64,000 bases of DNA from NCBI RefSeq assembly GCF_016019885.1, contig NZ_JAEANY010000001.1, forward strand, positions 558,001 to 622,000, read 5' to 3'. Made by a program: the position numbers and the translations under genes. Shown here in pieces: positions 1-64,000 of this stretch (position 1 is its first letter; each line of letters begins with the position of its first letter). Below the pieces are notes generated by a model. It worked only from the letters and a program-made list of their open reading frames with translations. It had not been told where the DNA came from and did no database searches. The stretch comes from Aurantiacibacter sediminis. GTDB lineage: Bacteria > Pseudomonadota > Alphaproteobacteria > Sphingomonadales > Sphingomonadaceae.

Positions 1-897
1 TTCTTTGGAGCAGAAGAAATCACTTCTGCCACGCGCGGAATTCCGGACAGTGCCACGACTTTCGCGACCGGCTCGCAAGAGTATGACGGCGACTTCTCAC
101 TCACCTCAGTGATGGCCAATGCACTGGTCGACTTCGGCGACGCGGACGAGGTGCAATTCGCCGCAGGCGGCGGAATCGGGCGCAGCTGGATGGATGTGGA
201 GTCCGCCATTGTCGGCGCGAGCGTCGATCATCTCGATGCCAGCGACAATGAATGGGCGTGGCAATTGCTCGCTGAAGCGCGAGTGCCGGTGGCAGAGCGG
301 GTCGATCTGGGCGTGCGCTATCGCTATTTCAGCACGCTGGAATTCGAGGTGGAGGACAGCGCTGGCCGCGCCACCGATTTCGAGCTGCGCACGCATACGC
401 TGACGGCAACGCTGACGGTGCACCTTGGCGGGCGTTCGGATCCGCCCACAGAGCCGGTTAGCGTGCCGCCCGCGCCAGAACCTGCTCCTCCTCCGCCTAC
501 GCCGCCAGAAAGGCCGCGTGGGCATCCTCCAGGTTTTTATACCCCCTGTGAACAGGGCCCGTTCATCGTGTTCTTCGATTGGGATGAAAGCGAGATTACT
601 CCCGAAGCCGCGGCGGTTTTGGATGTTGCAATTACGGCCTACAGCCGATGTAATGATGTTCGCGTCATGCTGGCCGGTCATGCCGATACATCAGGGCCAA
701 GCGTTTACAATGTCCGTCTCTCCGAACGGCGCAACGCGGCGGTGCGCGACTACCTCACGAGAGGCGGCCTTCCCGCTTTTGACATCGCATCACAGGCCTT
801 TGGCGAAAGTCGGCCGCGCGTTCCCACCGCCGACGGCGTGCGCGAATTGCAGAACCGCCGGGTGGAAATCACCTACGGTCCGGGCTCGGGCAATTAA
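1..897 (+). CDS. OmpA-family outer-membrane protein (5' end outside window)
   Basis: The frame is open from base 1, so the true start lies upstream; 298 residues are visible. The first ~145 residues have the alternating polar/aromatic pattern of outer-membrane beta-strands. A proline-rich linker follows (about residues 147-175). An OmpA C-terminal domain runs from about 185 to the end, with the peptidoglycan-binding segment containing GHADTSG, NVRLSERRNAAV and the closing QNRRVEI. It probably anchors the outer membrane to peptidoglycan. An ATG at 109 is internal to the barrel and is not a likely start. The gene ends 4 bases inside the convergent desaturase-like gene. The domain call is secure; the barrel is inferred from pattern only. 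Confidence 0.88.
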   Translation, partial: FFGAEEITSATRGIPDSATTFATGSQEYDGDFSLTSVMANALVDFGDADEVQFAAGGGIGRSWMDVESAIVGASVDHLDASDNEWAWQLLAEARVPVAERVDLGVRYRYFSTLEFEVEDSAGRATDFELRTHTLTATLTVHLGGRSDPPTEPVSVPPAPEPAPPPPTPPERPRGHPPGFYTPCEQGPFIVFFDWDESEITPEAAAVLDVAITAYSRCNDVRVMLAGHADTSGPSVYNVRLSERRNAAVRDYLTRGGLPAFDIASQAFGESRPRVPTADGVRELQNRRVEITYGPGSGN

Positions 898-1775
898 TCC
901 AGCCGCTCCCGTTCCCAGCGAGCGCGGATCATGTCGGAGGTTTCGCGGCTGCCGTCATGGCTCCAGCCGGGCTCGCGCCATAGATAGGATAGCTTGTGCC
1001 GCCACGGCGCGCGCCACACGTCCTTCGCTATCGCCGACCATTCATGGAACACGGCCTTCACGATGTTGAATGTGCCTAGCTGGTTGACGATGCCATAGCG
1101 GATCCGGTCGCTGTCATCTTCCGGCGTGAACGTGCCAAACATCCGGTCCCAGATGATGAAAACGCCAGCATAATTGCGATCGAGATAGCGCGGATTGATC
1201 GCATGGTGGACGCGGTGATGTGATGGGGTGTTCATTATCGCTTCGAACCAACGCGGCATCCGACCGACGGATTCAGTGTGAATCCAGAACTGATAAATCA
1301 GATTGATCCCGCCGCAGGCGATAATCATTGCGGGCTCAAATCCCGCAAAAGCGAGCGGCAACCGGAAAATGAAGCTGGCAGCGAAGAAGCCCGTCCAGCT
1401 TTGCCGCAGGGCCGTTGAGAGATTGTAGTGCTGGCTCGAATGGTGATTCACATGGCTCGCCCAGAACCATCGCACGCGGTGGGCGCTTCGGTGAAACAGG
1501 TAATAGGCGAAGTCATCCAGCACGAAGCACAGCGGCCACGCCCACCATACCCAACCGATGTTTAAGGGGGTGGAGGCATGCGCCCAGAAAAGCATGGCTG
1601 CGAGTGCACCACCGGTGATCGCGCCGACGGCAGTGCTGCCGAGACCGATGAAAAGCGATGTCGCCGTGTCGCGCGATTCGTAGGCTTCGGGTCGGCGGGA
1701 ACGTGCCCAAAGCACTTCGCCAATGATAAGCGCTACGAAGAGCGGTATCGCAAGGGTGACTGGATCGGGAATCAT
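894..1775 (-). CDS. Sterol desaturase / fatty-acid hydroxylase family protein
   Basis: 293 residues with several hydrophobic membrane segments and the three histidine clusters of the di-iron hydroxylase superfamily: HRSAH at 95-99, HVNHHSSQH at 108-116 and HRVHH near 187. Family members hydroxylate or desaturate lipids at the membrane face; in Sphingomonadales possible substrates include fatty acids, carotenoids and sphingolipid precursors. The substrate cannot be read from sequence. It lies 6 bases downstream of the small membrane-protein gene at 1782-2180 on the same strand, so the two probably share a transcript. Length is normal for the family. Confidence 0.88.
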   Translation of the reverse strand: MIPDPVTLAIPLFVALIIGEVLWARSRRPEAYESRDTATSLFIGLGSTAVGAITGGALAAMLFWAHASTPLNIGWVWWAWPLCFVLDDFAYYLFHRSAHRVRWFWASHVNHHSSQHYNLSTALRQSWTGFFAASFIFRLPLAFAGFEPAMIIACGGINLIYQFWIHTESVGRMPRWFEAIMNTPSHHRVHHAINPRYLDRNYAGVFIIWDRMFGTFTPEDDSDRIRYGIVNQLGTFNIVKAVFHEWSAIAKDVWRAPWRHKLSYLWREPGWSHDGSRETSDMIRARWERERLD

Positions 1776-1781
1776 CGCTGG

Positions 1782-2180
1782 CTACTTAGCACTAGCCAAG
1801 CCTTTCACCCAGTCTGGAGCGCTGTTGTCGAATTGCAACACGAGCGAGCGAGGACCAATCGTTTGGTCTGTGATCGACAGCCGCTTCCCTTCCCAAGCGA
1901 AACTTGCCTCATCACCCAAAACCCGCGCGATGAAGGAGCCCCCATGTGCTAGCAGCACTGCCAGCCGACCGTTCGCATCACGTGCCAGCGCACCTGTCCG
2001 CTGGTCGTTGATCGCAATATCTAAAGGGGCGAAACCCCCAGCGGCCAAGCGAAAGAATCCCTCTGCATCGCTATCTGTCTGCAGTACTCCGCCGCGTGAA
2101 AAGCCAAGAAAATGCACCAGGGCGACGAGCGCCAGAATTGCGAGCAGCGACGCACCAATTGTGATGATCTCTGCGCTCAT
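1782..2180 (-). CDS. Small membrane-anchored protein of unknown function
   Basis: 132 residues. One N-terminal transmembrane segment (about residues 5-27, rich in A, L, I and V) is followed by a ~100-residue polar domain that looks soluble and beta-rich. No catalytic motif or recognised family was seen. It is the first gene of a probable two-gene unit with the desaturase-like gene downstream (6-base gap), which hints at a membrane or lipid role but no more. The reading frame is intact and codon use resembles the neighbours, so it is likely a real gene. Confidence 0.7.
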   Translation of the reverse strand: MSAEIITIGASLLAILALVALVHFLGFSRGGVLQTDSDAEGFFRLAAGGFAPLDIAINDQRTGALARDANGRLAVLLAHGGSFIARVLGDEASFAWEGKRLSITDQTIGPRSLVLQFDNSAPDWVKGLASAK

Positions 2181-2395
2181 CTCATCCTCTTGCTCTTCGC
2201 GCTATCGGGCGGTCCGCTCGTCCCATTTCGCACCCGTCATTCAACTGCAACACTAAATTATTCGCATCGCCTTCAATTTACGGTTATAAGCCTGCAAAAG
2301 AAGTGGCGGGGGAAGTTCGTTGCTTCTGGTTGGCGGAGAGTTCGTCCGCGTCGTCAGCCTGAGTTACAGGACGGGATTGAAGGTTTTTTAGGTTC

Positions 2396-3163
2396 ATGGG
2401 TTACGACAGAGGACGTCGCGGTAAGGGGCGCGACAAGCGTGATGGTTTCGGGGAAGACGGTTTCGACCCCTTCGTGGATGGCGGCCCTGCACCGATGGAC
2501 GGTGGCGGCTGGCGCGATGGCGGCAATGACCGCTTCGGCGGCGGTGACCGTTTCAATGAGGATCGTGGCGGCGGCAACCGGGGCGGTGGCTTCGGTGGCG
2601 GCAATCGTGGCGGCGGCGGTGGATTCCGCGGCGGCGGCGGCGGTGGAGCACCGCGCGGTGGCGGTGGCGGCGGAATGCCGGCACAGGTCGTCGGCACCGG
2701 CCAGGGCAAGGTGAAGTTCTTCAATGCCCAAAAGGGTTTTGGGTTCATCCAGCGCGATGAAGGGGGCGAGGACGTTTTCGTTCACATCAGCCAGGTTGAG
2801 CGCGCCGGCCTCGAAGGTCTGGCGGAAGGCCAGGAGCTACAATTCAACCTCGTGGACCGTGGTGGCAAGGTGTCTGCTGCCGATCTTCAAGTCGTCGGTG
2901 ACGTGATCGAAGTGCAAAAAGCAGCGCCGCAGCGCGAACTGACCGGCGAAAAGGCTGTCGGTACGGTGAAGTTTTTCAACTCCATGAAAGGCTTCGGCTT
3001 CATCACCCGTGATGATGGCAAGGAAGATGCCTTCGTGCATATCAGTGCAGTGGAGCGTTCGGGCCTGCAGGGGATCGAAGAAGGCGATCGTTTCGAGTTT
3101 GATCTCGAAGTGGACCGCCGCGGCAAATATTCTGCCGTCAATCTGGTCCCGGCACAGGGTTAA
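2396..3163 (+). CDS. Tandem cold-shock-domain protein with Gly/Arg-rich N-terminus
   Basis: 255 residues in three parts. Residues 1-100 are disordered, with runs of glycine broken by arginine and asparagine (repeats such as GGGNRGGG). CSD1 is at about 102-170 (GKVKFFNAQKGFGFI, then DVFVHIS) and CSD2 at about 187-253 (GTVKFFNSMKGFGFI, then DAFVHIS). Both domains keep the RNP1 (KGFGFI) and RNP2 (VFVHI/AFVHI) aromatic residues that bind single-stranded nucleic acid. Double-CSD proteins are typical of alphaproteobacteria; the long RGG-like head is less usual. The likely role is RNA chaperone or translation control in cold or stationary phase. A ~215-base leader precedes it, which fits cold-shock mRNAs that fold in the 5' UTR. 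Confidence 0.92.
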   Translation: MGYDRGRRGKGRDKRDGFGEDGFDPFVDGGPAPMDGGGWRDGGNDRFGGGDRFNEDRGGGNRGGGFGGGNRGGGGGFRGGGGGGAPRGGGGGGMPAQVVGTGQGKVKFFNAQKGFGFIQRDEGGEDVFVHISQVERAGLEGLAEGQELQFNLVDRGGKVSAADLQVVGDVIEVQKAAPQRELTGEKAVGTVKFFNSMKGFGFITRDDGKEDAFVHISAVERSGLQGIEEGDRFEFDLEVDRRGKYSAVNLVPAQG

Positions 3164-3296
3164 ACCTACCGGTCCACAGCTTGGCGGCCTTATGTTTGAC
3201 CGGCTGCCTGCACATGCATAGAGAAGCACAGATCAGGCGGTCGGACCAGCAAGGCCCGGCCGCCTCTCTCTTGTTCTGCGTTGAAGGATTTTCGCG

Positions 3297-4487
3297 ATGA
3301 CCATTACCCCGCTGATGCCCGTATACCCGCGCTGCGGCGTGCGTCCGGTGCGCGGTGAGCACTGCCATTTGATTGACGAGGACGGCACGCACTACCTCGA
3401 TTTCGCATCGGGTATTGCGGTAAATCTGCTTGGTCACAGCCACGAGGGACTAATCAGCGCAATTCAAAAGCAAGCGGAAACGCTGATGCACGTTTCCAAC
3501 CTCTATGGGAGTCCGCAGGGGGAAGAGCTGGCGCAGATGCTGGTCGATCACACCTTTGCCGACACGGTGTTCTTCACCAATTCCGGCGCCGAAGCTGTGG
3601 AATGCGCGATCAAAACCGCGCGCGCTTATCACCAGTATGAAGGCAATGAAGAGCGGTTCGAAATCATCACGTTCAAGAACGCGTTTCATGGCCGCACGAT
3701 GGCGACGATCAGCGCATCCAACCAAGACAAGATGCACAAGGGCTTCCAGCCGCTGCTACCCGGTTTCAAATATGTCGAGTTCGACGATCTTGAGGGCGCA
3801 AAAGCTGCTGTAGGGCCAAATACCGCTGGTTTCCTGGTTGAGCCGGTGCAGGGCGAGGGCGGTATCCGTCCGGCCAGCCAGGAATTCATGCAGGGCCTGC
3901 GCACACTGGCCGATGAGCACGATCTGATGCTGGCGCTTGATGAAGTGCAGTGCGGCGTCGCCCGGACGGGCACGCTTTATGCGTACGAGCAGTACGGCAT
4001 CGTTCCGGACATCGTTGCTTCAGCCAAGGGTCTGGGCGGCGGTTTCCCGATGGGTGCCTGCCTCGCCACGGAGAAGGCTGCGCGCGGTATGGTTTTTGGC
4101 ACCCATGGCTCAACCTATGGCGGAAACCCTCTTGCCATGGCGGCCGGTGTCGCCGTGATGAAGGCTGTGGCCAATGATGAATTTCTTGCCGAAGTGCGCG
4201 CCAAGGGTGAACGCCTGCGCTCTCGCCTCGAGCAATTTATCGGCAATTATCCCGACCTGTTCGAAAGTGTCCGTGGGATGGGTCTGATGCTTGGCATTAA
4301 GATGAAGGGCGAACCGCGACCCTTCATGGTCCATCTGCGCGACCATCACGATCTCCTGACGGTTGCTGCGGGCGACCAGACTTTGCGCCTCCTGCCACCG
4401 CTGGTGATCGGAGATGCGGAAATGGACGAATTCTTTGACAAGCTTTCTGCCGGCGCTGCCGATTATGTGCAGGAAATAGTTTCCTGA
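3297..4487 (+). CDS. argD: Acetylornithine aminotransferase
   Basis: 396 residues, full length for class-III PLP aminotransferases. The PLP lysine is in [11 protein letters not shown] (K244), with LALDEVQCG (D215) upstream and the phosphate-binding TNSGAEA at about 94-100. The enzyme makes N-acetylornithine from the semialdehyde in arginine synthesis and often also acts on succinyl-diaminopimelate. It is separated by only 4 bases from argF, which confirms the pathway. The start at 3297 follows a GAAGGA-type ribosome-binding site. Confidence 0.95.
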
Positions 4488-4491
4488 GCTT

Positions 4492-5418
4492 ATGGCGCAT
4501 TTCCTCGATCTCTCGGATGCGGGTGGCAACGCGATAGCTGCGATGCTGGCGGATGCGATTGATCGTAAAGCCGCACGCATTGGGAAACCGAAAGGTGCTA
4601 GTGATATCGACGCGCCCTTGCAGGATCGCGTACTCGCCGTGGTGTTTGAGAAAAGCTCCACCCGGACGCGGGTAAGCTTCGATATCGCTATGCGACAATT
4701 GGGGGGGAGTACGCTCGTCCTCGATGCCGGAACATCGCAGCTTGGGCGAGGGGAGAGCATCGCGGACACTGCGCGTGTCCTCAGCCGGATGGCCGATGCG
4801 ATCATGGTTCGAACCGATAATCACGCCAAGATCGAGGAGATGGCGCATCATGCCAGCGTGCCGGTAATCAACGGACTTACTGATCGTTCGCATCCGTGCC
4901 AAATCATCGCCGATCTGTTGACCATCATCGAAAAAGGCAAGCCGTTGCCGGGCCTCGAAGTGGGCTGGTTCGGCGATGGCAACAATGTGCTGCACTCTAT
5001 TCTAGAAGCTGCCGCATTGATGAAGTTCAAAGTGCGCGTGGCGACGCCCGAAGGGTTCGAGCCCGAGGCTGAATTTGTGGAGATGGCGCGCGATGCTGGT
5101 TGCACCATCACATTGACGCAGGACGCTGCAGAGGCTGCGCGCGGTGCGGATGTACTGGTCACCGATACGTGGGTATCGATGGGGCAAGCAGATAGCAGTG
5201 CGAAGCTCACCGCCATGCAACCTTACCGTGTGAATGCGGAGCTTATGGGCAAAGCCAAGCCAGATGCGATATTTCTTCACTGCCTGCCCGCCCATGTGGG
5301 TGACGAGGTGAGTGAAGGCGTTTTTGAAGGCCCGCAGTCAGTGGTTTTCGATGAGGCGGAGAACCGCATCCATGCGCAAAAATCCATCCTACTGTGGTGC
5401 TTCGACAAACTGGGCTGA
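4492..5418 (+). CDS. argF: Ornithine carbamoyltransferase
   Basis: 308 residues. It has the carbamoyl-phosphate-binding SSTRTR motif (55-60), the HPCQ loop (in RSHPCQII) and the ornithine-site HCLPAH near residue 260. It converts ornithine plus carbamoyl phosphate to citrulline in the cytoplasm. It directly follows argD and probably shares its transcript; hslO starts 30 bases after its stop and may be co-transcribed, an arrangement common in sphingomonads. Confidence 0.95.
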
Positions 5419-5448
5419 TCTCTTTGATTTGCCTCGATCCGCACCCAT

Positions 5449-6354
5449 ATGGCGCGGATGGAAACTTCACACAGCCAGACATTTTCCGATCAGTTGCTCG
5501 GATTTACCATACCTGATCGTGATTGCCGCGGACGCGCAGTACGCCTCGGCCCCGTGCTCGACGAAATTTTGAGCGCGCATGACTATCCCGTCCCTCTGCG
5601 CCACTGCCTTTCAGAAGCACTTGTGCTCACCGCGCTGATGGGTGGTTTGCTCAAAGGCGAGGGTGATCAGCTGACCATGCAGGCGCAAAGCGAAGGCGGC
5701 TTGGCAAATTTGCTGGTCTGCGATTACCGCAATGGTGAGCTTCGCGGATACATCGAGCACGATCCGGCGCAGTTTGCGGACGGCGGTGCGAGTGCCAGCT
5801 TGGAGAAGCTTTTCGGCAAAGGCCATCTCGCGATCACTTTCGACATCGCAAAGACAGGCAAGCGTTATCAGGGCATCGTCCCGCTGGAAGGCGACTCGCT
5901 TCCGTCAGCAGTAGAAAACTACTTCGCGCAGAGCGAGCAAGTGCCGACCCGCATTCGCACGGCCATTTCTTCCGATTCCACGCGGACTATGGCTGCAGGC
6001 TTTCTCGTGCAGCATTTTCCGGATGGAGAAGAAGGGCGAGAGCGGTTGCATGTGCGCCTTGATCACCCTGAATGGGAGCACGTCTCAATTATGGCAGAGA
6101 GCCTCAGCCATGAAGAATTATCAGACGAGACGCTTCCGCTCGAAGATCTGATTTGGCGGCTTTACCACGAAGAACGCGAAGTTCGCGTGACCACCGGATA
6201 CAAGCTCGGGAAAGGATGTCGCTGCACCGAAGCGCATTTCGAAGACGTTCTCGCACGATTTCCCAAGGAAGACCGGCGCGAAATGGCCAACGATGACGGG
6301 ATCATTGTCGTCGATTGCGCCTTTTGTTCAAAGGCCTTCGCTATTCAAGACTGA
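5449..6354 (+). CDS. hslO: Redox-regulated chaperone Hsp33
   Basis: 301 residues. An N-terminal folding domain is followed by a C-terminal zinc domain with the CRC (in KGCRCTEAHF) and CAFC (in VDCAFCSKAF) cysteine pairs. Oxidation of these releases zinc and activates holdase function. The family usually has CxC then CxxC, and both are intact here. It follows argDF closely on the same strand. A second ATG lies 9 bases in (5458); the first was kept because no ribosome-binding site distinguishes them. Confidence 0.93.
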   Translation: MARMETSHSQTFSDQLLGFTIPDRDCRGRAVRLGPVLDEILSAHDYPVPLRHCLSEALVLTALMGGLLKGEGDQLTMQAQSEGGLANLLVCDYRNGELRGYIEHDPAQFADGGASASLEKLFGKGHLAITFDIAKTGKRYQGIVPLEGDSLPSAVENYFAQSEQVPTRIRTAISSDSTRTMAAGFLVQHFPDGEEGRERLHVRLDHPEWEHVSIMAESLSHEELSDETLPLEDLIWRLYHEEREVRVTTGYKLGKGCRCTEAHFEDVLARFPKEDRREMANDDGIIVVDCAFCSKAFAIQD

Positions 6355-6425
6355 TCGCTCAAGTCGCGCGCGATTGGTTGTTCAGAATTGTTCTGGTATA
6401 GATGGCTGCATCGAAGGATCCGCTT

Positions 6426-6827
6426 ATGCGAATGCAACATATTGCTAAGACACTCATCGCCGGCGCAGTCGCAGCCGTTACGTTCACGCCTGCTGTTGCG
6501 CAGGCGCCTGAGCTCGCAATGCTGGATAGGCTTGAGCCGGGCAGCTGGACCTTGCGCATCCGTGATGAAGACCGGACCTCGCGGATTTGTGTGCGTACCG
6601 GGCGTGAATTCATCCAGATCCGGCACCGTCAGGCAGGCTGCGAGCAATTTGTCGTGCAGGATGATCGCAACGAAGTAACCGTTCAATATACCTGCCGTGG
6701 CAATGGATATGGTCGTACCACGATTCGCAGCGAGGGCAGTGAACTGGTGCAGATACGCAGCCAGGGTATCCGGGCCGGCACGCCATTCTCTGTCGAAGGT
6801 GAGGCGCGACGTACTGGCGGCTGCTGA
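6426..6827 (+). CDS. Secreted protein of unknown function, DUF3617-like
   Basis: 133 residues from the ATG at 6426, chosen because it begins a classic signal peptide (MRMQHIAK, hydrophobic core, AVAQAPE cleavage region); an upstream in-frame ATG at 6402 would lengthen the charged region. The mature part holds an LEPGSWTLR segment and four cysteines (ICV, GCE, YTC, final GGC) that probably form two disulfides. This resembles the DUF3617 group of small periplasmic proteins. Function unknown. It stands alone between hslO and queC. Confidence 0.75.
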   Translation: MRMQHIAKTLIAGAVAAVTFTPAVAQAPELAMLDRLEPGSWTLRIRDEDRTSRICVRTGREFIQIRHRQAGCEQFVVQDDRNEVTVQYTCRGNGYGRTTIRSEGSELVQIRSQGIRAGTPFSVEGEARRTGGC

Positions 6828-6874
6828 CCGCCGCGCTCTTGCCGTAACCGTGCGAACTGCCTAGCGGGCTTCAC

Positions 6875-7567
6875 ATGAGCAAAGACAAGCCCATCGCCTC
6901 TATCCTGCTGTCCGGCGGACTGGACTCCATGGTCAGCGCCGCCATCGCGCGCGAGCAGGGCTTTCGCCTGCACTGCCTCACCATCAATTACGGTCAGCGT
7001 CACGTTCGGGAGCTCGAATCTGCAGAGCGGATCGCGGGCGAGTTGGAGGCGGAAAGGCACATCACACTCGCGCTCGACCTACGACAATTCGGTGGCTCCG
7101 CGCTGACGGACGATATTGCCGTGCCGAAAGGCGGCGTCGATGACAGCATTCCCGTCACCTATGTGCCTGCGCGCAACCTGTTGTTCCTAGCGATGACCAC
7201 CGCATTTGCGGAAAGTTCGGGCTCAAGCGATATCTTTATCGGCGTCAATGCGCTCGATTATTCCGGCTATCCCGATTGCCGTCCTGAGTTCATCGAAAGC
7301 TTTGCGGAGACTGCGCGATTGGGCACAAAGCAAGGCGTTGAAGGCTCTCCCTTCCAAATCCACACGCCTCTTCAGCATATGTCGAAAGCGGATATTGCGC
7401 GCGAATGTGCGCGGCTCGGCCTCGACCCGGTCTGGAGCTGGTCGTGCTACGATCCGACCCCTGAGGGGCTGGCATGTGGCCTGTGCGACAGCTGCAGATT
7501 GCGCCGCAAGGGTTTTGCCGAGGCTGGCGTTACCGACACCACTGCCTACGCCAATCACGCGGGCTAG
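6875..7567 (+). CDS. queC: 7-cyano-7-deazaguanine synthase
   Basis: 230 residues. The ATP pyrophosphatase P-loop SGGLDS is at 13-18, followed by NYGQRH. The C-terminal zinc site is built from the CYDP cysteine and the CGLCDSC cluster. QueC converts 7-carboxy-7-deazaguanine to preQ0 in queuosine tRNA modification; gluQ, which acts on a queuosine-type tRNA base, is elsewhere in this window. The 3' end overlaps the convergent sodC by 4 bases. Full length. Confidence 0.95.
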   Translation: MSKDKPIASILLSGGLDSMVSAAIAREQGFRLHCLTINYGQRHVRELESAERIAGELEAERHITLALDLRQFGGSALTDDIAVPKGGVDDSIPVTYVPARNLLFLAMTTAFAESSGSSDIFIGVNALDYSGYPDCRPEFIESFAETARLGTKQGVEGSPFQIHTPLQHMSKADIARECARLGLDPVWSWSCYDPTPEGLACGLCDSCRLRRKGFAEAGVTDTTAYANHAG

Positions 7568-8097
7568 CTACGCGTAACGATCCCGCATGCAACGCGGCTT
7601 CCGGCCGCACCGGCCGGATCGGTGCTGTAATCGTCCGGTCCTTCATGAACCACCAGAGCCGTGCCATCCGCGTCGAAAAGTGCGGCTTCCACCATGCTCC
7701 GATTTCCTCGCAGAATGGAACTCACCGTGCCAGCACCGTCGCTCGCTATCGAGACGTTGGGCAAATCGCCGAGGTGAGCGCCGCGAGGATTGAGCGTACC
7801 GTGCTCCTGTCCACCGGGGTTGAGATGGCCTCCTGCCGACGTAAAATCATTCGCACTGCAATCGCCTGCCGTGTGCAGGTGGACAGCGTGCAAGCCTGTG
7901 GTCAGACCGGTAAAGGAGACATTGATTGTCACCTCCTCGCCAAGTGAATACATCCGCGCTGTTCCAACTTGCTGTCCGGATCGGTTCATGATGTCGGCTT
8001 CAGCGATCTGCGTAGCAGCGGCCTCGTAAGCCGTCGCGCATCCGCTTAGCGACAATAGGGCCATTGCGGGGACGGCGAGCTGCTTGAGAATGGTCAT
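7564..8097 (-). CDS. sodC: Cu/Zn superoxide dismutase, lipoprotein form
   Basis: 177 residues. The N-terminus is a lipoprotein signal with lipobox LSGC (Cys about residue 20), so the enzyme is probably tethered in the periplasm. Copper/zinc ligands are visible in VHLHTAGDC, SAGGHLNPGG and HLGDLPN, with the active-site region ALVVHEGPDDY and the closing disulfide segment RVACGIV. It removes periplasmic superoxide. A GGAAC element 5' of the gene (8137-8158) suggests, weakly, control by the general stress sigma factor. It overlaps the convergent queC end. Confidence 0.92.
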   Translation of the reverse strand: MTILKQLAVPAMALLSLSGCATAYEAAATQIAEADIMNRSGQQVGTARMYSLGEEVTINVSFTGLTTGLHAVHLHTAGDCSANDFTSAGGHLNPGGQEHGTLNPRGAHLGDLPNVSIASDGAGTVSSILRGNRSMVEAALFDADGTALVVHEGPDDYSTDPAGAAGSRVACGIVTRS

Positions 8098-8132
8098 GGC
8101 GAGAAGTCCTCTGAGAATTGCCTTTACCGGTT

Positions 8133-8158
8133 AACTCTCCGAGCCTTCTTCGAGTTCC
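8133..8158 (-). promoter_or_regulatory. Weak candidate EcfG-type stress promoter for sodC
   Basis: On the minus strand GGAAC (8158-8154) is followed by 17 bases and AGTT, against the alphaproteobacterial EcfG consensus GGAAC-N16/17-CGTT. It is placed 35-60 bases before the sodC start. The -10 element departs from consensus by one base, so this is tentative. Confidence 0.3.
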
Positions 8159-8617
8159 TCAGGCGTTGGGCAAGATTCCTGCTGTTTGCAAAGAGGCGAT
8201 AAGCGCAGCAATTGCCGCGCGAGCTTCCGCATCCTGCGTGCTGCCGCCGCTGGGTGCCGAAATTGCTGCTGCATAGGTCCAACCATTGTCGAATCTGGCG
8301 CTAGCTGATGCCGCAGTATCGTAGACGATCATTCCGCCACTCGGATTAGCAAACAGCCAGTTGCCGGACTGGAAGGACGCGATAGCATTTTCGTGCCCAA
8401 TCCAATCGCCAGTGGGGGCGGCGCCGACAATCCAGCTTTCGCCATCTGTAGGCGATGAAGGTGGAATATCGGAAACGCCCTCAACAACCGGATGCAGCAG
8501 CAAATCTATTCGCGCGAGCGCTTCATTTACGAACACTTCTTTCTGTGCCTGCGCGGCGAAAAGTTTGGGAAGCGAGAACCGTGGAGTGGCGGAGGAAAAG
8601 GAAATAGGGTCGGTCAT
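8159..8617 (-). CDS. DUF2793 protein, GTA-associated
   Basis: 152 residues from the ATG at 8617, which gives the usual MTDPISF... family start 8 bases after the stop of the large tail gene. It resembles DUF2793 (PF10983), which sits at the downstream end of GTA and prophage tail operons in sphingomonads: residues include RFSLPKLFAAQAQKE near the N-terminus and ESWIVG in the core. Its role is unknown; the position suggests a tail-fibre or receptor-contact part of the particle. It is the last gene of the GTA cluster. Confidence 0.78.
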   Translation of the reverse strand: MTDPISFSSATPRFSLPKLFAAQAQKEVFVNEALARIDLLLHPVVEGVSDIPPSSPTDGESWIVGAAPTGDWIGHENAIASFQSGNWLFANPSGGMIVYDTAASASARFDNGWTYAAAISAPSGGSTQDAEARAAIAALIASLQTAGILPNA

Positions 8618-8625
8618 CGAAAACC

Positions 8626-10800
8626 TCAGTCTATTGTGGTCAGGAGAAGCGGCAATGAGCGGGAGAATGTCCCGATCTGGCGAACCCATAGCGGCTGACC
8701 GGGATGGTTCGCCTGCAAGTCGCTGACGGTTGGGGGATCAAGGGTGAACTCGGGTGCCGCCATGGCCCAAACCTTCCGTGGGGTTTCAGGATCGCCAAGT
8801 CCGATTTCATAGCTTTCGCTTTGCTCAACAAGCGGTACTTCCACGGTGCCGGACCAGACCCACGAACCGCGCGCGCGGCGTGTCCAAATTAGTGACATGC
8901 TGCCATCCACATTGGTCCGCATCTCGCCATGGACGGGAGTCAGCGGGCGAAGCGAGCTGCCTTCACCCCCGATCTCAGCGATGACCGGGGCATCGTCCGC
9001 GAGCCCGATCGCGGCAATCCTGTGTGCTTGCGCTATCGCTGCATTATCCAAGCGAATGGGTCGATCATCGAGCAGGATGAATGGCGCGCCCTGAGTGTGG
9101 TCAGCGAAGGTCACATGCTCGCTGCCGCCGATGCCGCGCAGCAAGACGGAAAGCCGCCAGCGACCTGCACCGATGTTCTCAGCATTTGCGAATTGCACAA
9201 TCTCTTCGCCAATGAGCGCGCGGTTTTTCCCGCTGACTAACTCCTCCAACGTGCAGCTTGCGAGCAAGAAATCAGTCGAATCGAGCTGAATTTCGATCGC
9301 GTTGTGTCGGTCGATTAGGGCAGGGTGGGCAGGCGAAAGGTCCGAGGTCAGTTCTCCAATAATGCTCCGCCGCGATCCGGTGGTGCCGATTGGTGAAAGC
9401 AATTCACCTTGCACCGCATAAAGCGCAGCACCGCTCCAGCCGGCCGAAAAAGAGGAAGCAGCTGCATAAACCCGGCGTTGGTCGGATGGCCCCATGCCAT
9501 CCCAAGGAAGCTCATAGGCTTCGAGCGAAGTCGCAGTCGCGATGTTGTCGACCTTTGGCAGTGACCGGCCTGTATCGGTGCTGACAGTTGCGGCTTTTCG
9601 CTGGGGCATTCGCACGAGATCAAGTTCGATGCCCTGTTCGCGCCATTCCCAAGCATCGATACGCCATTTCCCGTTGCGAGCGGGCACGGAAATGACTTGG
9701 CCGGGTGTGAGAGCCGGATCGATCTCTGCAATCCGGTAGGACATACGATCTTGAGACCAGCGCGCCCGCTCTGCCGCATCATCGGCCAGCTTGCGCGCAT
9801 TGGTGGCAAGGAGCGCTCCGGGAAATTCGATCAGGCGATTACGACCCGGCGTGGCTCTGCCACCCGCTCGCTGCAATCCGGTCTGGAAATCGCGATCAAT
9901 ATCGTAATAGCGCAGGCCTGCCGGGATGCGGGTTTCGTCCGATTTGCGGCGCTCGGTGCGGCCGCTTCGCGCGTCATCTCCGGAGATATCAACCACAGGT
10001 TCGGGGAGCGTTTGCAGTGTATCTTCCGTAGGTTCACCGCTTGAAATCGAGAGCAGATTATTCCCTGCATTGCTTGAGATCGGATATACACGGTCGATCG
10101 ATGAAAGCGTTTCCAATATCGTCCCACCTTCGTCCGAATAGCCTTTCAAGCTTTCAAGCGGGCGACTGACAGTCAAATCGCCGGGGACCGGGCCGAGGAT
10201 TTCTTCGAGAGCGACATCACGGTCATCCGCAAATATCTCGAAAGTCAGGCTTGGTATGCGGTTACCGAAATCGGCCAATTGCAGCTCTTCAAACACGCAA
10301 TAAGCAAGGCTGCGATAGGCAGGGCATGCGTTGCCTTCGGCGCTTGCAATGAGGGGATCGGGCAGTTGGTCGCCCTCGCCATTGTAGACCCGCAATTCGC
10401 CGCCGACTTTCAAATCACCTGCGGCGCCCCGCAGAAGATTGCCGTCCGCCCAGATGCGTCCAATGCCATTGATGCGGCGGCTCGACAGGGCAACGGCGAA
10501 TGATCCTGAATAGGAATATGTCGTGACTGTCGGCTGACCCTTCCCGCCGCTTTCTTCGCTTGTTTCTTTGAGATCTGTCGCCCAGATGATGGAGCCGGCA
10601 GCCCGTATTTTTCCGAAATGACGCGGTATCGGTGCGCCATAAGAAGAGGTTGTGACTTTCAGCTCTTGCAGCCGCGGTCCTTCGCGGTCCGGTGGGCCAA
10701 AGATCATCGCATCGATCTGGCTACCGATAACCGATCCAATGGTCGCGCCGATTGGGCCGCCAATCGCTGTGCCAGCTGCGGAGAGTATGAGAGTGGCCAT
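8626..10800 (-). CDS. GTA host-specificity / baseplate hub protein (gp15-like, short)
   Basis: 724 residues. The first ~40 are a glycine-rich hydrophobic stretch (AAGTAIGGPIGATIGS) typical of phage hub proteins; then come the RHFGKIRAAGSIIWA region of the putative phage-tail family PF13550 and a long beta-rich body. The Rhodobacter capsulatus gp15 is about 1300 residues and starts with a glycosidase-like TIM barrel; that barrel is absent here. It would form the central hub of the distal tail and contact the recipient cell. It lies 15 bases after the NlpC/P60 gene in the same transcript. Confidence 0.82.
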   Translation of the reverse strand: MATLILSAAGTAIGGPIGATIGSVIGSQIDAMIFGPPDREGPRLQELKVTTSSYGAPIPRHFGKIRAAGSIIWATDLKETSEESGGKGQPTVTTYSYSGSFAVALSSRRINGIGRIWADGNLLRGAAGDLKVGGELRVYNGEGDQLPDPLIASAEGNACPAYRSLAYCVFEELQLADFGNRIPSLTFEIFADDRDVALEEILGPVPGDLTVSRPLESLKGYSDEGGTILETLSSIDRVYPISSNAGNNLLSISSGEPTEDTLQTLPEPVVDISGDDARSGRTERRKSDETRIPAGLRYYDIDRDFQTGLQRAGGRATPGRNRLIEFPGALLATNARKLADDAAERARWSQDRMSYRIAEIDPALTPGQVISVPARNGKWRIDAWEWREQGIELDLVRMPQRKAATVSTDTGRSLPKVDNIATATSLEAYELPWDGMGPSDQRRVYAAASSFSAGWSGAALYAVQGELLSPIGTTGSRRSIIGELTSDLSPAHPALIDRHNAIEIQLDSTDFLLASCTLEELVSGKNRALIGEEIVQFANAENIGAGRWRLSVLLRGIGGSEHVTFADHTQGAPFILLDDRPIRLDNAAIAQAHRIAAIGLADDAPVIAEIGGEGSSLRPLTPVHGEMRTNVDGSMSLIWTRRARGSWVWSGTVEVPLVEQSESYEIGLGDPETPRKVWAMAAPEFTLDPPTVSDLQANHPGQPLWVRQIGTFSRSLPLLLTTID

Positions 10801-10815
10801 AATGGCTCCTTGAAA

Positions 10816-11220
10816 TCAGGCGAGGCGCCAGCGGCTCAGCTCTGGTGCAGCTGGCGTCCGCGGTGACTTGACGACGCGGCGCAAGCCCGCATGTGCGTGG
10901 ATCAGGTGATGGTCGACACTGACTATGCCGATATGGAATTGCCCTGGTGAAGGGTGCAACAGAACCAAGTCGCCGGCCATGTCCGGCTCGTCGGTTCTGG
11001 CAAAGCCGAGCTGTGACAGCAGCGGCATGAAGGTTGCGAGCCCCACATTGCGCAAAGTGTAAGCGGGTACTGGCGGCGGTATGCGTTCGATCGCGAGCAA
11101 CGCACAATGCACGAGGCCTATACAGTCTATGCCCGTCTGCGGGTCCCGGCCGCGAAGCCTGAATGGCGCTCCTATAAGCTGTTCTGCAGCCTCTGCTAGT
11201 GCAGCGCCAGCATCGCTCAT
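10816..11220 (-). CDS. NlpC/P60-family cell-wall peptidase of the GTA tail (gp14)
   Basis: 134 residues. The catalytic cysteine is in GIDCIGLV (about residue 33), the histidine in FHIGIVS (about 96), and the third polar residue in LIHAHAG. In RcGTA the equivalent protein is a tail-tip peptidase that opens recipient peptidoglycan during DNA delivery. It overlaps the DUF2163 gene by 4 bases (ATGA), which indicates translational coupling. Full length for GTA members. Confidence 0.88.
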   Translation of the reverse strand: MSDAGAALAEAAEQLIGAPFRLRGRDPQTGIDCIGLVHCALLAIERIPPPVPAYTLRNVGLATFMPLLSQLGFARTDEPDMAGDLVLLHPSPGQFHIGIVSVDHHLIHAHAGLRRVVKSPRTPAAPELSRWRLA

Positions 11221-12041
11221 GATGAGCTGGTCGGATAGCTCGTGAGGAGATCGTTGCCGGGCAAATGGGGTTCGCCCTGAAAGTTTGCGGCATTGCCGAA
11301 TCGGGCGTTGCAGGTCGCCAAAGTATGATCGCAGCCTTCACGCAAGAAAGCGCGCGTGCCGGCGCCGATATCGCTGGAAATGGGGCGGTCAAACACGATG
11401 CCAGCCGCATCTGCATCTATTACTTGCATGGTCATCCCTGCATGCGGCCCGTCGATCCACTTGATGCTGCCATGCAGGATATTTGCCGGAGCAGGTGCTG
11501 CACTGAAGCTGACGCGATTATTCTCCAGATCGATGCTGCTGACCTCGACGATGTGGGTGAAGCGCGACGCGCTCAACTGGCATGCCGCATCGCAGAACGC
11601 AGCACGGCAGGTCGGGCTGGTGCGCGCCACGACATCCACTTCGAGACGCGCTTTTGCCGAGCGAAGCTCCGCCTCAAAGCTCCCATCGCGCTGCGAAATT
11701 GCGCCCAATTCCCCGTGAAAGAGCGACGTATGCTCGAGCGTCTCCCAATCGACCAGGCCAATAGAGATCCGCGCATTGTCGAAGCGGCCTTGCTCCATAT
11801 CTTCTGCTGAAATCGAATCGTGGGCCAATACGCCTTCTACTTCGACCGTATCGCGCTCAAGCTGCGCTGTGCGCCGGATAGCGGACGGAATCATGCCCGG
11901 GGCGGAGCGATAGCGCACGCTGTCGATCACCAGATCACGATTGTGGCTGGTGAAGCCGAGGCACATCCCGTCCCGCCGCTTGATGCTCCAATAGGTGGCA
12001 ACGCCTTCCAGCTCTGTGGTGAAAAAAACATGGCCGCTCAT
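11217..12041 (-). CDS. DUF2163 distal-tail protein (GTA gp13)
   Basis: 274 residues. The N-terminal region holds TYWSIKRRDG and GFTSHNRDL, characteristic of DUF2163. The C-terminal half has a conserved cysteine set (SPTCRAAFCDAACQL and DHTLATCNARFGN) that suggests an iron-sulfur or disulfide site, as described for the RcGTA gp13 hub. It overlaps the gene before it by 4 bases and the gene after it by 4 bases, so translation is probably coupled throughout gp12-gp14. Confidence 0.85.
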   Translation of the reverse strand: MSGHVFFTTELEGVATYWSIKRRDGMCLGFTSHNRDLVIDSVRYRSAPGMIPSAIRRTAQLERDTVEVEGVLAHDSISAEDMEQGRFDNARISIGLVDWETLEHTSLFHGELGAISQRDGSFEAELRSAKARLEVDVVARTSPTCRAAFCDAACQLSASRFTHIVEVSSIDLENNRVSFSAAPAPANILHGSIKWIDGPHAGMTMQVIDADAAGIVFDRPISSDIGAGTRAFLREGCDHTLATCNARFGNAANFQGEPHLPGNDLLTSYPTSSS

Positions 12042-14356
12042 ATGTCTTCGCGCACTTCGATAAGCGGGACGGAAGGAGCATCATTTGCGGCGAAAGTGGC
12101 GCCGCTGATGTCCAGCCGATCTTCCGCAAAGCGCACGGGCACATCGAAAAGGAAGCCAGCGCGGATGGCGGCGCCATCGGGCGGCGCATTGGTGAAAGTG
12201 ATCCTGCCGCCGTCGCCAAGGAGCCAATCGGTTTCGGCCACGCCGTCTACACTGATCAGTATCGTATCGGCGCGAGGCCGCGTGATGTTGCGCAGCTGAG
12301 GCTCGTCGATCGCGCCATAGCTTTTGCTCAGCTGGAAAGTCGCGGTCAGGCCGTCGCCCGTGCCGATCAGCTGGTCCATCATGGTGGGTGTCCCGCTCAG
12401 CCCGTTGCTGCTGAAATCGAAGGGATCGGCGAGCCTAAATGCGCGTGCAGGGCCCCGGCGAGCGCGGAAAAATTCCAGCAAAACGCCCAATTCTGCCTGT
12501 GAGCGAATGCCCGGGCCGACATCGTAATTCAAACGCGCATCGCTCCACTGACTGTTGCGCCGTTCATGACCCGATGCAGTAAGCAAGATCGAAGTCGAAA
12601 ATTCAGGTGCCACCGATGCATCGCGGCCGAGCGCAAGCGGGTAGAGCACATCATCGAATGATTGCACGTCATTCTCCTCATCAGGCAATCGGACATATCC
12701 ATCGCGCACGATCTGCGGCAGCGCCCACACGAAAGTGCGCTCCACGCCGCGCGCCTTGGCTTCATCGAGCCCGCCATCAATCAGGCGCCAGTAATCTTCG
12801 GCATCCTCGGCATTAAGGACGAAGCCTGCGAGATAATGCTGGCGATCGACCGGATAAGCGAGGCGCGCATCGAGCGCGGCATATCCGCGCTTGCGTTCAG
12901 CCTCAGCGCCGGCGGTCAGCCAATCATAATCCTCGACTTGCAAGCGCGTGAAAGCGGGTGAGCTCCACCTGCTGGAAATATTGAGCCGCGCCGCCACGGG
13001 ATGCGCCGGATCAAAAACCTGCGGAGTGAACAGCAGGATGTAGGTCGAGGTTTCAGACCCGCCCGCTTGCTGAGCCCGTCCGCGCATCGACGTCGCGGTA
13101 AAACCCAGCTTGAAAGCGGCGGCATCGATGTAGTCCGAAATAGCGGGGTCGTTCGGGTCGGAGCTGGCGGTGATCTGCGGAACTTGTGGCTGGGATGCGC
13201 GCATGTCTGCGTCATAGATGCACGGCTTGCCGCCGGGATTAATCCACCACCAAGGCTCGCCAATTTGAAAATGCGGATCGAGGCCGGTGGCGACTTGCAA
13301 AGATACAAGTTCTGTCGTCGCGTCGCGCAAAAAATGTACTGCGGCATTGTTCGCAGGGGAGACAAGCGTCGATGGCGGCACCCATCCGGTCAGCGCAGGA
13401 TTGCCATCCCAATCCCGCTGCTTCCACGCTTCCGGGCAGTGCTCGTCGAAGAGCTCGAGGGAAAGCGAGAGGATAGGCGAAAGGCCAAGCTGAAGACTGG
13501 CTTCGAAAAGATTGCGATGCCATGCGATGCACGGCTCACAAAGCGGTGTGTTCGGATCGACCAAGAGTGTCTGCGTGGCATCGGGCTTGAGCCGGTAATA
13601 GTGGCTCATCCCGACGTAATGTACATAAGTTCCGCGATAGCCCAGATGCAGCACATTGCGCAGCATCCGCGCCGGGGTAAGATTGTAGCTGTCATCATAG
13701 GCCGTGCACATTCCGACATCGTGAGGCGGCAACAGTGCATCGCCAATCACCAGCATGGCGCGCTCGCCATCTGCCGAGATATCGGACAATTCCACCCATC
13801 CATCCGCTCGGGCAGGCAAAAGCTGCGAATTGGCAGGATCATAAGCGGGCGGGACAATCGATATGAACATGCGATCGATCGACGCCGGATGAATAAGAGT
13901 GCCATCGCCGGCCCACCCTTCGCGAAGGTCCGAGAAGGGGATGGTGATGCGCGCATCCTCCGGCGTGCCATCGGCGTAATTCCACAGCCGCACGAACCAG
14001 GTGCGCGCGGCTCCGGAGGCATCGCGGCCTTCGATCGTCAGTGTGGGGCCATGCACCGCGTCGAGCGGCAAAACGCCTGATGACTGCCAGCGAAAATTGA
14101 GCGTCAAGCGGCTGTAGTCACGCTCCGTATCGTAAGACAGCAGCGGATGATCGAACCGGTCTTCGCTTTCCCAGATCAGGCCCGCTAGCGCATCGTGGTG
14201 GTGGAACTCGCAATCCACCCGCAATGCGTCCGGCGCTGTCGTGATCACGCTCGCCATCATCGGTCGCGGGAAATCGACCGTCCAGAAAGGCGGATCGAAG
14301 CGTTGGATAAAGTCGATATCCTGGCCTTCGCGCTTCTTCGCCAACCAATATGCCAT
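12038..14356 (-). CDS. Fusion: large N-terminal domain plus DUF2460 distal-tail domain (GTA gp12)
   Basis: 772 residues. The last ~210 (from EFSTSILLTASGHERRNSQW) are a complete DUF2460/TIGR02217 domain, the whole of gp12 in R. capsulatus (about 210 residues). The first ~560 residues are extra: a beta-rich start, then an alpha/beta region with HYVGMSHYYRL, ILSLSLELFDE and IGEPWWWIN that looks like a glycosidase-type barrel, with a GEP glutamate in a plausible catalytic place. This may replace the barrel missing from the gp15-like gene. It stops 12 bases before the next GTA gene's start region and overlaps gp13 by 4 bases. Confidence 0.8.
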   Translation of the reverse strand: MAYWLAKKREGQDIDFIQRFDPPFWTVDFPRPMMASVITTAPDALRVDCEFHHHDALAGLIWESEDRFDHPLLSYDTERDYSRLTLNFRWQSSGVLPLDAVHGPTLTIEGRDASGAARTWFVRLWNYADGTPEDARITIPFSDLREGWAGDGTLIHPASIDRMFISIVPPAYDPANSQLLPARADGWVELSDISADGERAMLVIGDALLPPHDVGMCTAYDDSYNLTPARMLRNVLHLGYRGTYVHYVGMSHYYRLKPDATQTLLVDPNTPLCEPCIAWHRNLFEASLQLGLSPILSLSLELFDEHCPEAWKQRDWDGNPALTGWVPPSTLVSPANNAAVHFLRDATTELVSLQVATGLDPHFQIGEPWWWINPGGKPCIYDADMRASQPQVPQITASSDPNDPAISDYIDAAAFKLGFTATSMRGRAQQAGGSETSTYILLFTPQVFDPAHPVAARLNISSRWSSPAFTRLQVEDYDWLTAGAEAERKRGYAALDARLAYPVDRQHYLAGFVLNAEDAEDYWRLIDGGLDEAKARGVERTFVWALPQIVRDGYVRLPDEENDVQSFDDVLYPLALGRDASVAPEFSTSILLTASGHERRNSQWSDARLNYDVGPGIRSQAELGVLLEFFRARRGPARAFRLADPFDFSSNGLSGTPTMMDQLIGTGDGLTATFQLSKSYGAIDEPQLRNITRPRADTILISVDGVAETDWLLGDGGRITFTNAPPDGAAIRAGFLFDVPVRFAEDRLDISGATFAANDAPSVPLIEVREDI

Positions 14357-14368
14357 CTCGGATACCTC

Positions 14369-14953
14369 TCAGTAATCTCTCATGGAACGGGCGATGGCAC
14401 TGGCGACCTGGCGCGATGATCGTTTGAGAATCACCGGGCTTTGCGTGCCGCGCGGCGTATTGAGATTGATCGACACGCGAACGTCGCGAGCACCGCCCAT
14501 CTGTCCGTTCGCCTCGACTCGACCGGCGCTCGTCGGCACGAAAAGCTCCGGCCCTCGCTCGCCGACGACATAGGGTGTTCCCGGCGACACCGGCCCCCCG
14601 GTCGCGCGGCCGGGCAGTCCGAGGAAAGAGCTGAAAATGCCGTTCAGGATGGAGCCGAAATTGGTGCCGCCACCGATGGGAGACTGACCGCCGAAGATCG
14701 CTCCGATACCGCTTTGAAGGGCCTGCGCGGCGATTTCATTCATCGTGCGCAGGGCAATGGATTTCAGCTCGTCAAAGCCCAGCTTGCCGCGCCGGATGGC
14801 AGACAGCAGGCTGCGTTCCAGCACATCGCCTGCCTTGGCGAAGCCATCGAGCAGCGATGTGTCGAGCGCACCGCGCATGTCCTCGATATCGGAGCGAAAG
14901 CCGCTGGTGCTTGCACGTACCTCCACCATCAGGGTTTCGATTTCATCGTCCAT
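14369..14953 (-). CDS. Short tail tape-measure protein (GTA gp11)
   Basis: 194 residues. An N-terminal helical part is followed by a glycine-rich hydrophobic segment (GIGAIFGG, then LNGIFSSFLGLPGRATGGP) and the VVGERGPELFVP motif that marks tape-measure C-termini. RcGTA gp11 is about the same size, shorter than phage tape measures, which fits the short GTA tail. It overlaps the start of the preceding 66-residue gene's end by 11 bases. Confidence 0.85.
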   Translation of the reverse strand: MDDEIETLMVEVRASTSGFRSDIEDMRGALDTSLLDGFAKAGDVLERSLLSAIRRGKLGFDELKSIALRTMNEIAAQALQSGIGAIFGGQSPIGGGTNFGSILNGIFSSFLGLPGRATGGPVSPGTPYVVGERGPELFVPTSAGRVEANGQMGGARDVRVSINLNTPRGTQSPVILKRSSRQVASAIARSMRDY

Positions 14954-15143
14954 TGTTGTCGCTTTCGATCATGTGCTCGATCTGGCTGCGGGTGATGCCG
15001 GGATCGGCCCCATTCGCTTCGTCGAGCAGGATTGCTGCCAGTTCTGCCGGGGTCGCACGCCAGAACCAGTGCGGGGGCCAGCCGAGCAGCCTGCCGCTCG
15101 CGCCCGCAAGCCGGCGTGCACCGTCAGCAAATTGCTTCGTCAT
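14943..15143 (-). CDS. Small GTA tail-assembly chaperone-like protein (gp10.1 position)
   Basis: 66 residues. It contains LAGASGRLLGWPPHWFWRAT followed by PAELAAIL, the pattern of the small PF09550-type tail-assembly chaperones encoded between gp10 and the tape-measure gene of GTAs. It overlaps the gp10-like gene by 4 bases (ATGA) and the tape-measure gene by 11 bases. In phages such chaperones coat the tape measure during tail assembly; the role here is inferred from position and length. Confidence 0.8.
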   Translation of the reverse strand: MTKQFADGARRLAGASGRLLGWPPHWFWRATPAELAAILLDEANGADPGITRSQIEHMIESDNNGR

Positions 15144-15448
15144 TCGCCGCCCTGCAGGATCTGCGCGAGAAGCACGCGCAGAGGTGCTGTCGATTTCGCG
15201 AGGCCCAACGCCATTACGGCTTCGCCCACATCGTCCCGCGAAACCCTGCTTCGATCAGACAGGCAATGCCAGAACAGGGCGGCGATTTCGGTGAGGCGCA
15301 GCTGGCCTTCCGATGCCCGTTCGACCAACGCGAACAGCGGACCGAGTTCGTCCTCAGCCGCGACAAGCGCTGCAAAGCTGGGGCGCAACAGATGCTCCTC
15401 GCCAGCGATGCGCAAAACCGCTTCACCGCGGATAGCATTCGCAGTCAT
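15140..15448 (-). CDS. GTA tail-assembly chaperone (gp10-like)
   Basis: 102 residues with LRPSFAALVAAEDELG and LTEIAALFWHCL, typical of the gene-transfer-agent family protein of PF11836. It overlaps both neighbours by 4 bases, so it is translated in step with the tail-tube gene and the small chaperone. Predicted all-helical. It probably assists tail-tube or tape-measure assembly. Confidence 0.83.
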   Translation of the reverse strand: MTANAIRGEAVLRIAGEEHLLRPSFAALVAAEDELGPLFALVERASEGQLRLTEIAALFWHCLSDRSRVSRDDVGEAVMALGLAKSTAPLRVLLAQILQGGE

Positions 15449-15852
15449 GCAGGCAGCACCGCGCCGGAGCTCTCGAGCTGCAGCGTGTAATTTCGCTCGC
15501 CATTGAAATCGCCCGCATAATCCAGCCGCTGGACAAGGAAACGACCGTGCAGCTTTTGCCCGTCTTCGAAGGACAATTCGTATTCCTCGATCGTCCCGGC
15601 AAGCGCATGGGCGCGGATGGCGGCTTCGGCATTGCTGCCAAGGAAAATGCCCGCCGCGCTGACAGAGACCGAACGCACGCCCGCTCCGGAAAGCAGGTCA
15701 CGCCAGCCACCCGATTCCTTATGCGTGACGACTACGGCATCGCCATTGATCGACATTTGCGTGGTCCTGAGGCCAGCGACAGTTTCATAGGCAGGGGGCT
15801 GCGTGCCATCCCCGATTTTGAGGAGGAAGGCAGAGCCTTTTTGGGCAGTCAT
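15445..15852 (-). CDS. Major tail protein, TP901-1 family (GTA gp9)
   Basis: 135 residues, starting MTAQKGSAFLLKIGDG, with VAGLRTTQMSINGDAV and a repeat of beta-strands (KLHGRFLVQRLDYAGDF). These are hallmarks of the TP901-1-type tail-tube subunit. It would polymerise into the GTA tail tube. A palindromic repeat fills the gap between this gene and the gp8-like gene upstream (15853-15998). Confidence 0.87.
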   Translation of the reverse strand: MTAQKGSAFLLKIGDGTQPPAYETVAGLRTTQMSINGDAVVVTHKESGGWRDLLSGAGVRSVSVSAAGIFLGSNAEAAIRAHALAGTIEEYELSFEDGQKLHGRFLVQRLDYAGDFNGERNYTLQLESSGAVLPA

Positions 15853-15884
15853 ATGGGGGTTCTCCGAGTGATAAGCTGGGAATT

Positions 15885-15998
15885 CCCCTCCCGCTTGCGG
15901 GAGGGGCTAGGGGTGGGCATGGGCCCGCAAGGGCCCACCCCGCTGCGACTAGGCTCCTTCGTCACCAAGTCTCGCTCCCCTCCCGCAAGCGGGAAGGG
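15885..15998. repeat. Palindromic repeat cluster in the gp8-gp9 gap
   Basis: Three palindromes fill the intergenic gap. The first (15885-15906) is a perfect 10-bp inverted repeat, CCCCTCCCGC and GCGGGAGGGG, around TT. The second lies at about 15910-15941 (GGGTGGGC against GCCCACCC around GGGCCC). The third (15977-15998) is a diverged copy of the first. The last abuts the gp8 stop codon. The layout is that of a REP/BIME-type element and could affect stability of the GTA transcript. Confidence 0.75.
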
Positions 15999-16391
15999 TC
16001 AGGCGGCAAGCAATCTGAAACGATATTCGAGCAACACGGCCCGCGTGTTGCGTGGTCGCTGTTCGGCGCGAGCGCGCAGGAATTGACTGGTTACGAGGTG
16101 GAAGCCGGTTTGCGCGGCTGTTAGCGCCTCGATCCGGTTTTCGATAAGCGACACCAGCGATGCGGTTTCATCCGCCGCATCACCACGGGTGTGCAGCTCG
16201 ATGGCGATGCGCACTTCGCGCCCTTTCGTGCCTTTCGTGCTCCAATCCGTGCTCGCGCTTGCGGCAATGCCGAGCCATGGCGGCGCGCTGCGGGATGGGG
16301 CTTCCTCGGTCACATCGTTCAGCGCGGCGGACAGCTGCGGGTCGCTCTTCAGCCAATCGACAAGGGCAGTTCTGAGAGTGCTTTCCATCAT
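15999..16391 (-). CDS. DUF3168 tail-completion protein (GTA gp8)
   Basis: 130 residues from the ATG at 16391 (MMESTLRTALVDWLKSDPQL). Members of DUF3168 sit between head-tail adaptor and major tail genes and complete the tail end. Its start overlaps the stop of the small gene at 16391-16561 (TGATG), pointing to coupled translation. A longer in-frame extension upstream has a non-ATG start and lacks family character, so it was not used. The core motifs are WLGIAAS and FHLVTSQFLRARAEQ. Confidence 0.83.
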   Translation of the reverse strand: MMESTLRTALVDWLKSDPQLSAALNDVTEEAPSRSAPPWLGIAASASTDWSTKGTKGREVRIAIELHTRGDAADETASLVSLIENRIEALTAAQTGFHLVTSQFLRARAEQRPRNTRAVLLEYRFRLLAA

Positions 16392-16561
16392 CAGACATCC
16401 CTGCTGGTGAGTGGCCAGAGCAGGCGCGGATTGCGCCAGCGTGATCCGTCCGTCACGCGGCGACGCGCGCGGTTCTCGGCGTAAGCGAGCGCCAGTAGCT
16501 TGGCGCGATTGGTCATGCACTGGGCGAAGTTGATGTCGCGCTTCATTTGCGGATCGATCAC
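16391..16561 (-). CDS. 56-residue gene in the head-tail adaptor (gp7) position
   Basis: An open frame with a GTG at 16561 overlapping the gp6 stop (GTGA) and a TGA at 16391-16393 overlapping the gp8 start (TGATG). Coupled overlaps at both ends argue for a real gene even though it is tiny. The product is basic, with ENRARRRV and SRWRNPRLLW. GTA clusters normally encode a head-tail adaptor of about 110 residues here; no such family signature is seen. ATG starts at 16546 and 16516 are alternatives. Function unknown. Confidence 0.5.
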   Translation of the reverse strand: MIDPQMKRDINFAQCMTNRAKLLALAYAENRARRRVTDGSRWRNPRLLWPLTSRDV

Positions 16562-17103
16562 GCGATCACCATGCCGCGCCAGGGCTGCCACAGCGCCGTC
16601 ACCGCGGCGGGGGGAGCATTGGAGCCGCCCTCATTGCGCTCGCGATAATGATGCGCGGCCAGCCGGATGATGCCATGACGGAGGCCTTCGGGAAGGCTTT
16701 CCCAATCGGGCGCAAGTCCGGCGGTAAAGCGCACCGCGATACGAACGTCAGCAAAGGTGCGCAGCAGGTTCACTCGCCCGCTGCCATTGGCGAGGATGTC
16801 GAACAAATAGTCGCCGGGATTGACTGCGCCGCGTGTGCCGTTAGCCGCAATCGTCTCCAGCGTGGTGATCGACTGCACGGGGCTGGTGGCGAGCGAATGC
16901 CAGCCTCGGGTAGCGGGCACCACCTCTTCACACAGCGCCTCGATCGGCATGGCGCGGGTGAAGCTCTCGCAGGTGTCGAGACTGGCGCGCAGCAAAGCGC
17001 TGAGCGCAGCATCGTCACGCGTCGTTGTGATCGCGAGCCATTCTTTAAGCTCATTAAGGGCCGCTTGTGGCAAGAATGCCGGCGCGACGATTTGCCGCTT
17101 CAT
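16558..17103 (-). CDS. Head-tail connector protein (GTA gp6)
   Basis: 181 residues from the ATG at 17103 (MKRQIVAPAFLP); an upstream in-frame start at 17139 lies in the inverted repeat and is unlikely. The pattern of LNELKEWLAITTTRDDAALSALL followed by ACESFT-like helices and a C-terminal AAHHYRERNEGG is that of gp6-like connectors, which form the ring under the portal. Its stop is overlapped by the 56-residue gene. The gap to the capsid gene holds two repeat elements. Confidence 0.83.
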   Translation of the reverse strand: MKRQIVAPAFLPQAALNELKEWLAITTTRDDAALSALLRASLDTCESFTRAMPIEALCEEVVPATRGWHSLATSPVQSITTLETIAANGTRGAVNPGDYLFDILANGSGRVNLLRTFADVRIAVRFTAGLAPDWESLPEGLRHGIIRLAAHHYRERNEGGSNAPPAAVTALWQPWRGMVIA

Positions 17104-17135
17104 AAGCGGTCTCCTTCTGGATGAAACAGGTAAGG

Positions 17136-17184
17136 GCACGCCCGCCCCGCGAGCGGGAAGGGGACTCCAGCGGAGCGGGCGTGC
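17136..17184. repeat. Inverted repeat in the gp5-gp6 gap
   Basis: A perfect 10-bp inverted repeat, GCACGCCCGC (17136-17145) and GCGGGCGTGC (17175-17184), around 29 bases that contain a second small palindrome (CCCGC/GCGGG). There is no T-tract on either side, so it is not a clear terminator. Confidence 0.7.
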
Positions 17185-17220
17185 GGGGCAGCTAGCTTAC
17201 GCCTGCCGCCCGGTTGAGGC

Positions 17221-17330
17221 GCCGGGGTTCAGCGCAATTTCGGGCGGCGGAGCCGACCGCAAGGCCGAATGGCCGCCCGAGCTTTTGCGAGGAGCCAAGC
17301 ACACGGATGTGTGCGCCCGGCGCTTGAGGG
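17221..17330. repeat. Dispersed non-coding element, copy A
   Basis: About 110 bases downstream of the capsid stop (gp5-gp6 gap) resemble 45378-45496 downstream of ctrA. Shared blocks are CCGGGGTTCA near the left end, CCGCAAGGCCGA, CCAAGC, CGGATGT and CCGGCGCTTGAGG. Over the right-hand 73 bases identity is about three-quarters. Neither copy codes for protein in a consistent frame. Both lie immediately 3' of a minus-strand gene. Confidence 0.65.
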
Positions 17331-17337
17331 CTCAAAA

Positions 17338-18489
17338 TTAGACCTCGATTTTCAGCAGTTTGATCGCGTAGCTATCGAGCACCTGGCCGCCCACGCGCTT
17401 GGTAGCGTAGAAGTGGACGAAGGGCTTGTTGGTGAAGGGATCGCGGAGCACCTGCGTCGCGGAGCGTTCGGCGATGATGTAGCCCGCCTTGAAATTGCCG
17501 AAAGCAATCGGGAACGCGTCTGCCGCGATGTCCGGCATGTCCTCGGCTTCGACCACTGGATAGCCGAGCAGGCGATCGGGCTGGCCTTCGACGAGGCCCG
17601 GCTGCCAAAGGAAGGCGCCATCGCTGGTCTTGAGCTTGCGCACTTCGCTGAGCGTGGCGGAGTTCATCACCCAGCTTGCGCCCTGGCGATGTCCGGCCTT
17701 CATCGTGTGGACGAGGTCGATCAAACGGCTTTCCGGATTGGCATCGAAACCCTGCGCATCGCCCGAGCCGATATACTGCAGCGAGCCGAAGGGGCGAACC
17801 GCGTCTCCCGCAAGCGAGGTTGGCGAGGACAGGAAGCCGAGCGGCTGGTCCGTGCCATTGCCGCCGACGAAGGCGGAACCTTCGGCGCGGGCAAATTCCA
17901 TTGCCACTTCGCTCGCCAGCCAGCTTTCAAGGTCGAATGCCGCATCGTCCAGCATTGCCTGGCTCGCTGCCGGATTTGCGTAAAGCTCGCCCGAGGGCGG
18001 GGCGATTTCGGCGAATTCAGGTGCATCGGTTTCGGGGCGACCGGCAGTTTCGCCCACCCAGCCCGACGCAGTGCCGCCGGTGGTGATGAGCTTGCGATAG
18101 CCGGCAGAGCCGACCTGCACGACCTGTGCAAGGCTGCGGATCGGTGAGATCTCCTTCAGCTCGCTGGCGATCATGGCGTCGATTTCGCGCGGGACGGCAT
18201 AGCCACCATCCTGCGGCACCGCGCCGGAAATCGACTTGATCTCCGCTTCACGGCCACGGCGCAGATAGCCATCGACGAAGCCTTTGACTTCGGGGCTGGC
18301 TTCGCTGGTGGCCGAGGCGATTGGCCCAAGGATCGCAGGGCGCGAGGCGGCCTTGCTCACCCGGTCGAGCCGCGCTTTCACTTCATCGACATCGCTGCGC
18401 AGCGTGGCGATTTTCTCGTCCGCAGCATCCTGCCGCGCGACAATATCAAAGCTCTCCGTAAGCTGGTCTGTTTCGATCTGTACATCCAT
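17338..18489 (-). CDS. Major capsid protein, HK97 fold (GTA gp5)
   Basis: 383 residues from the ATG at 18489 (MDVQIETDQL). Residues 1-~90 are a charged coiled-coil scaffold domain that is normally cut off by the prohead protease. The HK97-type shell domain follows, with AVPQDGGYAVPREID, GWVGETAGRP and the C-terminal DPFTNKPFVHFYATKRVGG. It would form the small GTA head. It lies 34 bases after the protease gene and precedes a repeat-filled gap. Confidence 0.92.
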   Translation of the reverse strand: MDVQIETDQLTESFDIVARQDAADEKIATLRSDVDEVKARLDRVSKAASRPAILGPIASATSEASPEVKGFVDGYLRRGREAEIKSISGAVPQDGGYAVPREIDAMIASELKEISPIRSLAQVVQVGSAGYRKLITTGGTASGWVGETAGRPETDAPEFAEIAPPSGELYANPAASQAMLDDAAFDLESWLASEVAMEFARAEGSAFVGGNGTDQPLGFLSSPTSLAGDAVRPFGSLQYIGSGDAQGFDANPESRLIDLVHTMKAGHRQGASWVMNSATLSEVRKLKTSDGAFLWQPGLVEGQPDRLLGYPVVEAEDMPDIAADAFPIAFGNFKAGYIIAERSATQVLRDPFTNKPFVHFYATKRVGGQVLDSYAIKLLKIEV

Positions 18490-18523
18490 AGGGGTATTGG
18501 CCTTTCGGTTGGGGTGGGGGTGC

Positions 18524-18913
18524 TCAAGCGACGCGATGAACCCGGGCGCCGTGTTGCAGGGGGTGGGAGACAAGGCTCACTTCAAACAGGTCGATATCGT
18601 GCAGCACGCGGCCATCGGCGGTGCGTTCGTAGCCGCGCGCGCGGTAGCCGAAGCTGAGGCCGCTCACGCGTTTGGCGAGAACATCGGAGACAGCGCGGCT
18701 CTCCGGATTGTCGATGCTGGCGATGACACGCAGCCCGCGTGTGTCCTCTTCGGCGAGTTCGACAGTGCCGATCCGCTGGTCCGGATTATGCTGCCAATAG
18801 AGCGGGATCGGCTCTGCGCGTTCCGTCAGGGACTTGGCAAAGGCACCGGCGACGATCGTGTCTTTCGCGCCATCGGCAATATCGAACAGCGCGGCATACC
18901 CGGCGATCCTCAT
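18524..18913 (-). CDS. Prohead protease, HK97 family (GTA gp4)
   Basis: 129 residues from the ATG at 18913 (MRIAGYAALFD). It has IPLYWQHNPDQRIGTV with the catalytic histidine, GLSFGYRARG and FEVSLVSHP with the catalytic serine/histidine region of peptidase family S78. It trims the capsid scaffold domain. Shorter than many phage proteases (about 180 residues) but typical for GTA. The start overlaps the stop of the DUF6127 gene by 4 bases. Confidence 0.88.
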   Translation of the reverse strand: MRIAGYAALFDIADGAKDTIVAGAFAKSLTERAEPIPLYWQHNPDQRIGTVELAEEDTRGLRVIASIDNPESRAVSDVLAKRVSGLSFGYRARGYERTADGRVLHDIDLFEVSLVSHPLQHGARVHRVA

Positions 18914-19218
18914 CGCACAAGCTCCGTCACGCCGAGCCGCACCGCGATGCCGATCAGCAGCAGCGCGCCGATCACTTTCACGATCCAGTCGACCGCAGCT
19001 TTCCAGGCGGAGGCTTTTGCAGTCCGCCATGCGCCAAGCAGGTCGCGCAATTCGTCGAGGTCTTCCTGTGCATCGTCATCGCCAAGGCCAAGCTTCTCGA
19101 CCGCGCGCCGCGCGCCGACTTCGCTGGCTTCCTCGACAATGGCGCGCAATGTGACAAGGTCTGTGCCGCCCGCTTGGGCTTGGGCCATCAGCGCGGCGAG
19201 CATGTCTTCGCGGTTCAT
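18910..19218 (-). CDS. DUF6127-type small membrane protein within the GTA cluster
   Basis: 102 residues. An acidic helical half (about residues 1-65) is followed by one transmembrane segment (IVKVIGALLLIGIAV, about 79-93). It matches the small protein found between portal and protease genes in sphingomonad GTA clusters; I recall this group as DUF6127. It overlaps both neighbours by 4 bases, so it is tightly coupled. A role in prohead assembly at the membrane is only a guess. Confidence 0.7.
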   Translation of the reverse strand: MNREDMLAALMAQAQAGGTDLVTLRAIVEEASEVGARRAVEKLGLGDDDAQEDLDELRDLLGAWRTAKASAWKAAVDWIVKVIGALLLIGIAVRLGVTELVR

Positions 19219-20372
19219 TGCGTTGCTCCATGATCGAGGCCGAGCAGCGCGCGCTTTTCGGCAGGTTCAAGGAAATCGGCCTCGCTCACCTGCTTCCACA
19301 GCCGCTCACGATCTTCGGAAAGTGCAGGCACGCGGTCGAGATCGACACTGAGCTTCGCCTCCGGGAACCACGGCGTAAGGCCTTCGGAAAGGCCCGACAG
19401 GATCTTGCCCGCCAGCGGCAGCAGTGTGAGCCGCCACAGCGCGCGATTGGCCTCGCGGTAATTGGCGTAGGTATTGTCGCCCGGCATGCCGAGCAGCATG
19501 GGCGGGACACCGAAAGCGAGCGCAATGTCGCGCGCGGCGGCGGCCTTCAGCTCGGCGAAATCCATATCGGCAGGCGAAAGCGAGAGGCTCTGCCACTTGA
19601 GCCCGCCTTCCAGCAGCATCGGCCGCCCGGCATTTCCGCCGCCCTGATAAGCCTGCGCCAGCTCGGCCTTCAGCCGCTCGAACTGGTCGGTGGTCAGCCC
19701 CGAAGTATCCGCCCCGCCATCATAGACGAGCGCTCCTGATGGCCGCGCCGCATTCTCCAGCAGCGCCCGGTTCCAGCTGGCCGAGGCATTGTGGATCGCC
19801 ACCGCCTGCTCGGCCGCCGAAAGGCATCCCGCGCCATAGTGATCGTCCGCCGGGTGAAAGCTCTTCAAATGGATGACACAAGGCCAGCCATCCTCATCCT
19901 CCACCGGCATTTCCAGCGTGCGATCATTCAGCTTGTAGCGATAGGCGCGCGGCCAGCCATCCTCGCCCGGCACGACCGAAACCCGCTCGGGCCGCAGTGC
20001 GAACAGCTCGACCGGCTTGCCGCTGCCATCGCGAGCGACCTGCACGAAGCCGTTGCCATGCAGCAGCAGATGCGCGGCAAGCGTTTCCAGCAGCGACTGC
20101 CCGGCACTTGTCGCCTGCACCAGAGCGAGCAGGTCCGGCGCATCGGATTGCACCGGAGCGCCGTCCACTCCCTCCGCGACGATCCGCACCGCGCGCTGCG
20201 CCACCGGATTGTCGAGGAACGCGTGGCGAACGGAGTCCCGATACGAAAAAGGCGGCTTCGCGCCGCCATTTTCAAAGGTCCATCCCCAGGGTGACTGAAA
20301 GCTGCGCGCCAACGGCACACGAGCCCCGCCATCGCCCTTGAAGGCGGTGCGGAGCGTGTCGATGAAAGACAT
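19215..20372 (-). CDS. Phage portal protein, HK97 family (GTA gp3)
   Basis: 385 residues from the ATG at 20372 (MSFIDTLRTAF); an in-frame ATG at 20402 falls near a repeat and adds a non-conserved tail. The family signature is visible in VRHAFLDNPVAQRAVRIVAEGV, HGNGFVQVAR and FGVPPMLLGMPGDNTYANYREA. The portal forms the 12-subunit DNA entry ring. A repeat separates it from the large terminase gene upstream. Confidence 0.92.
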   Translation of the reverse strand: MSFIDTLRTAFKGDGGARVPLARSFQSPWGWTFENGGAKPPFSYRDSVRHAFLDNPVAQRAVRIVAEGVDGAPVQSDAPDLLALVQATSAGQSLLETLAAHLLLHGNGFVQVARDGSGKPVELFALRPERVSVVPGEDGWPRAYRYKLNDRTLEMPVEDEDGWPCVIHLKSFHPADDHYGAGCLSAAEQAVAIHNASASWNRALLENAARPSGALVYDGGADTSGLTTDQFERLKAELAQAYQGGGNAGRPMLLEGGLKWQSLSLSPADMDFAELKAAAARDIALAFGVPPMLLGMPGDNTYANYREANRALWRLTLLPLAGKILSGLSEGLTPWFPEAKLSVDLDRVPALSEDRERLWKQVSEADFLEPAEKRALLGLDHGATQ

Positions 20373-20397
20373 GCTTGTTTTCTCCTGAATGCGAGTC

Positions 20398-20481
20398 GTC
20401 ATTCCCGCGAAGGCGGGAATCCAGCTTTGGATGTTGCCACAGCCACAAGAGCTGGACCCCCGCCTGCGCGGGGGTGACGAG
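20398..20481. repeat. Palindromic repeat between terminase and portal genes
   Basis: The left half is TCATTCCCGCGAAGGCGGGAATCCA-like (hairpin ATTCCCGC/GCGGGAAT) and the right half CTGGACCCCCGCCTGCGCGGGGGTGACGA (hairpin CCCCCGC/GCGGGGG). Such paired hairpins are common dispersed repeats in sphingomonads and other proteobacteria. It fills the 112-base gap between two GTA genes on one transcript and may influence mRNA stability. Confidence 0.8.
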
Positions 20482-20484
20482 GGT

Positions 20485-21825
20485 CTAGAAACTGCGAATT
20501 GAAGGATGCCCCTTCCGTCCCAGCATCAACTCCGTCAGAGCCCACACCAGAGCATCCGCGCGATCCGGCGACCTGCCCGGGCCTTCATACCCACCGCCGG
20601 TCATGATGCCGCAGAGCTGGTCTTCCAGCTTCGGCAGATGCCCGACATGCGCCACGCGGCCGCTTTCGTAGAGGGCTGCGACCGGCTCGGCGCGGGCCAC
20701 CTTGCCGCGGCTCGCATGGACGAGCTTCACCGGCATCATGCAGTCCGCCGCGCGCAGCACGCTGGCGACCATATCGCCGCCCTGATTGGCTTCGGCGACC
20801 ACGCGGTCGGCTTTCCATTTGCGCAATGTCACCGCCACCCGCCGGGCCCAGGCCTCCGGGCTGGGCTTGGTGAGCGAGGCGTCTTCTAGAACATAGGCTT
20901 TGCCTTCCGCATCCACCCCAGCAACCACGATGCCGCATTCATCGCCGCGCGACGAAGCGGGCGGATCGACGCCGACGACGATGCGCACCATGGTTTCCAG
21001 CGTTGCCGGCACCCGGCATTCCTCGAGTAGCAATCGGCTCCACAGCGCGCCTTCGACATCGGCCAGCAGCTCGCCTTCCAACTCCTGCCGACCGAGCGAA
21101 GAGCCGCCATATTGCCGCTTCATCGCGGCGAGGAATTCTGCAGGCAGGTTCTCGGCATTGTCGTAGGAGCTGCCGCGCGTCACCACGATGTCGGGATCGC
21201 TTCCATCGCCGATGAGCCTGCGCATGAGCGGGACCGCACGCGGCGTGGTCGTTGCCAGCACCTGCGGATGTTCGCCAAGTCGCAGGCCCATTTGCAAATT
21301 GTCCCACGCGGTGAGTGCCCGTTCGCCGGCATTGTCCCATTTCGCGATCTCGTCGCACCAGGCGTGCGAATGTTGAGGTCCTCTCAGGCTCTCCGGCTCA
21401 CCTGCAGAATATAGCGTCGCCTGCGCCCCGCTTGGCCATGTGAGACGGCGGAGCGAGGGCTCGAAATAAGGCCGGTCCTCGCTTCCGTCGCAACACGCGA
21501 GAATGCCGCTTTCGCCTTCCACCATCACAGCGCGCGCTTCGCCGATGGACCGGGCAACGAGGGCAATACGCGCCTCGTCGTGCTCCTCTGCGATATGGCG
21601 CACCCATTCCGCCCCGGCACGCGTCTTGCCAAAGCCGCGCCCGGCGCAAATCAGCCAGAGCCGCCAATGCGCGGCGGGGGGCATTTGTTCGGCGCGCGCC
21701 CACAGCGGCCAGTAGCGTTCCAGAAGGTCGTTTTCGTCATCGCTCAGCTCGCCGAGAAATTTTTGGCGGCGGTCGGTATTCAAACGGAAGAGTGCCGCGC
21801 CGCGCTCAATTGCCGTCATGCGCAT
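20485..21825 (-). CDS. Terminase large subunit (GTA gp2)
   Basis: 446 residues. The ATPase domain has Walker A GRGFGKT (62-68) and the Walker B region HAWCDEIAKW. The C-terminal RNase-H-like nuclease domain starts at about 285 (VVGVDPPASS, DECGIVVAG) and has the acidic DRADALVWALTEL near the end. It packages host DNA headfuls into GTA heads. The start overlaps the small terminase stop by 10 bases. An alternative start 2 codons in (ATG of MTAIERG) is possible. Confidence 0.93.
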   Translation of the reverse strand: MRMTAIERGAALFRLNTDRRQKFLGELSDDENDLLERYWPLWARAEQMPPAAHWRLWLICAGRGFGKTRAGAEWVRHIAEEHDEARIALVARSIGEARAVMVEGESGILACCDGSEDRPYFEPSLRRLTWPSGAQATLYSAGEPESLRGPQHSHAWCDEIAKWDNAGERALTAWDNLQMGLRLGEHPQVLATTTPRAVPLMRRLIGDGSDPDIVVTRGSSYDNAENLPAEFLAAMKRQYGGSSLGRQELEGELLADVEGALWSRLLLEECRVPATLETMVRIVVGVDPPASSRGDECGIVVAGVDAEGKAYVLEDASLTKPSPEAWARRVAVTLRKWKADRVVAEANQGGDMVASVLRAADCMMPVKLVHASRGKVARAEPVAALYESGRVAHVGHLPKLEDQLCGIMTGGGYEGPGRSPDRADALVWALTELMLGRKGHPSIRSF

Positions 21826-22301
21826 TGCTCTCCGCCGGCCGAATTCTCCGGTGGCTCGTCAGCTTCCAGCAATTTGTCGGCCGCAGCGCGTCGCTCGCGC
21901 ATCTTGTCGAGCTTTGCATTCAGGCTGGCGAGCACCGTTGCCCGGTCCCGCTTGCCACGGCGCGCCTTCTCCCGCGCGGCGCTTTCCTTGTGTGCGGCGA
22001 GCAAACGCAGCGCGTTGGGAATGTCGAACTTCGCATCGCCCGGCGCGGTGCCAAAGCGCAGCCTTTCGAGCGTTTCCATCTCCAGATTCTCGTAACCTTC
22101 AAGGAGTGCGGTGCCCCATTTGCGGCGGAATTCGGGATCTTCCCGGCGGTGCTTGTAGACGTAGGATGTCATTGCGCCGCACTTCGCGGCAGCCTTGGTG
22201 ACATTCGATGTTTCCGCCAGCTCTTCGAGGAAGATGAATTTCCAATTCTGGGGCAGGTTCTGGTGCTTTTGCTCTTTCCTCGGCTTTACTCTTTTCGCCA
22301 T
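21816..22301 (-). CDS. Terminase small subunit-like protein, first GTA gene (gp1)
   Basis: 161 residues from the ATG at 22301 (MAKRVKPRKEQ). A helix-turn-helix-like region covers LEELAETSNVTKAAAKCGAM and a long basic coiled-coil tail (KARRGKRDRATVLA, then KLDKMRERRAAADKLLE) follows. This fits the small terminase that recruits DNA to the large subunit; RcGTA gp1 has an equivalent role with little sequence specificity. It is preceded by a terminator-like hairpin and a promoter, and overlaps the large terminase by 10 bases. Confidence 0.8.
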   Translation of the reverse strand: MAKRVKPRKEQKHQNLPQNWKFIFLEELAETSNVTKAAAKCGAMTSYVYKHRREDPEFRRKWGTALLEGYENLEMETLERLRFGTAPGDAKFDIPNALRLLAAHKESAAREKARRGKRDRATVLASLNAKLDKMRERRAAADKLLEADEPPENSAGGEQCA

Positions 22302-22350
22302 GCGTTCGATCCCGTTTTCCTGGCTCGTCCTGCGCTGCGCATCGGGCACG

Positions 22351-22382
22351 AAAAAGGGCGGCTCCCCTGCGGGACCGCCCTT
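22351..22382 (-). terminator. Intrinsic terminator / attenuator in the GTA leader
   Basis: On the minus strand AAGGGCGG pairs with CCGCCCTT, extended by TCCC:GGGA across one bulged G around a GCAG loop, and is followed by TTTTT (22355-22351). This is a strong rho-independent signal. It stands 50 bases before terS and about 37 bases after the predicted start of the upstream promoter. No other minus-strand gene precedes it. Confidence 0.75.
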
Positions 22383-22425
22383 AAAAACTTCGTGCTGCCG
22401 ACTCGCTCTATCGCGATGTTCTGCT

Positions 22426-22454
22426 TCTCTAACCAAATAGTGTCACGATGTCAA
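22426..22454 (-). promoter_or_regulatory. Sigma70-like promoter upstream of the GTA cluster
   Basis: On the minus strand a perfect TTGACA (22454-22449), a 17-base spacer and TAGAGA (22431-22426). The spacer contains GTGACACTATT, one of three copies of this motif in the next 850 bases. Transcription would start near 22419 and run into the hairpin at 22351-22382. Confidence 0.55.
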
Positions 22455-22558
22455 TATAAAAGTGCCAGATAGGTTATTTTGTTGGACTTGCGGGGAGCTT
22501 GCCTGACTGGCGCGGGTGGCATAGAGGCGGCTAAACTCTTCAGCGGGAGATTGACCTT

Positions 22559-23215
22559 ATGATGCGTCTGCTGCGCGGGCTCTATGAATGGACGATGGAA
22601 AAGGCGGCCCATCCCAAGGCGGAATGGTGGCTGGCGTTTTTCTGCTTCATCGAATCGAGCTTCTTCCCGATCCCGCCGCATCCGCTGCTTGGTCTCATGT
22701 GCTTGGCAGAGCCGAAAAAGGCGATCCGTTTCGCCCTGATCGCGACCATCTCCTCGGTTCTGGGTGCGCTGTTCGGCTATGCGATCGGCTTCTTCCTGTA
22801 TGAGACTGTAGGCACGTGGATGCTGGGCGTATTGGGACTGACCGAGAGTTTCCCGGTCGCCGCCTGCTACATCCGTGAACAGGGGGCAGCAGCCGTCTTC
22901 CTGGCCGCCGGCACGCCCATCCCATTCAAGCTGATGACGATTACCGCGGGCTTCATCGAAATGAACCTGCTGACATTTACGCTCGCATCCATCGCGGGGC
23001 GCGCGCTCATTTTCATGGTGGTGGGCATCCTGTTCCAAGTATTCGGTGCGCCGATCAAGGCGATCATCGACAAATATCTTGGCACGGTGACCACGATTTT
23101 CGTGGTGCTTGTGGTCGCCGGTTTCGTGGCGATCACCCAGCTAGGCGGAAGCGATGATGCTGCAGATGACGATGGTCACCGCTGCAATAGTGTCACTTCC
23201 TTGGAGCAAATCTAG
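22559..23215 (+). CDS. YqaA/DedA-family inner-membrane protein
   Basis: 218 residues. Five or so hydrophobic helices and the SNARE-associated (VTT) pattern: ESSFFPIPPHPLLGLM near residue 35-50, FGYAIGFF, then GTPIPFKLMTITAGF and GRALIFMVVGILF. DedA-superfamily proteins move lipids (for example undecaprenyl phosphate or phosphatidylethanolamine) across the inner membrane or need the proton motive force; the substrate here is unknown. The tail after residue 200 is acidic. Good ribosome-binding site GGGAG 9 bases before the ATG. Confidence 0.88.
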   Translation: MMRLLRGLYEWTMEKAAHPKAEWWLAFFCFIESSFFPIPPHPLLGLMCLAEPKKAIRFALIATISSVLGALFGYAIGFFLYETVGTWMLGVLGLTESFPVAACYIREQGAAAVFLAAGTPIPFKLMTITAGFIEMNLLTFTLASIAGRALIFMVVGILFQVFGAPIKAIIDKYLGTVTTIFVVLVVAGFVAITQLGGSDDAADDDGHRCNSVTSLEQI

Positions 23216-23235
23216 CTCTTCGTGTCCGCGCAATC

Positions 23236-23263
23236 GGAGAGGAAGCTTCGGCGCGGCCTCTCC
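23236..23263. other. Convergent-gene hairpin without T-tract
   Basis: GGAGAGG (23236-23242) and CCTCTCC (23257-23263) form a perfect 7-bp stem between two convergent genes, with an inner GC-TTCG-GC tetraloop. The lack of a T-run on either strand argues against intrinsic termination; it may stabilise 3' ends. Confidence 0.45.
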
Positions 23264-23279
23264 AATTAGGCGAATAGTG

Positions 23280-23426
23280 TCACATCATCATGGTAACGGT
23301 CGCGACCGACGTGGTGGCGACAATCGAAAGCAGGGATACGAAAGCGGACACTGTCCCGGCGAGCGTGGTGACGGCGCTACGGTCGGCGCTGGGATCGGCA
23401 GCGGCAATGGTGGCGGTCTTTATCAT
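23280..23426 (-). CDS. Small 48-residue hydrophobic protein, unknown
   Basis: The frame ATG at 23426 to TGA at 23280-23282 encodes 48 residues. A clear ribosome-binding site AAAGGAG lies 8 bases before the ATG, supporting real translation. The product begins MIKTATIAAADPSADRS and has a hydrophobic helix-like middle to C-terminal stretch (about residues 26-47, TVSAFVSLLSIVAT then SVATVTMMM). It looks like a single-span small membrane protein. No family was recognised. It lies between a convergent DedA gene and an OsmC gene. Confidence 0.6.
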   Translation of the reverse strand: MIKTATIAAADPSADRSAVTTLAGTVSAFVSLLSIVATTSVATVTMMM

Positions 23427-23564
23427 GTGAATTCTCCTTTTGCTGTTGAACTGCGGGAGAATTCGCGGCGACCATCCGATCAGTTACCAGGTCTTTATGC
23501 GCAAAAACCGATCACGGTAATCGCCTTGCCACCAGCAGCACCCATGCGAGAAGCCACCCGGCGA

Positions 23565-23996
23565 TCAATTTTCGAACTCCGTCTCAAGAGTGATTTCCGC
23601 TGTCAGCAGCTTTGAAATCGGGCAACCCGCCTTGGCTTCGGCAGCCAGCTCTTCGAATTTGATTTGTTCGAGGCCCGGCACCTTGCCCTTGGTGGACAGC
23701 GCCGATTTGGTGACAGTGAAGCCGCCGTCATCTTTTTCTAGCGTGACCTCGCATGATGTCGTTAGCGAGCCATCTTCGTGTCCGGCTTCAGCCAGCTTGA
23801 AACTGAGCGCCATGGTAAAGCAGCTCGCATGGGCAGCGGCGATCAATTCTTCAGGATTGGTTCCTGCTTCATCTTCGAAACGGGTCTGGAAACCATAAGG
23901 CTGCGCGGAAAGCGCGCCGGAGCCGGTCGACACATGACCTTTCCCGCCTTTGCCGAGACCTTCGTAAGTTGCGCTGCCGGTGTTCGTGGTTTTCAT
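23565..23996 (-). CDS. OsmC-family peroxide-detoxifying protein
   Basis: 143 residues. The two redox cysteines are in HASCFTMAL (about residue 59) and KAGCPISKLL (about 124), the OsmC/Ohr arrangement; glutamates in the NPEELIAAAHA segment complete the site. It reduces organic hydroperoxides with a thiol cofactor. It resembles OsmC more than Ohr by overall length and the MKTTNTGSATYEG start. A candidate EcfG-type promoter lies just upstream (24018-24042). Confidence 0.9.
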   Translation of the reverse strand: MKTTNTGSATYEGLGKGGKGHVSTGSGALSAQPYGFQTRFEDEAGTNPEELIAAAHASCFTMALSFKLAEAGHEDGSLTTSCEVTLEKDDGGFTVTKSALSTKGKVPGLEQIKFEELAAEAKAGCPISKLLTAEITLETEFEN

Positions 23997-24017
23997 GGGA
24001 AATCTCCTTTCCCATGA

Positions 24018-24042
24018 GACGCGCGAGTGGCTGCCGCGTTCC
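24018..24042 (-). promoter_or_regulatory. Candidate EcfG-type stress promoter for the OsmC gene
   Basis: On the minus strand GGAAC (24042-24038), 16 bases, then CGTC (24021-24018), one base from the GGAAC-N16/17-CGTT consensus of the alphaproteobacterial general stress sigma factor. It is 22 bases before the OsmC start. OsmC genes are frequent members of that regulon. Confidence 0.45.
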
Positions 24043-25292
24043 TAGATGATCCCCACGGCCTTTCCGGCGTTTTCGAACATCTGCAGGATCGTCTCGACCT
24101 CTTCGCCCGAATGTTCGGCACATAGAGAGCAGCGCAGCAGGGTCATGTTTGCAGGCGTTGCCGGCGGGCGGGCGAGATTGACATAGAGGCCTTCCTCCAG
24201 AAGCGCGCTCCACATCGCCGCGCCCTTTTCCAGATCGGGCATGATGACAGCGATAATCGCGCTTTCGGGCTTATCCGTGCCGAGCTTGAAGCCCATTTCG
24301 GTGAGCCCGCTGTGCAAGCGCTTTGAATTTTCCCAAAGGTGCGCGCGCTTTTCCGATGCGTCCATCAGTTTGCGGATCGAAGTCGCGGCGGTCGCCACCA
24401 CGCTGGGCGGCAAGGACGCAGTAAAAACATAGGGGCGACAAACCAGCCGCATGATGTCGAATTTCGGATGGTTGGAAACGCAGAAGCCGCCCACGGTCCC
24501 GACGCTTTTCGAGAAAGTGCCGATGATGAAATCGCAGTCGTCGATAACGCCTGCCTCTTCACACACGCCGCGGCCATTTTCGCCGATAAAGCCCATGGAA
24601 TGCGCTTCGTCGACCAGCACCATCGCGCCGTTTTCCTTGGCGATCCTCACCATTTCCTTCAGCGGCGCGACATCGCCGAGCATCGAATAAACGCCTTCGA
24701 GGATGACCAGCTTTCCGGCGCCTTCCGGAATGCGCTTCAGGCGCTTTTCCATCGCTTCGACATCGTTGTGCTTGAACGGTACTACTTCGGCATTGCCCAT
24801 CGCGCAGCCATCCCAGATGCTGGCGTGGCTATCGATGTCGAGAATGATGTAATCGCCTTTTCCGGCGATGGTAGAGATGATCCCGAGGTTGGCGAGATAG
24901 CCGGTCGAAAAGACCATGGCGTGTTCCATGTCATAGAACTCGCGCAGCGCCTCTTCGCATTCCTTGTGGCCCTGGAACGTACCATTGAGAACCCGGCTGC
25001 CGGTGGTGCCGGAACCGAAATCGTCAAGCGCCTGTTTTCCGGCCTCGAGCACGTCCGGATCGAAGGTCATGCCCATATAATTATACGTGCCGAGAAGGAT
25101 GGTGTCGCGCCCGTTACAAATCGCGCGGGTGGGCGAAAGCACCTTTTCCATGACGAGTGAGAACGGGTCCTGCACGCCGCTGGACAGCAGATTTCGCCGC
25201 AGCTCAATCGTCTCGTCAAATTTGGAGAACAGGTCCTTGGAATCGCCTTCGAGGGTCTCCGGACGGTCGGACTGCATGATGCCTTCGCTCAT
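24042..25292 (-). CDS. spt: Serine palmitoyltransferase
   Basis: 416 residues, matching the ~420-residue soluble enzyme of Sphingomonas. It is an alpha-oxoamine synthase: PLP lysine K262 in GTFSKSVGTVGGF, VDEAHSMG (D228, H231) and DSHASIW. It condenses serine with a long-chain acyl thioester to 3-ketosphinganine, the first step of sphingolipid synthesis. It begins 6 bases after the stop of a dedicated ACP gene, in agreement with systems in which SPT uses acyl-ACP. This pair is a marker of sphingolipid-making bacteria. Confidence 0.94.
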   Translation of the reverse strand: MSEGIMQSDRPETLEGDSKDLFSKFDETIELRRNLLSSGVQDPFSLVMEKVLSPTRAICNGRDTILLGTYNYMGMTFDPDVLEAGKQALDDFGSGTTGSRVLNGTFQGHKECEEALREFYDMEHAMVFSTGYLANLGIISTIAGKGDYIILDIDSHASIWDGCAMGNAEVVPFKHNDVEAMEKRLKRIPEGAGKLVILEGVYSMLGDVAPLKEMVRIAKENGAMVLVDEAHSMGFIGENGRGVCEEAGVIDDCDFIIGTFSKSVGTVGGFCVSNHPKFDIMRLVCRPYVFTASLPPSVVATAATSIRKLMDASEKRAHLWENSKRLHSGLTEMGFKLGTDKPESAIIAVIMPDLEKGAAMWSALLEEGLYVNLARPPATPANMTLLRCSLCAEHSGEEVETILQMFENAGKAVGII

Positions 25293-25298
25293 AATGGA

Positions 25299-25541
25299 TC
25301 AGGCTTCTGTCATCTTGGCGACAGCATCCACAAGCTGGCCGTAAGTCTCGATTTCGGCCTGCTGGTTCATCGAGATGATGATGTCGAACTCGTCCTCGAT
25401 CGCGGCGACGAAATCCATCACCGTCAGGCTGTCGAATTCCAGATCCCCTGCAAAAGTCGTCGAATCCGTGATGGCGACATCCTTCTTGTTGAAGGGTTCG
25501 ATGATCGAGCGGATGCGGGTATCGATTTCGGCACGGTCCAT
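25299..25541 (-). CDS. Acyl carrier protein dedicated to sphingolipid synthesis
   Basis: 80 residues with the phosphopantetheine-attachment motif FDSLTVMDF (S38). Small, acidic and helical like all ACPs. The coupling with the SPT gene (6-base gap) indicates that it carries the fatty acyl group to that enzyme; such ACPs have been called AcpR in Caulobacter and related bacteria. Housekeeping acpP is not in this window. Confidence 0.9.
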   Translation of the reverse strand: MDRAEIDTRIRSIIEPFNKKDVAITDSTTFAGDLEFDSLTVMDFVAAIEDEFDIIISMNQQAEIETYGQLVDAVAKMTEA

Positions 25542-25668
25542 AAACGGTCCTGTTCCTTGCTAGAGCTTGTCCTGCTCGCCTCTAGGGCAGGTGCGTGCAC
25601 GCGGCAAGGGGACGGCGAATGTGTGGACAGCGGCGAGCGGGGCGCGAGTTTGCTCCGGCAGCTGGGAA

Positions 25669-26061
25669 TCAATGCGCGGGCGTTGTGTCTTCAGCCGCAT
25701 CGACCAAGCCTTTGACCGCCGCCATGAAGGGGCCAATGCTCACTGGCTTCGACAAATAGCCTTCTGCGCCGGAGTCGCGGATGCGCTCCTCATCGCCTTT
25801 GCCCGCATAGGCCGTCACGGCCAGCACGGGGACCGAGGCAAGATCGGTATCGGATTTAAGCGTGGCAATCAGATCAAGGCCAGACACATCCTGCAGCTGG
25901 ATGTCCATGACCACCAGATTGGGAAAGAAAGCGCGCGCGCGCTCGATCGCTTCATTGCCATCTGCAACGGGCTCGACGGCAAAGCCGCCTGCCTGCAGGA
26001 CATCGCAGAAAAGTTTTCGATTCAGATCGTTGTCCTCGACAACGAGGATTCTCTTCGTCAT
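25669..26061 (-). CDS. divK: Single-domain response regulator DivK-like
   Basis: 130 residues from the ATG at 26061 (MTKRILVVEDND). It is a stand-alone receiver: acidic pair at 10-11, phospho-acceptor D53 (VVMDIQLQD), T/S region and K104 (LSKPVS). In Caulobacter DivK modulates the kinases CckA/PleC/DivJ and thereby CtrA, whose gene is also in this window. The divergent neighbour DUF3572 is the usual partner upstream of divK in sphingomonads, supporting the call. In many relatives pleD follows divK; here it does not. Confidence 0.8.
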   Translation of the reverse strand: MTKRILVVEDNDLNRKLFCDVLQAGGFAVEPVADGNEAIERARAFFPNLVVMDIQLQDVSGLDLIATLKSDTDLASVPVLAVTAYAGKGDEERIRDSGAEGYLSKPVSIGPFMAAVKGLVDAAEDTTPAH

Positions 26062-26152
26062 TGCGCCCCCGAGTCCATCCGTCATAGGTAGCGGAAAGCT
26101 ACTCTTGGAATACTCCCAAAACGGGAATGCTACAAATGCCGAGCTTTGTAAA

Positions 26153-26410
26153 ATGATGTCTGCGGATGCTTCCGCCCTTGCGCTCGCGGCGCTCGGCTGG
26201 ATCATGCAGTCGGATGATCGCGCGCATCGCTTCCTCGATCTGACCGGCCTGACGCCCGATGGCCTGCGCGCGGCAATCGGGGATGAAGCGACCCACCGCG
26301 CTGTTTTCGAATTTCTCGCAGCTTACGAGCCGGACCTTATCGCCGCGGCAAACGCTTTGAACGTGCAGCCCGAAACCTTTGCGAGAGCCCACAGGGAGAT
26401 TGGCGCATGA
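26153..26410 (+). CDS. DUF3572 protein
   Basis: 85 residues, starting MMSADASALALAALGW, with LGWIMQSDDRAHRFLDLTGL and the closing AHREIG. It matches the small DUF3572 family of alphaproteobacteria that is divergent from divK. All-helical; function unknown. Its stop overlaps the next gene's ATG (ATGA), so the two are translated together. A second ATG is 3 bases in. Confidence 0.85.
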   Translation: MMSADASALALAALGWIMQSDDRAHRFLDLTGLTPDGLRAAIGDEATHRAVFEFLAAYEPDLIAAANALNVQPETFARAHREIGA

Positions 26411-27033
26411 GCCGCCCGCTTGTCATCACCGATTGCGATGAAGTCCTGCTGCACATGGTGCGGCATTTTGCCGACTGGCTCGATACAGAGCATGACATTG
26501 CGTTCTCGCTCGATGGCAATCCCTTCGTGCAATCGATGACCCGGCGGCAAAGCAATGAGGTGATCGAAGAGAAAGAAGTCTGGTCCCTGCTCGGCGGGTT
26601 CTTCGATACCCAGATGGCTCACCAAACCGCGATCCCCGGCGCGGTGGAGGCCGTTAAAGAGCTACAGCGTGATGCAGACGTTGTGGTGCTGACCAATCTG
26701 GTCGATCACCGCAATGAAGCGCGCCGCGCGCAATTGCTGGATGTGGGCATCACAGCGCCGGTCTATACCAATCAGGGGCCCAAAGGTTCTGCACTGCAGG
26801 CTATAGTGAAAGAGCATAATCCCAGCCGCGCGATCTTTATCGATGATCTGGCGCAGCATCACGCCTCCGCCGCAGAAATCACGCCGGATGTGCATCGCCT
26901 GCATTTCTGTGGAGAGCCTGCCATCGCCCCGCACATCCCCTGTGCGCACAAGGCCGGCCATGCCAATGCGCGGATAGACAGCTGGGCAGAGGCTCTGCCA
27001 TGGATCCAGAAAACCCTGCATGGAGATGACTGA
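26407..27033 (+). CDS. HAD-family hydrolase
   Basis: 208 residues. Motif I is TDCDEVLLHM (nucleophile D9 and D11 pattern DxD), the motif II threonine is in VVLTNLVDH, and the motif III/IV region is AIFIDDLAQHH. The cap is small. Substrate unknown; such proteins dephosphorylate small molecules. It overlaps DUF3572 by 4 bases and the RidA gene's start region by a few bases, forming a compact operon with RidA and GDPD genes. Confidence 0.82.
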   Translation: MSRPLVITDCDEVLLHMVRHFADWLDTEHDIAFSLDGNPFVQSMTRRQSNEVIEEKEVWSLLGGFFDTQMAHQTAIPGAVEAVKELQRDADVVVLTNLVDHRNEARRAQLLDVGITAPVYTNQGPKGSALQAIVKEHNPSRAIFIDDLAQHHASAAEITPDVHRLHFCGEPAIAPHIPCAHKAGHANARIDSWAEALPWIQKTLHGDD

Positions 27034-27034
27034 A

Positions 27035-27496
27035 ATGTCCGTTGAAGCCCGCCTTGCCGAACTCGGCATCACTTTGCCCAAAGCCGCCGCTCCGGTCGCA
27101 TCCTACGTCCCGGTCGTGGTCACCAACAACATGGCGTTCGTGTCCGGGCAGTTGCCCTTTATCGATGGCGAGCTGGTGACCGGCCGATTGGGCGAGGATG
27201 TTTCACTGGAAGACGGGCAAGCCGCGGCGCGTGCCTGTGGCCTGATGATCTTGGCGCAGCTTCGCGCGACCGAAATCCCGCTCGACCGGGTGGAGCGCGT
27301 GATCAAGCTGGGCGCTTTCGTCAATTCGACGCCCGCCTATACCGATCAGCCAAAAGTGGCGAATGGCGCTTCGGATCTGATGTTCGAGGTCTTTGGCGAG
27401 GCGGGTCGCCACTCGCGCGCGGCTGTGGGCGTTCCGTGCCTCCCGCTGGGTGCCGCAGTGGAAGTCGATGCTATCATCGCGCTGAAAGCTGATTAA
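27035..27496 (+). CDS. RidA-family enamine/imine deaminase
   Basis: 153 residues from the ATG at 27035, chosen because GGAG lies 9 bases before it and it begins just after the HAD stop. Two earlier ATGs (27020, 27026) are inside that gene. RidA fold: VTNNMAFVSGQLPF, the conserved R in HSRAAVGVPCLPLGAAVEVDAI. RidA proteins hydrolyse reactive imines made by PLP enzymes and protect them from damage. The length is longer than the ~130-residue norm by an N-terminal extension typical of the YjgF-like alphaproteobacterial branch. Confidence 0.87.
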   Translation: MSVEARLAELGITLPKAAAPVASYVPVVVTNNMAFVSGQLPFIDGELVTGRLGEDVSLEDGQAAARACGLMILAQLRATEIPLDRVERVIKLGAFVNSTPAYTDQPKVANGASDLMFEVFGEAGRHSRAAVGVPCLPLGAAVEVDAIIALKAD

Positions 27497-27500
27497 GCCG

Positions 27501-28241
27501 ATGGCAGGCGCGCCTGACTGGCTGACGCGCCAGCCCTATGCGCATCGCGGGCTGCACGATGGCGAGCGGCCGGAAAATTCGCGTGCGGCCTTTTCTGCCG
27601 CGATTGACGGGGGCTACGGCATTGAATGCGATGTGCGCCTCAGCGCAGATGGCCGCGCCATGGTGTTCCACGATGCCGATCTGGAGCGGTTGACGGGCAA
27701 TCCGGGCAAGACGGCTGGCAAGCCCGTCGGCGATCTGACCGCGATGATGCTGCTCGGGTCGGATGAGACTATCCCGACGCTGCGCGATGTGCTGGCACAG
27801 GTCGCGGGGTCGGTGCCACTCCTCATCGAAATCAAGAGCGACAACAATACCAATATCCAGCGCATGTGTCGCGCAGTGCGGCGCGATCTGGAAGGCTATT
27901 CGGAGAACGTCGCGATAATGAGCTTCGATCCGCGTGTCGGACGCTGGTTCGCCAAGGCTATGCCTGATCTGGCGCGCGGGCTCGTTATTACTGAAGAGGA
28001 TGCGCGAACCCTGTCGGGCGCGGTCAAGCGGCGCATGTCCGTCCGTCATGCAAAGCCGATGTTCCTCGCCTACGATATTCGCGACTTGCCGAGCCGTTTT
28101 GCGCGGGCTCAAGCCAAACGCGGACTCCCGTTGCTGACCTGGACCGTGCGCAGCACTGCGCATGTCGAGATGGCAATAAAATGCGGTGCTGTGCCCATTC
28201 TTGAAGGGGCCGGGGTGGCGGCATGGGATGCGGCTTCCTAA
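27501..28241 (+). CDS. Glycerophosphodiester phosphodiesterase
   Basis: 246 residues with the GDPD signature: AHRGLHDGERPENS (H14-R15, E), ECDVRLSADG (E-D metal ligands), and FHDADLERLTG. These form the divalent-metal active site that cleaves glycerophosphodiesters to glycerol 3-phosphate. No signal peptide was seen, so it is likely cytoplasmic. It starts 4 bases after the RidA stop and precedes a GNAT gene by 9 bases, so the run from DUF3572 to GNAT is one transcript. Confidence 0.92.
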   Translation: MAGAPDWLTRQPYAHRGLHDGERPENSRAAFSAAIDGGYGIECDVRLSADGRAMVFHDADLERLTGNPGKTAGKPVGDLTAMMLLGSDETIPTLRDVLAQVAGSVPLLIEIKSDNNTNIQRMCRAVRRDLEGYSENVAIMSFDPRVGRWFAKAMPDLARGLVITEEDARTLSGAVKRRMSVRHAKPMFLAYDIRDLPSRFARAQAKRGLPLLTWTVRSTAHVEMAIKCGAVPILEGAGVAAWDAAS

Positions 28242-28250
28242 ATCTTTTGA

Positions 28251-29390
28251 ATGGCTGACACAGAGCTTCGCGCGCAGATAATCGGATCGGTTGGCGATAT
28301 CGCCAAAGCGGACTGGAACGCGCTGGCGGGCGCGGACAACCCCTTCGTCAGCCATGATTTCCTGAGCATTCTTGAGGAATCCGGCAGCGTCGGTCCGGGC
28401 ACGGGCTGGCAAAGCGCCGCGCTGGTTTTGCGCGATCAGAATAATACCCTGCTGGGAGCTGTGCCTGGCTATCTGAAAGGGCATAGCCAAGGTGAATTTG
28501 TGTTCGACCACGCCTGGGCCGATGCCTATGAGCGCGCGGGGGGCTCGTATTACCCGAAATACCAGATCAGTGCGCCATTTACTCCGGCGACGGGGCCTCG
28601 GCTGCTCGTGCAGGATGAGGCGTACGCCGCGCCGCTTTTGCAGGCAGTGATGCAGCTTACTGCGAATAATGGCTGGTCGGGCGCGCATGCGACATTTGTC
28701 GAGCCGCAACAGGTCCCGCTATTCGAGCAATCGGGCTGGCTGAAACGCGAAGATATCCAGTTTCATTGGAGCAATCGCGATTATGCCAGCTTTGACGATT
28801 TTCTCGGCTCGATGACTTCGCGCAAGCGCAAGGATTTGCGCAAAGAACGGCGTGCGGCGAATACCGGCATTACGATCGAAGCGATTTCGGGCGATGACAT
28901 CAAGCCGGAACATTGGAATGCCTTCTGGCTCTTTTACCAAGACACCGGTGCGCGCAAATGGGGGACGCCCTACCTGACGCGCGAAGCGTTCGATCTATTC
29001 GGGCGGCGGATGGGCGACAAGCTCCTGCTTTTGCTCGCCTTTGAGGATGGACTTCCGATTGCAGGGGCGCTGAATTTCATCGGAAGGGACGCGCTCTATG
29101 GGCGCTATTGGGGTTGCCTTGCGGACAAGCCCTTCTTGCACTTTGAGCTGTGTTACTACCGCGCAATCGATGCTGCGATCGAGCGGGGTCTGAAAAGGGT
29201 AGAGGCGGGTGCTCAGGGCGGCCACAAGCTTGCGCGCGGCTACGAACCGGTCACCACCACCAGCATGCACTGGATCACCGATCCGGGTTTTCGCCAAGCC
29301 GTTTCGGACTTCCTCGAAGCGGAGCGGAGCGGCGTGGCGATAGACCGGGATTACCTGTCCCGTCGCATGCCGTTTCGCCGGGGCGATTAA
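28251..29390 (+). CDS. GNAT-superfamily protein of the FemAB-like (DUF482) group
   Basis: 379 residues resembling the PF04339 peptidogalycan-biosynthesis/FemAB-like proteins: an N-terminal NPFVSHDFLSILEESG region, a KRKDLRKERR basic helix in the middle, and the closing AGAQGGHKLARGYEPV motif that is the family hallmark. Members are aminoacyl-type transferases of unknown substrate. It is last in the DUF3572-HAD-RidA-GDPD-GNAT unit. The 3' end overlaps a convergent Sel1-like gene by 4 bases. Confidence 0.8.
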   Translation: MADTELRAQIIGSVGDIAKADWNALAGADNPFVSHDFLSILEESGSVGPGTGWQSAALVLRDQNNTLLGAVPGYLKGHSQGEFVFDHAWADAYERAGGSYYPKYQISAPFTPATGPRLLVQDEAYAAPLLQAVMQLTANNGWSGAHATFVEPQQVPLFEQSGWLKREDIQFHWSNRDYASFDDFLGSMTSRKRKDLRKERRAANTGITIEAISGDDIKPEHWNAFWLFYQDTGARKWGTPYLTREAFDLFGRRMGDKLLLLLAFEDGLPIAGALNFIGRDALYGRYWGCLADKPFLHFELCYYRAIDAAIERGLKRVEAGAQGGHKLARGYEPVTTTSMHWITDPGFRQAVSDFLEAERSGVAIDRDYLSRRMPFRRGD

Positions 29391-29719
29391 GCTGCTCGGC
29401 TGGTTCCGGTCCGAAGCCATTCGCGGGCGCGGCGCTGGGCTTCGCTGATTTCGCGAGCGGTCATTTCGTCCGAGATATCTGCGCGACACCAGCTGGCAGC
29501 TTCGTGGCCTTTGGATGCGGCGAGATTGAACCATTTGTGGGCTTCGATCATGTCACAATCCACGCCGTGGCTTCCGGTCGAGAAGGCGACGCCGAGGTCG
29601 TAATAGGCGTTGATGTCCCCATCGGCGGCAGCGGCAAGGCAGCATGCGACCATCATGTCGGCGCCGTTGACATCGGCGGCCTCGACTTTGGCAAATTGTT
29701 CGATCTTTACGAGTTCCAT
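29387..29719 (-). CDS. Small Sel1-like repeat protein
   Basis: 110 residues. One clear Sel1 repeat (NAYYDLGVAFSTGSH... then IEAHKWFNLAASKGHEAA, residues about 37-72) gives a helix-turn-helix scaffold; the C-terminus is a charged helix (ISEAQRRAREWL). It is likely a protein-protein adaptor. The product lacks a signal peptide. It stands alone; the next upstream gene, dksA, is divergent beyond a 314-base gap. Confidence 0.78.
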   Translation of the reverse strand: MELVKIEQFAKVEAADVNGADMMVACCLAAAADGDINAYYDLGVAFSTGSHGVDCDMIEAHKWFNLAASKGHEAASWCRADISDEMTAREISEAQRRAREWLRTGTSRAA

Positions 29720-30033
29720 GATCGTATTCCCCTGTTCGTAGCCGGTGTCTGGATGCCCGGCCTTTCCGATGGGCCGATGTTTTGACGAACGTGGTCAATA
29801 ATTGGTTAACGCGCCTCCTGCTTTCTTAACACTTCGCAAATGATGGGCGTGAAAATGCGATGATTGCGGGCAATCCGTGTGCTTCGACAGATTGCTCCTT
29901 GTGCGCAACTTTCTCGCCCCCTATAGGCCCGCCCGACCACGGCGCTTTTGCAGCCGGGCGCAAACCGATCCGTTCAAGCGGGCAAGCGCTGCTGCAGCAG
30001 GAAAAGCGCACCGAAAGGGATTTGGAGTATCTG
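29720..30033. other. 314-base non-coding region between divergent Sel1-like gene and dksA
   Basis: No convincing gene was seen. It contains two TTAAC boxes (29805 region) 16 bases apart, a motif that in Caulobacter relatives resembles CtrA half-sites though with the wrong spacing, and the ribosome-binding site GGAG before dksA. Divergent promoters probably lie here. An in-frame ATG at 29860 would give dksA a 58-residue head without conserved features and was rejected as start. Confidence 0.4.
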
Positions 30034-30492
30034 ATGGCAACAGCCATGCATGATGACATAGACGTACTCGCCAAAGCCAAGCGTGCCCTGCCTGCGGATT
30101 ACACGCCGAGCGAAGATGAAGAGTACATGTCTGCCAGGCAGCTTAATTATTTCAGGGTCTTGCTGCTCGAATGGAAGAAATCCGTCGTCGCAGCGGCAGA
30201 GGGCACTTTGCAGAATTTGCAGGATGGCCCAATTCGCGAGCCGGACCTGAACGACCGCGCATCGAGCGAGACCGATTGGGGTATCGAACTGCGCACCCGC
30301 GATCGTCAGCGCAAGCTGATCGCGAAGATCGACTCGGCCATGCGGCGGATCGATGAAGGCGAATATGGCTGGTGCGATGTCACCGGTGACCCGATCGGCA
30401 TCAATCGCCTGATCGCAAGGCCGATCGCCACCATGACTGTCGAAGCACAGCAAGCACATGAACGACGCGAAAAGATTTCGCGCGACGATTGA
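30034..30492 (+). CDS. dksA: RNA polymerase-binding transcription factor DksA
   Basis: 152 residues from the ATG at 30034 (GGAG 7 bases upstream). It has the coiled-coil start YMSARQLNYFRVLLLEWKK, the DPNDRASSE-like tip (LNDRASSETDWG) and the RTRDRQRKLIAKIDSAM helix. DksA binds the RNA polymerase secondary channel and potentiates ppGpp control. The globular end keeps only one of the four zinc cysteines (GWCDVTGDP); the others are replaced, as in other alphaproteobacterial DksA, so it should be zinc-independent. Confidence 0.93.
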   Translation: MATAMHDDIDVLAKAKRALPADYTPSEDEEYMSARQLNYFRVLLLEWKKSVVAAAEGTLQNLQDGPIREPDLNDRASSETDWGIELRTRDRQRKLIAKIDSAMRRIDEGEYGWCDVTGDPIGINRLIARPIATMTVEAQQAHERREKISRDD

Positions 30493-30644
30493 TCCGTTTT
30501 GATACAGTTTGACGGGTGAAGCCCCGCATTAACTTTCACTTAGGGTTTTCAGCCCCAACGCGTGGGCATGATTTAGAAATTTGGCCGAGACGGAGCCAGC
30601 AGCGCGCGCTTCGCCATGAACGGCCCCGTTTATCGGGAGTTCGA

Positions 30645-31016
30645 GTGGACGCAATGAGCAATGTCGATACCCGCCAGGTAGGCCGCGATAGCCTGTTCCT
30701 GCTCGCCCAAATCCGGGTGGATGGCGAGGACACGCCGGTGCGCGTCAAAGTTCGCAATTTGTCGGCTGGCGGCATGATGGCCGAAGGCAATCTCAACGTC
30801 ATGCGCGGGGCGCGGGTGGATGTGGAGCTGCGCAATCTGGGCTGGGTCGCAGGTAGCGTCGCCTGGTGCCAAGGCGATCGCTTCGGCATCGCCTTTGTCG
30901 ACGAAATCGATCCCAAATTGGCGCGCGCTCCGGTGCAGGGCTCCACAGTGAAAACAGACCGGGATGGACGCCCGATGAGCAGCAATGACCGCGATCGCGG
31001 ACTTCGCAAGCTCTGA
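30645..31016 (+). CDS. PilZ-domain protein
   Basis: About 123 residues from a GTG at 30645 (GGGAG 5 bases before it); an ATG at 30654 is the alternative. A PilZ fold is indicated by RVKVRNLSAGGMMAEG (the NLSxxG element) and GSVAWCQGDRFGIAFVDEID. The RxxxR c-di-GMP motif is reduced to an N-terminal QVGRDSL, so ligand binding is uncertain. Such proteins modulate motility or polysaccharide. No partner gene is adjacent. Confidence 0.82.
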   Translation: MDAMSNVDTRQVGRDSLFLLAQIRVDGEDTPVRVKVRNLSAGGMMAEGNLNVMRGARVDVELRNLGWVAGSVAWCQGDRFGIAFVDEIDPKLARAPVQGSTVKTDRDGRPMSSNDRDRGLRKL

Positions 31017-31088
31017 ACTAGGGTTACGCTCGCGCTGCTTTCGCGCTTTCGGTTGAAGCGGACCCGCTCCGGCCTTATTCGCAGCAGT

Positions 31089-32582
31089 ATGAGCTGGCGC
31101 GCAATCTCTTCACGCATTCTCTCGGCAGGCGCAGCCATGCTTCTGTTGGCGAGCTGCGGCGCAGCAAATGATGGCGCTATCGATATTGCTCTAATCGGCG
31201 ATGAGGATGCGGTGTTTGCAGACAGCCTGCGCTTGTCACCTGGCGCGCAGCACATCCGCGCAGCAACCCAGTCCGGCCTGGTCGCGATGAACAGGCGCGG
31301 TGAAGTCGTGCCGTCGCTTGCAGAAAGCTGGGTGCCGACTGAGGACGGGCTGAGCCTCTTCTTCCGCCTGCGCGATATCGACCGCCCCGATGGCAGGGAA
31401 TTGACCGCGCAAGCCGTGCGTTCCGACTTGCTCGCCACCATCGGCCAGCTTGAGGGAACATCGCTTGGCCAGGACCTGTCCGTGATCGAGGATGTGCGCG
31501 CGATGACGGAGCGCGTCCTCGAAATTCGGCTGAGCAGCCCGGAGCCCTATTTGTTACAATTGCTCGCCCAGCCGGAACTTGCCATCCGCCAGCCTGGCGA
31601 CGGTACAGGCCCGCTCCTGATCGAGCGGACTGAAGATGGAGCGCGGCTGCAATTCAAGCCGCCGCTCGAACGTGGAGAGCCCGAGGATGAGAACTGGCAG
31701 GAGGACGTGCGCGAAATAGATGTGCGCGTGGCCGGGCCGCAGGAAGCCATCGCGATGTTCAATGCAGGCGAGGTGCAATTGGTGCTCGGCGGCGATCTTG
31801 GCAGCCTGCCACTGGTCGAAACCGGTCCGCTGTCATCGGGCACATTGCGGATCGATGCGGCGGTGGGCCTATTCGGCCTGCTGATCCGCAACGATGAAGG
31901 GATGCTTGGCAATTCGGACGTGCGCGAGGGCCTAGCCATGGCGCTTGATCGCGAAGGGCTTCTCGCGGATTTCAATGTCGACGGATTGACCCCGACGACG
32001 CGGCCTGTCTCCCCCGGCCTGCCTGGGGATCCCGGCTTCGTGGCCGAGCGCTGGCAGGATATGGCTCTGGAAGATCGGCAGAGCGAAGCCGTCGCCCGCG
32101 TGCAGGCCTGGCGGCAACAGTTCGACGAGGGCGACCTGTCGCAGCCCTATACGATCAGCATAGCGATGGGTCGCTACAATGGCTGGGAATTGCTGTTCGA
32201 TAACCTTGTGCGGCAATTTGCCGGGATCGATATCGAACTTGTTCGCGCCGAAAGCCGCGCGGCCGCCGACCTTGTGCTGATAGACCGTATAGCGCGCTAT
32301 CCTGCCCCGCGCTGGTTCCTGAACCAGTTCAATTGCTCTGTCCTGCGGACTTTGTGCAGCGAGACAGCGGACGCGCTGGTGGCGGATGCGACCGCACAAA
32401 CCGATCCCACCCAGCGCGCCACGCTGATGGCGCAGGCTGAGGCAGAGCTGACGCTGGAGAATATCTACATTCCCATCGGTTCGCCCCTGCGCTGGACTTT
32501 GGTGCGCGGCAGTGTCGATGGGCTGGAATCCAACGCCTATGCCTTCCATCCCTTGCCCCCGCTCGCGCGCGTACCCAGATGA
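31089..32582 (+). CDS. ABC-type solute-binding lipoprotein, family 5-like
   Basis: 497 residues from the ATG at 31089, chosen because it gives a lipoprotein signal: basic start, hydrophobic core and lipobox LLASC (Cys about 23). The pattern HIRAATQSGLVAMNRRGEVVPSLAESW with LFFRLRDIDRPDGRELTAQ matches peptide/nickel-binding SBP family 5. No permease or ATPase gene is nearby, so it either serves a distant transporter or has another role. A longer start at 31053 (TTG) was judged less likely. Confidence 0.78.
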   Translation: MSWRAISSRILSAGAAMLLLASCGAANDGAIDIALIGDEDAVFADSLRLSPGAQHIRAATQSGLVAMNRRGEVVPSLAESWVPTEDGLSLFFRLRDIDRPDGRELTAQAVRSDLLATIGQLEGTSLGQDLSVIEDVRAMTERVLEIRLSSPEPYLLQLLAQPELAIRQPGDGTGPLLIERTEDGARLQFKPPLERGEPEDENWQEDVREIDVRVAGPQEAIAMFNAGEVQLVLGGDLGSLPLVETGPLSSGTLRIDAAVGLFGLLIRNDEGMLGNSDVREGLAMALDREGLLADFNVDGLTPTTRPVSPGLPGDPGFVAERWQDMALEDRQSEAVARVQAWRQQFDEGDLSQPYTISIAMGRYNGWELLFDNLVRQFAGIDIELVRAESRAAADLVLIDRIARYPAPRWFLNQFNCSVLRTLCSETADALVADATAQTDPTQRATLMAQAEAELTLENIYIPIGSPLRWTLVRGSVDGLESNAYAFHPLPPLARVPR

Positions 32583-32603
32583 AGAACGGGAAGGAGCCTG
32601 TTG

Positions 32604-33065
32604 ATGGTGGAAAATCGTAAGCCTGTGCCGATGCAGCCGGAGCCGTTTGACGGCCAGGACGCGCGCCCCGGCGCGATGCATTTCGACATGCCGATGGGCA
32701 AGGACGTGCATTCGATCCGGCGCCGCATCGAAATGATGGAACAGGTGCTCGAACGCAGCTTCGTCATTCCCGGCATCAATCGCCCGGTCGGCCTCGATTC
32801 CATTATCGGCCTCGTGCCCGTGGTCGGCGATATCATTGCGATGGGCATGGGTGCCTACATCGTGTGGGAAGCGCGCAATCTGGGCCTGCCCAAGTGGAAG
32901 CTGATGCGCATGGCCGCGAATGTCGGCTTCGATACCGCGGTCGGCGCAGTACCGCTGGTGGGCGACGTGTTCGACTTCATGTTCCGCTCGAACACCCGCA
33001 ATTTGCGGATCGTTCGCAAGCATCTCGACAAGCATCACCCTGAAACCAAGGTGATCGATCAGTAG
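32604..33065 (+). CDS. DUF4112 membrane protein
   Basis: 153 residues. RBS GAAGGAG 9 bases before the ATG. Two hydrophobic helices (IIGLVPVVGDIIAMGMGAYIV and VGAVPLVGDVFDFMF) carrying the paired VPxVGD motifs of DUF4112. The function is unknown. It starts 21 bases after the solute-binding protein stop, so the two may be co-transcribed. Confidence 0.85.
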   Translation: MVENRKPVPMQPEPFDGQDARPGAMHFDMPMGKDVHSIRRRIEMMEQVLERSFVIPGINRPVGLDSIIGLVPVVGDIIAMGMGAYIVWEARNLGLPKWKLMRMAANVGFDTAVGAVPLVGDVFDFMFRSNTRNLRIVRKHLDKHHPETKVIDQ

Positions 33066-33081
33066 CCGCAGCTCTTGCTGC

Positions 33082-33690
33082 TCACTCTTCCAGTTCGATA
33101 TCCCAGTACAGCCAATCCCGCCACGTCTCGTGCAGGTAATTGGGCGGGAAGCTCTTGCCCTGTTGCTGCAATTGCCAGCTGGTCGGTTTGATCGGCTTAT
33201 ATTGCAGTTGCATATTGGCCTGCTGCGGGGTGCGACCGCCTTTCTTCATATTGCAGGGCGCGCAGGCGGTGGCGATGTTTTCCCACGTCGTCTTGCCGCC
33301 GAGGCGGCGCGGCACGACATGGTCGTAAGTCAGATCCTTTTCGCTCCCGCAATATTGGCAGGCGAAGCGATCGCGAAGAAAGAGGTTGAATCGGGTGAAG
33401 GCCGGGAACTGGTTCGGCTTCACATATTGCCTGAGCGCAATGACACTGGGCACTTTCATGTCGAGCGATTGCGAATGCACCGCGCGGTCATAGCTCGCGA
33501 CGATGTCGACCCGCTCCAGGAACACTGCCTTGATCGCAGTCTGCCACGGCCAGAGGCTGAGCGGATAATAGGATAGCGGCGTATAATCGGCGTTAAGCAC
33601 CAGAGCCGGGCAGCTTTCCAGCTTGCGCGTGGGATCGTCCTCCGCACTGCGGAAAACAGCGGCCCGTTCCATCAATTCGGCTTTGAACAC
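33082..33690 (-). CDS. HNH endonuclease family protein
   Basis: 202 residues from the GTG at 33690, chosen because GGGAGG lies about 9 bases upstream and the resulting MFKAELMERAAVFRSAED start matches sphingomonad homologues. The HNH site is CQYCGSEKDLTYDHVVPRRLGG...WENIATACAPCNMKKG (two CxxC zinc pairs around DH). Single-copy HNH proteins of this type are conserved housekeeping genes of alphaproteobacteria, with unknown in vivo substrate. Downstream is convergent to DUF4112. Confidence 0.85.
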   Translation of the reverse strand: MFKAELMERAAVFRSAEDDPTRKLESCPALVLNADYTPLSYYPLSLWPWQTAIKAVFLERVDIVASYDRAVHSQSLDMKVPSVIALRQYVKPNQFPAFTRFNLFLRDRFACQYCGSEKDLTYDHVVPRRLGGKTTWENIATACAPCNMKKGGRTPQQANMQLQYKPIKPTSWQLQQQGKSFPPNYLHETWRDWLYWDIELEE

Positions 33691-33799
33691 TTTGGGTGTC
33701 CTCCCGTGATTGGCCTGAGTTGTGCATTTGCACGGGAAAGCGTCAAGACTGTTACAGACAGGCTTTCCACAGGGTTGTGAACACAAGCAGCTTTCTGCC

Positions 33800-34663
33800 A
33801 TGGCGGCGGGCAGCATCATGATCGTCACGCGCTTCGCCCCAAGTCCTAATGGTTCGCTTCATCTTGGCCATGCCTATTCGGCCATTGTGTCGCATGATCT
33901 GGCGCGAGATGCGGGTGGACGTTTCCTGCTGCGGATCGAGGATATCGATGGCGCGCGCTCGCGGCCCGAGCTGGCCGATGAATTCCGCGCCGATCTCGAA
34001 TGGCTGGGACTTGAGTGGGAGGAAGTTCCCGCACAATCCACCCGGCTGGCGAGCTACGAGCGGGCCGCAGCGCGGTTGGTCGAGATGGGTTTGCTCTACC
34101 CCTGCACCTGCACACGGGCTGAGATTGAGGCGCTGGAGCCGCGCATGGGGCCGCAGGGATTTATCTATCCCGGCACCTGCAAAGGGCGCAATTGGGATCC
34201 TGACAAACCGGCGGCGATGCGGCTCGACGTCATGGCGGCGATGGAAAAGGCGGGATCGCTGGTGTGGGAGGACGCCATTACGGGCGAGCAGAGCGCCGAT
34301 CCGCGCGAGTTTGGCGATGTCGTGCTGGTGCGCAAGGATGCGCCCGCCAGCTATCACCTCGCCGCCACGCTAGATGATGCGGCGGACGGAGTTACTCTGG
34401 TGACACGCGGCATGGATCTGTTTCACGCCACCCATATCCATCGCCTGCTGCAAGCCTTGCTCGACCTGCCGGTGCCGCGCTGGCATCACCACGATCTGCT
34501 GCTCGATACGGACGGGCAGAAGCTCGCCAAGCGGCGGAGTTCTCCGTCGCTGGCGGATCGGCGCATAAGCGGGGAAGATGGCAAAGAGCTGGCGGAAATG
34601 CTGCGTATGGGCCAAATGCCGGGTGGAATAAGCCTGTCACGCTACCCACATGGTGTCACATGA
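33800..34663 (+). CDS. gluQRS: Glutamyl-Q tRNA(Asp) synthetase
   Basis: 287 residues from the ATG at 33800 (33818 is the alternative, starting MIVTRFAPSP). It resembles the catalytic half of glutamyl-tRNA synthetase: RFAPSPNGSLHLGH (HIGH), the zinc ligands CTCTRAEI, and the KLAKR signature (KMSKS equivalent). It lacks the anticodon domain. It attaches glutamate to the queuosine base of tRNA(Asp), so queC in this window supplies the same modification. It overlaps the HIG1-type gene by 4 bases (ATGA). Confidence 0.92.
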   Translation: MAAGSIMIVTRFAPSPNGSLHLGHAYSAIVSHDLARDAGGRFLLRIEDIDGARSRPELADEFRADLEWLGLEWEEVPAQSTRLASYERAAARLVEMGLLYPCTCTRAEIEALEPRMGPQGFIYPGTCKGRNWDPDKPAAMRLDVMAAMEKAGSLVWEDAITGEQSADPREFGDVVLVRKDAPASYHLAATLDDAADGVTLVTRGMDLFHATHIHRLLQALLDLPVPRWHHHDLLLDTDGQKLAKRRSSPSLADRRISGEDGKELAEMLRMGQMPGGISLSRYPHGVT

Positions 34664-34887
34664 ACACATTTCTGACTATCGTCATTATCTTCCTGTCCAT
34701 CATGGTCGTGGTGTCGCTCGTGCGCGGCGTTATTGCCTTTTTGCAGACCACGAAGGTTGATCTGGAGAAAGGCGGCGCGAATTCGCAAGAGCTGCAGATG
34801 CGCCAGAACAAGGCAATGTTCGCGCGGATCAAATACCAGGCCGCCGCGGTCGCGGTCGTGGTGATTCTGCTGCTGGTCAATAGCTGA
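34660..34887 (+). CDS. HIG1-domain small membrane protein
   Basis: 75 residues. Two hydrophobic helices (about 4-28 and 55-73) separated by a basic stretch with SQELQMRQNKAMFARIKYQAAA, the pattern of bacterial HIG1/DUF1467-like twin-helix proteins that associate with respiratory complexes. The start overlaps the gluQ stop (ATGA). A role with cytochrome oxidase assembly is inferred from the family. Confidence 0.8.
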   Translation: MNTFLTIVIIFLSIMVVVSLVRGVIAFLQTTKVDLEKGGANSQELQMRQNKAMFARIKYQAAAVAVVVILLLVNS

Positions 34888-34912
34888 TCAGGCGCGACTG
34901 TAGGGGGCAGAG

Positions 34913-35494
34913 ATGGTCAAGTTGAACAAGATTTACACTCGCACGGGCGATGACGGCACGACCGGGCTGGTCGACGGCTCGCGCCTGCCGAAGCATGCTC
35001 TGCGTATGGAAGCCGTTGGCGCGGTAGATGAGGCGAATTCCGCCATCGGCCATGCCGCAGTGGTGATGCAAGGCGATCACGCCGCTCACATCGAGCGTAT
35101 CCAAAACGATATGTTTGATCTGGGTGCCGATCTGGCAACGCCGCTGGGAGAAGTTGGCGGCGAGGATTTCGAACCGTCCGAAATGGTGTTGCGCATGGTT
35201 TCGGCACAATCCGAATGGCTTGAAGCGCGTATCGATGCGCTCAACGAAAAACTTGAGCCGCTCAGCAGCTTTGTCCTTCCCGGTGGCAGCGAAGCCTCGG
35301 CTCGGCTGCACATGGCGCGCGCCTGTGTTCGCCGCGCCGAACGCCGCCTGACCGCCCTATCAGAAGCAGAACCGGTCAATCCGGCTGCTCTGACCTACAT
35401 CAATCGTCTTTCGGACTATCTTTTCGTTCTGTGCCGCATCATGAATGACAATGGCGCTGCAGACGTGACCTGGACGCCCGGCGCCAACCGCTGA
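34913..35494 (+). CDS. Cob(I)alamin adenosyltransferase, PduO type
   Basis: 193 residues. It has the ATP-binding start LNKIYTRTGDDGTTGLVDGSR and the conserved YINRLSDYLFVLCRIMN near the C-terminus, with FVLPGGSEASARLHMARACVRRAER between. It adenosylates cob(I)alamin to adenosylcobalamin in trimeric complexes. It closely follows the HIG1-type gene. Full length. Confidence 0.94.
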   Translation: MVKLNKIYTRTGDDGTTGLVDGSRLPKHALRMEAVGAVDEANSAIGHAAVVMQGDHAAHIERIQNDMFDLGADLATPLGEVGGEDFEPSEMVLRMVSAQSEWLEARIDALNEKLEPLSSFVLPGGSEASARLHMARACVRRAERRLTALSEAEPVNPAALTYINRLSDYLFVLCRIMNDNGAADVTWTPGANR

Positions 35495-35510
35495 TTGCGC
35501 CGGAAAAGCC

Positions 35511-35536
35511 GGAACATCTCCGCAGCCTGAACCGTT
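35511..35536 (+). promoter_or_regulatory. EcfG-type general stress promoter for the gene at 35560
   Basis: GGAAC (35511-35515), 17 bases, CGTT (35533-35536): an exact match to the alphaproteobacterial EcfG consensus. Transcription would start near 35542, giving an 18-base leader with RBS AAAGGAG (35546-35552) and a GCCTGA/TCAGGC hairpin in the leader. Confidence 0.65.
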
Positions 35537-35559
35537 GGTCAGGCAAAGGAGATTTCACC

Positions 35560-35904
35560 ATGGCAAACAAGAAAATCGACAGCCCCGAAGAACGTCAGGC
35601 CAAGCTTGCGCCCGAAACGCACAATGACGAACAGGACGATCACCGCATGCAGGCTCAGGAGGTGTCCGAGCAGGCGCAGGCGACAACCAGCGAAACCGTA
35701 AGCCCGCTTGAAAGCAAGAAGGTGAGCGAATCCATCGGTGTACAAGGCGCATCGAAGCAGGACATGATCGACCAGATGTCTGAAATGGAAAGCTCTGGTC
35801 GCATCGATATGGATGCCTATGCAGGCGAGCCCAATCATGACGACAATGTCGACAAATACGGCAAGAACAAAAAGCCGGATGGCCTTCGCGGTGATGGCAC
35901 CTGA
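35560..35904 (+). CDS. Hydrophilic, probably disordered stress protein
   Basis: 114 residues of very polar sequence, rich in E, Q, D, K and S with no hydrophobic core or cysteine. It starts MANKKIDSPEERQAK and has VSEQAQATTSETVSPLE then DMIDQMSEMESSGRID and PNHDDNVDKYG. This composition resembles hydrophilin-like proteins induced in stress. The exact EcfG promoter upstream supports a general-stress role. RBS AAAGGAG precedes the ATG. The family is unknown; the 3' end nearly touches the convergent mutS. Confidence 0.75.
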   Translation: MANKKIDSPEERQAKLAPETHNDEQDDHRMQAQEVSEQAQATTSETVSPLESKKVSESIGVQGASKQDMIDQMSEMESSGRIDMDAYAGEPNHDDNVDKYGKNKKPDGLRGDGT

Positions 35905-35908
35905 TAGC

Positions 35909-38533
35909 CTAGCTGTCGGATTGCTCTGACAGCCGTTTCAATTCGTACAACAGATCGAGCGCCTCTCGCGGGCTAAGCCTGTCGGCATCAATCGCATCGA
36001 GACGCTCACGTAGCGCGTCCGTGTTTTCATCCTCGGGCGCGATTGCGTTTGCGAAGAGGGGCAGTTCGCCAAGACCCGCAGCAAGGCCGCCCGTTTCATT
36101 GCGGCTTTTCTCCAGCCGATCGAGCACGCCGCGCGCACGTTTGACAACGGGTGCGGGTACGCCAGCAAGCTTTGCCACAGCCAGCCCATAAGAGCGATCT
36201 GCCGCGCCTTTGGCCAATTCGTGCAGCAGGACGAGATCGCCCTTCCACTCCTTGGCGCGGACATGGTGCAGGCTCAGCGCCTCGCAGGTCTCCGCCAGCC
36301 GCGCCATTTCATGATAATGCGTCGCGAAGAGGCAGCGGCTCCTGTTCGTTTCATGGATGGCTTCGGCCACCGCCCAAGCAAGCGCGAGGCCATCATAGGT
36401 TGATGTGCCCCGCCCGACCTCGTCCAATATCACGAAACTGCGCTCGCTCGCCTGGCTGAGGATCGCGGCGGTCTCCACCATTTCGACCATGAAAGTCGAG
36501 CGTCCGCGTGCGAGATTGTCCGCAGCACCAACGCGGCTGAAAAGCTGATCGACAAGTCCGATCCGTGCAGCCTTGGCAGGGACGAAACCGCCCGCCTGCG
36601 CCATCAGGATAATCAGCGCATTCTGCCTGAGGAAAGTCGACTTACCGCCCATGTTCGGGCCGCCGACGAGCCACAGGCGATCGGTTTCGCTGAGCGCGCA
36701 ATCATTGGCGACAAAGCGATCGCCGCTCTGCGCCAGCGCGGTTTCGACCACCGGGTGGCGTCCTGCTTCGATGTCGAGCACAGGCTCTTCGAGGATATCT
36801 GGACGGCACCATTCGCCTTCGCTCGCCCGTTCGGCTTGACCCGCGGAAACGTCGAGGCGAGCGAGCGCAGCAGCCGTTTGCGCGATAGGCTCGCGCCGAC
36901 TGGCGACATGGCTCGTCAAGTCCTCGAAATGCGCCTCTTCAGCGGCAAGTGCGCGGCCACCGGCCTCGGCAATCCGGCCCGCTTCCTCGTGCAGGGTCAG
37001 CGAATTGAAACGCACCGCATTGGCCATCGTCTGGCGATGGGTGAAGCCGCTGTCCGCCGCCATCAGCTTGTCGGCATGCTTGGCGGGGACTTCAATGAAA
37101 TAACCGAGCACGCCATTGTGCTTGATCTTGAGCGAAGGCGTATCGGTTTCCTCACGATAGCGCGCCTCCATCGCCGCAATCGCGCGGCGCGCATTGCCGG
37201 ACACTTCGCGAAGATCGTCTAAAGCGTGATCGTAGCCGCTTGCGATAAAGCCGCCATTGCTGCGTTCAGTCGGCGGGGAAGGCACGAGTGCGCGGCTGAG
37301 CAGATCGGTCAGTTCGGCATGACCGGTCAGCGCGGGTAGCAGTGCGTTCAGCAGAGCTAGGCGGTCCGGCTTGCTCGCCAGCAAATCGTGCACCCGCCGT
37401 GCCTCGATCAGGCCATCGCGGATCTGTCCCAGATCGCGAGGACTCCCGCGCCCCGCCACCAGCCGCCCGAGCGCACGCCCGATATCCGGCAAGGCGCGCA
37501 AGAGCCCGCGAAGGTCTGCGCGCAGCAGCGGATCGGCGTACAGGTAATGGACCAAAGCCAGCCGGTCCTCGATCGCACCTTTGTCCGCCAGCGGCGCGGA
37601 AAGGTCATCCGCCAAGAGCCGTGCGCCAGCACCCGTGACGCAGCGATCAATCGCCGCGATCAGCGAATGCGCGCGGCCGCCCTGCTGGCTGGCAAGAATT
37701 TCCAGGCTCGCACGTGTTGCCTCATCCATCGCCATGTGCTCACCCGACTGGCGCGCCTGCGGTGGCAGCAACAAGGGCAGTGTGCCGCGGCCGGCATGGT
37801 CGAGATACGCGATCAGCCCGCCTGCCGCCGCCAGCATGGGCCGGCTGAACTGGCCGAACCCGTCGAGTGTTGAAACGCCGTGCACTTTCTTGAGCGATGT
37901 CTCGCCCGCATCGCTCGCAAAATCTCCGCGTGGGCGGAACACGGCATCTGAGGGTGCATCGCTCCAATCGTCGGGCGCGACAATTTCGCTGGCGCCTATC
38001 CGGGCGAGTACTGCACCGACGCGTTCGGCTGCGCATTCCTCGAGCGTCATCGCGCCAGTGGAGATATCGCACGACGCCACGCCGATCGTGCCACGCAACT
38101 CGCATAGTGCCGCAAGGACGTTGGACCGTCGCGGTTCGAGCAGCGATTCCTCGGTCAGCGTGCCTGCCGTCACGAAGCGAACGATGTCGCGCTTCACCAG
38201 CGCTTTGGAACTTGGCGTGCCTTCCCGCTTGGCGCGCGTCTTTGCTTCGTCGGGCGTTTCGACCTGCTCGGCAATGGCGACGCGGCATCCGGCTTTTATA
38301 AGCCGCGCGAGATAGCCTTCCGCCGAATGCACCGGCACGCCGCACATGGGCACAGGCTCGCCATTGTTCTCCCCGCGCGTGGTGAGGGCGATATCGAGCA
38401 CACCTGCCGCTTCTTTCGCATCGTCGAAAAACAGCTCGAAAAAATCGCCCATGCGGTAGAACAGCAGGCAGTCCCCGGCCTCGGCTTTTAGGTCGAAATA
38501 CTGCTGCATCATGGGTGTTGCGGAACCGGCCAT
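35909..38533 (-). CDS. mutS: DNA mismatch repair protein MutS
   Basis: 874 residues from the ATG at 38533 (MAGSATPMMQQY). The mismatch-recognition start (MMQQYFDLKAEAGDCLLFYRMGDFFELF), the clamp/lever, then the ATPase with GPNMGGKST, ALIILMAQAGGFVPA and DEVGRGTSTYDG. It finds base-pair mismatches with MutL. Family length is normal. An in-frame upstream start at 38623 adds a segment overlapping the maeB promoter and was rejected. Confidence 0.96.
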   Translation of the reverse strand: MAGSATPMMQQYFDLKAEAGDCLLFYRMGDFFELFFDDAKEAAGVLDIALTTRGENNGEPVPMCGVPVHSAEGYLARLIKAGCRVAIAEQVETPDEAKTRAKREGTPSSKALVKRDIVRFVTAGTLTEESLLEPRRSNVLAALCELRGTIGVASCDISTGAMTLEECAAERVGAVLARIGASEIVAPDDWSDAPSDAVFRPRGDFASDAGETSLKKVHGVSTLDGFGQFSRPMLAAAGGLIAYLDHAGRGTLPLLLPPQARQSGEHMAMDEATRASLEILASQQGGRAHSLIAAIDRCVTGAGARLLADDLSAPLADKGAIEDRLALVHYLYADPLLRADLRGLLRALPDIGRALGRLVAGRGSPRDLGQIRDGLIEARRVHDLLASKPDRLALLNALLPALTGHAELTDLLSRALVPSPPTERSNGGFIASGYDHALDDLREVSGNARRAIAAMEARYREETDTPSLKIKHNGVLGYFIEVPAKHADKLMAADSGFTHRQTMANAVRFNSLTLHEEAGRIAEAGGRALAAEEAHFEDLTSHVASRREPIAQTAAALARLDVSAGQAERASEGEWCRPDILEEPVLDIEAGRHPVVETALAQSGDRFVANDCALSETDRLWLVGGPNMGGKSTFLRQNALIILMAQAGGFVPAKAARIGLVDQLFSRVGAADNLARGRSTFMVEMVETAAILSQASERSFVILDEVGRGTSTYDGLALAWAVAEAIHETNRSRCLFATHYHEMARLAETCEALSLHHVRAKEWKGDLVLLHELAKGAADRSYGLAVAKLAGVPAPVVKRARGVLDRLEKSRNETGGLAAGLGELPLFANAIAPEDENTDALRERLDAIDADRLSPREALDLLYELKRLSEQSDS

Positions 38534-38661
38534 CTGGCCACCATCGCTAGCGGGGTTCGTGATGATTCGGAAAGGGCGGGGCGCGAAACTTTCCCCTGCC
38601 AAACCCCTATCGCTTTGGCCCAACTCCTTCTATGCGAGGCCGCAATAGAGGAGAATGAGTC

Positions 38662-40923
38662 TTGGACGAAAAAGAGAACACCAGCTTCACCACTCGCGAA
38701 GCGCTTTTCTATCACGAGACCATCCGCCCCGGTAAGATCGAAATCATCGCCTCCAAGCCGATGACGACGCAGCGCGACCTCAGCCTCGCTTATTCACCCG
38801 GCGTTGCTGCGCCAGTTGAAGAGATCGCCCGCGATCCCTCGCTGGCCGCGAAATACACCGCGCGCTCCAACCTTGTCGCGGTGATTTCAAACGGCACCGC
38901 CATCCTCGGCCTTGGCAATCTCGGCGCGCTGGCTTCGAAGCCGGTAATGGAAGGCAAGGCGGTGTTGTTCAAGCGCTTCGCCGATGTCGATTCCATCGAT
39001 ATCGAACTCGATACCGAAGATCCGGACAAATTTATCGAAGCGGTCGCGCTGATGGAGCCGAGCTTTGGCGGCATCAATCTGGAAGATATCGCCGCGCCTG
39101 AATGCTTCATTATCGAGCAAGCCTTGCGTGAACGGATGAACATTCCGATCATGCATGATGACCAGCACGGCACCGCGATCATCGCGGCGGCTGGCCTGAT
39201 CAATGCCTGCCATCTGACCGGGCGAGAGCTGAAGGATTGCAAGATGGTGGTGAACGGCGCGGGTGCCTCTGCGCTCGCCTGCACCGCGCTCATCAAATCG
39301 GTCGGCATTCCGCATGAAAATGTGATCGTGTGCGACCGCTCCGGCCCGATTTACCCGGGCCGCGACAATGTCGATCAGTGGAAAAGCGCGCATGCAGTCG
39401 ATACGCCGCACAGGTCCCTTGAAGAGGCGCTGGAAGGCGCGGATATTTTCCTCGGCCTGTCGGCTGCCGGTGCGCTAAAGCCGGAATGGGTGGAGAAGAT
39501 GGCGGATAACCCGATCATCTTTGCCATGGCCAATCCCGTGCCCGAAATCATGCCGGATGAGGCCAAGCGCGTGCGCCCCGATGCGATCATCGCGACCGGC
39601 CGCAGCGACTTCCCCAATCAGGTTAACAACGTCCTTGGTTTCCCTTTCATTTTCCGCGGCGCGCTCGACGTCCGGGCGACCACTATCAATGAGGAGATGA
39701 AAGTCGCCGCCGCCCGAGCCATTGCGGAGCTGGCTCGCGAGCGTGTGCCCGACGAAGTGGCCGCCGCATATGGCATCGATCACAAGTTCGGCACCGAATA
39801 TATCATCCCGGCGCCTTTCGATCCGCGCCTGATGGAGCGCGTATCCTGCGCGGTGGCCAAGGCGGCGATGGATTCCGGCGTGGCTCAGGACCCGATCGAG
39901 GATTTCGACGAGTATACGCTGCAATTGCGTTCGCGCCTCAATCCGACGTCTTCCGCGCTTACCCGTGTCTATGAGGATGCCAAGGCCAATCCGAAGCGGA
40001 TGGTGTTTGCCGAGGCGGAGGAGGATGTGGCGCTGCGTGCGGCGATCCAGTTCCGCGATTTCGGCTATGGCGAGCCAATCCTCGTCGGCCGCACAGAGAA
40101 GGTGCTGCAAAAACTGCGCGAACTTTCGGTCGACAACCCCGAAGATTTCGAAATCGCCAATTCGGCCAATTACGAAGATATCGAGCCGATGGTGGAGTAT
40201 CTCTACAAACGGCTCCAGCGGCGCGGCTATACCGAGCGTGATGTGCGCCGCATGGTCAATCAGGAACGTAATGTCTTTGCGGCGTTGCTCGTCGCTCTGG
40301 GGCATGGTGACGGGATGATTTCCGGCCTCACCCGCACGTTCAGCCAGACCGCACGCGAAGTCGCGCGCGTTCTCGATCCCAAGCCCGATGCAACGCCGTT
40401 CGGCATCCACATGGTGGTGGGCAAGAACCACACGACTTTCCTTGCCGATACGACGATCAATGAGCGGCCCAGCGCCGAACAGCTCGCTTATATCGCCAAG
40501 GAAACTGCCGCCGTTGCCCGCCGCATGGGGCACGAACCGCGCGTAGCTTTCATGTCCTATTCCACTTTCGGCAATCCTGCGGGTCAGTGGCTTGGCAATA
40601 TCCGCGATGCAGTGGCCATCCTCGATGCCGAGGATCCGGGCTTCGAATATGAGGGCGAAGTCGCGCCCGATGCTGCGCTTAACCCTAAGGTCATGGCGCT
40701 TTACCCGTTCAGCCGCCTATCCGGCCCCGCCAATGTGCTCATCATGCCCGGCCTGCAGAGCGCCAATCTTTCGGCAAAGCTGCTGCGCGAACTATCGGGC
40801 GATGCCACCATCGGCCCGGTTCAGATCGGCATGGAAAAGCCTGTCCAGATCGCGCCGATGACGGCGATTGCACCTGAAGTGCTCACGCTGGCGGTGCTGG
40901 CGAGCGCAGGCGTAGTCGGTTAG
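38662..40923 (+). CDS. maeB: NADP-dependent malic enzyme with phosphotransacetylase-like domain
   Basis: 753 residues, starting at a TTG at 38662 with AGAGGAG 8 bases upstream (no nearer ATG is in frame). Domains: malic-enzyme N (SLAYSPGVAAPVEEIA) and NAD(P)-binding (about 1-400, NGAGASALACTALIKS), then a phosphate-acetyltransferase-like domain (about 430-753, AEAEEDVALRAAIQF and MPGLQSANLSAKLL). It decarboxylates malate to pyruvate with NADPH; the C-terminal domain is thought to bind acetyl-CoA for control. The stop overlaps the convergent gene by 4 bases. Confidence 0.95.
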   Translation: MDEKENTSFTTREALFYHETIRPGKIEIIASKPMTTQRDLSLAYSPGVAAPVEEIARDPSLAAKYTARSNLVAVISNGTAILGLGNLGALASKPVMEGKAVLFKRFADVDSIDIELDTEDPDKFIEAVALMEPSFGGINLEDIAAPECFIIEQALRERMNIPIMHDDQHGTAIIAAAGLINACHLTGRELKDCKMVVNGAGASALACTALIKSVGIPHENVIVCDRSGPIYPGRDNVDQWKSAHAVDTPHRSLEEALEGADIFLGLSAAGALKPEWVEKMADNPIIFAMANPVPEIMPDEAKRVRPDAIIATGRSDFPNQVNNVLGFPFIFRGALDVRATTINEEMKVAAARAIAELARERVPDEVAAAYGIDHKFGTEYIIPAPFDPRLMERVSCAVAKAAMDSGVAQDPIEDFDEYTLQLRSRLNPTSSALTRVYEDAKANPKRMVFAEAEEDVALRAAIQFRDFGYGEPILVGRTEKVLQKLRELSVDNPEDFEIANSANYEDIEPMVEYLYKRLQRRGYTERDVRRMVNQERNVFAALLVALGHGDGMISGLTRTFSQTAREVARVLDPKPDATPFGIHMVVGKNHTTFLADTTINERPSAEQLAYIAKETAAVARRMGHEPRVAFMSYSTFGNPAGQWLGNIRDAVAILDAEDPGFEYEGEVAPDAALNPKVMALYPFSRLSGPANVLIMPGLQSANLSAKLLRELSGDATIGPVQIGMEKPVQIAPMTAIAPEVLTLAVLASAGVVG

Positions 40924-41417
40924 CCCGGCTTCGCCTCTTCACCCAGCAAGGCGGCAATCACGTCCTTCATGTCGGCATGCCCATCGCGGGCATTGTCGAG
41001 GCAAGTCTGCAATTCATCGCCACCCTCGGCATCGCCGACACCTTTGGCCAAAGCTGTAAGAGCTTCGTAGGCGGCAAGTCCGTAATGCGTGATGCGCAAA
41101 TATTGTGCGACGATCATGGCGTCGCGCGCCTCGTCGGTGTCGAATTGCCGGGCAAAAGCGCGCTCCTCGGCCTCTTTTACCAGCCCCGCCATTCCGGGCG
41201 ATCGGTTTGCCTCCGGATCGGCGTCATGCCGGTGAAGCGTGGCTGTAACGATGTCGAGACCATCGGAAATACCGCACACGCCATTGGTAAGAGCCTCCAC
41301 CAGACGCGGATGGCTGGCGGCATCGCGCAGACGCTTGGTAAATTCGAGCGACTGCCGGTCGGCGCTCACCATATCCTGCAGCTGGTCGATATAGATCGAG
41401 TTGAAATCGCTCACCAC
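40920..41417 (-). CDS. YciE/YciF-type ferritin-like protein (DUF892)
   Basis: 165 residues, all-helical. The pattern SIYIDQLQDMVSADRQSLEFTKRLRDAA and MIVAQYLRITHYGLAAYEALTALA suits the four-helix YciE/YciF family, with glutamates and histidines (H at AATLHRH, THYGLAAYE) where metal ligands would lie. These proteins are stress-induced in enterobacteria. It overlaps the SDR gene by 7 bases on the same strand. Confidence 0.8.
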   Translation of the reverse strand: MVSDFNSIYIDQLQDMVSADRQSLEFTKRLRDAASHPRLVEALTNGVCGISDGLDIVTATLHRHDADPEANRSPGMAGLVKEAEERAFARQFDTDEARDAMIVAQYLRITHYGLAAYEALTALAKGVGDAEGGDELQTCLDNARDGHADMKDVIAALLGEEAKPG

Positions 41418-42097
41418 GCAATCTCCGAACCGTCATAGGCGACAAAGCGGTGCTCCGCCTTCGATTGGCCCTCGATCACATCGAGCATACCTGAAACGCT
41501 GGTATCGACATCGATCAGTGCATTCGGCCCTCCCAGATCGGTCTGTACCCAGCCGGGGTGGAGCGACAATACGCCCACGCTGCGATCCTTGGCATGCTCT
41601 TCAAACAGCGAGCGCGCGAAGATGTTCTGCGCTGTCTTGGACACGCGGTAAAGGTTTGCGCCGCCCGATGAATCATCGATCGAGCCCATCTTGCTGGTGA
41701 GCATGGCTATTGTGCCGCCTTCCTTTATCTGCGGCAGTATGGCGAGCGCTGACTGGATCGGCGCGGTGGCGTTGGTGTGGACGATGTCCGCTACATTATC
41801 GTGTGCCAGGGCATCGAGCGGCTGCGGTCTTTCGCCCATGATGCCGGCATTCATGACGAGAAGATCGAGAGTGCCCTTTTCAACACGATCGCCGAGCGCT
41901 TTCACGCTCGCCATGTCGGTGACATCGCAATTGGCGATTGTGATCGCGCCATCGCTCGCATCGGCGGCAGCGTGCAGATCATCGCTGCGGCTGCGCTCTG
42001 TCGCGATAACCTTGTAGCCGCGCTCCACGAGATGCTTCGCGAAACCGAGGCCGATCCCACGCGATGCGCCCACGACGATGGCTGTCTTGTCACTCAT
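41411..42097 (-). CDS. Short-chain dehydrogenase/reductase
   Basis: 228 residues. Rossmann nucleotide motif VGASRGIGLGFAKHL at 9-23, NAGIMGER, and the catalytic YRVSK (Tyr-x-x-x-Lys) with the serine in MGSIDDSSGGANLYR. The substrate is unknown; related proteins include bacterial carbonyl reductases. It is read with the DUF892 gene (7-base overlap), suggesting a stress or detoxification pairing. Confidence 0.88.
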   Translation of the reverse strand: MSDKTAIVVGASRGIGLGFAKHLVERGYKVIATERSRSDDLHAAADASDGAITIANCDVTDMASVKALGDRVEKGTLDLLVMNAGIMGERPQPLDALAHDNVADIVHTNATAPIQSALAILPQIKEGGTIAMLTSKMGSIDDSSGGANLYRVSKTAQNIFARSLFEEHAKDRSVGVLSLHPGWVQTDLGGPNALIDVDTSVSGMLDVIEGQSKAEHRFVAYDGSEIAW

Positions 42098-42166
42098 GCA
42101 AATGCTCCTGATGCTTTAATGTATCAGCGAGCCAAAGCGGCGGTGGTTCCGCCAGTTCTCGCGTGA

Positions 42167-42874
42167 TCAATCCCCTGTACGGCGGAAGCGGAAGTACCAG
42201 ACTTCGTGGCCGTAAGTATTGCGCGCCTTGTGCTCGTAACGTGTCTCCGGCCAGCCGGAGGGGCGATTGCGGAAACTGTCCGGCCCTTCGGTTACCCATT
42301 CGAACTGATCGGTAAACCGCTGCATCACCATCAGCGCATGGCGGACATAGACCGGGTGATCGGTGCCGAAGCGGAACTCGCCGCCTGGCTTAAGCTTATC
42401 GGCGATCATCTGCACCGGCCCATCATTCATCATGCGGCGCTTGGCATGCTTGTTCTTGGGCCATGGATCGGGGTGCAGCAGATAGAGCATCGTCAGCGCG
42501 CCATCTGGAATGCGGCTCAGCACATCCAAGCCATCGCCGTGAAAAATGCGTACATTGCCCAGGTTCTGGTCACGCACATGGGTGAGCGCCTGCGCAACGC
42601 CATTGAGGAACGGCTCGGCACCGATAAAGCCGTGATTGGGCAGCAAGTCTGCGCGGTAGGCGAGATGCTCCCCCCCACCGAAGCCGATTTCGAAATGCAG
42701 CGGAACATCCTCGCCGAAGAGCGATTTCGCAGTCACTTCACCTTTCGCAGGCGGTGATATGCGCGGCAGCAAATTGTCGACCAACTCCTGCTGCGCGGCA
42801 CGCAGCGGCTTGCCCTGGCTGCGCCCATACAGCCGGTTGAGTGTCGTCGGATCGCCTACTTTGAATGCTGACAT
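42167..42874 (-). CDS. trmB: tRNA (guanine-N7)-methyltransferase
   Basis: 235 residues from the ATG at 42874 (MSAFKVGDPTTLNRLYGRSQGK), chosen over an in-frame ATG at 42943 because it begins the conserved region. Signature FEIGFGGGEHLAYRA (SAM-binding) and HPDPWPKNKHAKRRM are diagnostic. It makes m7G46 in tRNA using S-adenosylmethionine. It stands alone, divergent from the MscS gene. Confidence 0.93.
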   Translation of the reverse strand: MSAFKVGDPTTLNRLYGRSQGKPLRAAQQELVDNLLPRISPPAKGEVTAKSLFGEDVPLHFEIGFGGGEHLAYRADLLPNHGFIGAEPFLNGVAQALTHVRDQNLGNVRIFHGDGLDVLSRIPDGALTMLYLLHPDPWPKNKHAKRRMMNDGPVQMIADKLKPGGEFRFGTDHPVYVRHALMVMQRFTDQFEWVTEGPDSFRNRPSGWPETRYEHKARNTYGHEVWYFRFRRTGD

Positions 42875-42962
42875 GGCCGCCCCGCTAATGCGGCGGCGGC
42901 GCTCTGTCCAGATTCGTGAAGGGGTTGTGGAGTGGCAGGCCAAGCCCTAGGTCGCGCGCGAT

Positions 42963-44177
42963 ATGGAACAGGCACTTGCACTTTTCGAAGCCCAGCCCCT
43001 CTGGGCGCAATCGCTGATCGGGCTGATCCTGCTGGCGGTCGCTGCGCTGCTGGTGAATTTCCTGCTGAAGAAAGTGCTGCTGCGACTTGCTGCACCTTTC
43101 CTCGATACGCGCACGCTGACGGCAGACAAAGCCGCAGCCCGGCTGGCGACGGTCGCTCCGCTGCTGCTGATTGCGCGCGGAATCTATCAGGTGCCGCATT
43201 TGCCGGAGGAAGTCCGGCAGCTGATCGAGAACGTCGCGATGGCCAGCATTATCCTGAGCGTCGCGATGGCGATCAGCAAGGGTCTCGATTACGTCAACGA
43301 GATTTACAATCGCACGCCGCAGGCCCGTAATAAGCCGATCAAGGGTTACATCCAGGTCATCAAGATCGTCGTCTATTGCGCGGCCGCGATCCTGGCGATT
43401 GCTGCGCTGATCGAGCAGTCACCGCTGCTTCTGCTGTCCGGCCTCGGTGCGATGGCGGCGGTGCTGCTGCTGGTGTTCAAGGACACGATCCTCTCACTTG
43501 TCGCCAGCGTGCAGCTGTCGAGCAACGATATGCTGCGGGTGGGAGACTGGATCGAAGTGCCCGGCATGAATGCCGATGGCGATGTCATCGATATCGCACT
43601 GCATACGGTGAAAGTGCAGAATTTCGACAAGACGATCGTCAACATCCCGACCTATCGCCTGATCGCCGACAGCTTCCGCAATTGGCGCGGCATGTCCGAA
43701 GCCGGCGGGCGGCGGATCAAACGGTCGCTGCCGCTCGACCAGAACTCGGTGCGCTTCCTGTCGGACGAGGAAGTGCAGGGCCTGCGCCGCTTTCGCCTCC
43801 TCAACGATTACCTTTCCGCCAAGGATGCTGAGCTGCGCGAATGGAACGCGCGCGAATTGGCGGGCGATACCAATCCGGTGAATGCGCGGCGCTTTACCAA
43901 TATCGGCACATTCCGCGCCTATGTGATCGCTTATCTGAAAGCCCATCCGGAGCTTTCGACCGAAGCCTTTACCCTGCTTGTCCGACAGCTGGAGCCGACG
44001 CCGCAGGGCCTGCCGCTGCAGATCTATTGCTTTACAGGCACGACCGTGTGGGCGGAGTATGAGCGTATCCAGGCCGATCTTTTCGATCACCTGCTGGCAA
44101 TTCTGCCGGAGTTCGGATTGCGTCTATTCCAAGAGCCGAGCGGCCTCGATTTCACCAATCTGCGGAACGCCAGTTGA
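42963..44177 (+). CDS. MscS-family mechanosensitive channel (large-N-terminal type)
   Basis: 404 residues. Two N-terminal hydrophobic helices (about 15-34 and 93-104), a pair at about 127-148, then the pore-lining helix region LLLSGLGAMAAVLLLVFKDTILSLVASVQLSSNDMLRVGDWI and the MscS beta domain. The C-terminal cap is beta-rich. It releases solutes on osmotic downshift. Family members of this length resemble YbdG/YnaI. It abuts the S41 peptidase gene (convergent, 2-base gap). Confidence 0.9.
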   Translation: MEQALALFEAQPLWAQSLIGLILLAVAALLVNFLLKKVLLRLAAPFLDTRTLTADKAAARLATVAPLLLIARGIYQVPHLPEEVRQLIENVAMASIILSVAMAISKGLDYVNEIYNRTPQARNKPIKGYIQVIKIVVYCAAAILAIAALIEQSPLLLLSGLGAMAAVLLLVFKDTILSLVASVQLSSNDMLRVGDWIEVPGMNADGDVIDIALHTVKVQNFDKTIVNIPTYRLIADSFRNWRGMSEAGGRRIKRSLPLDQNSVRFLSDEEVQGLRRFRLLNDYLSAKDAELREWNARELAGDTNPVNARRFTNIGTFRAYVIAYLKAHPELSTEAFTLLVRQLEPTPQGLPLQIYCFTGTTVWAEYERIQADLFDHLLAILPEFGLRLFQEPSGLDFTNLRNAS

Positions 44178-44179
44178 GA

Positions 44180-45253
44180 TTAGTCGCAGCGGCTCTCGAG
44201 CCAAAGACGAGCGGCCTCGACGTGGTCGGCAACGTCGTCTTCAAAAGGCACATCGGCTGGCACGCCAACATTGTCGAAGGGCTCCTCCGGCAGCCGCATA
44301 GACCGGGTCATCGGCCAGCGCAGGGTATAGTCACCCGAAGGCGAGGTCGCCTCAATAACGTTGGAATAATCGATAACCCCGGCGGTGGGTCCGCCGAAGA
44401 AGGTGACCTTGTCGCTGAAGCGCGCGTCAATCGCAAATTGGTCGCCGGATGAGCCTGCACCCTCAGCCAGGATGCCGACGCGCTGGGGAAATTCGTAAAC
44501 TTGCGGATAGGTCTCGATGCTTACGACATCCTCGCCGAGCGGTACATATCGGGCACCGCTTTCCGCGCGCGCCATCACGCTGGCTACCAGATCGCGCACT
44601 TCCTGCGGCATGGTCTCGTCCGCGCCGAGTTCGCGTAAATACGCAAGATTGCGCGGCGACGCCCGCAGCTCCGCGCCGACTGTATAGATCGGCCGGGTGT
44701 AGAGATACGCCATCAGCGGCGCATAGGTGAGGTCCGATCCGCCGCTATTGCCGCGCATGTCGATGATGAGATTGGGCGTAGACGTAATCGTCTCGTGATG
44801 CTCTTCGAGCAGAGCCGCGAATTCGTCCGCCGCCTCCATCTGGAAATGCGGCACGCGCAGAATCACCGTATCCTCGGAAAGTCGCGTGAAAGTGAAGGCA
44901 TAGGGCAGGTCGAAGATGCGATAGTGCCGCTGCGGACCGGTGTCCGGATAGGGGTCTGGCGGCGAAACGATATTGGACTGGATGGCCAGATGCCCGTCGC
45001 CAAACCATTCCAGCAGCGCCGACATCGCATGGATGCGCGCTTCTGGATTTGCGGCAATCCGCTCATTCATCAGCGAAAGCTGCGCTTCGTAATCTTGCCG
45101 GTCTGCCGTTTCGAACCCTGCATATTCCCGCTCGATGATACGGGTCAGGAACATGATGTCGCCATCATATCGGGTGGCCTGCGCCATCACTGCGGAAGGT
45201 GCGAACGCCAGAATGGCCAATAGAGTCGCGGCGATGCGGGAGAATAGTTCCAT
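44180..45253 (-). CDS. S41-family peptidase (C-terminal processing type)
   Basis: 357 residues from the ATG at 45253 (MELFSRIAATLLAILAF), giving a signal peptide cleaved after AVMAQA. The catalytic core is DLIIDMRGNSGGSDLTYAPLMAYLY followed by GILAEGAGSSGDQFAIDARF with the serine in GAGSSG. No PDZ domain was seen. The substrate is unknown. Secreted S41 peptidases in this group cut periplasmic proteins. Confidence 0.86.
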   Translation of the reverse strand: MELFSRIAATLLAILAFAPSAVMAQATRYDGDIMFLTRIIEREYAGFETADRQDYEAQLSLMNERIAANPEARIHAMSALLEWFGDGHLAIQSNIVSPPDPYPDTGPQRHYRIFDLPYAFTFTRLSEDTVILRVPHFQMEAADEFAALLEEHHETITSTPNLIIDMRGNSGGSDLTYAPLMAYLYTRPIYTVGAELRASPRNLAYLRELGADETMPQEVRDLVASVMARAESGARYVPLGEDVVSIETYPQVYEFPQRVGILAEGAGSSGDQFAIDARFSDKVTFFGGPTAGVIDYSNVIEATSPSGDYTLRWPMTRSMRLPEEPFDNVGVPADVPFEDDVADHVEAARLWLESRCD

Positions 45254-45304
45254 GCGGCGCAGCTTATCTGCGCGCACATGAATGGCAAGCGACAAGGGCA
45301 AAGG

Positions 45305-45340
45305 AAAACCCCGGTCGCGGTTTTGCGCGTCCGGGGTTTT
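45305..45340. terminator. Bidirectional intrinsic terminator
   Basis: A perfect 10-bp stem, AAAACCCCGG (45305-45314) and CCGGGGTTTT (45331-45340), with a 16-base loop, ends in T-rich or A-rich runs for both strands. It lies between the S41 peptidase start and the ctrA 3' side, so it probably ends ctrA transcription. Confidence 0.8.
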
Positions 45341-45377
45341 CTCGGGTACCCCCCATTCGAAAACGGGTTATCGCAGC

Positions 45378-45496
45378 CCGGGGTTCAAGCGGGCATTAAA
45401 GAGATTCTCGGATCGCCTGCGATCCGCAAGGCCGACCGGCCGTCGCGCGGTTAGCGCCGAATCCAAGCGGGCGGATGTTCGCGCCGGCGCTTGAGG
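45378..45496. repeat. Dispersed non-coding element, copy B
   Basis: The second copy of the element at 17221-17330. It lies 3' of ctrA, just as copy A lies 3' of the GTA capsid gene. CCGGGGTTCA, CCGCAAGGCCGA, CCAAGC, CGGATGT and CCGGCGCTTGAGG are shared in the same order. Confidence 0.65.
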
Positions 45497-45502
45497 AGAA
45501 GA

Positions 45503-46198
45503 TTACGCAGCTTCCTGCTCTGCGTCGGGATCGCGCAGCACGTAGCCGCGGCCCCATACGGTTTCGATATAATTGTCACCGCCGCATGCGCTCGAGAGCT
45601 TCTTGCGCAGCTTACAGATGAACACGTCAATGATCTTGAGTTCGGGCTCGTCCATTCCGCCGTACAGGTGGTTGAGGAACATTTCCTTGGTGAGCGTCGT
45701 GCCCTTGCGCAGCGAAAGCAGCTCGAGCATCGCATATTCCTTGCCGGTCAGGTGGACACGGGCGCCGTCGACTTCGACAGTCTTGGCGTCGAGATTGACT
45801 GCCAGCTTGCCGGTGCGGATGATCGACTGGCTGTGGCCTTTCGAGCGACGCACAACGGCGTGAATCCGGGCAACCAGCTCATCGCGGTGGAAAGGCTTGG
45901 TCACATAATCGTCTGCGCCGAAGCCGAAGGATCGGATCTTGCTGTCCATTTCGGCGATGCCCGAAAGGATCAGGACCGGCGTCTGCACCTTGGCGACGCG
46001 CAGCTTCTTCAGCACGTCATAGCCGTGCATATCCGGCAGGTTCAGGTCGAGCAGGATGATATCGTAATCATACAGCTTACCCAGATCGAGGCCTTCCTCG
46101 CCCAGATCGGTCGAGTAGACATTGAAGCCTTCGGTGGTGAGCATCAGCTCGATTGCTTTTGCCGTTGTCGGCTCGTCTTCAATCAACAGAACGCGCAT
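45503..46198 (-). CDS. ctrA: Cell-cycle master response regulator CtrA
   Basis: 231 residues from the ATG at 46198 (MRVLLIEDE), the length of Caulobacter CtrA. Receiver with D51 ([10 protein letters not shown]), phospho-switch region and K near 103 (VTKPFHRDE), then an OmpR-type winged helix with [32 protein letters not shown], the signature of CtrA DNA-binding domains. In Caulobacter and other alphaproteobacteria it controls division, motility and, in GTA producers, the GTA genes. AAGGGG lies 8 bases before the start; two TTAACC/TTAA boxes lie in its upstream 150 bases. Confidence 0.95.
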
Positions 46199-46412
46199 TA
46201 TGGGTCCCCTTGTGTCCCCGTTGGTAACCTCCCGATAGGAGGTGTTGCCATGAATTAACCACGGCACTTCTCACCAAAAAAGGTTAATAATTTGTTTCCG
46301 GCGTTAACACTTTCTCGGTGAGTCTTTCGGGTGACACCCGGGAACCCGTTAATTTTGGCGGGTTTTGAGGTTGGGGCATCTCAACATTTTCTACCAACCG
46401 GCGGCAGGATGG
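46199..46412. promoter_or_regulatory. ctrA upstream region with clustered TTAA boxes
   Basis: 213 bases between ctrA and the phytase remnant. TTAA occurs at 46255, 46284, 46304 and 46349, with TTAACCA at 46255 close to a CtrA half-site; spacings (25, 16 and 41 bases) do not match the classic TTAA-N7-TTAA. A 5-bp hairpin (CCTCC/GGAGG, 46229-46243) lies in the leader. Confidence 0.35.
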
Positions 46413-46577
46413 TTAGTCCGACTCCAACGCCTCGACGATCGCCTGCCAGCTGACCAGCTTGAAGTTCTGCGCGGCTGGCGCGTTCAGGCCGTCCTGCGCC
46501 ACGAAGAGCCCTTGCGGGTAATCCGGGCCGAAATTGCCGAGGGTGAGGTCGATGCCGTCGGTTTCCTCTGCCGAACC
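46413..46577 (-). pseudogene. Detached C-terminus of the phytase
   Basis: After the TAA at 46578-46580 the same frame stays open for 54 codons and ends at 46413-46415 with TAA. It encodes [18 protein letters not shown], then [11 protein letters not shown] and QNFKLVSW, which match the last strand and closing segment of beta-propeller phytases. It is therefore the lost tail of the upstream gene, with no likely start of its own. Confidence 0.85.
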
Positions 46578-47429
46578 TTAGAGCCCCTCGCCAATCGCGA
46601 AGCGGCCCAGCGGCGCCATGTCAGGCAGGCGATAGACCGCAAAAGCGTTGTCTCCCTGGCTCGATGCGACGAGGTAGCCGCCATTTGCGCCATCAGGAGC
46701 CAGCGAAAGCCCTTCGACATCGGCCACCAGATATTGGTTGTCGATCGGGGCGACCAGCGCGCCTTGCGTCGCCCCATCGGCGAAACGCCAGATGCCCGCC
46801 ACTTCCTCGCCGACATAAAGCGTTCCGTCGCGATCATCGAAAACGCACCCTTCGGGCTGTGTCGGGACGGAGAATTCGCGAATAAGCGCGGTCTGCGGCA
46901 CTTGGCCGTCGGCCCATTCCGCTATTTCATATTCGCGTAGCGCGCCGTTTTTCAGCACTGCCAGCACGGTAAGCGCGCCATGGGTGGAAAGGCACAGGCC
47001 GTAGCCTTCGCCCGGGCCGCTCGGCACGCGGCCTACAGGCTCCATCTCACCTGCCGAGGTATTGAGCGTGTAGAACACGATATGCGAATTGAGCGGATCG
47101 TTCCGGTCGCTCGCAGCGACGAAGACGGTGCCGTCTCCCAGCTCAACGAGGTCGACATTGTTGACTTCTCCGGCGTCGGTGAAGCTCAATATCTCGCCCT
47201 CGAGATTGTAGACATAAAGGCCCGCTTTCTTGTCGGTCGCCACAATCAGGCTGGCGGAGGGATCGCTCGGGTTGCGCCAGATCGCCGGATCATCCGCCGC
47301 ATCATCGTTCTGCGTACCGACAGGTACAGTCTCTGCGTGTGCCGCTACCGGCGCGGGCGGCAGGCCTACCGGCGTGGTTGCACACCCTGCCAGGAGGGCG
47401 GACATCGTCGCGATTGCCAGACTGCGCAT
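46578..47429 (-). CDS. Beta-propeller phytase, truncated by nonsense codon
   Basis: 283 residues up to a TAA, against about 335-340 for the intact family member. A lipoprotein-type signal (LLAGC, Cys about 16) precedes DDPAIWRNPSDPSASLIVATDKKAG, and EGCVFDDRDGTLYVGEEVAGIW with IDNQYLVADVEGLSLA follows, all calcium- and phosphate-site segments of the six-bladed phytase. It would release phosphate from phytate in the periplasm. A single G-to-T change (GAA to TAA) explains the stop. It overlaps the TonB receptor stop by 1 base. It is probably inactive unless the stop is read through. Confidence 0.85.
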   Translation of the reverse strand: MRSLAIATMSALLAGCATTPVGLPPAPVAAHAETVPVGTQNDDAADDPAIWRNPSDPSASLIVATDKKAGLYVYNLEGEILSFTDAGEVNNVDLVELGDGTVFVAASDRNDPLNSHIVFYTLNTSAGEMEPVGRVPSGPGEGYGLCLSTHGALTVLAVLKNGALREYEIAEWADGQVPQTALIREFSVPTQPEGCVFDDRDGTLYVGEEVAGIWRFADGATQGALVAPIDNQYLVADVEGLSLAPDGANGGYLVASSQGDNAFAVYRLPDMAPLGRFAIGEGL

Positions 47430-50296
47430 CAGAAGGTCACCCGCACACCGCCCTTGAAGGTGCGGCCATAGATTTCATACTGGTAATTGTTCTGACGCCC
47501 GCCAACGGTGTTGTAAGCGAAATATTCCGCATCGGTCAGGTTCACCGCCTCTACGAAAATCTGGAAGTTCTCCGTGATGCGATAGCGTGCGCTGGCATCG
47601 AGCTGGAAGTGACTGTCGACAAAGCGATCCTCTTCCGGCGAACCATTAAGCTCATCCAAGTAATCGTCGCGATATGTGCCTGCCAAACGCAGGCTGATGG
47701 GGCAGCGCTCATATCCGATGACGCCGTTGAGCGTGTGCTCCGACGTTGCCGGCAAAGCGATGGTGCGCGTCGGGCCAACAGCGCCCAGTTCGCCCACGCC
47801 GCTATCGGGAACATCGCCGCTCGCATCCGTCCAGGTGTAATTCGCCTGCGTGATGATGCCATCGAAGGGCGCTGGCAGCATGTCCCACTGCATGGCAAAG
47901 CCCAGTTCGACGCCGAAGATTTCTGCGCTGTCTCCATTAAGCGGGATCACCGCTTCATCGAAGGGAATGCCGTTGAAAACGAGGCGATCGCCATCGCTTT
48001 CATACTCGACATTGACGATGTAGTTCGACACATCCTTGTAGAAGATGCCTGCGCTCACCGCGCCATTGCCGCCAAAATAATAGTCGACGCCAAAATCGAG
48101 GTTCCAGGCTTCGTAGGGTTCGAGATCGGGATTGCCGAATTCGCCTTCCACCTCGTCATCATCGTTCTGTTCGGTCACGAAACGCGGTGCAAGCTGGGAA
48201 AAGCCGGGGCGCACAAGGCTGCGATACGCGGCGGCGCGGAAGACGAGATCTTCCACCGGCTCATAACGGATATTCAGGCTGGGGAGGAAATAGCCGTAAT
48301 TGCTGCTGGTAAGATTCTGATTGACGATGACGGTATCGTCGGCGGCTATCATGCCATTTGGTAGCGTGCCGTCTTCCTCGATCAGCTGCACGAAATTGCC
48401 GACGATATCGGTCTGCGTGTGCTCATATCGCACACCGCCGATCACCAGAAAATTATCGGTTTCCCAGCGGCCCAACAGATAGGCGGCATAAACGTCTTCC
48501 TCGACCGCATAATCCTCAGCCGCGCTGTCGAACTGACTGTCGATCGGCTGGAATTCGAACTGGTCGAAATTGGCGAAGAAGAAATCGGTCGGTTCGGTCA
48601 GGCCGGGCAGCGGCGAGAGATCAGTGATGCGATAGGTCGGGCCTTCGCCCAGCACATCGGACAGCAGGTAGCCGTCCAATTCGTAAAACGCGATATCGCC
48701 ATTGAATGTCTTGTCGCGCCAGCGGCCCTTCAGGCCTGTTTGGAGAGTGAAGACACTGCCATCGGACACGAATTCACGCGCCACATCGAATTGCAGCGTG
48801 TATTCCTCATCCACGGCGTCCGAAAGCTGCGTCAGCTCGACATCGTTCAGCTCGTAAGTTGACGGATCGAAGAAATCAGCAACGCCGGTGACCGAGTAGA
48901 GCGGCACGCGCGGGTTGGAATAGTCGATTGTCGCCACAAGGCCGTCACCTTCGAAATCACGCTCGAAAGTCGTCGGGTCGACACTGTTGTCTTCGCGCTC
49001 CGATGATCGGGCATAGCTGCCCATATATTCAACGGTCCATGGGCCGCTTACGGTCTCGCCGCCAAGGCTCAGCGAATAGATTTCCTGCCGCTCGAAGCGG
49101 TCCTTCACATCGCGCTCCACGGTGATGCCATATTCCTCGCCCGGATCGGAGGGGTCGAAATCGGCATAGGTCGCGGCATTGCTCGTGCCGCCGACCAGCG
49201 CATCGCCGAAATCGAAAGTCAGGCGGCGGCGGAACTCCTGATCGTCGAAGCGCGAATAGAGGCCGCGCACATACCATTCAGTGGTGTCGGAGATAAGGAA
49301 ATCCAGACCAAGCGATCCGCTGATCCGTTCGCGCTCCACATCGTAGTCGCGATACTGGACTTCCTCGGCATAGACGAGTCCGTCATTACTCTCCCAATCA
49401 TCCGCTTCGATATTGTCGGTTTCGAAGAAGCGGTTGTAATAGGAAAGGCCGCCCGAAATGCCGATGCTGTCGGTCAGGCGATAGGCAAAGTTCGCACTCG
49501 CCTTCGGGTTCAGTTCTTCGGAATATTCATTGTAGCTGCCCTCTGCCGAGAGGGTGAGGAAATCGCCGCGGCGATCGAACGCGCTGACCGTGTTGATCTC
49601 GATACTGGCGCCGATCGTGTCGGCATCCATGTCCGGCGTGAGCGATTTGCGCACCTCGATGCTTTCGATGATGTCGCTGGCAATCACGTCCAGCGCGACG
49701 GCGCGGATATCGCCTTCGGGCGAGGGAACGCGTACGCCGTTGATCGAGGTGGCATTCAGGTTCGGGTCAAGACCCCTCACGGCCACAAAGCGGCCCTCGC
49801 CCTGATCGTTCAGCACGTTGATGCCCGGCAGGCGGCGCAAGCTTTCCGCCACGTTCTGGTCCGGGAACTGGCCGATGGCATCGCGGCTCAGCACATCGAC
49901 GATGGTGTCCGACGCATATTCGCGCGCAAGCGCATTCGACTGGTTGGCGCGCTGGCCGTAGACGAGGATGCTGGAGGCATCGTCACCGCCGAGCAGGAAG
50001 TTCGCGGTGACCGTGCCCGTTTCCGGCACGATAATGGTCTGGCTCTCACTCGGCACGCCCTGGAAGCGTGCTCGCAGCGTGTAAGTGCCTGCTGGAACGT
50101 CAGCGATGCGGAAGCTGCCATCGCGCTCCGTCACCACCTGCCGGCCAAGCTCGACAATGCTGACGACCGCGGATTGCAGCGAGACGGTTTCGGTCTCATC
50201 GACGACGACGCCGACGACGTCCCCGGCAAGGGCAGGCGTGGCGATTAGTGCGAGAGCGGATGCGCTGGCACTGGCGAGCAGGCGAGTGGATTTCAT
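47429..50296 (-). CDS. TonB-dependent outer-membrane receptor
   Basis: 955 residues. Signal peptide, a carboxypeptidase-like domain (VVGVVVDETETV...DGSFRIADVPAGTYTLRARFQG, about 25-95), the plug with IVDVLSRDAIGQFPDQNVAESLRRLPGINV, and a 22-strand barrel ending in GGVRVTF with terminal Phe. It belongs to the Xanthomonas/Caulobacter-type receptors that import oligomers. With the phytase it forms a probable phytate/inositol-phosphate uptake locus. The ribosome-binding site GGGAGG is inside an 8-bp hairpin. Confidence 0.93.
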   Translation of the reverse strand: MKSTRLLASASASALALIATPALAGDVVGVVVDETETVSLQSAVVSIVELGRQVVTERDGSFRIADVPAGTYTLRARFQGVPSESQTIIVPETGTVTANFLLGGDDASSILVYGQRANQSNALAREYASDTIVDVLSRDAIGQFPDQNVAESLRRLPGINVLNDQGEGRFVAVRGLDPNLNATSINGVRVPSPEGDIRAVALDVIASDIIESIEVRKSLTPDMDADTIGASIEINTVSAFDRRGDFLTLSAEGSYNEYSEELNPKASANFAYRLTDSIGISGGLSYYNRFFETDNIEADDWESNDGLVYAEEVQYRDYDVERERISGSLGLDFLISDTTEWYVRGLYSRFDDQEFRRRLTFDFGDALVGGTSNAATYADFDPSDPGEEYGITVERDVKDRFERQEIYSLSLGGETVSGPWTVEYMGSYARSSEREDNSVDPTTFERDFEGDGLVATIDYSNPRVPLYSVTGVADFFDPSTYELNDVELTQLSDAVDEEYTLQFDVAREFVSDGSVFTLQTGLKGRWRDKTFNGDIAFYELDGYLLSDVLGEGPTYRITDLSPLPGLTEPTDFFFANFDQFEFQPIDSQFDSAAEDYAVEEDVYAAYLLGRWETDNFLVIGGVRYEHTQTDIVGNFVQLIEEDGTLPNGMIAADDTVIVNQNLTSSNYGYFLPSLNIRYEPVEDLVFRAAAYRSLVRPGFSQLAPRFVTEQNDDDEVEGEFGNPDLEPYEAWNLDFGVDYYFGGNGAVSAGIFYKDVSNYIVNVEYESDGDRLVFNGIPFDEAVIPLNGDSAEIFGVELGFAMQWDMLPAPFDGIITQANYTWTDASGDVPDSGVGELGAVGPTRTIALPATSEHTLNGVIGYERCPISLRLAGTYRDDYLDELNGSPEEDRFVDSHFQLDASARYRITENFQIFVEAVNLTDAEYFAYNTVGGRQNNYQYEIYGRTFKGGVRVTF

Positions 50297-50301
50297 GATG
50301 G

Positions 50302-50324
50302 ACCTCCCAGAAAAGATGGGAGGT
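50302..50324 (-). promoter_or_regulatory. Ribosome-binding-site hairpin of the TonB receptor
   Basis: On the minus strand ACCTCCCA and TGGGAGGT form a perfect 8-bp stem around a 7-base loop. The 3' arm contains the Shine-Dalgarno sequence GGGAGG, 6 bases before the ATG at 50296. Folding would hide the ribosome-binding site. Confidence 0.7.
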
Positions 50325-50434
50325 GATTAGGCCGCGCGTGTGTCCGTCCGATTGCGGATCGGTGACAGCCGAATGGCAATTCTGCGACTTGTTTGTCACG
50401 TTGCACGGCGGCAACATCGGGCGGCGCGACTGAT

Positions 50435-51331
50435 TTAGTCCGCCGCGATCCCTACGACGGCCACCCGCGTCCCATCAGGACTCACCGCGATACGCGTCGC
50501 GCTGGCGAGGCCGTGGTGGGCGAGGTCGGCGATCACCTCCCAGCCCTCTGCCCCCTCGCGCCAGCGGTGGAGCTGCGTGCCTTCGATCTGCAGGATCGAG
50601 CCGTCGGGCGCCCAGGTGTAATTGGCATTGGTCCCGGCAATCGGCGTGATCGGGCGCACGGCGCGGCTTTCGGGATCGACCGCCTTGATCCACACCTCCT
50701 CATTGGTCTGCCGGTGAACGAAGCTGAATTCAGAGGTGCCCGGGATCAAATGCGGGGAAGCGGGCACGGCATGGCCGCTGACGAAATGATACGCCTGCTC
50801 GCCCGCATGGCTAAGCGCGACGTTGAAGCCATAGCGCGACCAGAACAGCACGTCGCCGCTCGCATGGTTGCGCGCGAAATAGCCGACCGGCTCGTCCACC
50901 CCTGCTGTTTCGAGCAGCCACACGGGATTGCCGGGATCGGCGCGGTCCACTTGCCAGATCGAGCGGTTGCGCTCGAACACGACAGAGATCGTGCGATTGT
51001 CGGGCGAAGGCGTGGGCGAATATTCGTTCTCCGGCGTGCGGGTGATCTGTGTGTGCGTGCCGGAGGCAATGTCATACTCCCACACATCGGTCTGCGCGCC
51101 ATCGCTGCGCGAGTAGACGAAACTGTCGCCGCCCGGCGTGAAGAACGGTTGGTTGTCGTAGAGCGTGGGGCGATTGGTGGTGTTGATGCCGCCCGAAAGC
51201 GCGTCGTCCGAGGCGGAGGCATCGTAGGCAAAGAGGAAAATATCCGGCTGCGGCTCGGGCACGTCTTGCGCGAGGGCGGGGGTGGCGAGCGCTAGGCTGC
51301 CGAGGATGGTTAGGGGTGGGCGGTTTGACAT
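50435..51331 (-). CDS. PD40/TolB-type beta-propeller protein, secreted
   Basis: 298 residues from the ATG at 51331. Signal peptide (MSNRPPLTILGSLALATPALAQ). WD40-like PD40 repeats: GGDSFVYSRSDGAQTDVWEYD, ISVVFERNRSIWQVD, ANYTWAPDGSILQIEG and AVSPDGTRVAVVG. It might bind a sugar or protein in the periplasm. No ribosome-binding site is seen in the 12 bases before the restriction enzyme gene stop, so its normal upstream region may have been displaced. It is the first gene of the receptor locus. Confidence 0.75.
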   Translation of the reverse strand: MSNRPPLTILGSLALATPALAQDVPEPQPDIFLFAYDASASDDALSGGINTTNRPTLYDNQPFFTPGGDSFVYSRSDGAQTDVWEYDIASGTHTQITRTPENEYSPTPSPDNRTISVVFERNRSIWQVDRADPGNPVWLLETAGVDEPVGYFARNHASGDVLFWSRYGFNVALSHAGEQAYHFVSGHAVPASPHLIPGTSEFSFVHRQTNEEVWIKAVDPESRAVRPITPIAGTNANYTWAPDGSILQIEGTQLHRWREGAEGWEVIADLAHHGLASATRIAVSPDGTRVAVVGIAAD

Positions 51332-51342
51332 GAAATTTTCGG

Positions 51343-52434
51343 TCAATCGTACTTTTTGAGGAAATATATCGATTGATCGAACCTGCGTTCGGGGGAAAGA
51401 TTCTCAATTCCTGCACCAAGTATGATTTTGTCAACGACATCGCGTGAGATCCGAGGCCTATATGCGCATTCATTTGTCATATATCTTCGCGTCACCGTGC
51501 CGTTGACTGCAAAATCTTTATCGCTTTGGTGTCCGTAGGTCATCCCAGAGTAGATATCATCGATCGAAGGCTTTCCTGATTTCGCAAACTCAAGGAAATA
51601 CCTAGCTAGGCGAAGCGCGCTTCGCGCAGGTCGGCGGATCGACTTCGTTCCCACAGAACCCGCAGCTTGATCGCAAATCAACCTCGCTAATCCAAAATTG
51701 CTCCATACAAATAGGTCAAAAGCTTTTTCAGAAAGTGCTGGAGACTTACCTTGGGTTTTCCAGATTGGCTGAAGAACAAGCGGGATTTGATCCTTCCAAG
51801 AAGCGCGTTCGAATTCCTGAAGGCAACCAATCGCATCAGGCAGTATTGAAAGCGCCTCGACTTCATTGCCCCAGTCTTTCACACCGTTAAGACGGTGAAC
51901 GAAAATCTTTTGTAATTCTCGAGCGCTTAGACTGCTATTAGCAGCCATCGACATAGCGCAATACTTGCTAGTAGCTGGGCGAATTACCAGTTCTGGCCCC
52001 CATTCTGTCTCTGATCGCTTGCACGTCGTGTGATCTGGAACCACCGTCAGTTTCACTTCTAGAGCGCGATATTGTTTATCTTCCACGACTTGATGGTCAG
52101 CGCTCTTTTTGGCCCTGGATACCACGAGATCCACGCGCTCCAACGGACCATAGATTGTATTTGAATAGTCCTCAAACCGACCTTCGAAATTGAAATAAAG
52201 TTGATCAGGAGCCGTTTTCGTACCGAAAACTTCATCGATACTGATCGCCCTATTTAGGAACTTTTTCTGCGGTCCGATGCACAGGTACATCGCGTCAATT
52301 GATTGCGCTCGCATGTGGCAAGCAAGTGATGCAGGGAATGTGCTGTTAAACTGATTCTTCCCCCACAAATCAGCGCCCTCACGGTTTGAATTTGTGATAC
52401 CAAACAGCCCGCCTTGGAAATCAGGTTTCCCCAT
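51343..52434 (-). CDS. HindVP-type restriction endonuclease
   Basis: 363 residues from an ATG at 52434 (MGKPDFQGG; a start at 52473 is possible). It has LFGITNSNREG, DLWGKNQFNSTFPASLACHM, and central YRALEVKLTVVPDHTT with the E-K nuclease residues, matching the RE_HindVP family (recognition GRCGYC in its type member). Low GC relative to neighbours (about 47-48 percent) marks foreign origin. Divergent from the methyltransferase, with no ribosome-binding site for the following PD40 gene. Confidence 0.82.
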   Translation of the reverse strand: MGKPDFQGGLFGITNSNREGADLWGKNQFNSTFPASLACHMRAQSIDAMYLCIGPQKKFLNRAISIDEVFGTKTAPDQLYFNFEGRFEDYSNTIYGPLERVDLVVSRAKKSADHQVVEDKQYRALEVKLTVVPDHTTCKRSETEWGPELVIRPATSKYCAMSMAANSSLSARELQKIFVHRLNGVKDWGNEVEALSILPDAIGCLQEFERASWKDQIPLVLQPIWKTQGKSPALSEKAFDLFVWSNFGLARLICDQAAGSVGTKSIRRPARSALRLARYFLEFAKSGKPSIDDIYSGMTYGHQSDKDFAVNGTVTRRYMTNECAYRPRISRDVVDKIILGAGIENLSPERRFDQSIYFLKKYD

Positions 52435-52595
52435 CCACATCGCCCTGTGCAAAATCATCCACTTCGGATGCATCTAGTTGGTAATGCACAGCCTGTCACT
52501 TGTTTGTGCGGCTCAGGCGGGTATTGTGCTTGTCGTATGAGGCAATCGCTTTTTCACAGCACGCAGCCAAGACGTTCCAAGAACGGAGAGCTTTT

Positions 52596-53522
52596 ATGAA
52601 AATCGTCGATCTTTTCTGTGGTTGCGGCGGTTTGTCCCTTGGCTTGGAACGCGCAGGATTCGAAATACTGTGGGCGTGCGACAACTGGGACAAGGCTGTA
52701 AATGTATATGCTGATAATTTCAGCCATCGCGTTGAAGAAATGGATGTCAGCAATGTCTTTAAGACAGCCAATAAAATACGTCCCCTTGGCGTGGACGGAA
52801 TCGTGGGCGGGCCTCCGTGTCAAGATTTTTCGACAGCTGGCAAGCGTAGCGAAGGTGATCGGGCCAACCTAACCAGAAGCTTCGCAGATGTGATCGCTGC
52901 AATTCGACCCACGTTCTTCATCATGGAGAATGTCGCGCGTGCGAAGTCGAGCAGGGCTTACGCCGAAGCTAGCGATTTTCTTAGGAGTCAAGACTACGGG
53001 CTCACAGAAGTAACTTTGAATGCCAGTTTGTGCGGGGTTCCGCAGCGCCGGAAGCGATTTTTCTGTATTGGGATACGGGACTTGCCAGACCAATTCTTGG
53101 AGGATGTGATTCAACGCAATCTGGCTGCGAAAGAGATGACGGTCCGGGATTATATGTCGGATGAAATCGATTTCGAATTCTATTACCGGCATCCACGCAA
53201 CTACAATAGACGAGCAGTCTACACGATTGATGAACCGGCTGCGACGGTTCGTGGAGTGAATAGACCCGTACCAAGTGGTTATCCTGGTCATCGTGCGGAT
53301 GCAGCTCCGATTGATCAAAGCATCAGAGCGCTTTCAACATCGGAGCGTTCACGACTGCAAACTTTCCCGAGAGGTTTCACTTGGGATGCTGCCAAAACTC
53401 ATCTGGAATTGATGATTGGAAATGCGGTGCCCGTCGAGCTTGGTCACTATGTCGGACGATGCTTAATGGAGGGCCTTGGATGCGCTGCCAGTCATGATGG
53501 AAAAATTGCGTCCTTTGGCTAG
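52596..53522 (+). CDS. DNA (cytosine-5)-methyltransferase
   Basis: 308 residues from the ATG at 52596 (MKIVDLFCGCGG). C5-methyltransferase motifs in order: I DLFCGCGGLSLG, IV GGPPCQDFS with the catalytic cysteine, VI FIMENVARA, VIII QRRKRFFCIG and X MIGNAVP. A variable target-recognition region (about residues 180-250) sits between VIII and X. It probably protects host DNA from the divergent HindVP-type nuclease. AT-rich relative to the chromosome. An in-frame upstream ATG lies at 52500 but adds no conserved sequence. Confidence 0.92.
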   Translation: MKIVDLFCGCGGLSLGLERAGFEILWACDNWDKAVNVYADNFSHRVEEMDVSNVFKTANKIRPLGVDGIVGGPPCQDFSTAGKRSEGDRANLTRSFADVIAAIRPTFFIMENVARAKSSRAYAEASDFLRSQDYGLTEVTLNASLCGVPQRRKRFFCIGIRDLPDQFLEDVIQRNLAAKEMTVRDYMSDEIDFEFYYRHPRNYNRRAVYTIDEPAATVRGVNRPVPSGYPGHRADAAPIDQSIRALSTSERSRLQTFPRGFTWDAAKTHLELMIGNAVPVELGHYVGRCLMEGLGCAASHDGKIASFG

Positions 53523-53598
53523 CCGAAATGCGCGCAGGCCGTCATTAATCACCCTACTGGAGGGGTCGTTCATTTTAGCTTGAGGGCTACTTCGATTC

Positions 53599-53763
53599 TC
53601 ATCCCATAGCCGCCAGCTTCTTCGCCCGCCTCCGCTGAACGCTCGACCCAATCCCGATCGCCTCGCGGTATTTCGCCACGGTGCGCCGCGCGAGGTCGAA
53701 GCCTTCGGCTTTGAGCAGGTCTACCAGGGCATCATCGGACAGGATTTTCTTCGGGTCTTCGCC
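53599..53763 (-). pseudogene. Fragment of the 3' end of an rpoN gene
   Basis: On the minus strand this encodes 53 residues (EDPKKILSDDALVDLLKAEG, then FDLARRTVAKYREAIGIGSS, then VQRRRAKKLAAMG and stop). They match the last 52-53 codons of the intact rpoN at 55355. About 12 of 155 bases differ, but only 2 residues do (T to A, S to G), so the copy evolved under purifying selection in another lineage before arriving. No start or upstream part is present. Confidence 0.88.
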
Positions 53764-53784
53764 GCCTCGGCTCTCTGGCGTCCC

Positions 53785-54339
53785 TCACCCCACAGCCATC
53801 TCGCCCCCAGCCTTCTCAATCCCGAACGGCAGTCTGCCCCACACCCGTTCGTGGATAAAATACAGGATCAGCTTGGTGAAAATCTCCAGCCCGCCGATTG
53901 ATAGGGCGGTTGCGGCGTTGCCGGTGAAGAACCACGCGAGCAGAAAGGTGTCGAGCGAGGCGATGGTGCGCCACAGGGCGGTTTTCACCGTCGTGCGCCG
54001 CATCGTTTCGCGGCTGCGTTCGCTCGCGGGGTTCTTGCCCCACTGGATCGCCTGCCACGCGCGTTCGTGGAGGAAATAGAGGATGAGCTTGGTCGCGACT
54101 TCGGTCGCGGCGATCAGGCCGGCGGTCTTGACCGCGTCTTCCTGCGCCAGCTCCATACCGAAAAACGGGCCGAGATAGGTGATCAGCAGGTAGGAAAGGA
54201 TCAGCGTGTCGAGCGTTCCGACCGCTCGCCACGATATGGCCTTGGCGACCGAGCGCCAGCGCTTGATGCGTGGGTGCTTGTGCGGGGCGAGCGACGGGGC
54301 TTCGGGCCCGAAGAAGGGTTGTTCGGCGTGTTCCCTCAA
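53785..54339 (-). CDS. Two-repeat DUF2061 membrane protein
   Basis: 184 residues with two tandem DUF2061 units (each ~60-65 residues: SVAKAISWRAVGTLDTLILSYLL... and TALWRTIASLDTFLLAWFF...), each with two hydrophobic helices and a KLILYFLHERAW / KLILYFIHERVW ending. Function unknown; DUF2061 proteins are small membrane proteins sometimes near stress genes. It overlaps the 80-residue gene by 4 bases. Confidence 0.85.
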   Translation of the reverse strand: MREHAEQPFFGPEAPSLAPHKHPRIKRWRSVAKAISWRAVGTLDTLILSYLLITYLGPFFGMELAQEDAVKTAGLIAATEVATKLILYFLHERAWQAIQWGKNPASERSRETMRRTTVKTALWRTIASLDTFLLAWFFTGNAATALSIGGLEIFTKLILYFIHERVWGRLPFGIEKAGGEMAVG

Positions 54340-54578
54340 CTGCTCCGCGCCTCGGCCTTAGCCTTGTCCGCCATGCGGTTGCGGCGTTGCTGTTCGGACT
54401 TCGCATCGGCAAGGCTGGTGTAGCGATAATCGCCCACCCGGTATTCGAGGACCCATCTGGCGCTCACGCCCTTGGGCATGCCATCCGGCACGGGAGGGGG
54501 TGCAGTGCTGCCGCCTTCGTTTTCCCATTCATTGGTGCCGAAGGGGCTGGAGCGCAGGCTGTCTTGCTCGATATTCAT
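54336..54578 (-). CDS. 80-residue protein of unknown function
   Basis: It contains RWVLEYRVGDYRYTSLADAKSEQQ and an N-terminal proline/glycine/serine-rich half (STAPPPVPDGMPKG). Soluble, basic. Overlaps by 4 bases with genes on both sides, so it is translated as part of the cluster. No family recognised. Confidence 0.65.
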   Translation of the reverse strand: MNIEQDSLRSSPFGTNEWENEGGSTAPPPVPDGMPKGVSARWVLEYRVGDYRYTSLADAKSEQQRRNRMADKAKAEARSS

Positions 54579-54832
54579 GGGGTGACCTTTGCAGCGGGAG
54601 GCGTTTGCACGGTGAGCGTTTTGGTCCCACCGTGCCTTTCGGGCCGTTGGTCATCCTCAGCGTGGCCGGGCCAGCCCACGGTCGGCAGGCTATGGCCGCT
54701 GCGCCAGTCGGCGATCCGCTGGGCGAAAAGATGGCTCCGGTCGCGCAGGTCCAGATCGCCCTCGCCAAGCGCCGCATGCTGCGCGCGCAGTATGGCGAGC
54801 TGATGATCGTAGAGCAGTTCGTTCATGGACAT
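54575..54832 (-). CDS. 85-residue protein of unknown function
   Basis: Start at the ATG 54832, with AAGGAGG 6 bases upstream. The N-terminal helix (MNELLYDHQLAILRAQHAAL) leads into a charged segment and a C-terminal proline-threonine-rich tail. It overlaps the next gene by 4 bases. No recognisable domain; short, helical and possibly an adaptor. Confidence 0.6.
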   Translation of the reverse strand: MSMNELLYDHQLAILRAQHAALGEGDLDLRDRSHLFAQRIADWRSGHSLPTVGWPGHAEDDQRPERHGGTKTLTVQTPPAAKVTP

Positions 54833-54930
54833 GGGGGCCTCCTTCAAGGAGCCGGAGGATCGGGGCAGGGACCCGGTCGGCACCGCAAGCATTGCTGCCC
54901 TCGGTGCCGCGCCGGTTTCTTCAACCCTGA

Positions 54931-55182
54931 TCAGCCCTGCTGATTGCGGGCCTGTTTCTCATGGGAGGACTCGTCGGCCTGCATTTGCAGGTTGGTGGCG
55001 CGCTTGTGCCCGCCGTCAACTTCGGCTGTCTCGTAAGAGAAGCGCTGGTCGACCTTGGGAGCCTGAGCTTCCTGCTGCAGGTCTTTCTTCTTGAAAGGCA
55101 GGGCATCACCGCCCTTTTCCGGGACGATCGTGCCGGTACCCTTGTCCTGATTGTAGGATTTGATGTTGCCGAAATGGGCCAT
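54931..55182 (-). CDS. Small cold-shock-like domain protein
   Basis: 83 residues from the ATG at 55182, with GGAAGGAAAT before it. The pattern HFGNIKSYNQDKGTGTIVPEKGGDALPF resembles the first strands of a cold-shock or CspA-like OB fold, with a polar Q-rich tail. It may be a small nucleic-acid-binding protein. It starts the group between the two rpoN copies. Confidence 0.6.
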   Translation of the reverse strand: MAHFGNIKSYNQDKGTGTIVPEKGGDALPFKKKDLQQEAQAPKVDQRFSYETAEVDGGHKRATNLQMQADESSHEKQARNQQG

Positions 55183-55354
55183 GATATTTCCTTCCTGGAG
55201 AGTGCAGCGCACCAGTATTGGCCACGGCTGCGGCTAGGAGGCTCAAAGGATGGAAAAAGGGGCGCGTTCTGGCGCCGGTCAGACCGTCTATTGCGACTGG
55301 TAGCTGATCTATAGATGGTGGCGAGGGGCCTGAATTACAATGGCTCTCAACAGA

Positions 55355-56797
55355 TTAACTCATTGCCGCCAGCTTCTTCGCCCGCCGCCGCTGGACGCTT
55401 GAGCCAATCCCGATAGCCTCGCGGTATTTCGCCACGGTGCGCCGCGCGAGGTCGAAGCCTTCGGTTTTCAGCAGGTCCACCAGCGCATCGTCGGACAGGA
55501 TCTTCTTCGGGTCTTCGGCGTCGGTCAGTGCCTTGATGCGGGCTTTTACCGCTTCGGCGCTCGCGCCTTCGCCGTCTGCGGACGCGACGCCGCTGGAGAA
55601 GAAGTATTTCAGCTCGAACGTGCCGCGGTCGCAATGGAGGAACTTGTTGCTCGTCACGCGGCTGACGGTGCTTTCGTGCATTTCGATGGCTTCGGCCACT
55701 TTGGCGAGAGTGAGGGGTTTCAGCTCACTCACGCCCTTGCGAAAGAAACCGTCCTGCTGCTTCACGATCTCCGCGGCGGTTTTGAGGATGGTCTTCTGCC
55801 GCTGGTCGAGCGCCTTGATCAGCCAGTTGGCATCGGCGAGCTTTTCATTGAGCCAGCTTTTCGCGTCTTTGCCCGGGGAGCCCTCCTTCAATTCAACGTA
55901 ATAGCTGCGGTTGACCACAAGGCGGGGCAGGGTCGCTTCGTTCAGCTTGATGTCCCATGCTGCCTCACCTTTGCCTTCGGTGATCAGCACATCGGGCACC
56001 ACCGCGCTGGCGCCGCTGCCGCCGAACGCCAGGCCGGGCTTGGGATTGTAGCTGCGCAATTCGGACAGCATGTCTGCCAGATCCTCGTCATCGACGCGGC
56101 AGATACGCTTGATCTGAGCGAAGGCACCCTTGGCGATCAGATCGAGGTTGTTGATCATCACTTCCATGCACGGATCGTAGCGATCGGCCTCCTTCGCCTG
56201 CAGCGCGAGGCATTCGGAAAGATCGCGCGCGCCAACGCCCGTCGGGTCCATGCTCTGCACGCATTCGAGCGCGCGCTCGACATCGGCGAGCGGGACGTTC
56301 AGCGCGTTTGCGACGTCCTGCAATTTGGCGGTGAGATAGCCTGCCTCGTCCAGCTGGGCGATCAGGTGATGGGCGATGAAGGCGGTATGCTGGCACGGCG
56401 CGCAGGTACCGACCTGCTGCTCGAGATGATCGGCGAGGCTGAGCGCAACATCCTCGCGGTTTTCGAGGTCGAAACCCGAATTCTCGCCGCCGCCCGATGC
56501 CATGGCTTCGGACCAGTCGCCGGTGTCGCGGTCCCGGTCGAGTGCGCTCTCGTCGATATCAAGGGCGCGCTCACCATCGCCGGGAGTGGAGTCATGCAAG
56601 TCGGGTTCGGCAGGTTCTTCGCCGTCGCGCTCGCGCATTTCGCCCGCTTCCAGCAGCGGATTGCTTTCCAAAGCATCGCCGATGAAGGCCTCGATCTCGA
56701 GGTTGGACAGCGCCAGCAGCTTGATCGCCTGTTGCAGCTGCGGCGTCATCACCAGCGATTGCGATTGCCTGAGGTCGAGTCTCGGGCCGAGAGCCAT
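55355..56797 (-). CDS. rpoN: RNA polymerase sigma-54 factor
   Basis: 480 residues, full length. N-terminal glutamine-rich region I (LRQSQSLVMTPQLQQAIKLLALSNLEIEAF), an acidic linker, core-binding domain, and the C-terminal RpoN box ARRTVAKYREAIGIGSS. Directs transcription from -24/-12 promoters with activator ATPases. It follows lptB by 18 bases on the same strand; lptB-rpoN is common in alphaproteobacteria. Its 3' end is duplicated at 53599-53763. Confidence 0.95.
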   Translation of the reverse strand: MALGPRLDLRQSQSLVMTPQLQQAIKLLALSNLEIEAFIGDALESNPLLEAGEMRERDGEEPAEPDLHDSTPGDGERALDIDESALDRDRDTGDWSEAMASGGGENSGFDLENREDVALSLADHLEQQVGTCAPCQHTAFIAHHLIAQLDEAGYLTAKLQDVANALNVPLADVERALECVQSMDPTGVGARDLSECLALQAKEADRYDPCMEVMINNLDLIAKGAFAQIKRICRVDDEDLADMLSELRSYNPKPGLAFGGSGASAVVPDVLITEGKGEAAWDIKLNEATLPRLVVNRSYYVELKEGSPGKDAKSWLNEKLADANWLIKALDQRQKTILKTAAEIVKQQDGFFRKGVSELKPLTLAKVAEAIEMHESTVSRVTSNKFLHCDRGTFELKYFFSSGVASADGEGASAEAVKARIKALTDAEDPKKILSDDALVDLLKTEGFDLARRTVAKYREAIGIGSSVQRRRAKKLAAMS

Positions 56798-56815
56798 GGG
56801 ATTACCTAACCAGCA

Positions 56816-57631
56816 TCACAGCTCGAAATTGTCGCCGAGGTAGAGGCGCTTCACATTCTCGTCAGCCACCAGTTCCTGCGGGCTGCCCGCGAAGAGTACC
56901 TGGCCGCCGTAAATGATGCAGGCGCGATCGACGATGTCGAGCGTTTCGCGCACATTGTGATCGGTGATCAGCACGCCAATGCCGCGCTGTTTCAGGTCTT
57001 TCACAAGATCGCGGATATCGCTGATCGAGAGCGGGTCGATCCCGGCAAAGGGCTCGTCCAGCAGCATGATCGACGGATTCGCTGCAAGCGCACGGGCGAT
57101 TTCGCAGCGGCGGCGTTCACCGCCGGACAGCGCCATGGCCGGGCTTTCGCGCAGGCGGGTGAGGCCGAATTCGTCGAGCAGGCGTTCGAGCTCGCTGGCG
57201 CGCACGTCCTTGTCCGGCTCGACCATTTCAAGCACGCAGGAAATGTTTTGCTCCACCGTCATGCCGCGGAAAATGCTGGTTTCCTGCGGGAGGTAACCAA
57301 GGCCGAGGATCGCGCGACGATACATGGGCAGCTTGGTCACATCGACACCGTCCATCATAATGCGGCCGCTATCGGGCTTCACCAGCCCCATGATCGAATA
57401 GAAACACGTCGTCTTGCCCGCACCGTTGGGGCCGAGCAGGCCGAGCACTTCGCCCTTCGCCACCGTCAGCGAGATGTCAGAGAGCACGCTGCGCTTGTCA
57501 TAGCTCTTGGCGATGGAGACGACTTCCAGCCCGCCGCTTTCGGGCAGGTCCGGCGCGGCGTTGGAGGGCGCTTCGGCCATGGATTCGGCCAGCGCTTCCT
57601 CATCGATCAAATCGGTTTCGAGCGAGCTCAT
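56816..57631 (-). CDS. lptB: LPS export ABC transporter ATPase
   Basis: 271 residues from the ATG at 57631 (GGAGAGG before it). Walker A GPNGAGKTT at 67-75, signature LSGGERRR, Walker B IMLLDEPFAG and the H-loop DHN. The N-terminal 30 residues are extra and acidic relative to Escherichia coli. It powers the LptFG transporter that moves lipopolysaccharide from the inner membrane; in Sphingomonadales the transporter may handle other glycolipids. rpoN follows at 18 bases. Confidence 0.94.
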   Translation of the reverse strand: MSSLETDLIDEEALAESMAEAPSNAAPDLPESGGLEVVSIAKSYDKRSVLSDISLTVAKGEVLGLLGPNGAGKTTCFYSIMGLVKPDSGRIMMDGVDVTKLPMYRRAILGLGYLPQETSIFRGMTVEQNISCVLEMVEPDKDVRASELERLLDEFGLTRLRESPAMALSGGERRRCEIARALAANPSIMLLDEPFAGIDPLSISDIRDLVKDLKQRGIGVLITDHNVRETLDIVDRACIIYGGQVLFAGSPQELVADENVKRLYLGDNFEL

Positions 57632-57793
57632 AGCCTCTCCATAGGCACAGGTGAGCGGCGTTTGAAGGGTGTTTGGCAAGATTCCTGCATGCCGCCTGTC
57701 ATTCCGCCCCGCTGCTGAACATTTGGTTGATGCGCTTGCAACTATGCCCCGCTTGGGACTAGGCTCCTGATTCTCTGGAGAGGGAGACGCGCA

Positions 57794-58183
57794 ATGGCAA
57801 AGGCGCTTGCCGATACTTCGCACACGCAAAAGCGGGCGGAACAGGCAGAGCACAGCGGCACCGCATGGCACCGCAAAGCAAGCGATCACATCGCTTATGG
57901 TCTGCTGGTGTATACCGGCATGCATATTTTCTGGACGATGACCCAGCTGAAAAGCAGCGGCGGCTCTGTGCTGCCCTATTTCGCGCTGGTCGTGCTGGTG
58001 ATCGCCATCATTCCGGGCTGCCGCTATCTGGAGCGGCGGTGGGAACAGCTGGCTGCAAGCGGGGTTGATGATGCGACCCTGGCGCCGATGTTCAGGAAGG
58101 AGATGGGCTTATTCTGGCTTTGCGCGATTGGCTTGCCGATTGGCCTGACACTTCTGTTCAAGGGCGTGGCAGCGCTCTTCTGA
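57794..58183 (+). CDS. Small hydrophobic membrane protein of unknown function
   Basis: 129 residues with four probable membrane helices (about 35-50, 61-75, 103-113 and 118-128) and a basic start. RBS AGAGGGAG upstream of the ATG. No family recognised. Its stop overlaps the next gene's coding frame by several codons, or lies directly before it, suggesting co-transcription with the channel. Confidence 0.7.
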   Translation: MAKALADTSHTQKRAEQAEHSGTAWHRKASDHIAYGLLVYTGMHIFWTMTQLKSSGGSVLPYFALVVLVIAIIPGCRYLERRWEQLAASGVDDATLAPMFRKEMGLFWLCAIGLPIGLTLLFKGVAALF

Positions 58184-59586
58184 GGTTCTTTTCCATTCTA
58201 CTGATGGGCGTTCTGCTCGCGCTGGCTGCGCCGGTTATGGCTGCGGTGCCAGCTGCCGATGCGCCTGCTGAGGAAGTTGATGCCGCCGCCGCGCCTGAGC
58301 CGCGCTCTATGGAAACAGAGCAGACGGAGGGCGAGGATGAGCGCATTACCGCGCGTCTCAGCGAAATCTTTGCCAATGTACCGAGCCTCTCGGATGTGAC
58401 GCCCACGGTCAGCGAGGGCGTGGTAACTTTGTCCGGCACCGCGCCGGACGATGCAGCAATCGCCCGCGCAGAGGCGATTGCATTGGGCTTCGATAGCGTG
58501 GTGACAGTCGAAAATTCGATCGAGCGCGATGTGTCGGTTGATCTCGGCGAAGGGATCGGCGGAATAGAGGACCGCGTTGCTGACATCTGGCGCATGCTTC
58601 CGCTGGCGGGGCTAGCCCTGGCCGTGGCGATTGCAATCGCGCTGCTGGGCTATCTTCTCGCATCCTTCCGCCCGCTATGGAATCGCATCACTCCTAATGC
58701 CTTTCTGGCCGAATTGATCGTCAGCGCGATCCGCTTCGTCTTCGTCGTGCTCGGCATTGTCATTGCGCTCGACATGATCGGGGCGGGCGCGCTGATGGGG
58801 GCGGTTCTCGGCGGCGCAGGCGTGATCGGGATCGCGCTGGGCTTCGCGATGCGCGATACCGTGGAGAATTACGTCGCCAGCCTGATGCTCTCGCTTCGCC
58901 AGCCATTCCGCGCGAATGATCATATCGTGATCGACGGTACGCATGAAGGCCGCGTCATCCGCCTGACCAGCCGCGCGACCGTGATCCTGACGCTGGACGG
59001 CAACCATTTGCGCATTCCCAATTCCACCGTCTTCAAAGGCACGATCCTCAATTACACCCGCAACCCTCAACGAAGGTTCGACTTCGCGCTGGGCGTGGAT
59101 GCGGATGACGATGCGGAGGCAGCGCGCCAGCTGGGCCGCGATACGCTCGCAGGGATGCCGTTCGTGCTGGACGATCCCGCACCCGAAGTCCGCATTAGCG
59201 AAGTGGGCGATTCCAACGTCGTGCTGCAATTCTTCGGCTGGATCGATCAGGGCAAGGCGGATTTTTTCAAGGCTAAAAGCCGCGCAATCGCGATTGCGAA
59301 AGTTGCGCTGGAAGAGGCCGGCTTTGCCTTGCCCGAACCGATTTATCGCCTGCGCTTCGATCAGCGCACCGCAACCCTCCCATTCCAGAACGTGGGCGAG
59401 CGAGGCGATCGGCCAAAACCTGCACCCGCGCCATCGCCTACCCCGTCACCGACGCCCAAGCACACCGACATTAACGCAGATGTTGCCCCGGAAGACGAAG
59501 TTGCACGCATGGTAAAGGAAGAGCGCGACCACGCAGGAGGCGATCATGCTGACGACCTTCTCGATTCCTCCCGCCCGGTAGAGTGA
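58120..59586 (+). CDS. BON-domain MscS-type mechanosensitive channel
   Basis: Up to 488 residues; the true start is unresolved. 58120 (TTG) overlaps the upstream gene by 64 bases, while the first ATG (58204) leaves a very short signal. A secretion signal (LLMGVLLALAAPVMA) is followed by a BON domain (about 75-140, TPTVSEGVVTLSGTAPDD), then MscS transmembrane helices and the pore region GGAGVIGIALGFAMRDTVENYVASLM, beta domain and a proline-rich tail. The BON domain may bind the envelope near the channel. Confidence 0.85.
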   Translation: MRDWLADWPDTSVQGRGSALLRFFSILLMGVLLALAAPVMAAVPAADAPAEEVDAAAAPEPRSMETEQTEGEDERITARLSEIFANVPSLSDVTPTVSEGVVTLSGTAPDDAAIARAEAIALGFDSVVTVENSIERDVSVDLGEGIGGIEDRVADIWRMLPLAGLALAVAIAIALLGYLLASFRPLWNRITPNAFLAELIVSAIRFVFVVLGIVIALDMIGAGALMGAVLGGAGVIGIALGFAMRDTVENYVASLMLSLRQPFRANDHIVIDGTHEGRVIRLTSRATVILTLDGNHLRIPNSTVFKGTILNYTRNPQRRFDFALGVDADDDAEAARQLGRDTLAGMPFVLDDPAPEVRISEVGDSNVVLQFFGWIDQGKADFFKAKSRAIAIAKVALEEAGFALPEPIYRLRFDQRTATLPFQNVGERGDRPKPAPAPSPTPSPTPKHTDINADVAPEDEVARMVKEERDHAGGDHADDLLDSSRPVE

Positions 59587-59687
59587 GGCGGCAGGCCTAG
59601 CGACCCCGCATGTCACCCAACTGGGCGACTGCACAATTTCACAGCGACCACTAGAAGCCCGGCTTTTTCAGAAGCTGGTGTATCACA

Positions 59688-60386
59688 ATGTCTCGAGACG
59701 ATCCGAAAACTGCGATCACGCAGATTGGAGCCGCGAGCGCTCAGCCGGAGCGCACGCCGACGGTGTTCGCCATTATCGATAGTGACGCAACGCGTGGTCA
59801 ATTCATCGCGCAAACGGTGATGGATGCCGGGTATCAGGCGAAAATCTACGATAACAGCCGCGCCTATTTTGCTGCCTATGCCGAGCCGAATGTACTCTTC
59901 GCGCATGATGAAGGCTCCACCATGGGCGTCTGGGTCACGGAAATGGTCCGCTCCGGGCTAAGGGCGCCGCGGCTGGTCGCCTATTCGGAGAAACCTTCAG
60001 CAAGGAAAATCCTCGCAGCACTTGCAGCGGGGGCTTGCGACTATGTGAAATGGCCGTTCGGAGACGAGGCGGTGAATGCAATTGCGACCCGCCGCGTCGA
60101 GCCATCGAATTTCCTGTGGCATATCGCACATGGCGCGGTGAATGCACGCGAACGGGTGGCCAAGCTTTCCCAGGTGGAGCGCGACGTCCTACGCTGCCTC
60201 ACCACTGGCAGCACAAATGAGGAAGCCGCCCAGCAGCTGGGAATGGAGCCCGAAACAGTCAAAAGCCACCGCGCGCGTCTGATGGCGAAAATCGATGCTC
60301 ATTCGATCTCCGAGCTGACCAGGCTGCAGATCGATCTGGAAAATTACGATCGCCTGGCAGAATGGGGCGAAACCGCCGAAAACTGA
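59688..60386 (+). CDS. Response-regulator-like LuxR transcription factor with degenerate receiver
   Basis: 232 residues. A receiver-like domain (about 24-125) keeps the D-D pair in FAIIDSDATRG and the lysine in YVKWPF, but the phosphoacceptor position of the third strand is not clearly an aspartate (NVLFAHDEG). A LuxR helix-turn-helix follows (LSQVERDVLRCLTTGSTNEEAAQQLGMEPETVKSHRARLMAKI). The design resembles FixJ-type regulators that no longer depend on phosphorylation. The partner and target genes are unknown. Confidence 0.82.
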   Translation: MSRDDPKTAITQIGAASAQPERTPTVFAIIDSDATRGQFIAQTVMDAGYQAKIYDNSRAYFAAYAEPNVLFAHDEGSTMGVWVTEMVRSGLRAPRLVAYSEKPSARKILAALAAGACDYVKWPFGDEAVNAIATRRVEPSNFLWHIAHGAVNARERVAKLSQVERDVLRCLTTGSTNEEAAQQLGMEPETVKSHRARLMAKIDAHSISELTRLQIDLENYDRLAEWGETAEN

Positions 60387-60398
60387 GCTGGCGATCGT

Positions 60399-60418
60399 CC
60401 TCTTGGGCCCCCAAGAGG
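60399..60418. other. Hairpin between the two LuxR-type genes
   Basis: CCTCTTGG (60399-60406) and CCAAGAGG (60411-60418) form a perfect 8-bp stem with a 4-base loop. There is no T-tract on either strand, so it may be a stabilising or processing element rather than an intrinsic terminator. Confidence 0.5.
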
Positions 60419-60485
60419 GGGCACCCTTTCGCCATCGCCGATTGCGCGCTACACTCGCCGCGGGGCAAGGAGGTGTGCGAAGGCC

Positions 60486-61202
60486 ATGTACCGCATTATC
60501 GCCGCGATCGATAAAAGCACCGACCCGGCTGAGGTTCTGCAGGTGGTCGGCCAGGGCGCACGAATCTATGGCGCAATCAGGCACAGCTACCATTTCACTC
60601 CGATTTTTGAGCGGCAGACATCAAGCAAGGCGATCGTGGAGGCGTCCGGCTTTCCGGAGAAATGGATTGCGATCTATGACGATTTCTCTTTCCGGAAAAA
60701 CGATCCGATCCCCGAAACCATCATGGATCGCGGCAAAGTCACCACATGGGAACAGGTGCGCGAGCAATTGCGCCTTACCAATGAAGATGCGCGGGAGTTT
60801 TTCGGCGCGCTCGATGCAAGCGGCTTGCTGCACGGCATAGGCATACCGCTTTACGGCCCGCGCGGGCGCAATGCCTATTCTTCGTTTGGTTTTGCCGAAG
60901 CGCTTGCGCCGGATTCTGATGGAATTGTCGCCGCCTTGCAGACAATTGCGCAGGCAGCGCATCGCAGGATCTGCATGTTATTGGATGCAGACGCGATGCA
61001 GGATGTCAGGCTCTCCGATCAGGAAACCAACATCATGCACTGGATCGCCCAAGGCAAATCCAATACCGATATCGCGACCATTCTCGACATTTCGCCCAAT
61101 ACGGTTTCGACGCATACGAAGCGGATTTTCCGCAAGCTCGATACCTCGGATCGGGTCACTGCGACTGTGAAGTCGCTAAAGCTTGGGCTCATCTCTGCAT
61201 GA
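60486..61202 (+). CDS. LuxR-family quorum-sensing-type regulator
   Basis: 238 residues. An autoinducer-binding-like domain (about 10-155, YHFTPIFERQTSSKAIVEASGF, and WIAIYDDFSFRKNDPIPETIM with the W-Y-D residues that line the pocket) is followed by the LuxR helix-turn-helix (LSDQETNIMHWIAQGKSNTDIATILDISPNTVSTHTKRIFRKL). No luxI-type synthase is in the window, so it may be a solo receptor. RBS AAGGAGG lies 11 bases upstream. Confidence 0.88.
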   Translation: MYRIIAAIDKSTDPAEVLQVVGQGARIYGAIRHSYHFTPIFERQTSSKAIVEASGFPEKWIAIYDDFSFRKNDPIPETIMDRGKVTTWEQVREQLRLTNEDAREFFGALDASGLLHGIGIPLYGPRGRNAYSSFGFAEALAPDSDGIVAALQTIAQAAHRRICMLLDADAMQDVRLSDQETNIMHWIAQGKSNTDIATILDISPNTVSTHTKRIFRKLDTSDRVTATVKSLKLGLISA

Positions 61203-61229
61203 GCCAGAGATCAGGCAAGAAGACCGAGC

Positions 61230-61685
61230 GTGACTGAGGCGACAACTCCCCTTCAGCGGCTCGACGTTCTGATCGACAAACAGGGCGCCACGCTCGCTGC
61301 TATCGGGCGCGAGGCTTTGCGCGCGGTCGTCAAGGCCATGCCGACCGCCAATCGTATCGTCGATGAAAGCGACGGGTTGCTGCGCATCCATCACACGCCC
61401 GGGATGAGCCTCGATCACACCATCGTGACCGTCAGCTTTCACGGATATTGGGTGACCTATGATTTCCCGCAGGGTGACCGGATGATCGATTACGATGAAT
61501 TGCTGCGCCGCGCGAGCAAGGGCATGTATCACTATGTGATAGAAGGGCCGGGTGATGTGAAAGATCGCGAAGTCGAATGGCTGCTGAATGAGGCAGCCGA
61601 CCGCGCCGATCCGCCGCCCAATCCGGAGAACCATTCGCGGTTGTTTTTCATCGAGGATTTAATAGCAAAACGCCCGGACGCTTAA
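61230..61685 (+). CDS. Conserved protein of unknown function
   Basis: 151 residues, starting MTEATTPLQRLDVLIDKQGA. Soluble, alpha/beta, no signal, with FHGYWVTYDFPQGDRMIDYDELL as the most characteristic segment. No catalytic motif was recognised. It ends in a terminator that overlaps its last codons. Confidence 0.65.
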   Translation: MTEATTPLQRLDVLIDKQGATLAAIGREALRAVVKAMPTANRIVDESDGLLRIHHTPGMSLDHTIVTVSFHGYWVTYDFPQGDRMIDYDELLRRASKGMYHYVIEGPGDVKDREVEWLLNEAADRADPPPNPENHSRLFFIEDLIAKRPDA

Positions 61686-61705
61686 TCAAGCATTCGGGCG
61701 TTTTT
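61667..61705. terminator. Bidirectional intrinsic terminator between the unknown gene and ppa
   Basis: AAAACGCCCG (61667-61676) pairs with CGGGCGTTTT (61695-61704), with a second inner stem GCTT-AATC-AAGC. T-run follows on the plus strand and A/T-run on the minus strand, so it serves both convergent genes. Confidence 0.85.
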
Positions 61706-61720
61706 CTGTCAGAAATTCAA

Positions 61721-62251
61721 TTAGCCGTTTTTCGCGCGCTCTATCGCTTCGACGACAACACGCTTGGCTTCTGCTGCATCGCCCCATGCGCCGATGCGGA
61801 CCCATTTTTCGGCTTCGAGATCCTTGTAATGGGTGAAGAAGTGCTCGATCTGCTGGAAGATGATGCTTGGCAGATCCTTGGTTTCGCCAACGTCCGAATA
61901 GTAGGGGAACGTCGTGTCGACCGGCACGCAGACGAGCTTTTCATCGCCGCCATGTTCGTCTTCTAGATTGAGCACGCCAATCGGGCGAGCGCGGACAACG
62001 CAGCCGGCCATGAAAGGCGAGCGGGCGATCACCAGCGCATCCAGCGGGTCGCCATCGGGCGAAAGCGTGTGCGGAACGAAGCCGTAATTGGCCGGATAGC
62101 GCATCGGCGTGTGCAGGATGCGGTCGACAAACAGTGCGCCCGACTGCTTGTCGAATTCATACTTCACCGGCTCGCCGCCCGTCGGGACTTCGATGATGAC
62201 ATTCAGACTCTCCGGCGGATTATCGCCCGTCGGGATATGTTCGATACGCAT
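61721..62251 (-). CDS. ppa: Inorganic pyrophosphatase
   Basis: 176 residues of the family-I type: signature DGDPLDALV in ASPDGDPLDALVIA, the GGEPVKYEFDKQSG substrate site and RYPANYGFVPHT. It hydrolyses pyrophosphate. Single-copy housekeeping gene. It is convergent with the gene at 61230 and divergent from hisS. Confidence 0.95.
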   Translation of the reverse strand: MRIEHIPTGDNPPESLNVIIEVPTGGEPVKYEFDKQSGALFVDRILHTPMRYPANYGFVPHTLSPDGDPLDALVIARSPFMAGCVVRARPIGVLNLEDEHGGDEKLVCVPVDTTFPYYSDVGETKDLPSIIFQQIEHFFTHYKDLEAEKWVRIGAWGDAAEAKRVVVEAIERAKNG

Positions 62252-62378
62252 GGAATGCTCCGTTCCTTAAGGAATCTGGTGGCACCCCCTCCCAAAACTG
62301 GGCGAGCGCCTAGCCGATAGCTTATGGTTTGGCGAGAGGGATTTGCGAATTAGACGAAGGTGGGTAAGGGCAGCGGTC

Positions 62379-63632
62379 ATGGCAAAAGGCAACACACCGC
62401 AGGCGATCCGCGGAACGCAGGATATTTTCGGACCCGAGGCGGAGGCATTCGCTTTCGTCGTCGAAACATTCGAGCGCGTGCGCAAGCTCTACCGCTTCCG
62501 CCGCGTGGAAATGCCGGTTTTCGAGAAGACCGAGGTTTTCAGCCGCGCGATTGGTGAGACGACCGATGTTGTCTCCAAGGAAATGTATTCGTTCGAGGAT
62601 CGCGGCGGGGACTCTTTGACCCTGCGGCCCGAGTTCACGGCCGGGATCGCGCGCGCTTTCCTCACCAATGGCTGGCAGCAACATGCGCCGCTCAAAGTCG
62701 CAACGCACGGCCCGCTGTTCCGCTACGAGCGCCCGCAGAAGGGCCGCTATCGCCAGTTTCACCAGATCGACGCCGAGATCATTGGCGCCGCAGAGCCGCA
62801 GGCCGATGTCGAACTGCTGGCAATGGCCGACCAGGTGATCCGCGAACTGGGCATCGAGGGCGTGACGCTGCACCTCAACACGTTGGGCGATGGCGACAGC
62901 CGCGAAGCATGGCGCGCGGCGCTGGTGGAGTATTTCAGCGCGGTGAAGGGTGAGCTTTCCGAAGATTCGCAGGAGCGGCTGGAAAAGAACCCGCTGCGGA
63001 TCCTGGACAGCAAGGATCGCCGCGATCAGAAGTTTGTCGCCGATGCTCCCAAGATTGACGCCTTCCTGTCCGCCGAGGCCAAGGCTTTCTTTGACGCGGT
63101 GACGAGCGGGCTCGATGCGGCAGGTGTCAAATGGAAGCGCGCCGAAAGCCTCGTGCGCGGCCTCGATTATTATCGTCACACGGCGTTCGAGTTCATCCCG
63201 GACGAAGGCTCGGCTGCCGCCGATGCGCTGGGCAGCCAGAGCACGATCTTGGGCGGCGGTCGCTATGACGGGCTGATGGAAAGCCTCGGCGGCGCACCGA
63301 CGCCTGCTGTGGGTTGGGCTGCGGGGATCGAGCGGCTGGCTATGCTGGTGGGTGACCATCAAGAAAGCCAGACTGATGTCGTCGTCGTAGTGGAAGACGA
63401 TGAAATGGTTTCGCAAGGTCAATCCGCCGTCAGCGCCATTCGCGATGCTGGCCTGTCCGCTGAGTTCATCGCCTCGGGCGGAAAGAAGAAGCGTTTCGAC
63501 AAGGCCGTAAAAGTCGGCAGCCGCGTGATCATCGCCATGAGCGACGGTGAAAGGCGCGTGCGCTATGATGAGGGTTCTCCCGATCTCGAAAGCCTCGCCG
63601 CGACATTGCGCTCTCTCGATCTCGACGCATGA
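62379..63632 (+). CDS. hisS: Histidyl-tRNA synthetase
   Basis: 417 residues from the ATG at 62379 ([17 protein letters not shown]), chosen over 62343 because it begins the conserved start. Class-II motifs: motif 2 [19 protein letters not shown] and motif 3 region [12 protein letters not shown]; the histidine-binding [11 protein letters not shown]. It is followed with a 4-base overlap (ATGA) by prfA, a standard pairing in Sphingomonadales. Confidence 0.95.
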
Positions 63633-64000
63633 CCATCCCTGCCGAACGTCTTCGCCAGATCGCCAATCGCTTCGCCGAGCTCGAGGCGCGGATGGCGTCT
63701 GGGCAGTTGGAAGGCGAGGAATTCGTCCAGGCTTCGCGCGATTATGCCGAGCTGGAGCCGGTGGCGAAGTCGGCTGCCGAAGTGCAGGCCATGCGCGAGG
63801 AGATCGCGGGGCTCACCGAAATGCTCGCCGATCCGGAAATGAAAGCCATGGCGGAAGAAGAGCTGGAAACGCTCAAAAAGGCGCTTCCGCAGGCCGAGCG
63901 CGCACTGTCCATCGCCATGCTGCCCAAGGATAGCGCCGACCAGCGCCCTGCCATGTTGGAAATCCGCGCGGGCACGGGCGGGGACGAAGCGGCGCTGTTC
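63629..64000 (+). CDS. prfA: Peptide chain release factor 1 (3' end outside window)
   Basis: The visible 124 residues ([25 protein letters not shown]...ILR-like [13 protein letters not shown]) cover the N-terminal helical domain and the conserved [10 protein letters not shown] element. The GGQ catalytic motif lies beyond the window. It reads stop codons UAA and UAG. It overlaps hisS by 4 bases and the frame runs off the end. Confidence 0.95.

Follow-up and report, generated by a model that had tools for sequence, protein, structure and literature searches.

Background

GTAs are domesticated viruses that carry bacterial DNA. Production of a GTA kills the producing cell, and how the GTA is kept off is therefore a central question. 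In Caulobacter, GafY and IHF recruit the polymerase to the GTA promoter, which has a poor -35 element, and GafZ is a processive anti-terminator whose site lies between -10 and -35 and which lets the polymerase pass a terminator located after the first gene; a near-consensus -35 made this promoter independent of GafYZ (PMC11150451). RogA, which represses gafYZ in Caulobacter, has an HTH at its N-terminus and is predicted to have a LexA/CI-like domain at its C-terminus (PMC9632790). Homologues of gafA were reported in 196 of 208 GTA-bearing genomes (PMC9765227), and the reference list of PMC13236601 includes a 2025 paper on the Bartonella BaGTA whose title contains the words 'transcriptional antitermination'. 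An earlier note on the DNA analysed here had regarded gating of this kind as a layer not generally described for GTAs; that statement was outdated, because GafZ anti-termination in Caulobacter had been published in 2024 (PMC11150451).

Results

We analysed a stretch of 64,000 nucleotides (hereafter, the window), in which a sigma70-like promoter lies ahead of a GTA cluster on the minus strand. The features considered were as follows (coordinates, strand, description):

22559..23215, plus: neighbouring gene in divergent orientation, for a membrane protein with a VTT-like domain (Pfam match under the cut-off)
22462..22476, minus: operator-like element TAACC-TATCT-GGCAC (right half degenerate; centre at about -50)
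22449..22454, minus: -35 element TTGACA (from the sequence and relatives)
22439..22449, minus: spacer element ATCGT-G-ACACT (corresponds to the palindrome AGCGT-N-ACGCT of other families)
22426..22431, minus: -10 element TAGAGA (from the sequence and relatives)
22398..22420, minus: conserved leader element AACATCGCGATAGAGCGAGTCGG with the predicted start at about 22419 (from the sequence and relatives)
22351..22382, minus: putative intrinsic terminator, stem-loop 22382-22354 and T-run 22355-22351 (from folding, covariation and enrichment)
21816..22301, minus: terS (without a Pfam match; named from its position before terL)
20485..21825, minus: terL, terminase large subunit
19215-20402, minus: portal gene
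8626..20402, minus: remaining GTA head and tail genes examined (portal, capsid and tail proteins)
20251..20267, minus: second terminator-like hairpin, within the portal gene, sense strand

The promoter consists of TTGACA (22454-22449), a 17-nt spacer and TAGAGA (22431-22426), which shares three of six bases with TATAAT, and it occurs once in the genome (2.67 Mb). Transcription would start at about 22419 (minus strand). The stem-loop AAGGGCGGT-CCCGCAGGGGA-GCCGCCCTT (22382-22354, minus strand) lies about 37 nt from this predicted start and is followed by a T-run (22355-22351), whose end is about 69 nt from the predicted start; the ATG of terS is at 22301. The positions and spacing of the promoter, hairpin and terS in the earlier note proved correct when the sequence was re-read. 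The spacer element ATCGT-G-ACACT, in which three of five pairs are kept (register counted by hand), is a candidate GafZ site. The hairpin in the portal gene (20251-20267) is compact, and the cluster of the nearest relative (L326) contains a similar one further down.

Folding of the region 22423-22301 gave -52.7 kcal/mol (z -3.8), a value equally low in one of 200 shuffled sequences. A generic consensus scan of 5 kb reported neither the GTA promoter nor the leader hairpin, probably because of the rule it applied to the -10 and because it allowed loops of no more than 8, and the bare motifs are thus not decisive. A scan of the 64-kb window that allowed longer loops gave six minus-strand terminator-like sites, the most stable of which was the leader hairpin (dG -22.4; next, -21.8), and 10 plus-strand sites. 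That the hairpin terminates an upstream gene was ruled out, because the VTT-domain-like neighbour is divergent in this window and also in each of the 51 loci (of 59 examined) in which it was found.

The first search for relatives was performed with 361 bases around the site against 148 genomes (own genome included) and gave matches in 78, many of them to the generic hairpin alone. For the leader comparison, 50 of 63 loci were kept (dropped were a duplicate, L001; the weak matches L058-L060; the false matches L061-L063; and six loci with an insertion element). The best-conserved stretch over the 50 leaders comprised the operator, the promoter and the early leader; TTGACA was identical in 50 of 50, a conservation that is biased because these relatives were picked by similarity to the block itself. 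The -10 region varied, towards TACATA or TATAAA, and conservation dropped upstream of about -57. The weak matches L058 (in G053) and L059 (in G018) come from genomes in which no TerL match was found; what is left of the promoter block there is decayed and still adjoins the VTT gene, which links the block to the GTA rather than to its VTT neighbour. A direct repeat, ACATCGYGAY (in the spacer and at the leader start, about 33 bp apart), was suggestive within the genus and was set aside since it failed in other genera.

A terminator at dG <= -10 was found in 34 of the 50 leaders, against 180 of 1,000 shuffled sequences. The earlier note held that absence of the hairpin from close relatives would speak against its reading; the hairpin was present at this threshold in 27 of 30 leaders of the same genus, and the three misses were two long stems with a poor T-run (L014 and L019) and one leader with no stem (L034). 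A second set was collected with a 25-nt promoter pattern alone, which gave 106 genome contigs, 97 of which were used (eight with an insertion element and one that was too short were dropped); since this set was chosen on the promoter only, its hairpin count is unbiased, with species overlapping those of the first set. Under strict criteria a terminator lay within 130 nt after the promoter in 53 of the 97 leaders, against 20 of 485 shuffled sequences; the counts for control regions were 1 of 87 upstream, and 2 of 92 and 2 of 91 at 300 and 600 nt further along. The same scan of the antisense strand gave 21 of 97, which is attributable to the symmetry of the stems. In the remaining 44 leaders the strict scan gave no terminator, and the leader motif CGANTCG was retained in 33 of them.

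Covariation, proposed as a check in the earlier note, was assessed with 58 hairpins pre-selected from 74 leaders for a stem and a T-run. In this pre-selected set 88.2% of the cells paired, nine of 12 pairs changed on both sides, and the covariation score was 0.325 (0.186 in shuffled and at most 0.179 in slid alignments), so that the stem does covary. By sequence, then, the hairpin has the GC-rich stem-loop, the T-run and the compensatory changes of an intrinsic terminator. Its enrichment at this place together with the covarying stem makes the leader terminator look selected, yet it is not universal.

Four explanations other than a GafZ-type switch were weighed. According to the first, termination would be set by a leader peptide or by an alternative RNA pairing, as in a classical attenuator or riboswitch. 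The layout fits such a device, which we nevertheless consider highly improbable: an ATG preceded the hairpin in just seven of 61 leaders and no conserved ORF was found; species-matched pairing of the leader with the 5' arm was no better than swapped pairing (-7.09 and -7.06 kcal/mol), and pairing with the 3' arm was slightly worse than swapped (-5.82 and -6.27 kcal/mol), which led us to reject a riboswitch-like alternative pairing; and an Rfam search of the site gave no match above threshold (best, 17 bits; gathering score, 46.5). With neither a conserved leader ORF nor an alternative pairing found, the leader does not appear to be a classical attenuator or riboswitch-like. The earlier note had proposed gating by attenuation or anti-termination, of which the latter is the better supported and the former, in its classical form, is not. 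The leader as an N-terminal extension of terS was likewise rejected, because the distances among the -10, the stem and the ATG differ by non-multiples of three among relatives.

According to the second, the unit would produce a small RNA of about 69 nt with a function in trans, as the promoter, short transcript and terminator and the conservation of the first 25 nt would allow. The conserved part, however, is mostly upstream of the start, the stem sequence is variable, the unit is always ahead of terS in the loci read and no Rfam match was above threshold, and we regard such a function as improbable; as a mere by-product, free RNA of this length is likely.

The genome encodes one GafZ-type DUF6456 protein (158 aa; 131 bits against a cut-off of 26.3), on a separate contig. 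The GafZ profile had no match in a PDB sequence search. The GafZ protein at L065:1492-1968 matches phrog_21451 (E 3.5e-9), a phage family of unknown function that is a lead to phage relatives of the anti-terminator. Divergent from gafZ and 96 bp apart is the gene of a 190-aa HTH protein (hereafter, RogA-like). Among the 148 genomes, GafZ was found in 99 and the RogA-like protein in 104; 97 had both, and in all 97 the two genes were divergently adjacent. The structure model of the RogA-like protein (pLDDT 88.7) had LexA (E 1.6e-4) and a lambda-186 hybrid repressor (2.0e-4) as its best structural matches and TM 0.60 of target with the lambda repressor C-domain; cupin-type HppE chains came next (5.2e-4), close enough that the LexA/CI-like C-terminal fold, which the model makes likely, is not certain. 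The RogA-like profile matched only HTH domains among PDB sequences, and a separate single-sequence structure model (pLDDT 42) was set aside.

For GafY, no standalone PF08299 match was found in the own genome, where DnaA alone matches PF08299. As a positive control, seven of nine loci outside the own family were tested: a small PF08299 protein lay beside gafZ in six of these seven loci of other orders, in five above the cut-off. Three long GafZ proteins of the own order matched DUF6456 only. A second PF08299 match was found in 16 of the 148 relatives, which counts against a clean absence of GafY across the order.

The palindrome TAACC-N5-GGTTA (within one mismatch) has 17 sites in the own genome, one of which is in the 96-bp gap between gafZ and the RogA-like gene; a reversed control pattern has 84, and the palindrome, not being enriched genome-wide, is informative by its placement only. 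It lay upstream of gafZ (at most one mismatch) in 39 of 41 loci (own and 40 hand-chosen relatives with gafZ). Among 18 loci of other families and genera in which both genes were matched, it lay between gafZ and the RogA-like gene in nine, with two copies 24-25 bp apart in five of the nine, and right after gafZ, at the GTA promoter, in seven of the 18. At the GTA promoter, 42 of 105 loci had a copy (at most one mismatch) that started 21-23 nt upstream of the -35, against a background of eight sites in 795,672 bases. The copy at the own GTA promoter is degenerate (right half, GGCAC); a perfect TAACC-N5-GGTTA occurs in other genera. Within the promoter spacer, 17 promoters of other families and genera kept on average 3.71 of the five pairs of an approximate palindrome, AGCGT-N-ACGCT (shuffled, 2.45; sd, 0.20), of which the own copy is also degenerate.

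The GTA promoter is interrupted by an IS1595-type element in L221, L230, L242, L251, L255, L308, L318 and L325, and similar insertion elements were seen in L037, L039, L043, L046, L047, L054 and L113. In eight of eight interrupted loci of the pattern-found set of 105, the element end is exactly 6 nt past GGTTA, a target hot spot at the -10 of the GTA promoter. The element of L039 carries a DDE_Tnp_IS1595 transposase and a SocA/Panacea-domain gene.

Loci of other families were then compared; 14 loci from five other families of the order were picked for gafZ and terL on one contig. In these 14, gafZ and terL have the same orientation, gafZ lies 0.6-1.8 kb upstream, and the promoter is between gafZ and terS. 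The terminator test across families covered 33 of 40 fetched loci, with the -35 placed by eye. A strict leader terminator was found in seven of the 14 loci (in one, L127, at the terS coding start) and in none of four loci from other genera of the own family (shuffle control for both sets, 15 of 180). In two families that gave no DUF6456 match, 13 of the 15 loci had such a terminator (shuffled, 19 of 150). The leader terminator, as a sequence, extends beyond the genus and is not linked to a recognisable GafZ. In L145-L160, of these two families, leader terminators are strong and neither GafZ nor a RogA-like gene is recognisable; they possibly use a different or diverged anti-terminator. Given the 196 of 208 genomes with gafA homologues (PMC9765227), a diverged GafZ may have been missed there.

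Terminators are also present, as sequences, within the GTA transcription unit: in the first 4 kb of the cluster, sense-strand sites were found in 26 of 44 relatives (31 sites) and antisense sites in nine of 44 (11 sites), and the internal sites bunch near 2.7-3.0 and 3.8-4.0 kb. A nearly identical hairpin, GGGGCCGGAGC-ATCCGGCCCC, with a T-run was seen about 2.7-3.0 kb past the promoter in the GTA cluster of L246, L266, L268, L273, L291 and L304.

These data bear on the third explanation, that the terminator is a passive brake, trimming leaky transcription while the GTA is off, with no dedicated factor, and overrun by stronger initiation. A terminator in most loci of the two families without a DUF6456 match, its absence from many loci with the same promoter, and a stem of a generic kind that recurs in these genomes would all be expected of such a brake. 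Against it, the spacer and early leader are conserved far beyond the need of a bare promoter, a GafZ anti-terminator is encoded, and there are more sense terminators in the cluster; we therefore hold a passive brake to be unlikely, if the most serious of the four. The fourth explanation, that an anti-terminator other than GafZ acts at the leader and that GafZ is needed only further down, likewise draws on the families that have leader terminators but no DUF6456 match. It is a slim prospect given that gafZ is beside the GTA promoter in five families and that GafZ, as the reported frequency of gafA homologues suggests (PMC9765227), has perhaps diverged beyond recognition in the others.

Discussion

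We favour, with somewhat better than even confidence, a GafZ-type anti-termination switch in which the first terminator lies in the leader and a strong -35 replaces GafY-dependent initiation. The perfect -35, the failure to find GafY, the drop of conservation past about -57 and the terminator before terS together suggest that control has moved from initiation to elongation. In favour of the switch, the leader terminator is enriched and its stem covaries, and gafZ is encoded here and adjoins the GTA promoter in five other families. Against it stand the 44 of 97 leaders without a strict terminator, the degenerate spacer palindrome and operator of the own copy, and the different RogA site of Caulobacter (GGAA-N4-TTCC); a strict link to GafZ is opposed by the two families in which DUF6456 had no match, where 13 of 15 loci have a leader terminator. 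Our confidence is held down by the second PF08299 matches and by the ambiguous repressor fold.

From the promoter, leader and terminator, their conservation, the gafZ/rogA-like pair and the shared palindrome, all of which are present in the sequence, we infer the start of transcription, the loading of GafZ at this site, read-through, and the identity and binding of the repressor, as follows. With its perfect -35, the promoter would allow RNA polymerase to initiate without a GafY-type activator, and the intrinsic terminator would halt it about 70 nt on, ahead of terS. GafZ, once made, would load at the promoter or leader, and the polymerase would then pass the leader terminator and those inside the cluster. 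The RogA-like repressor probably represses gafZ, and may also act on the GTA promoter, through the TAACC-N5-GGTTA sites.

More tentatively, and with less than even confidence, we propose that the GTAs of this order are poised at elongation: the promoter would fire without an activator and yield an abortive RNA of about 70 nt, and lethal commitment would be decided by loading of a GafZ-like protein at a conserved promoter or leader element and by read-through of the leader terminator. The RogA-like protein would shut both gafZ and the GTA promoter through one operator, and another anti-terminator would serve where GafZ is unrecognisable.

The locus resembles that of CcGTA (Caulobacter crescentus) in having a DUF6456 GafZ-type protein, a GTA cluster behind one promoter with sense terminators inside, and a conserved element in the promoter spacer, the place of the GafZ site in Caulobacter. 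It differs in that the terminator is before the first gene (in Caulobacter, after it), the -35 is a perfect TTGACA (in Caulobacter, degenerate), no GafY was detected, the spacer sequence is unrelated, and no conserved DNA was found at the far-upstream positions of GafY and IHF. Compared with RogA as described in PMC9632790, the RogA-like protein has the same N-terminal HTH, a C-domain that is probably LexA/CI-like without an evident catalytic serine, and a putative site in the region of the gafZ promoter, which in other families often has two, whereas its gene is divergent from gafZ and the putative site is TAACC-N5-GGTTA instead of GGAA-N4-TTCC. The GTA promoter, at which no enrichment of RogA was seen in Caulobacter, has this putative site as well. 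The promoter, short leader and terminator, with a proposed anti-terminator acting from the promoter, are also like the late gene control by lambda Q, which is discussed in PMC11150451; this likeness is one of layout, and no Q homologue was shown here.

In the open-licence literature searched (titles and the starts of abstracts), no leader terminator or TAACC-N5-GGTTA operator was described for GTAs of this order. Relative to the known systems, the terminator before the first gene, the perfect -35, the lack of a detected GafY and the shared operator seem to be new. The locus offers short, testable DNA elements, and a single operator may tie together the repressor, the anti-terminator and the GTA promoter. 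Where Caulobacter has its terminator after the first gene, this locus, from another alphaproteobacterial order, suggests a first GTA brake within 70 nt of the start and without GafY.
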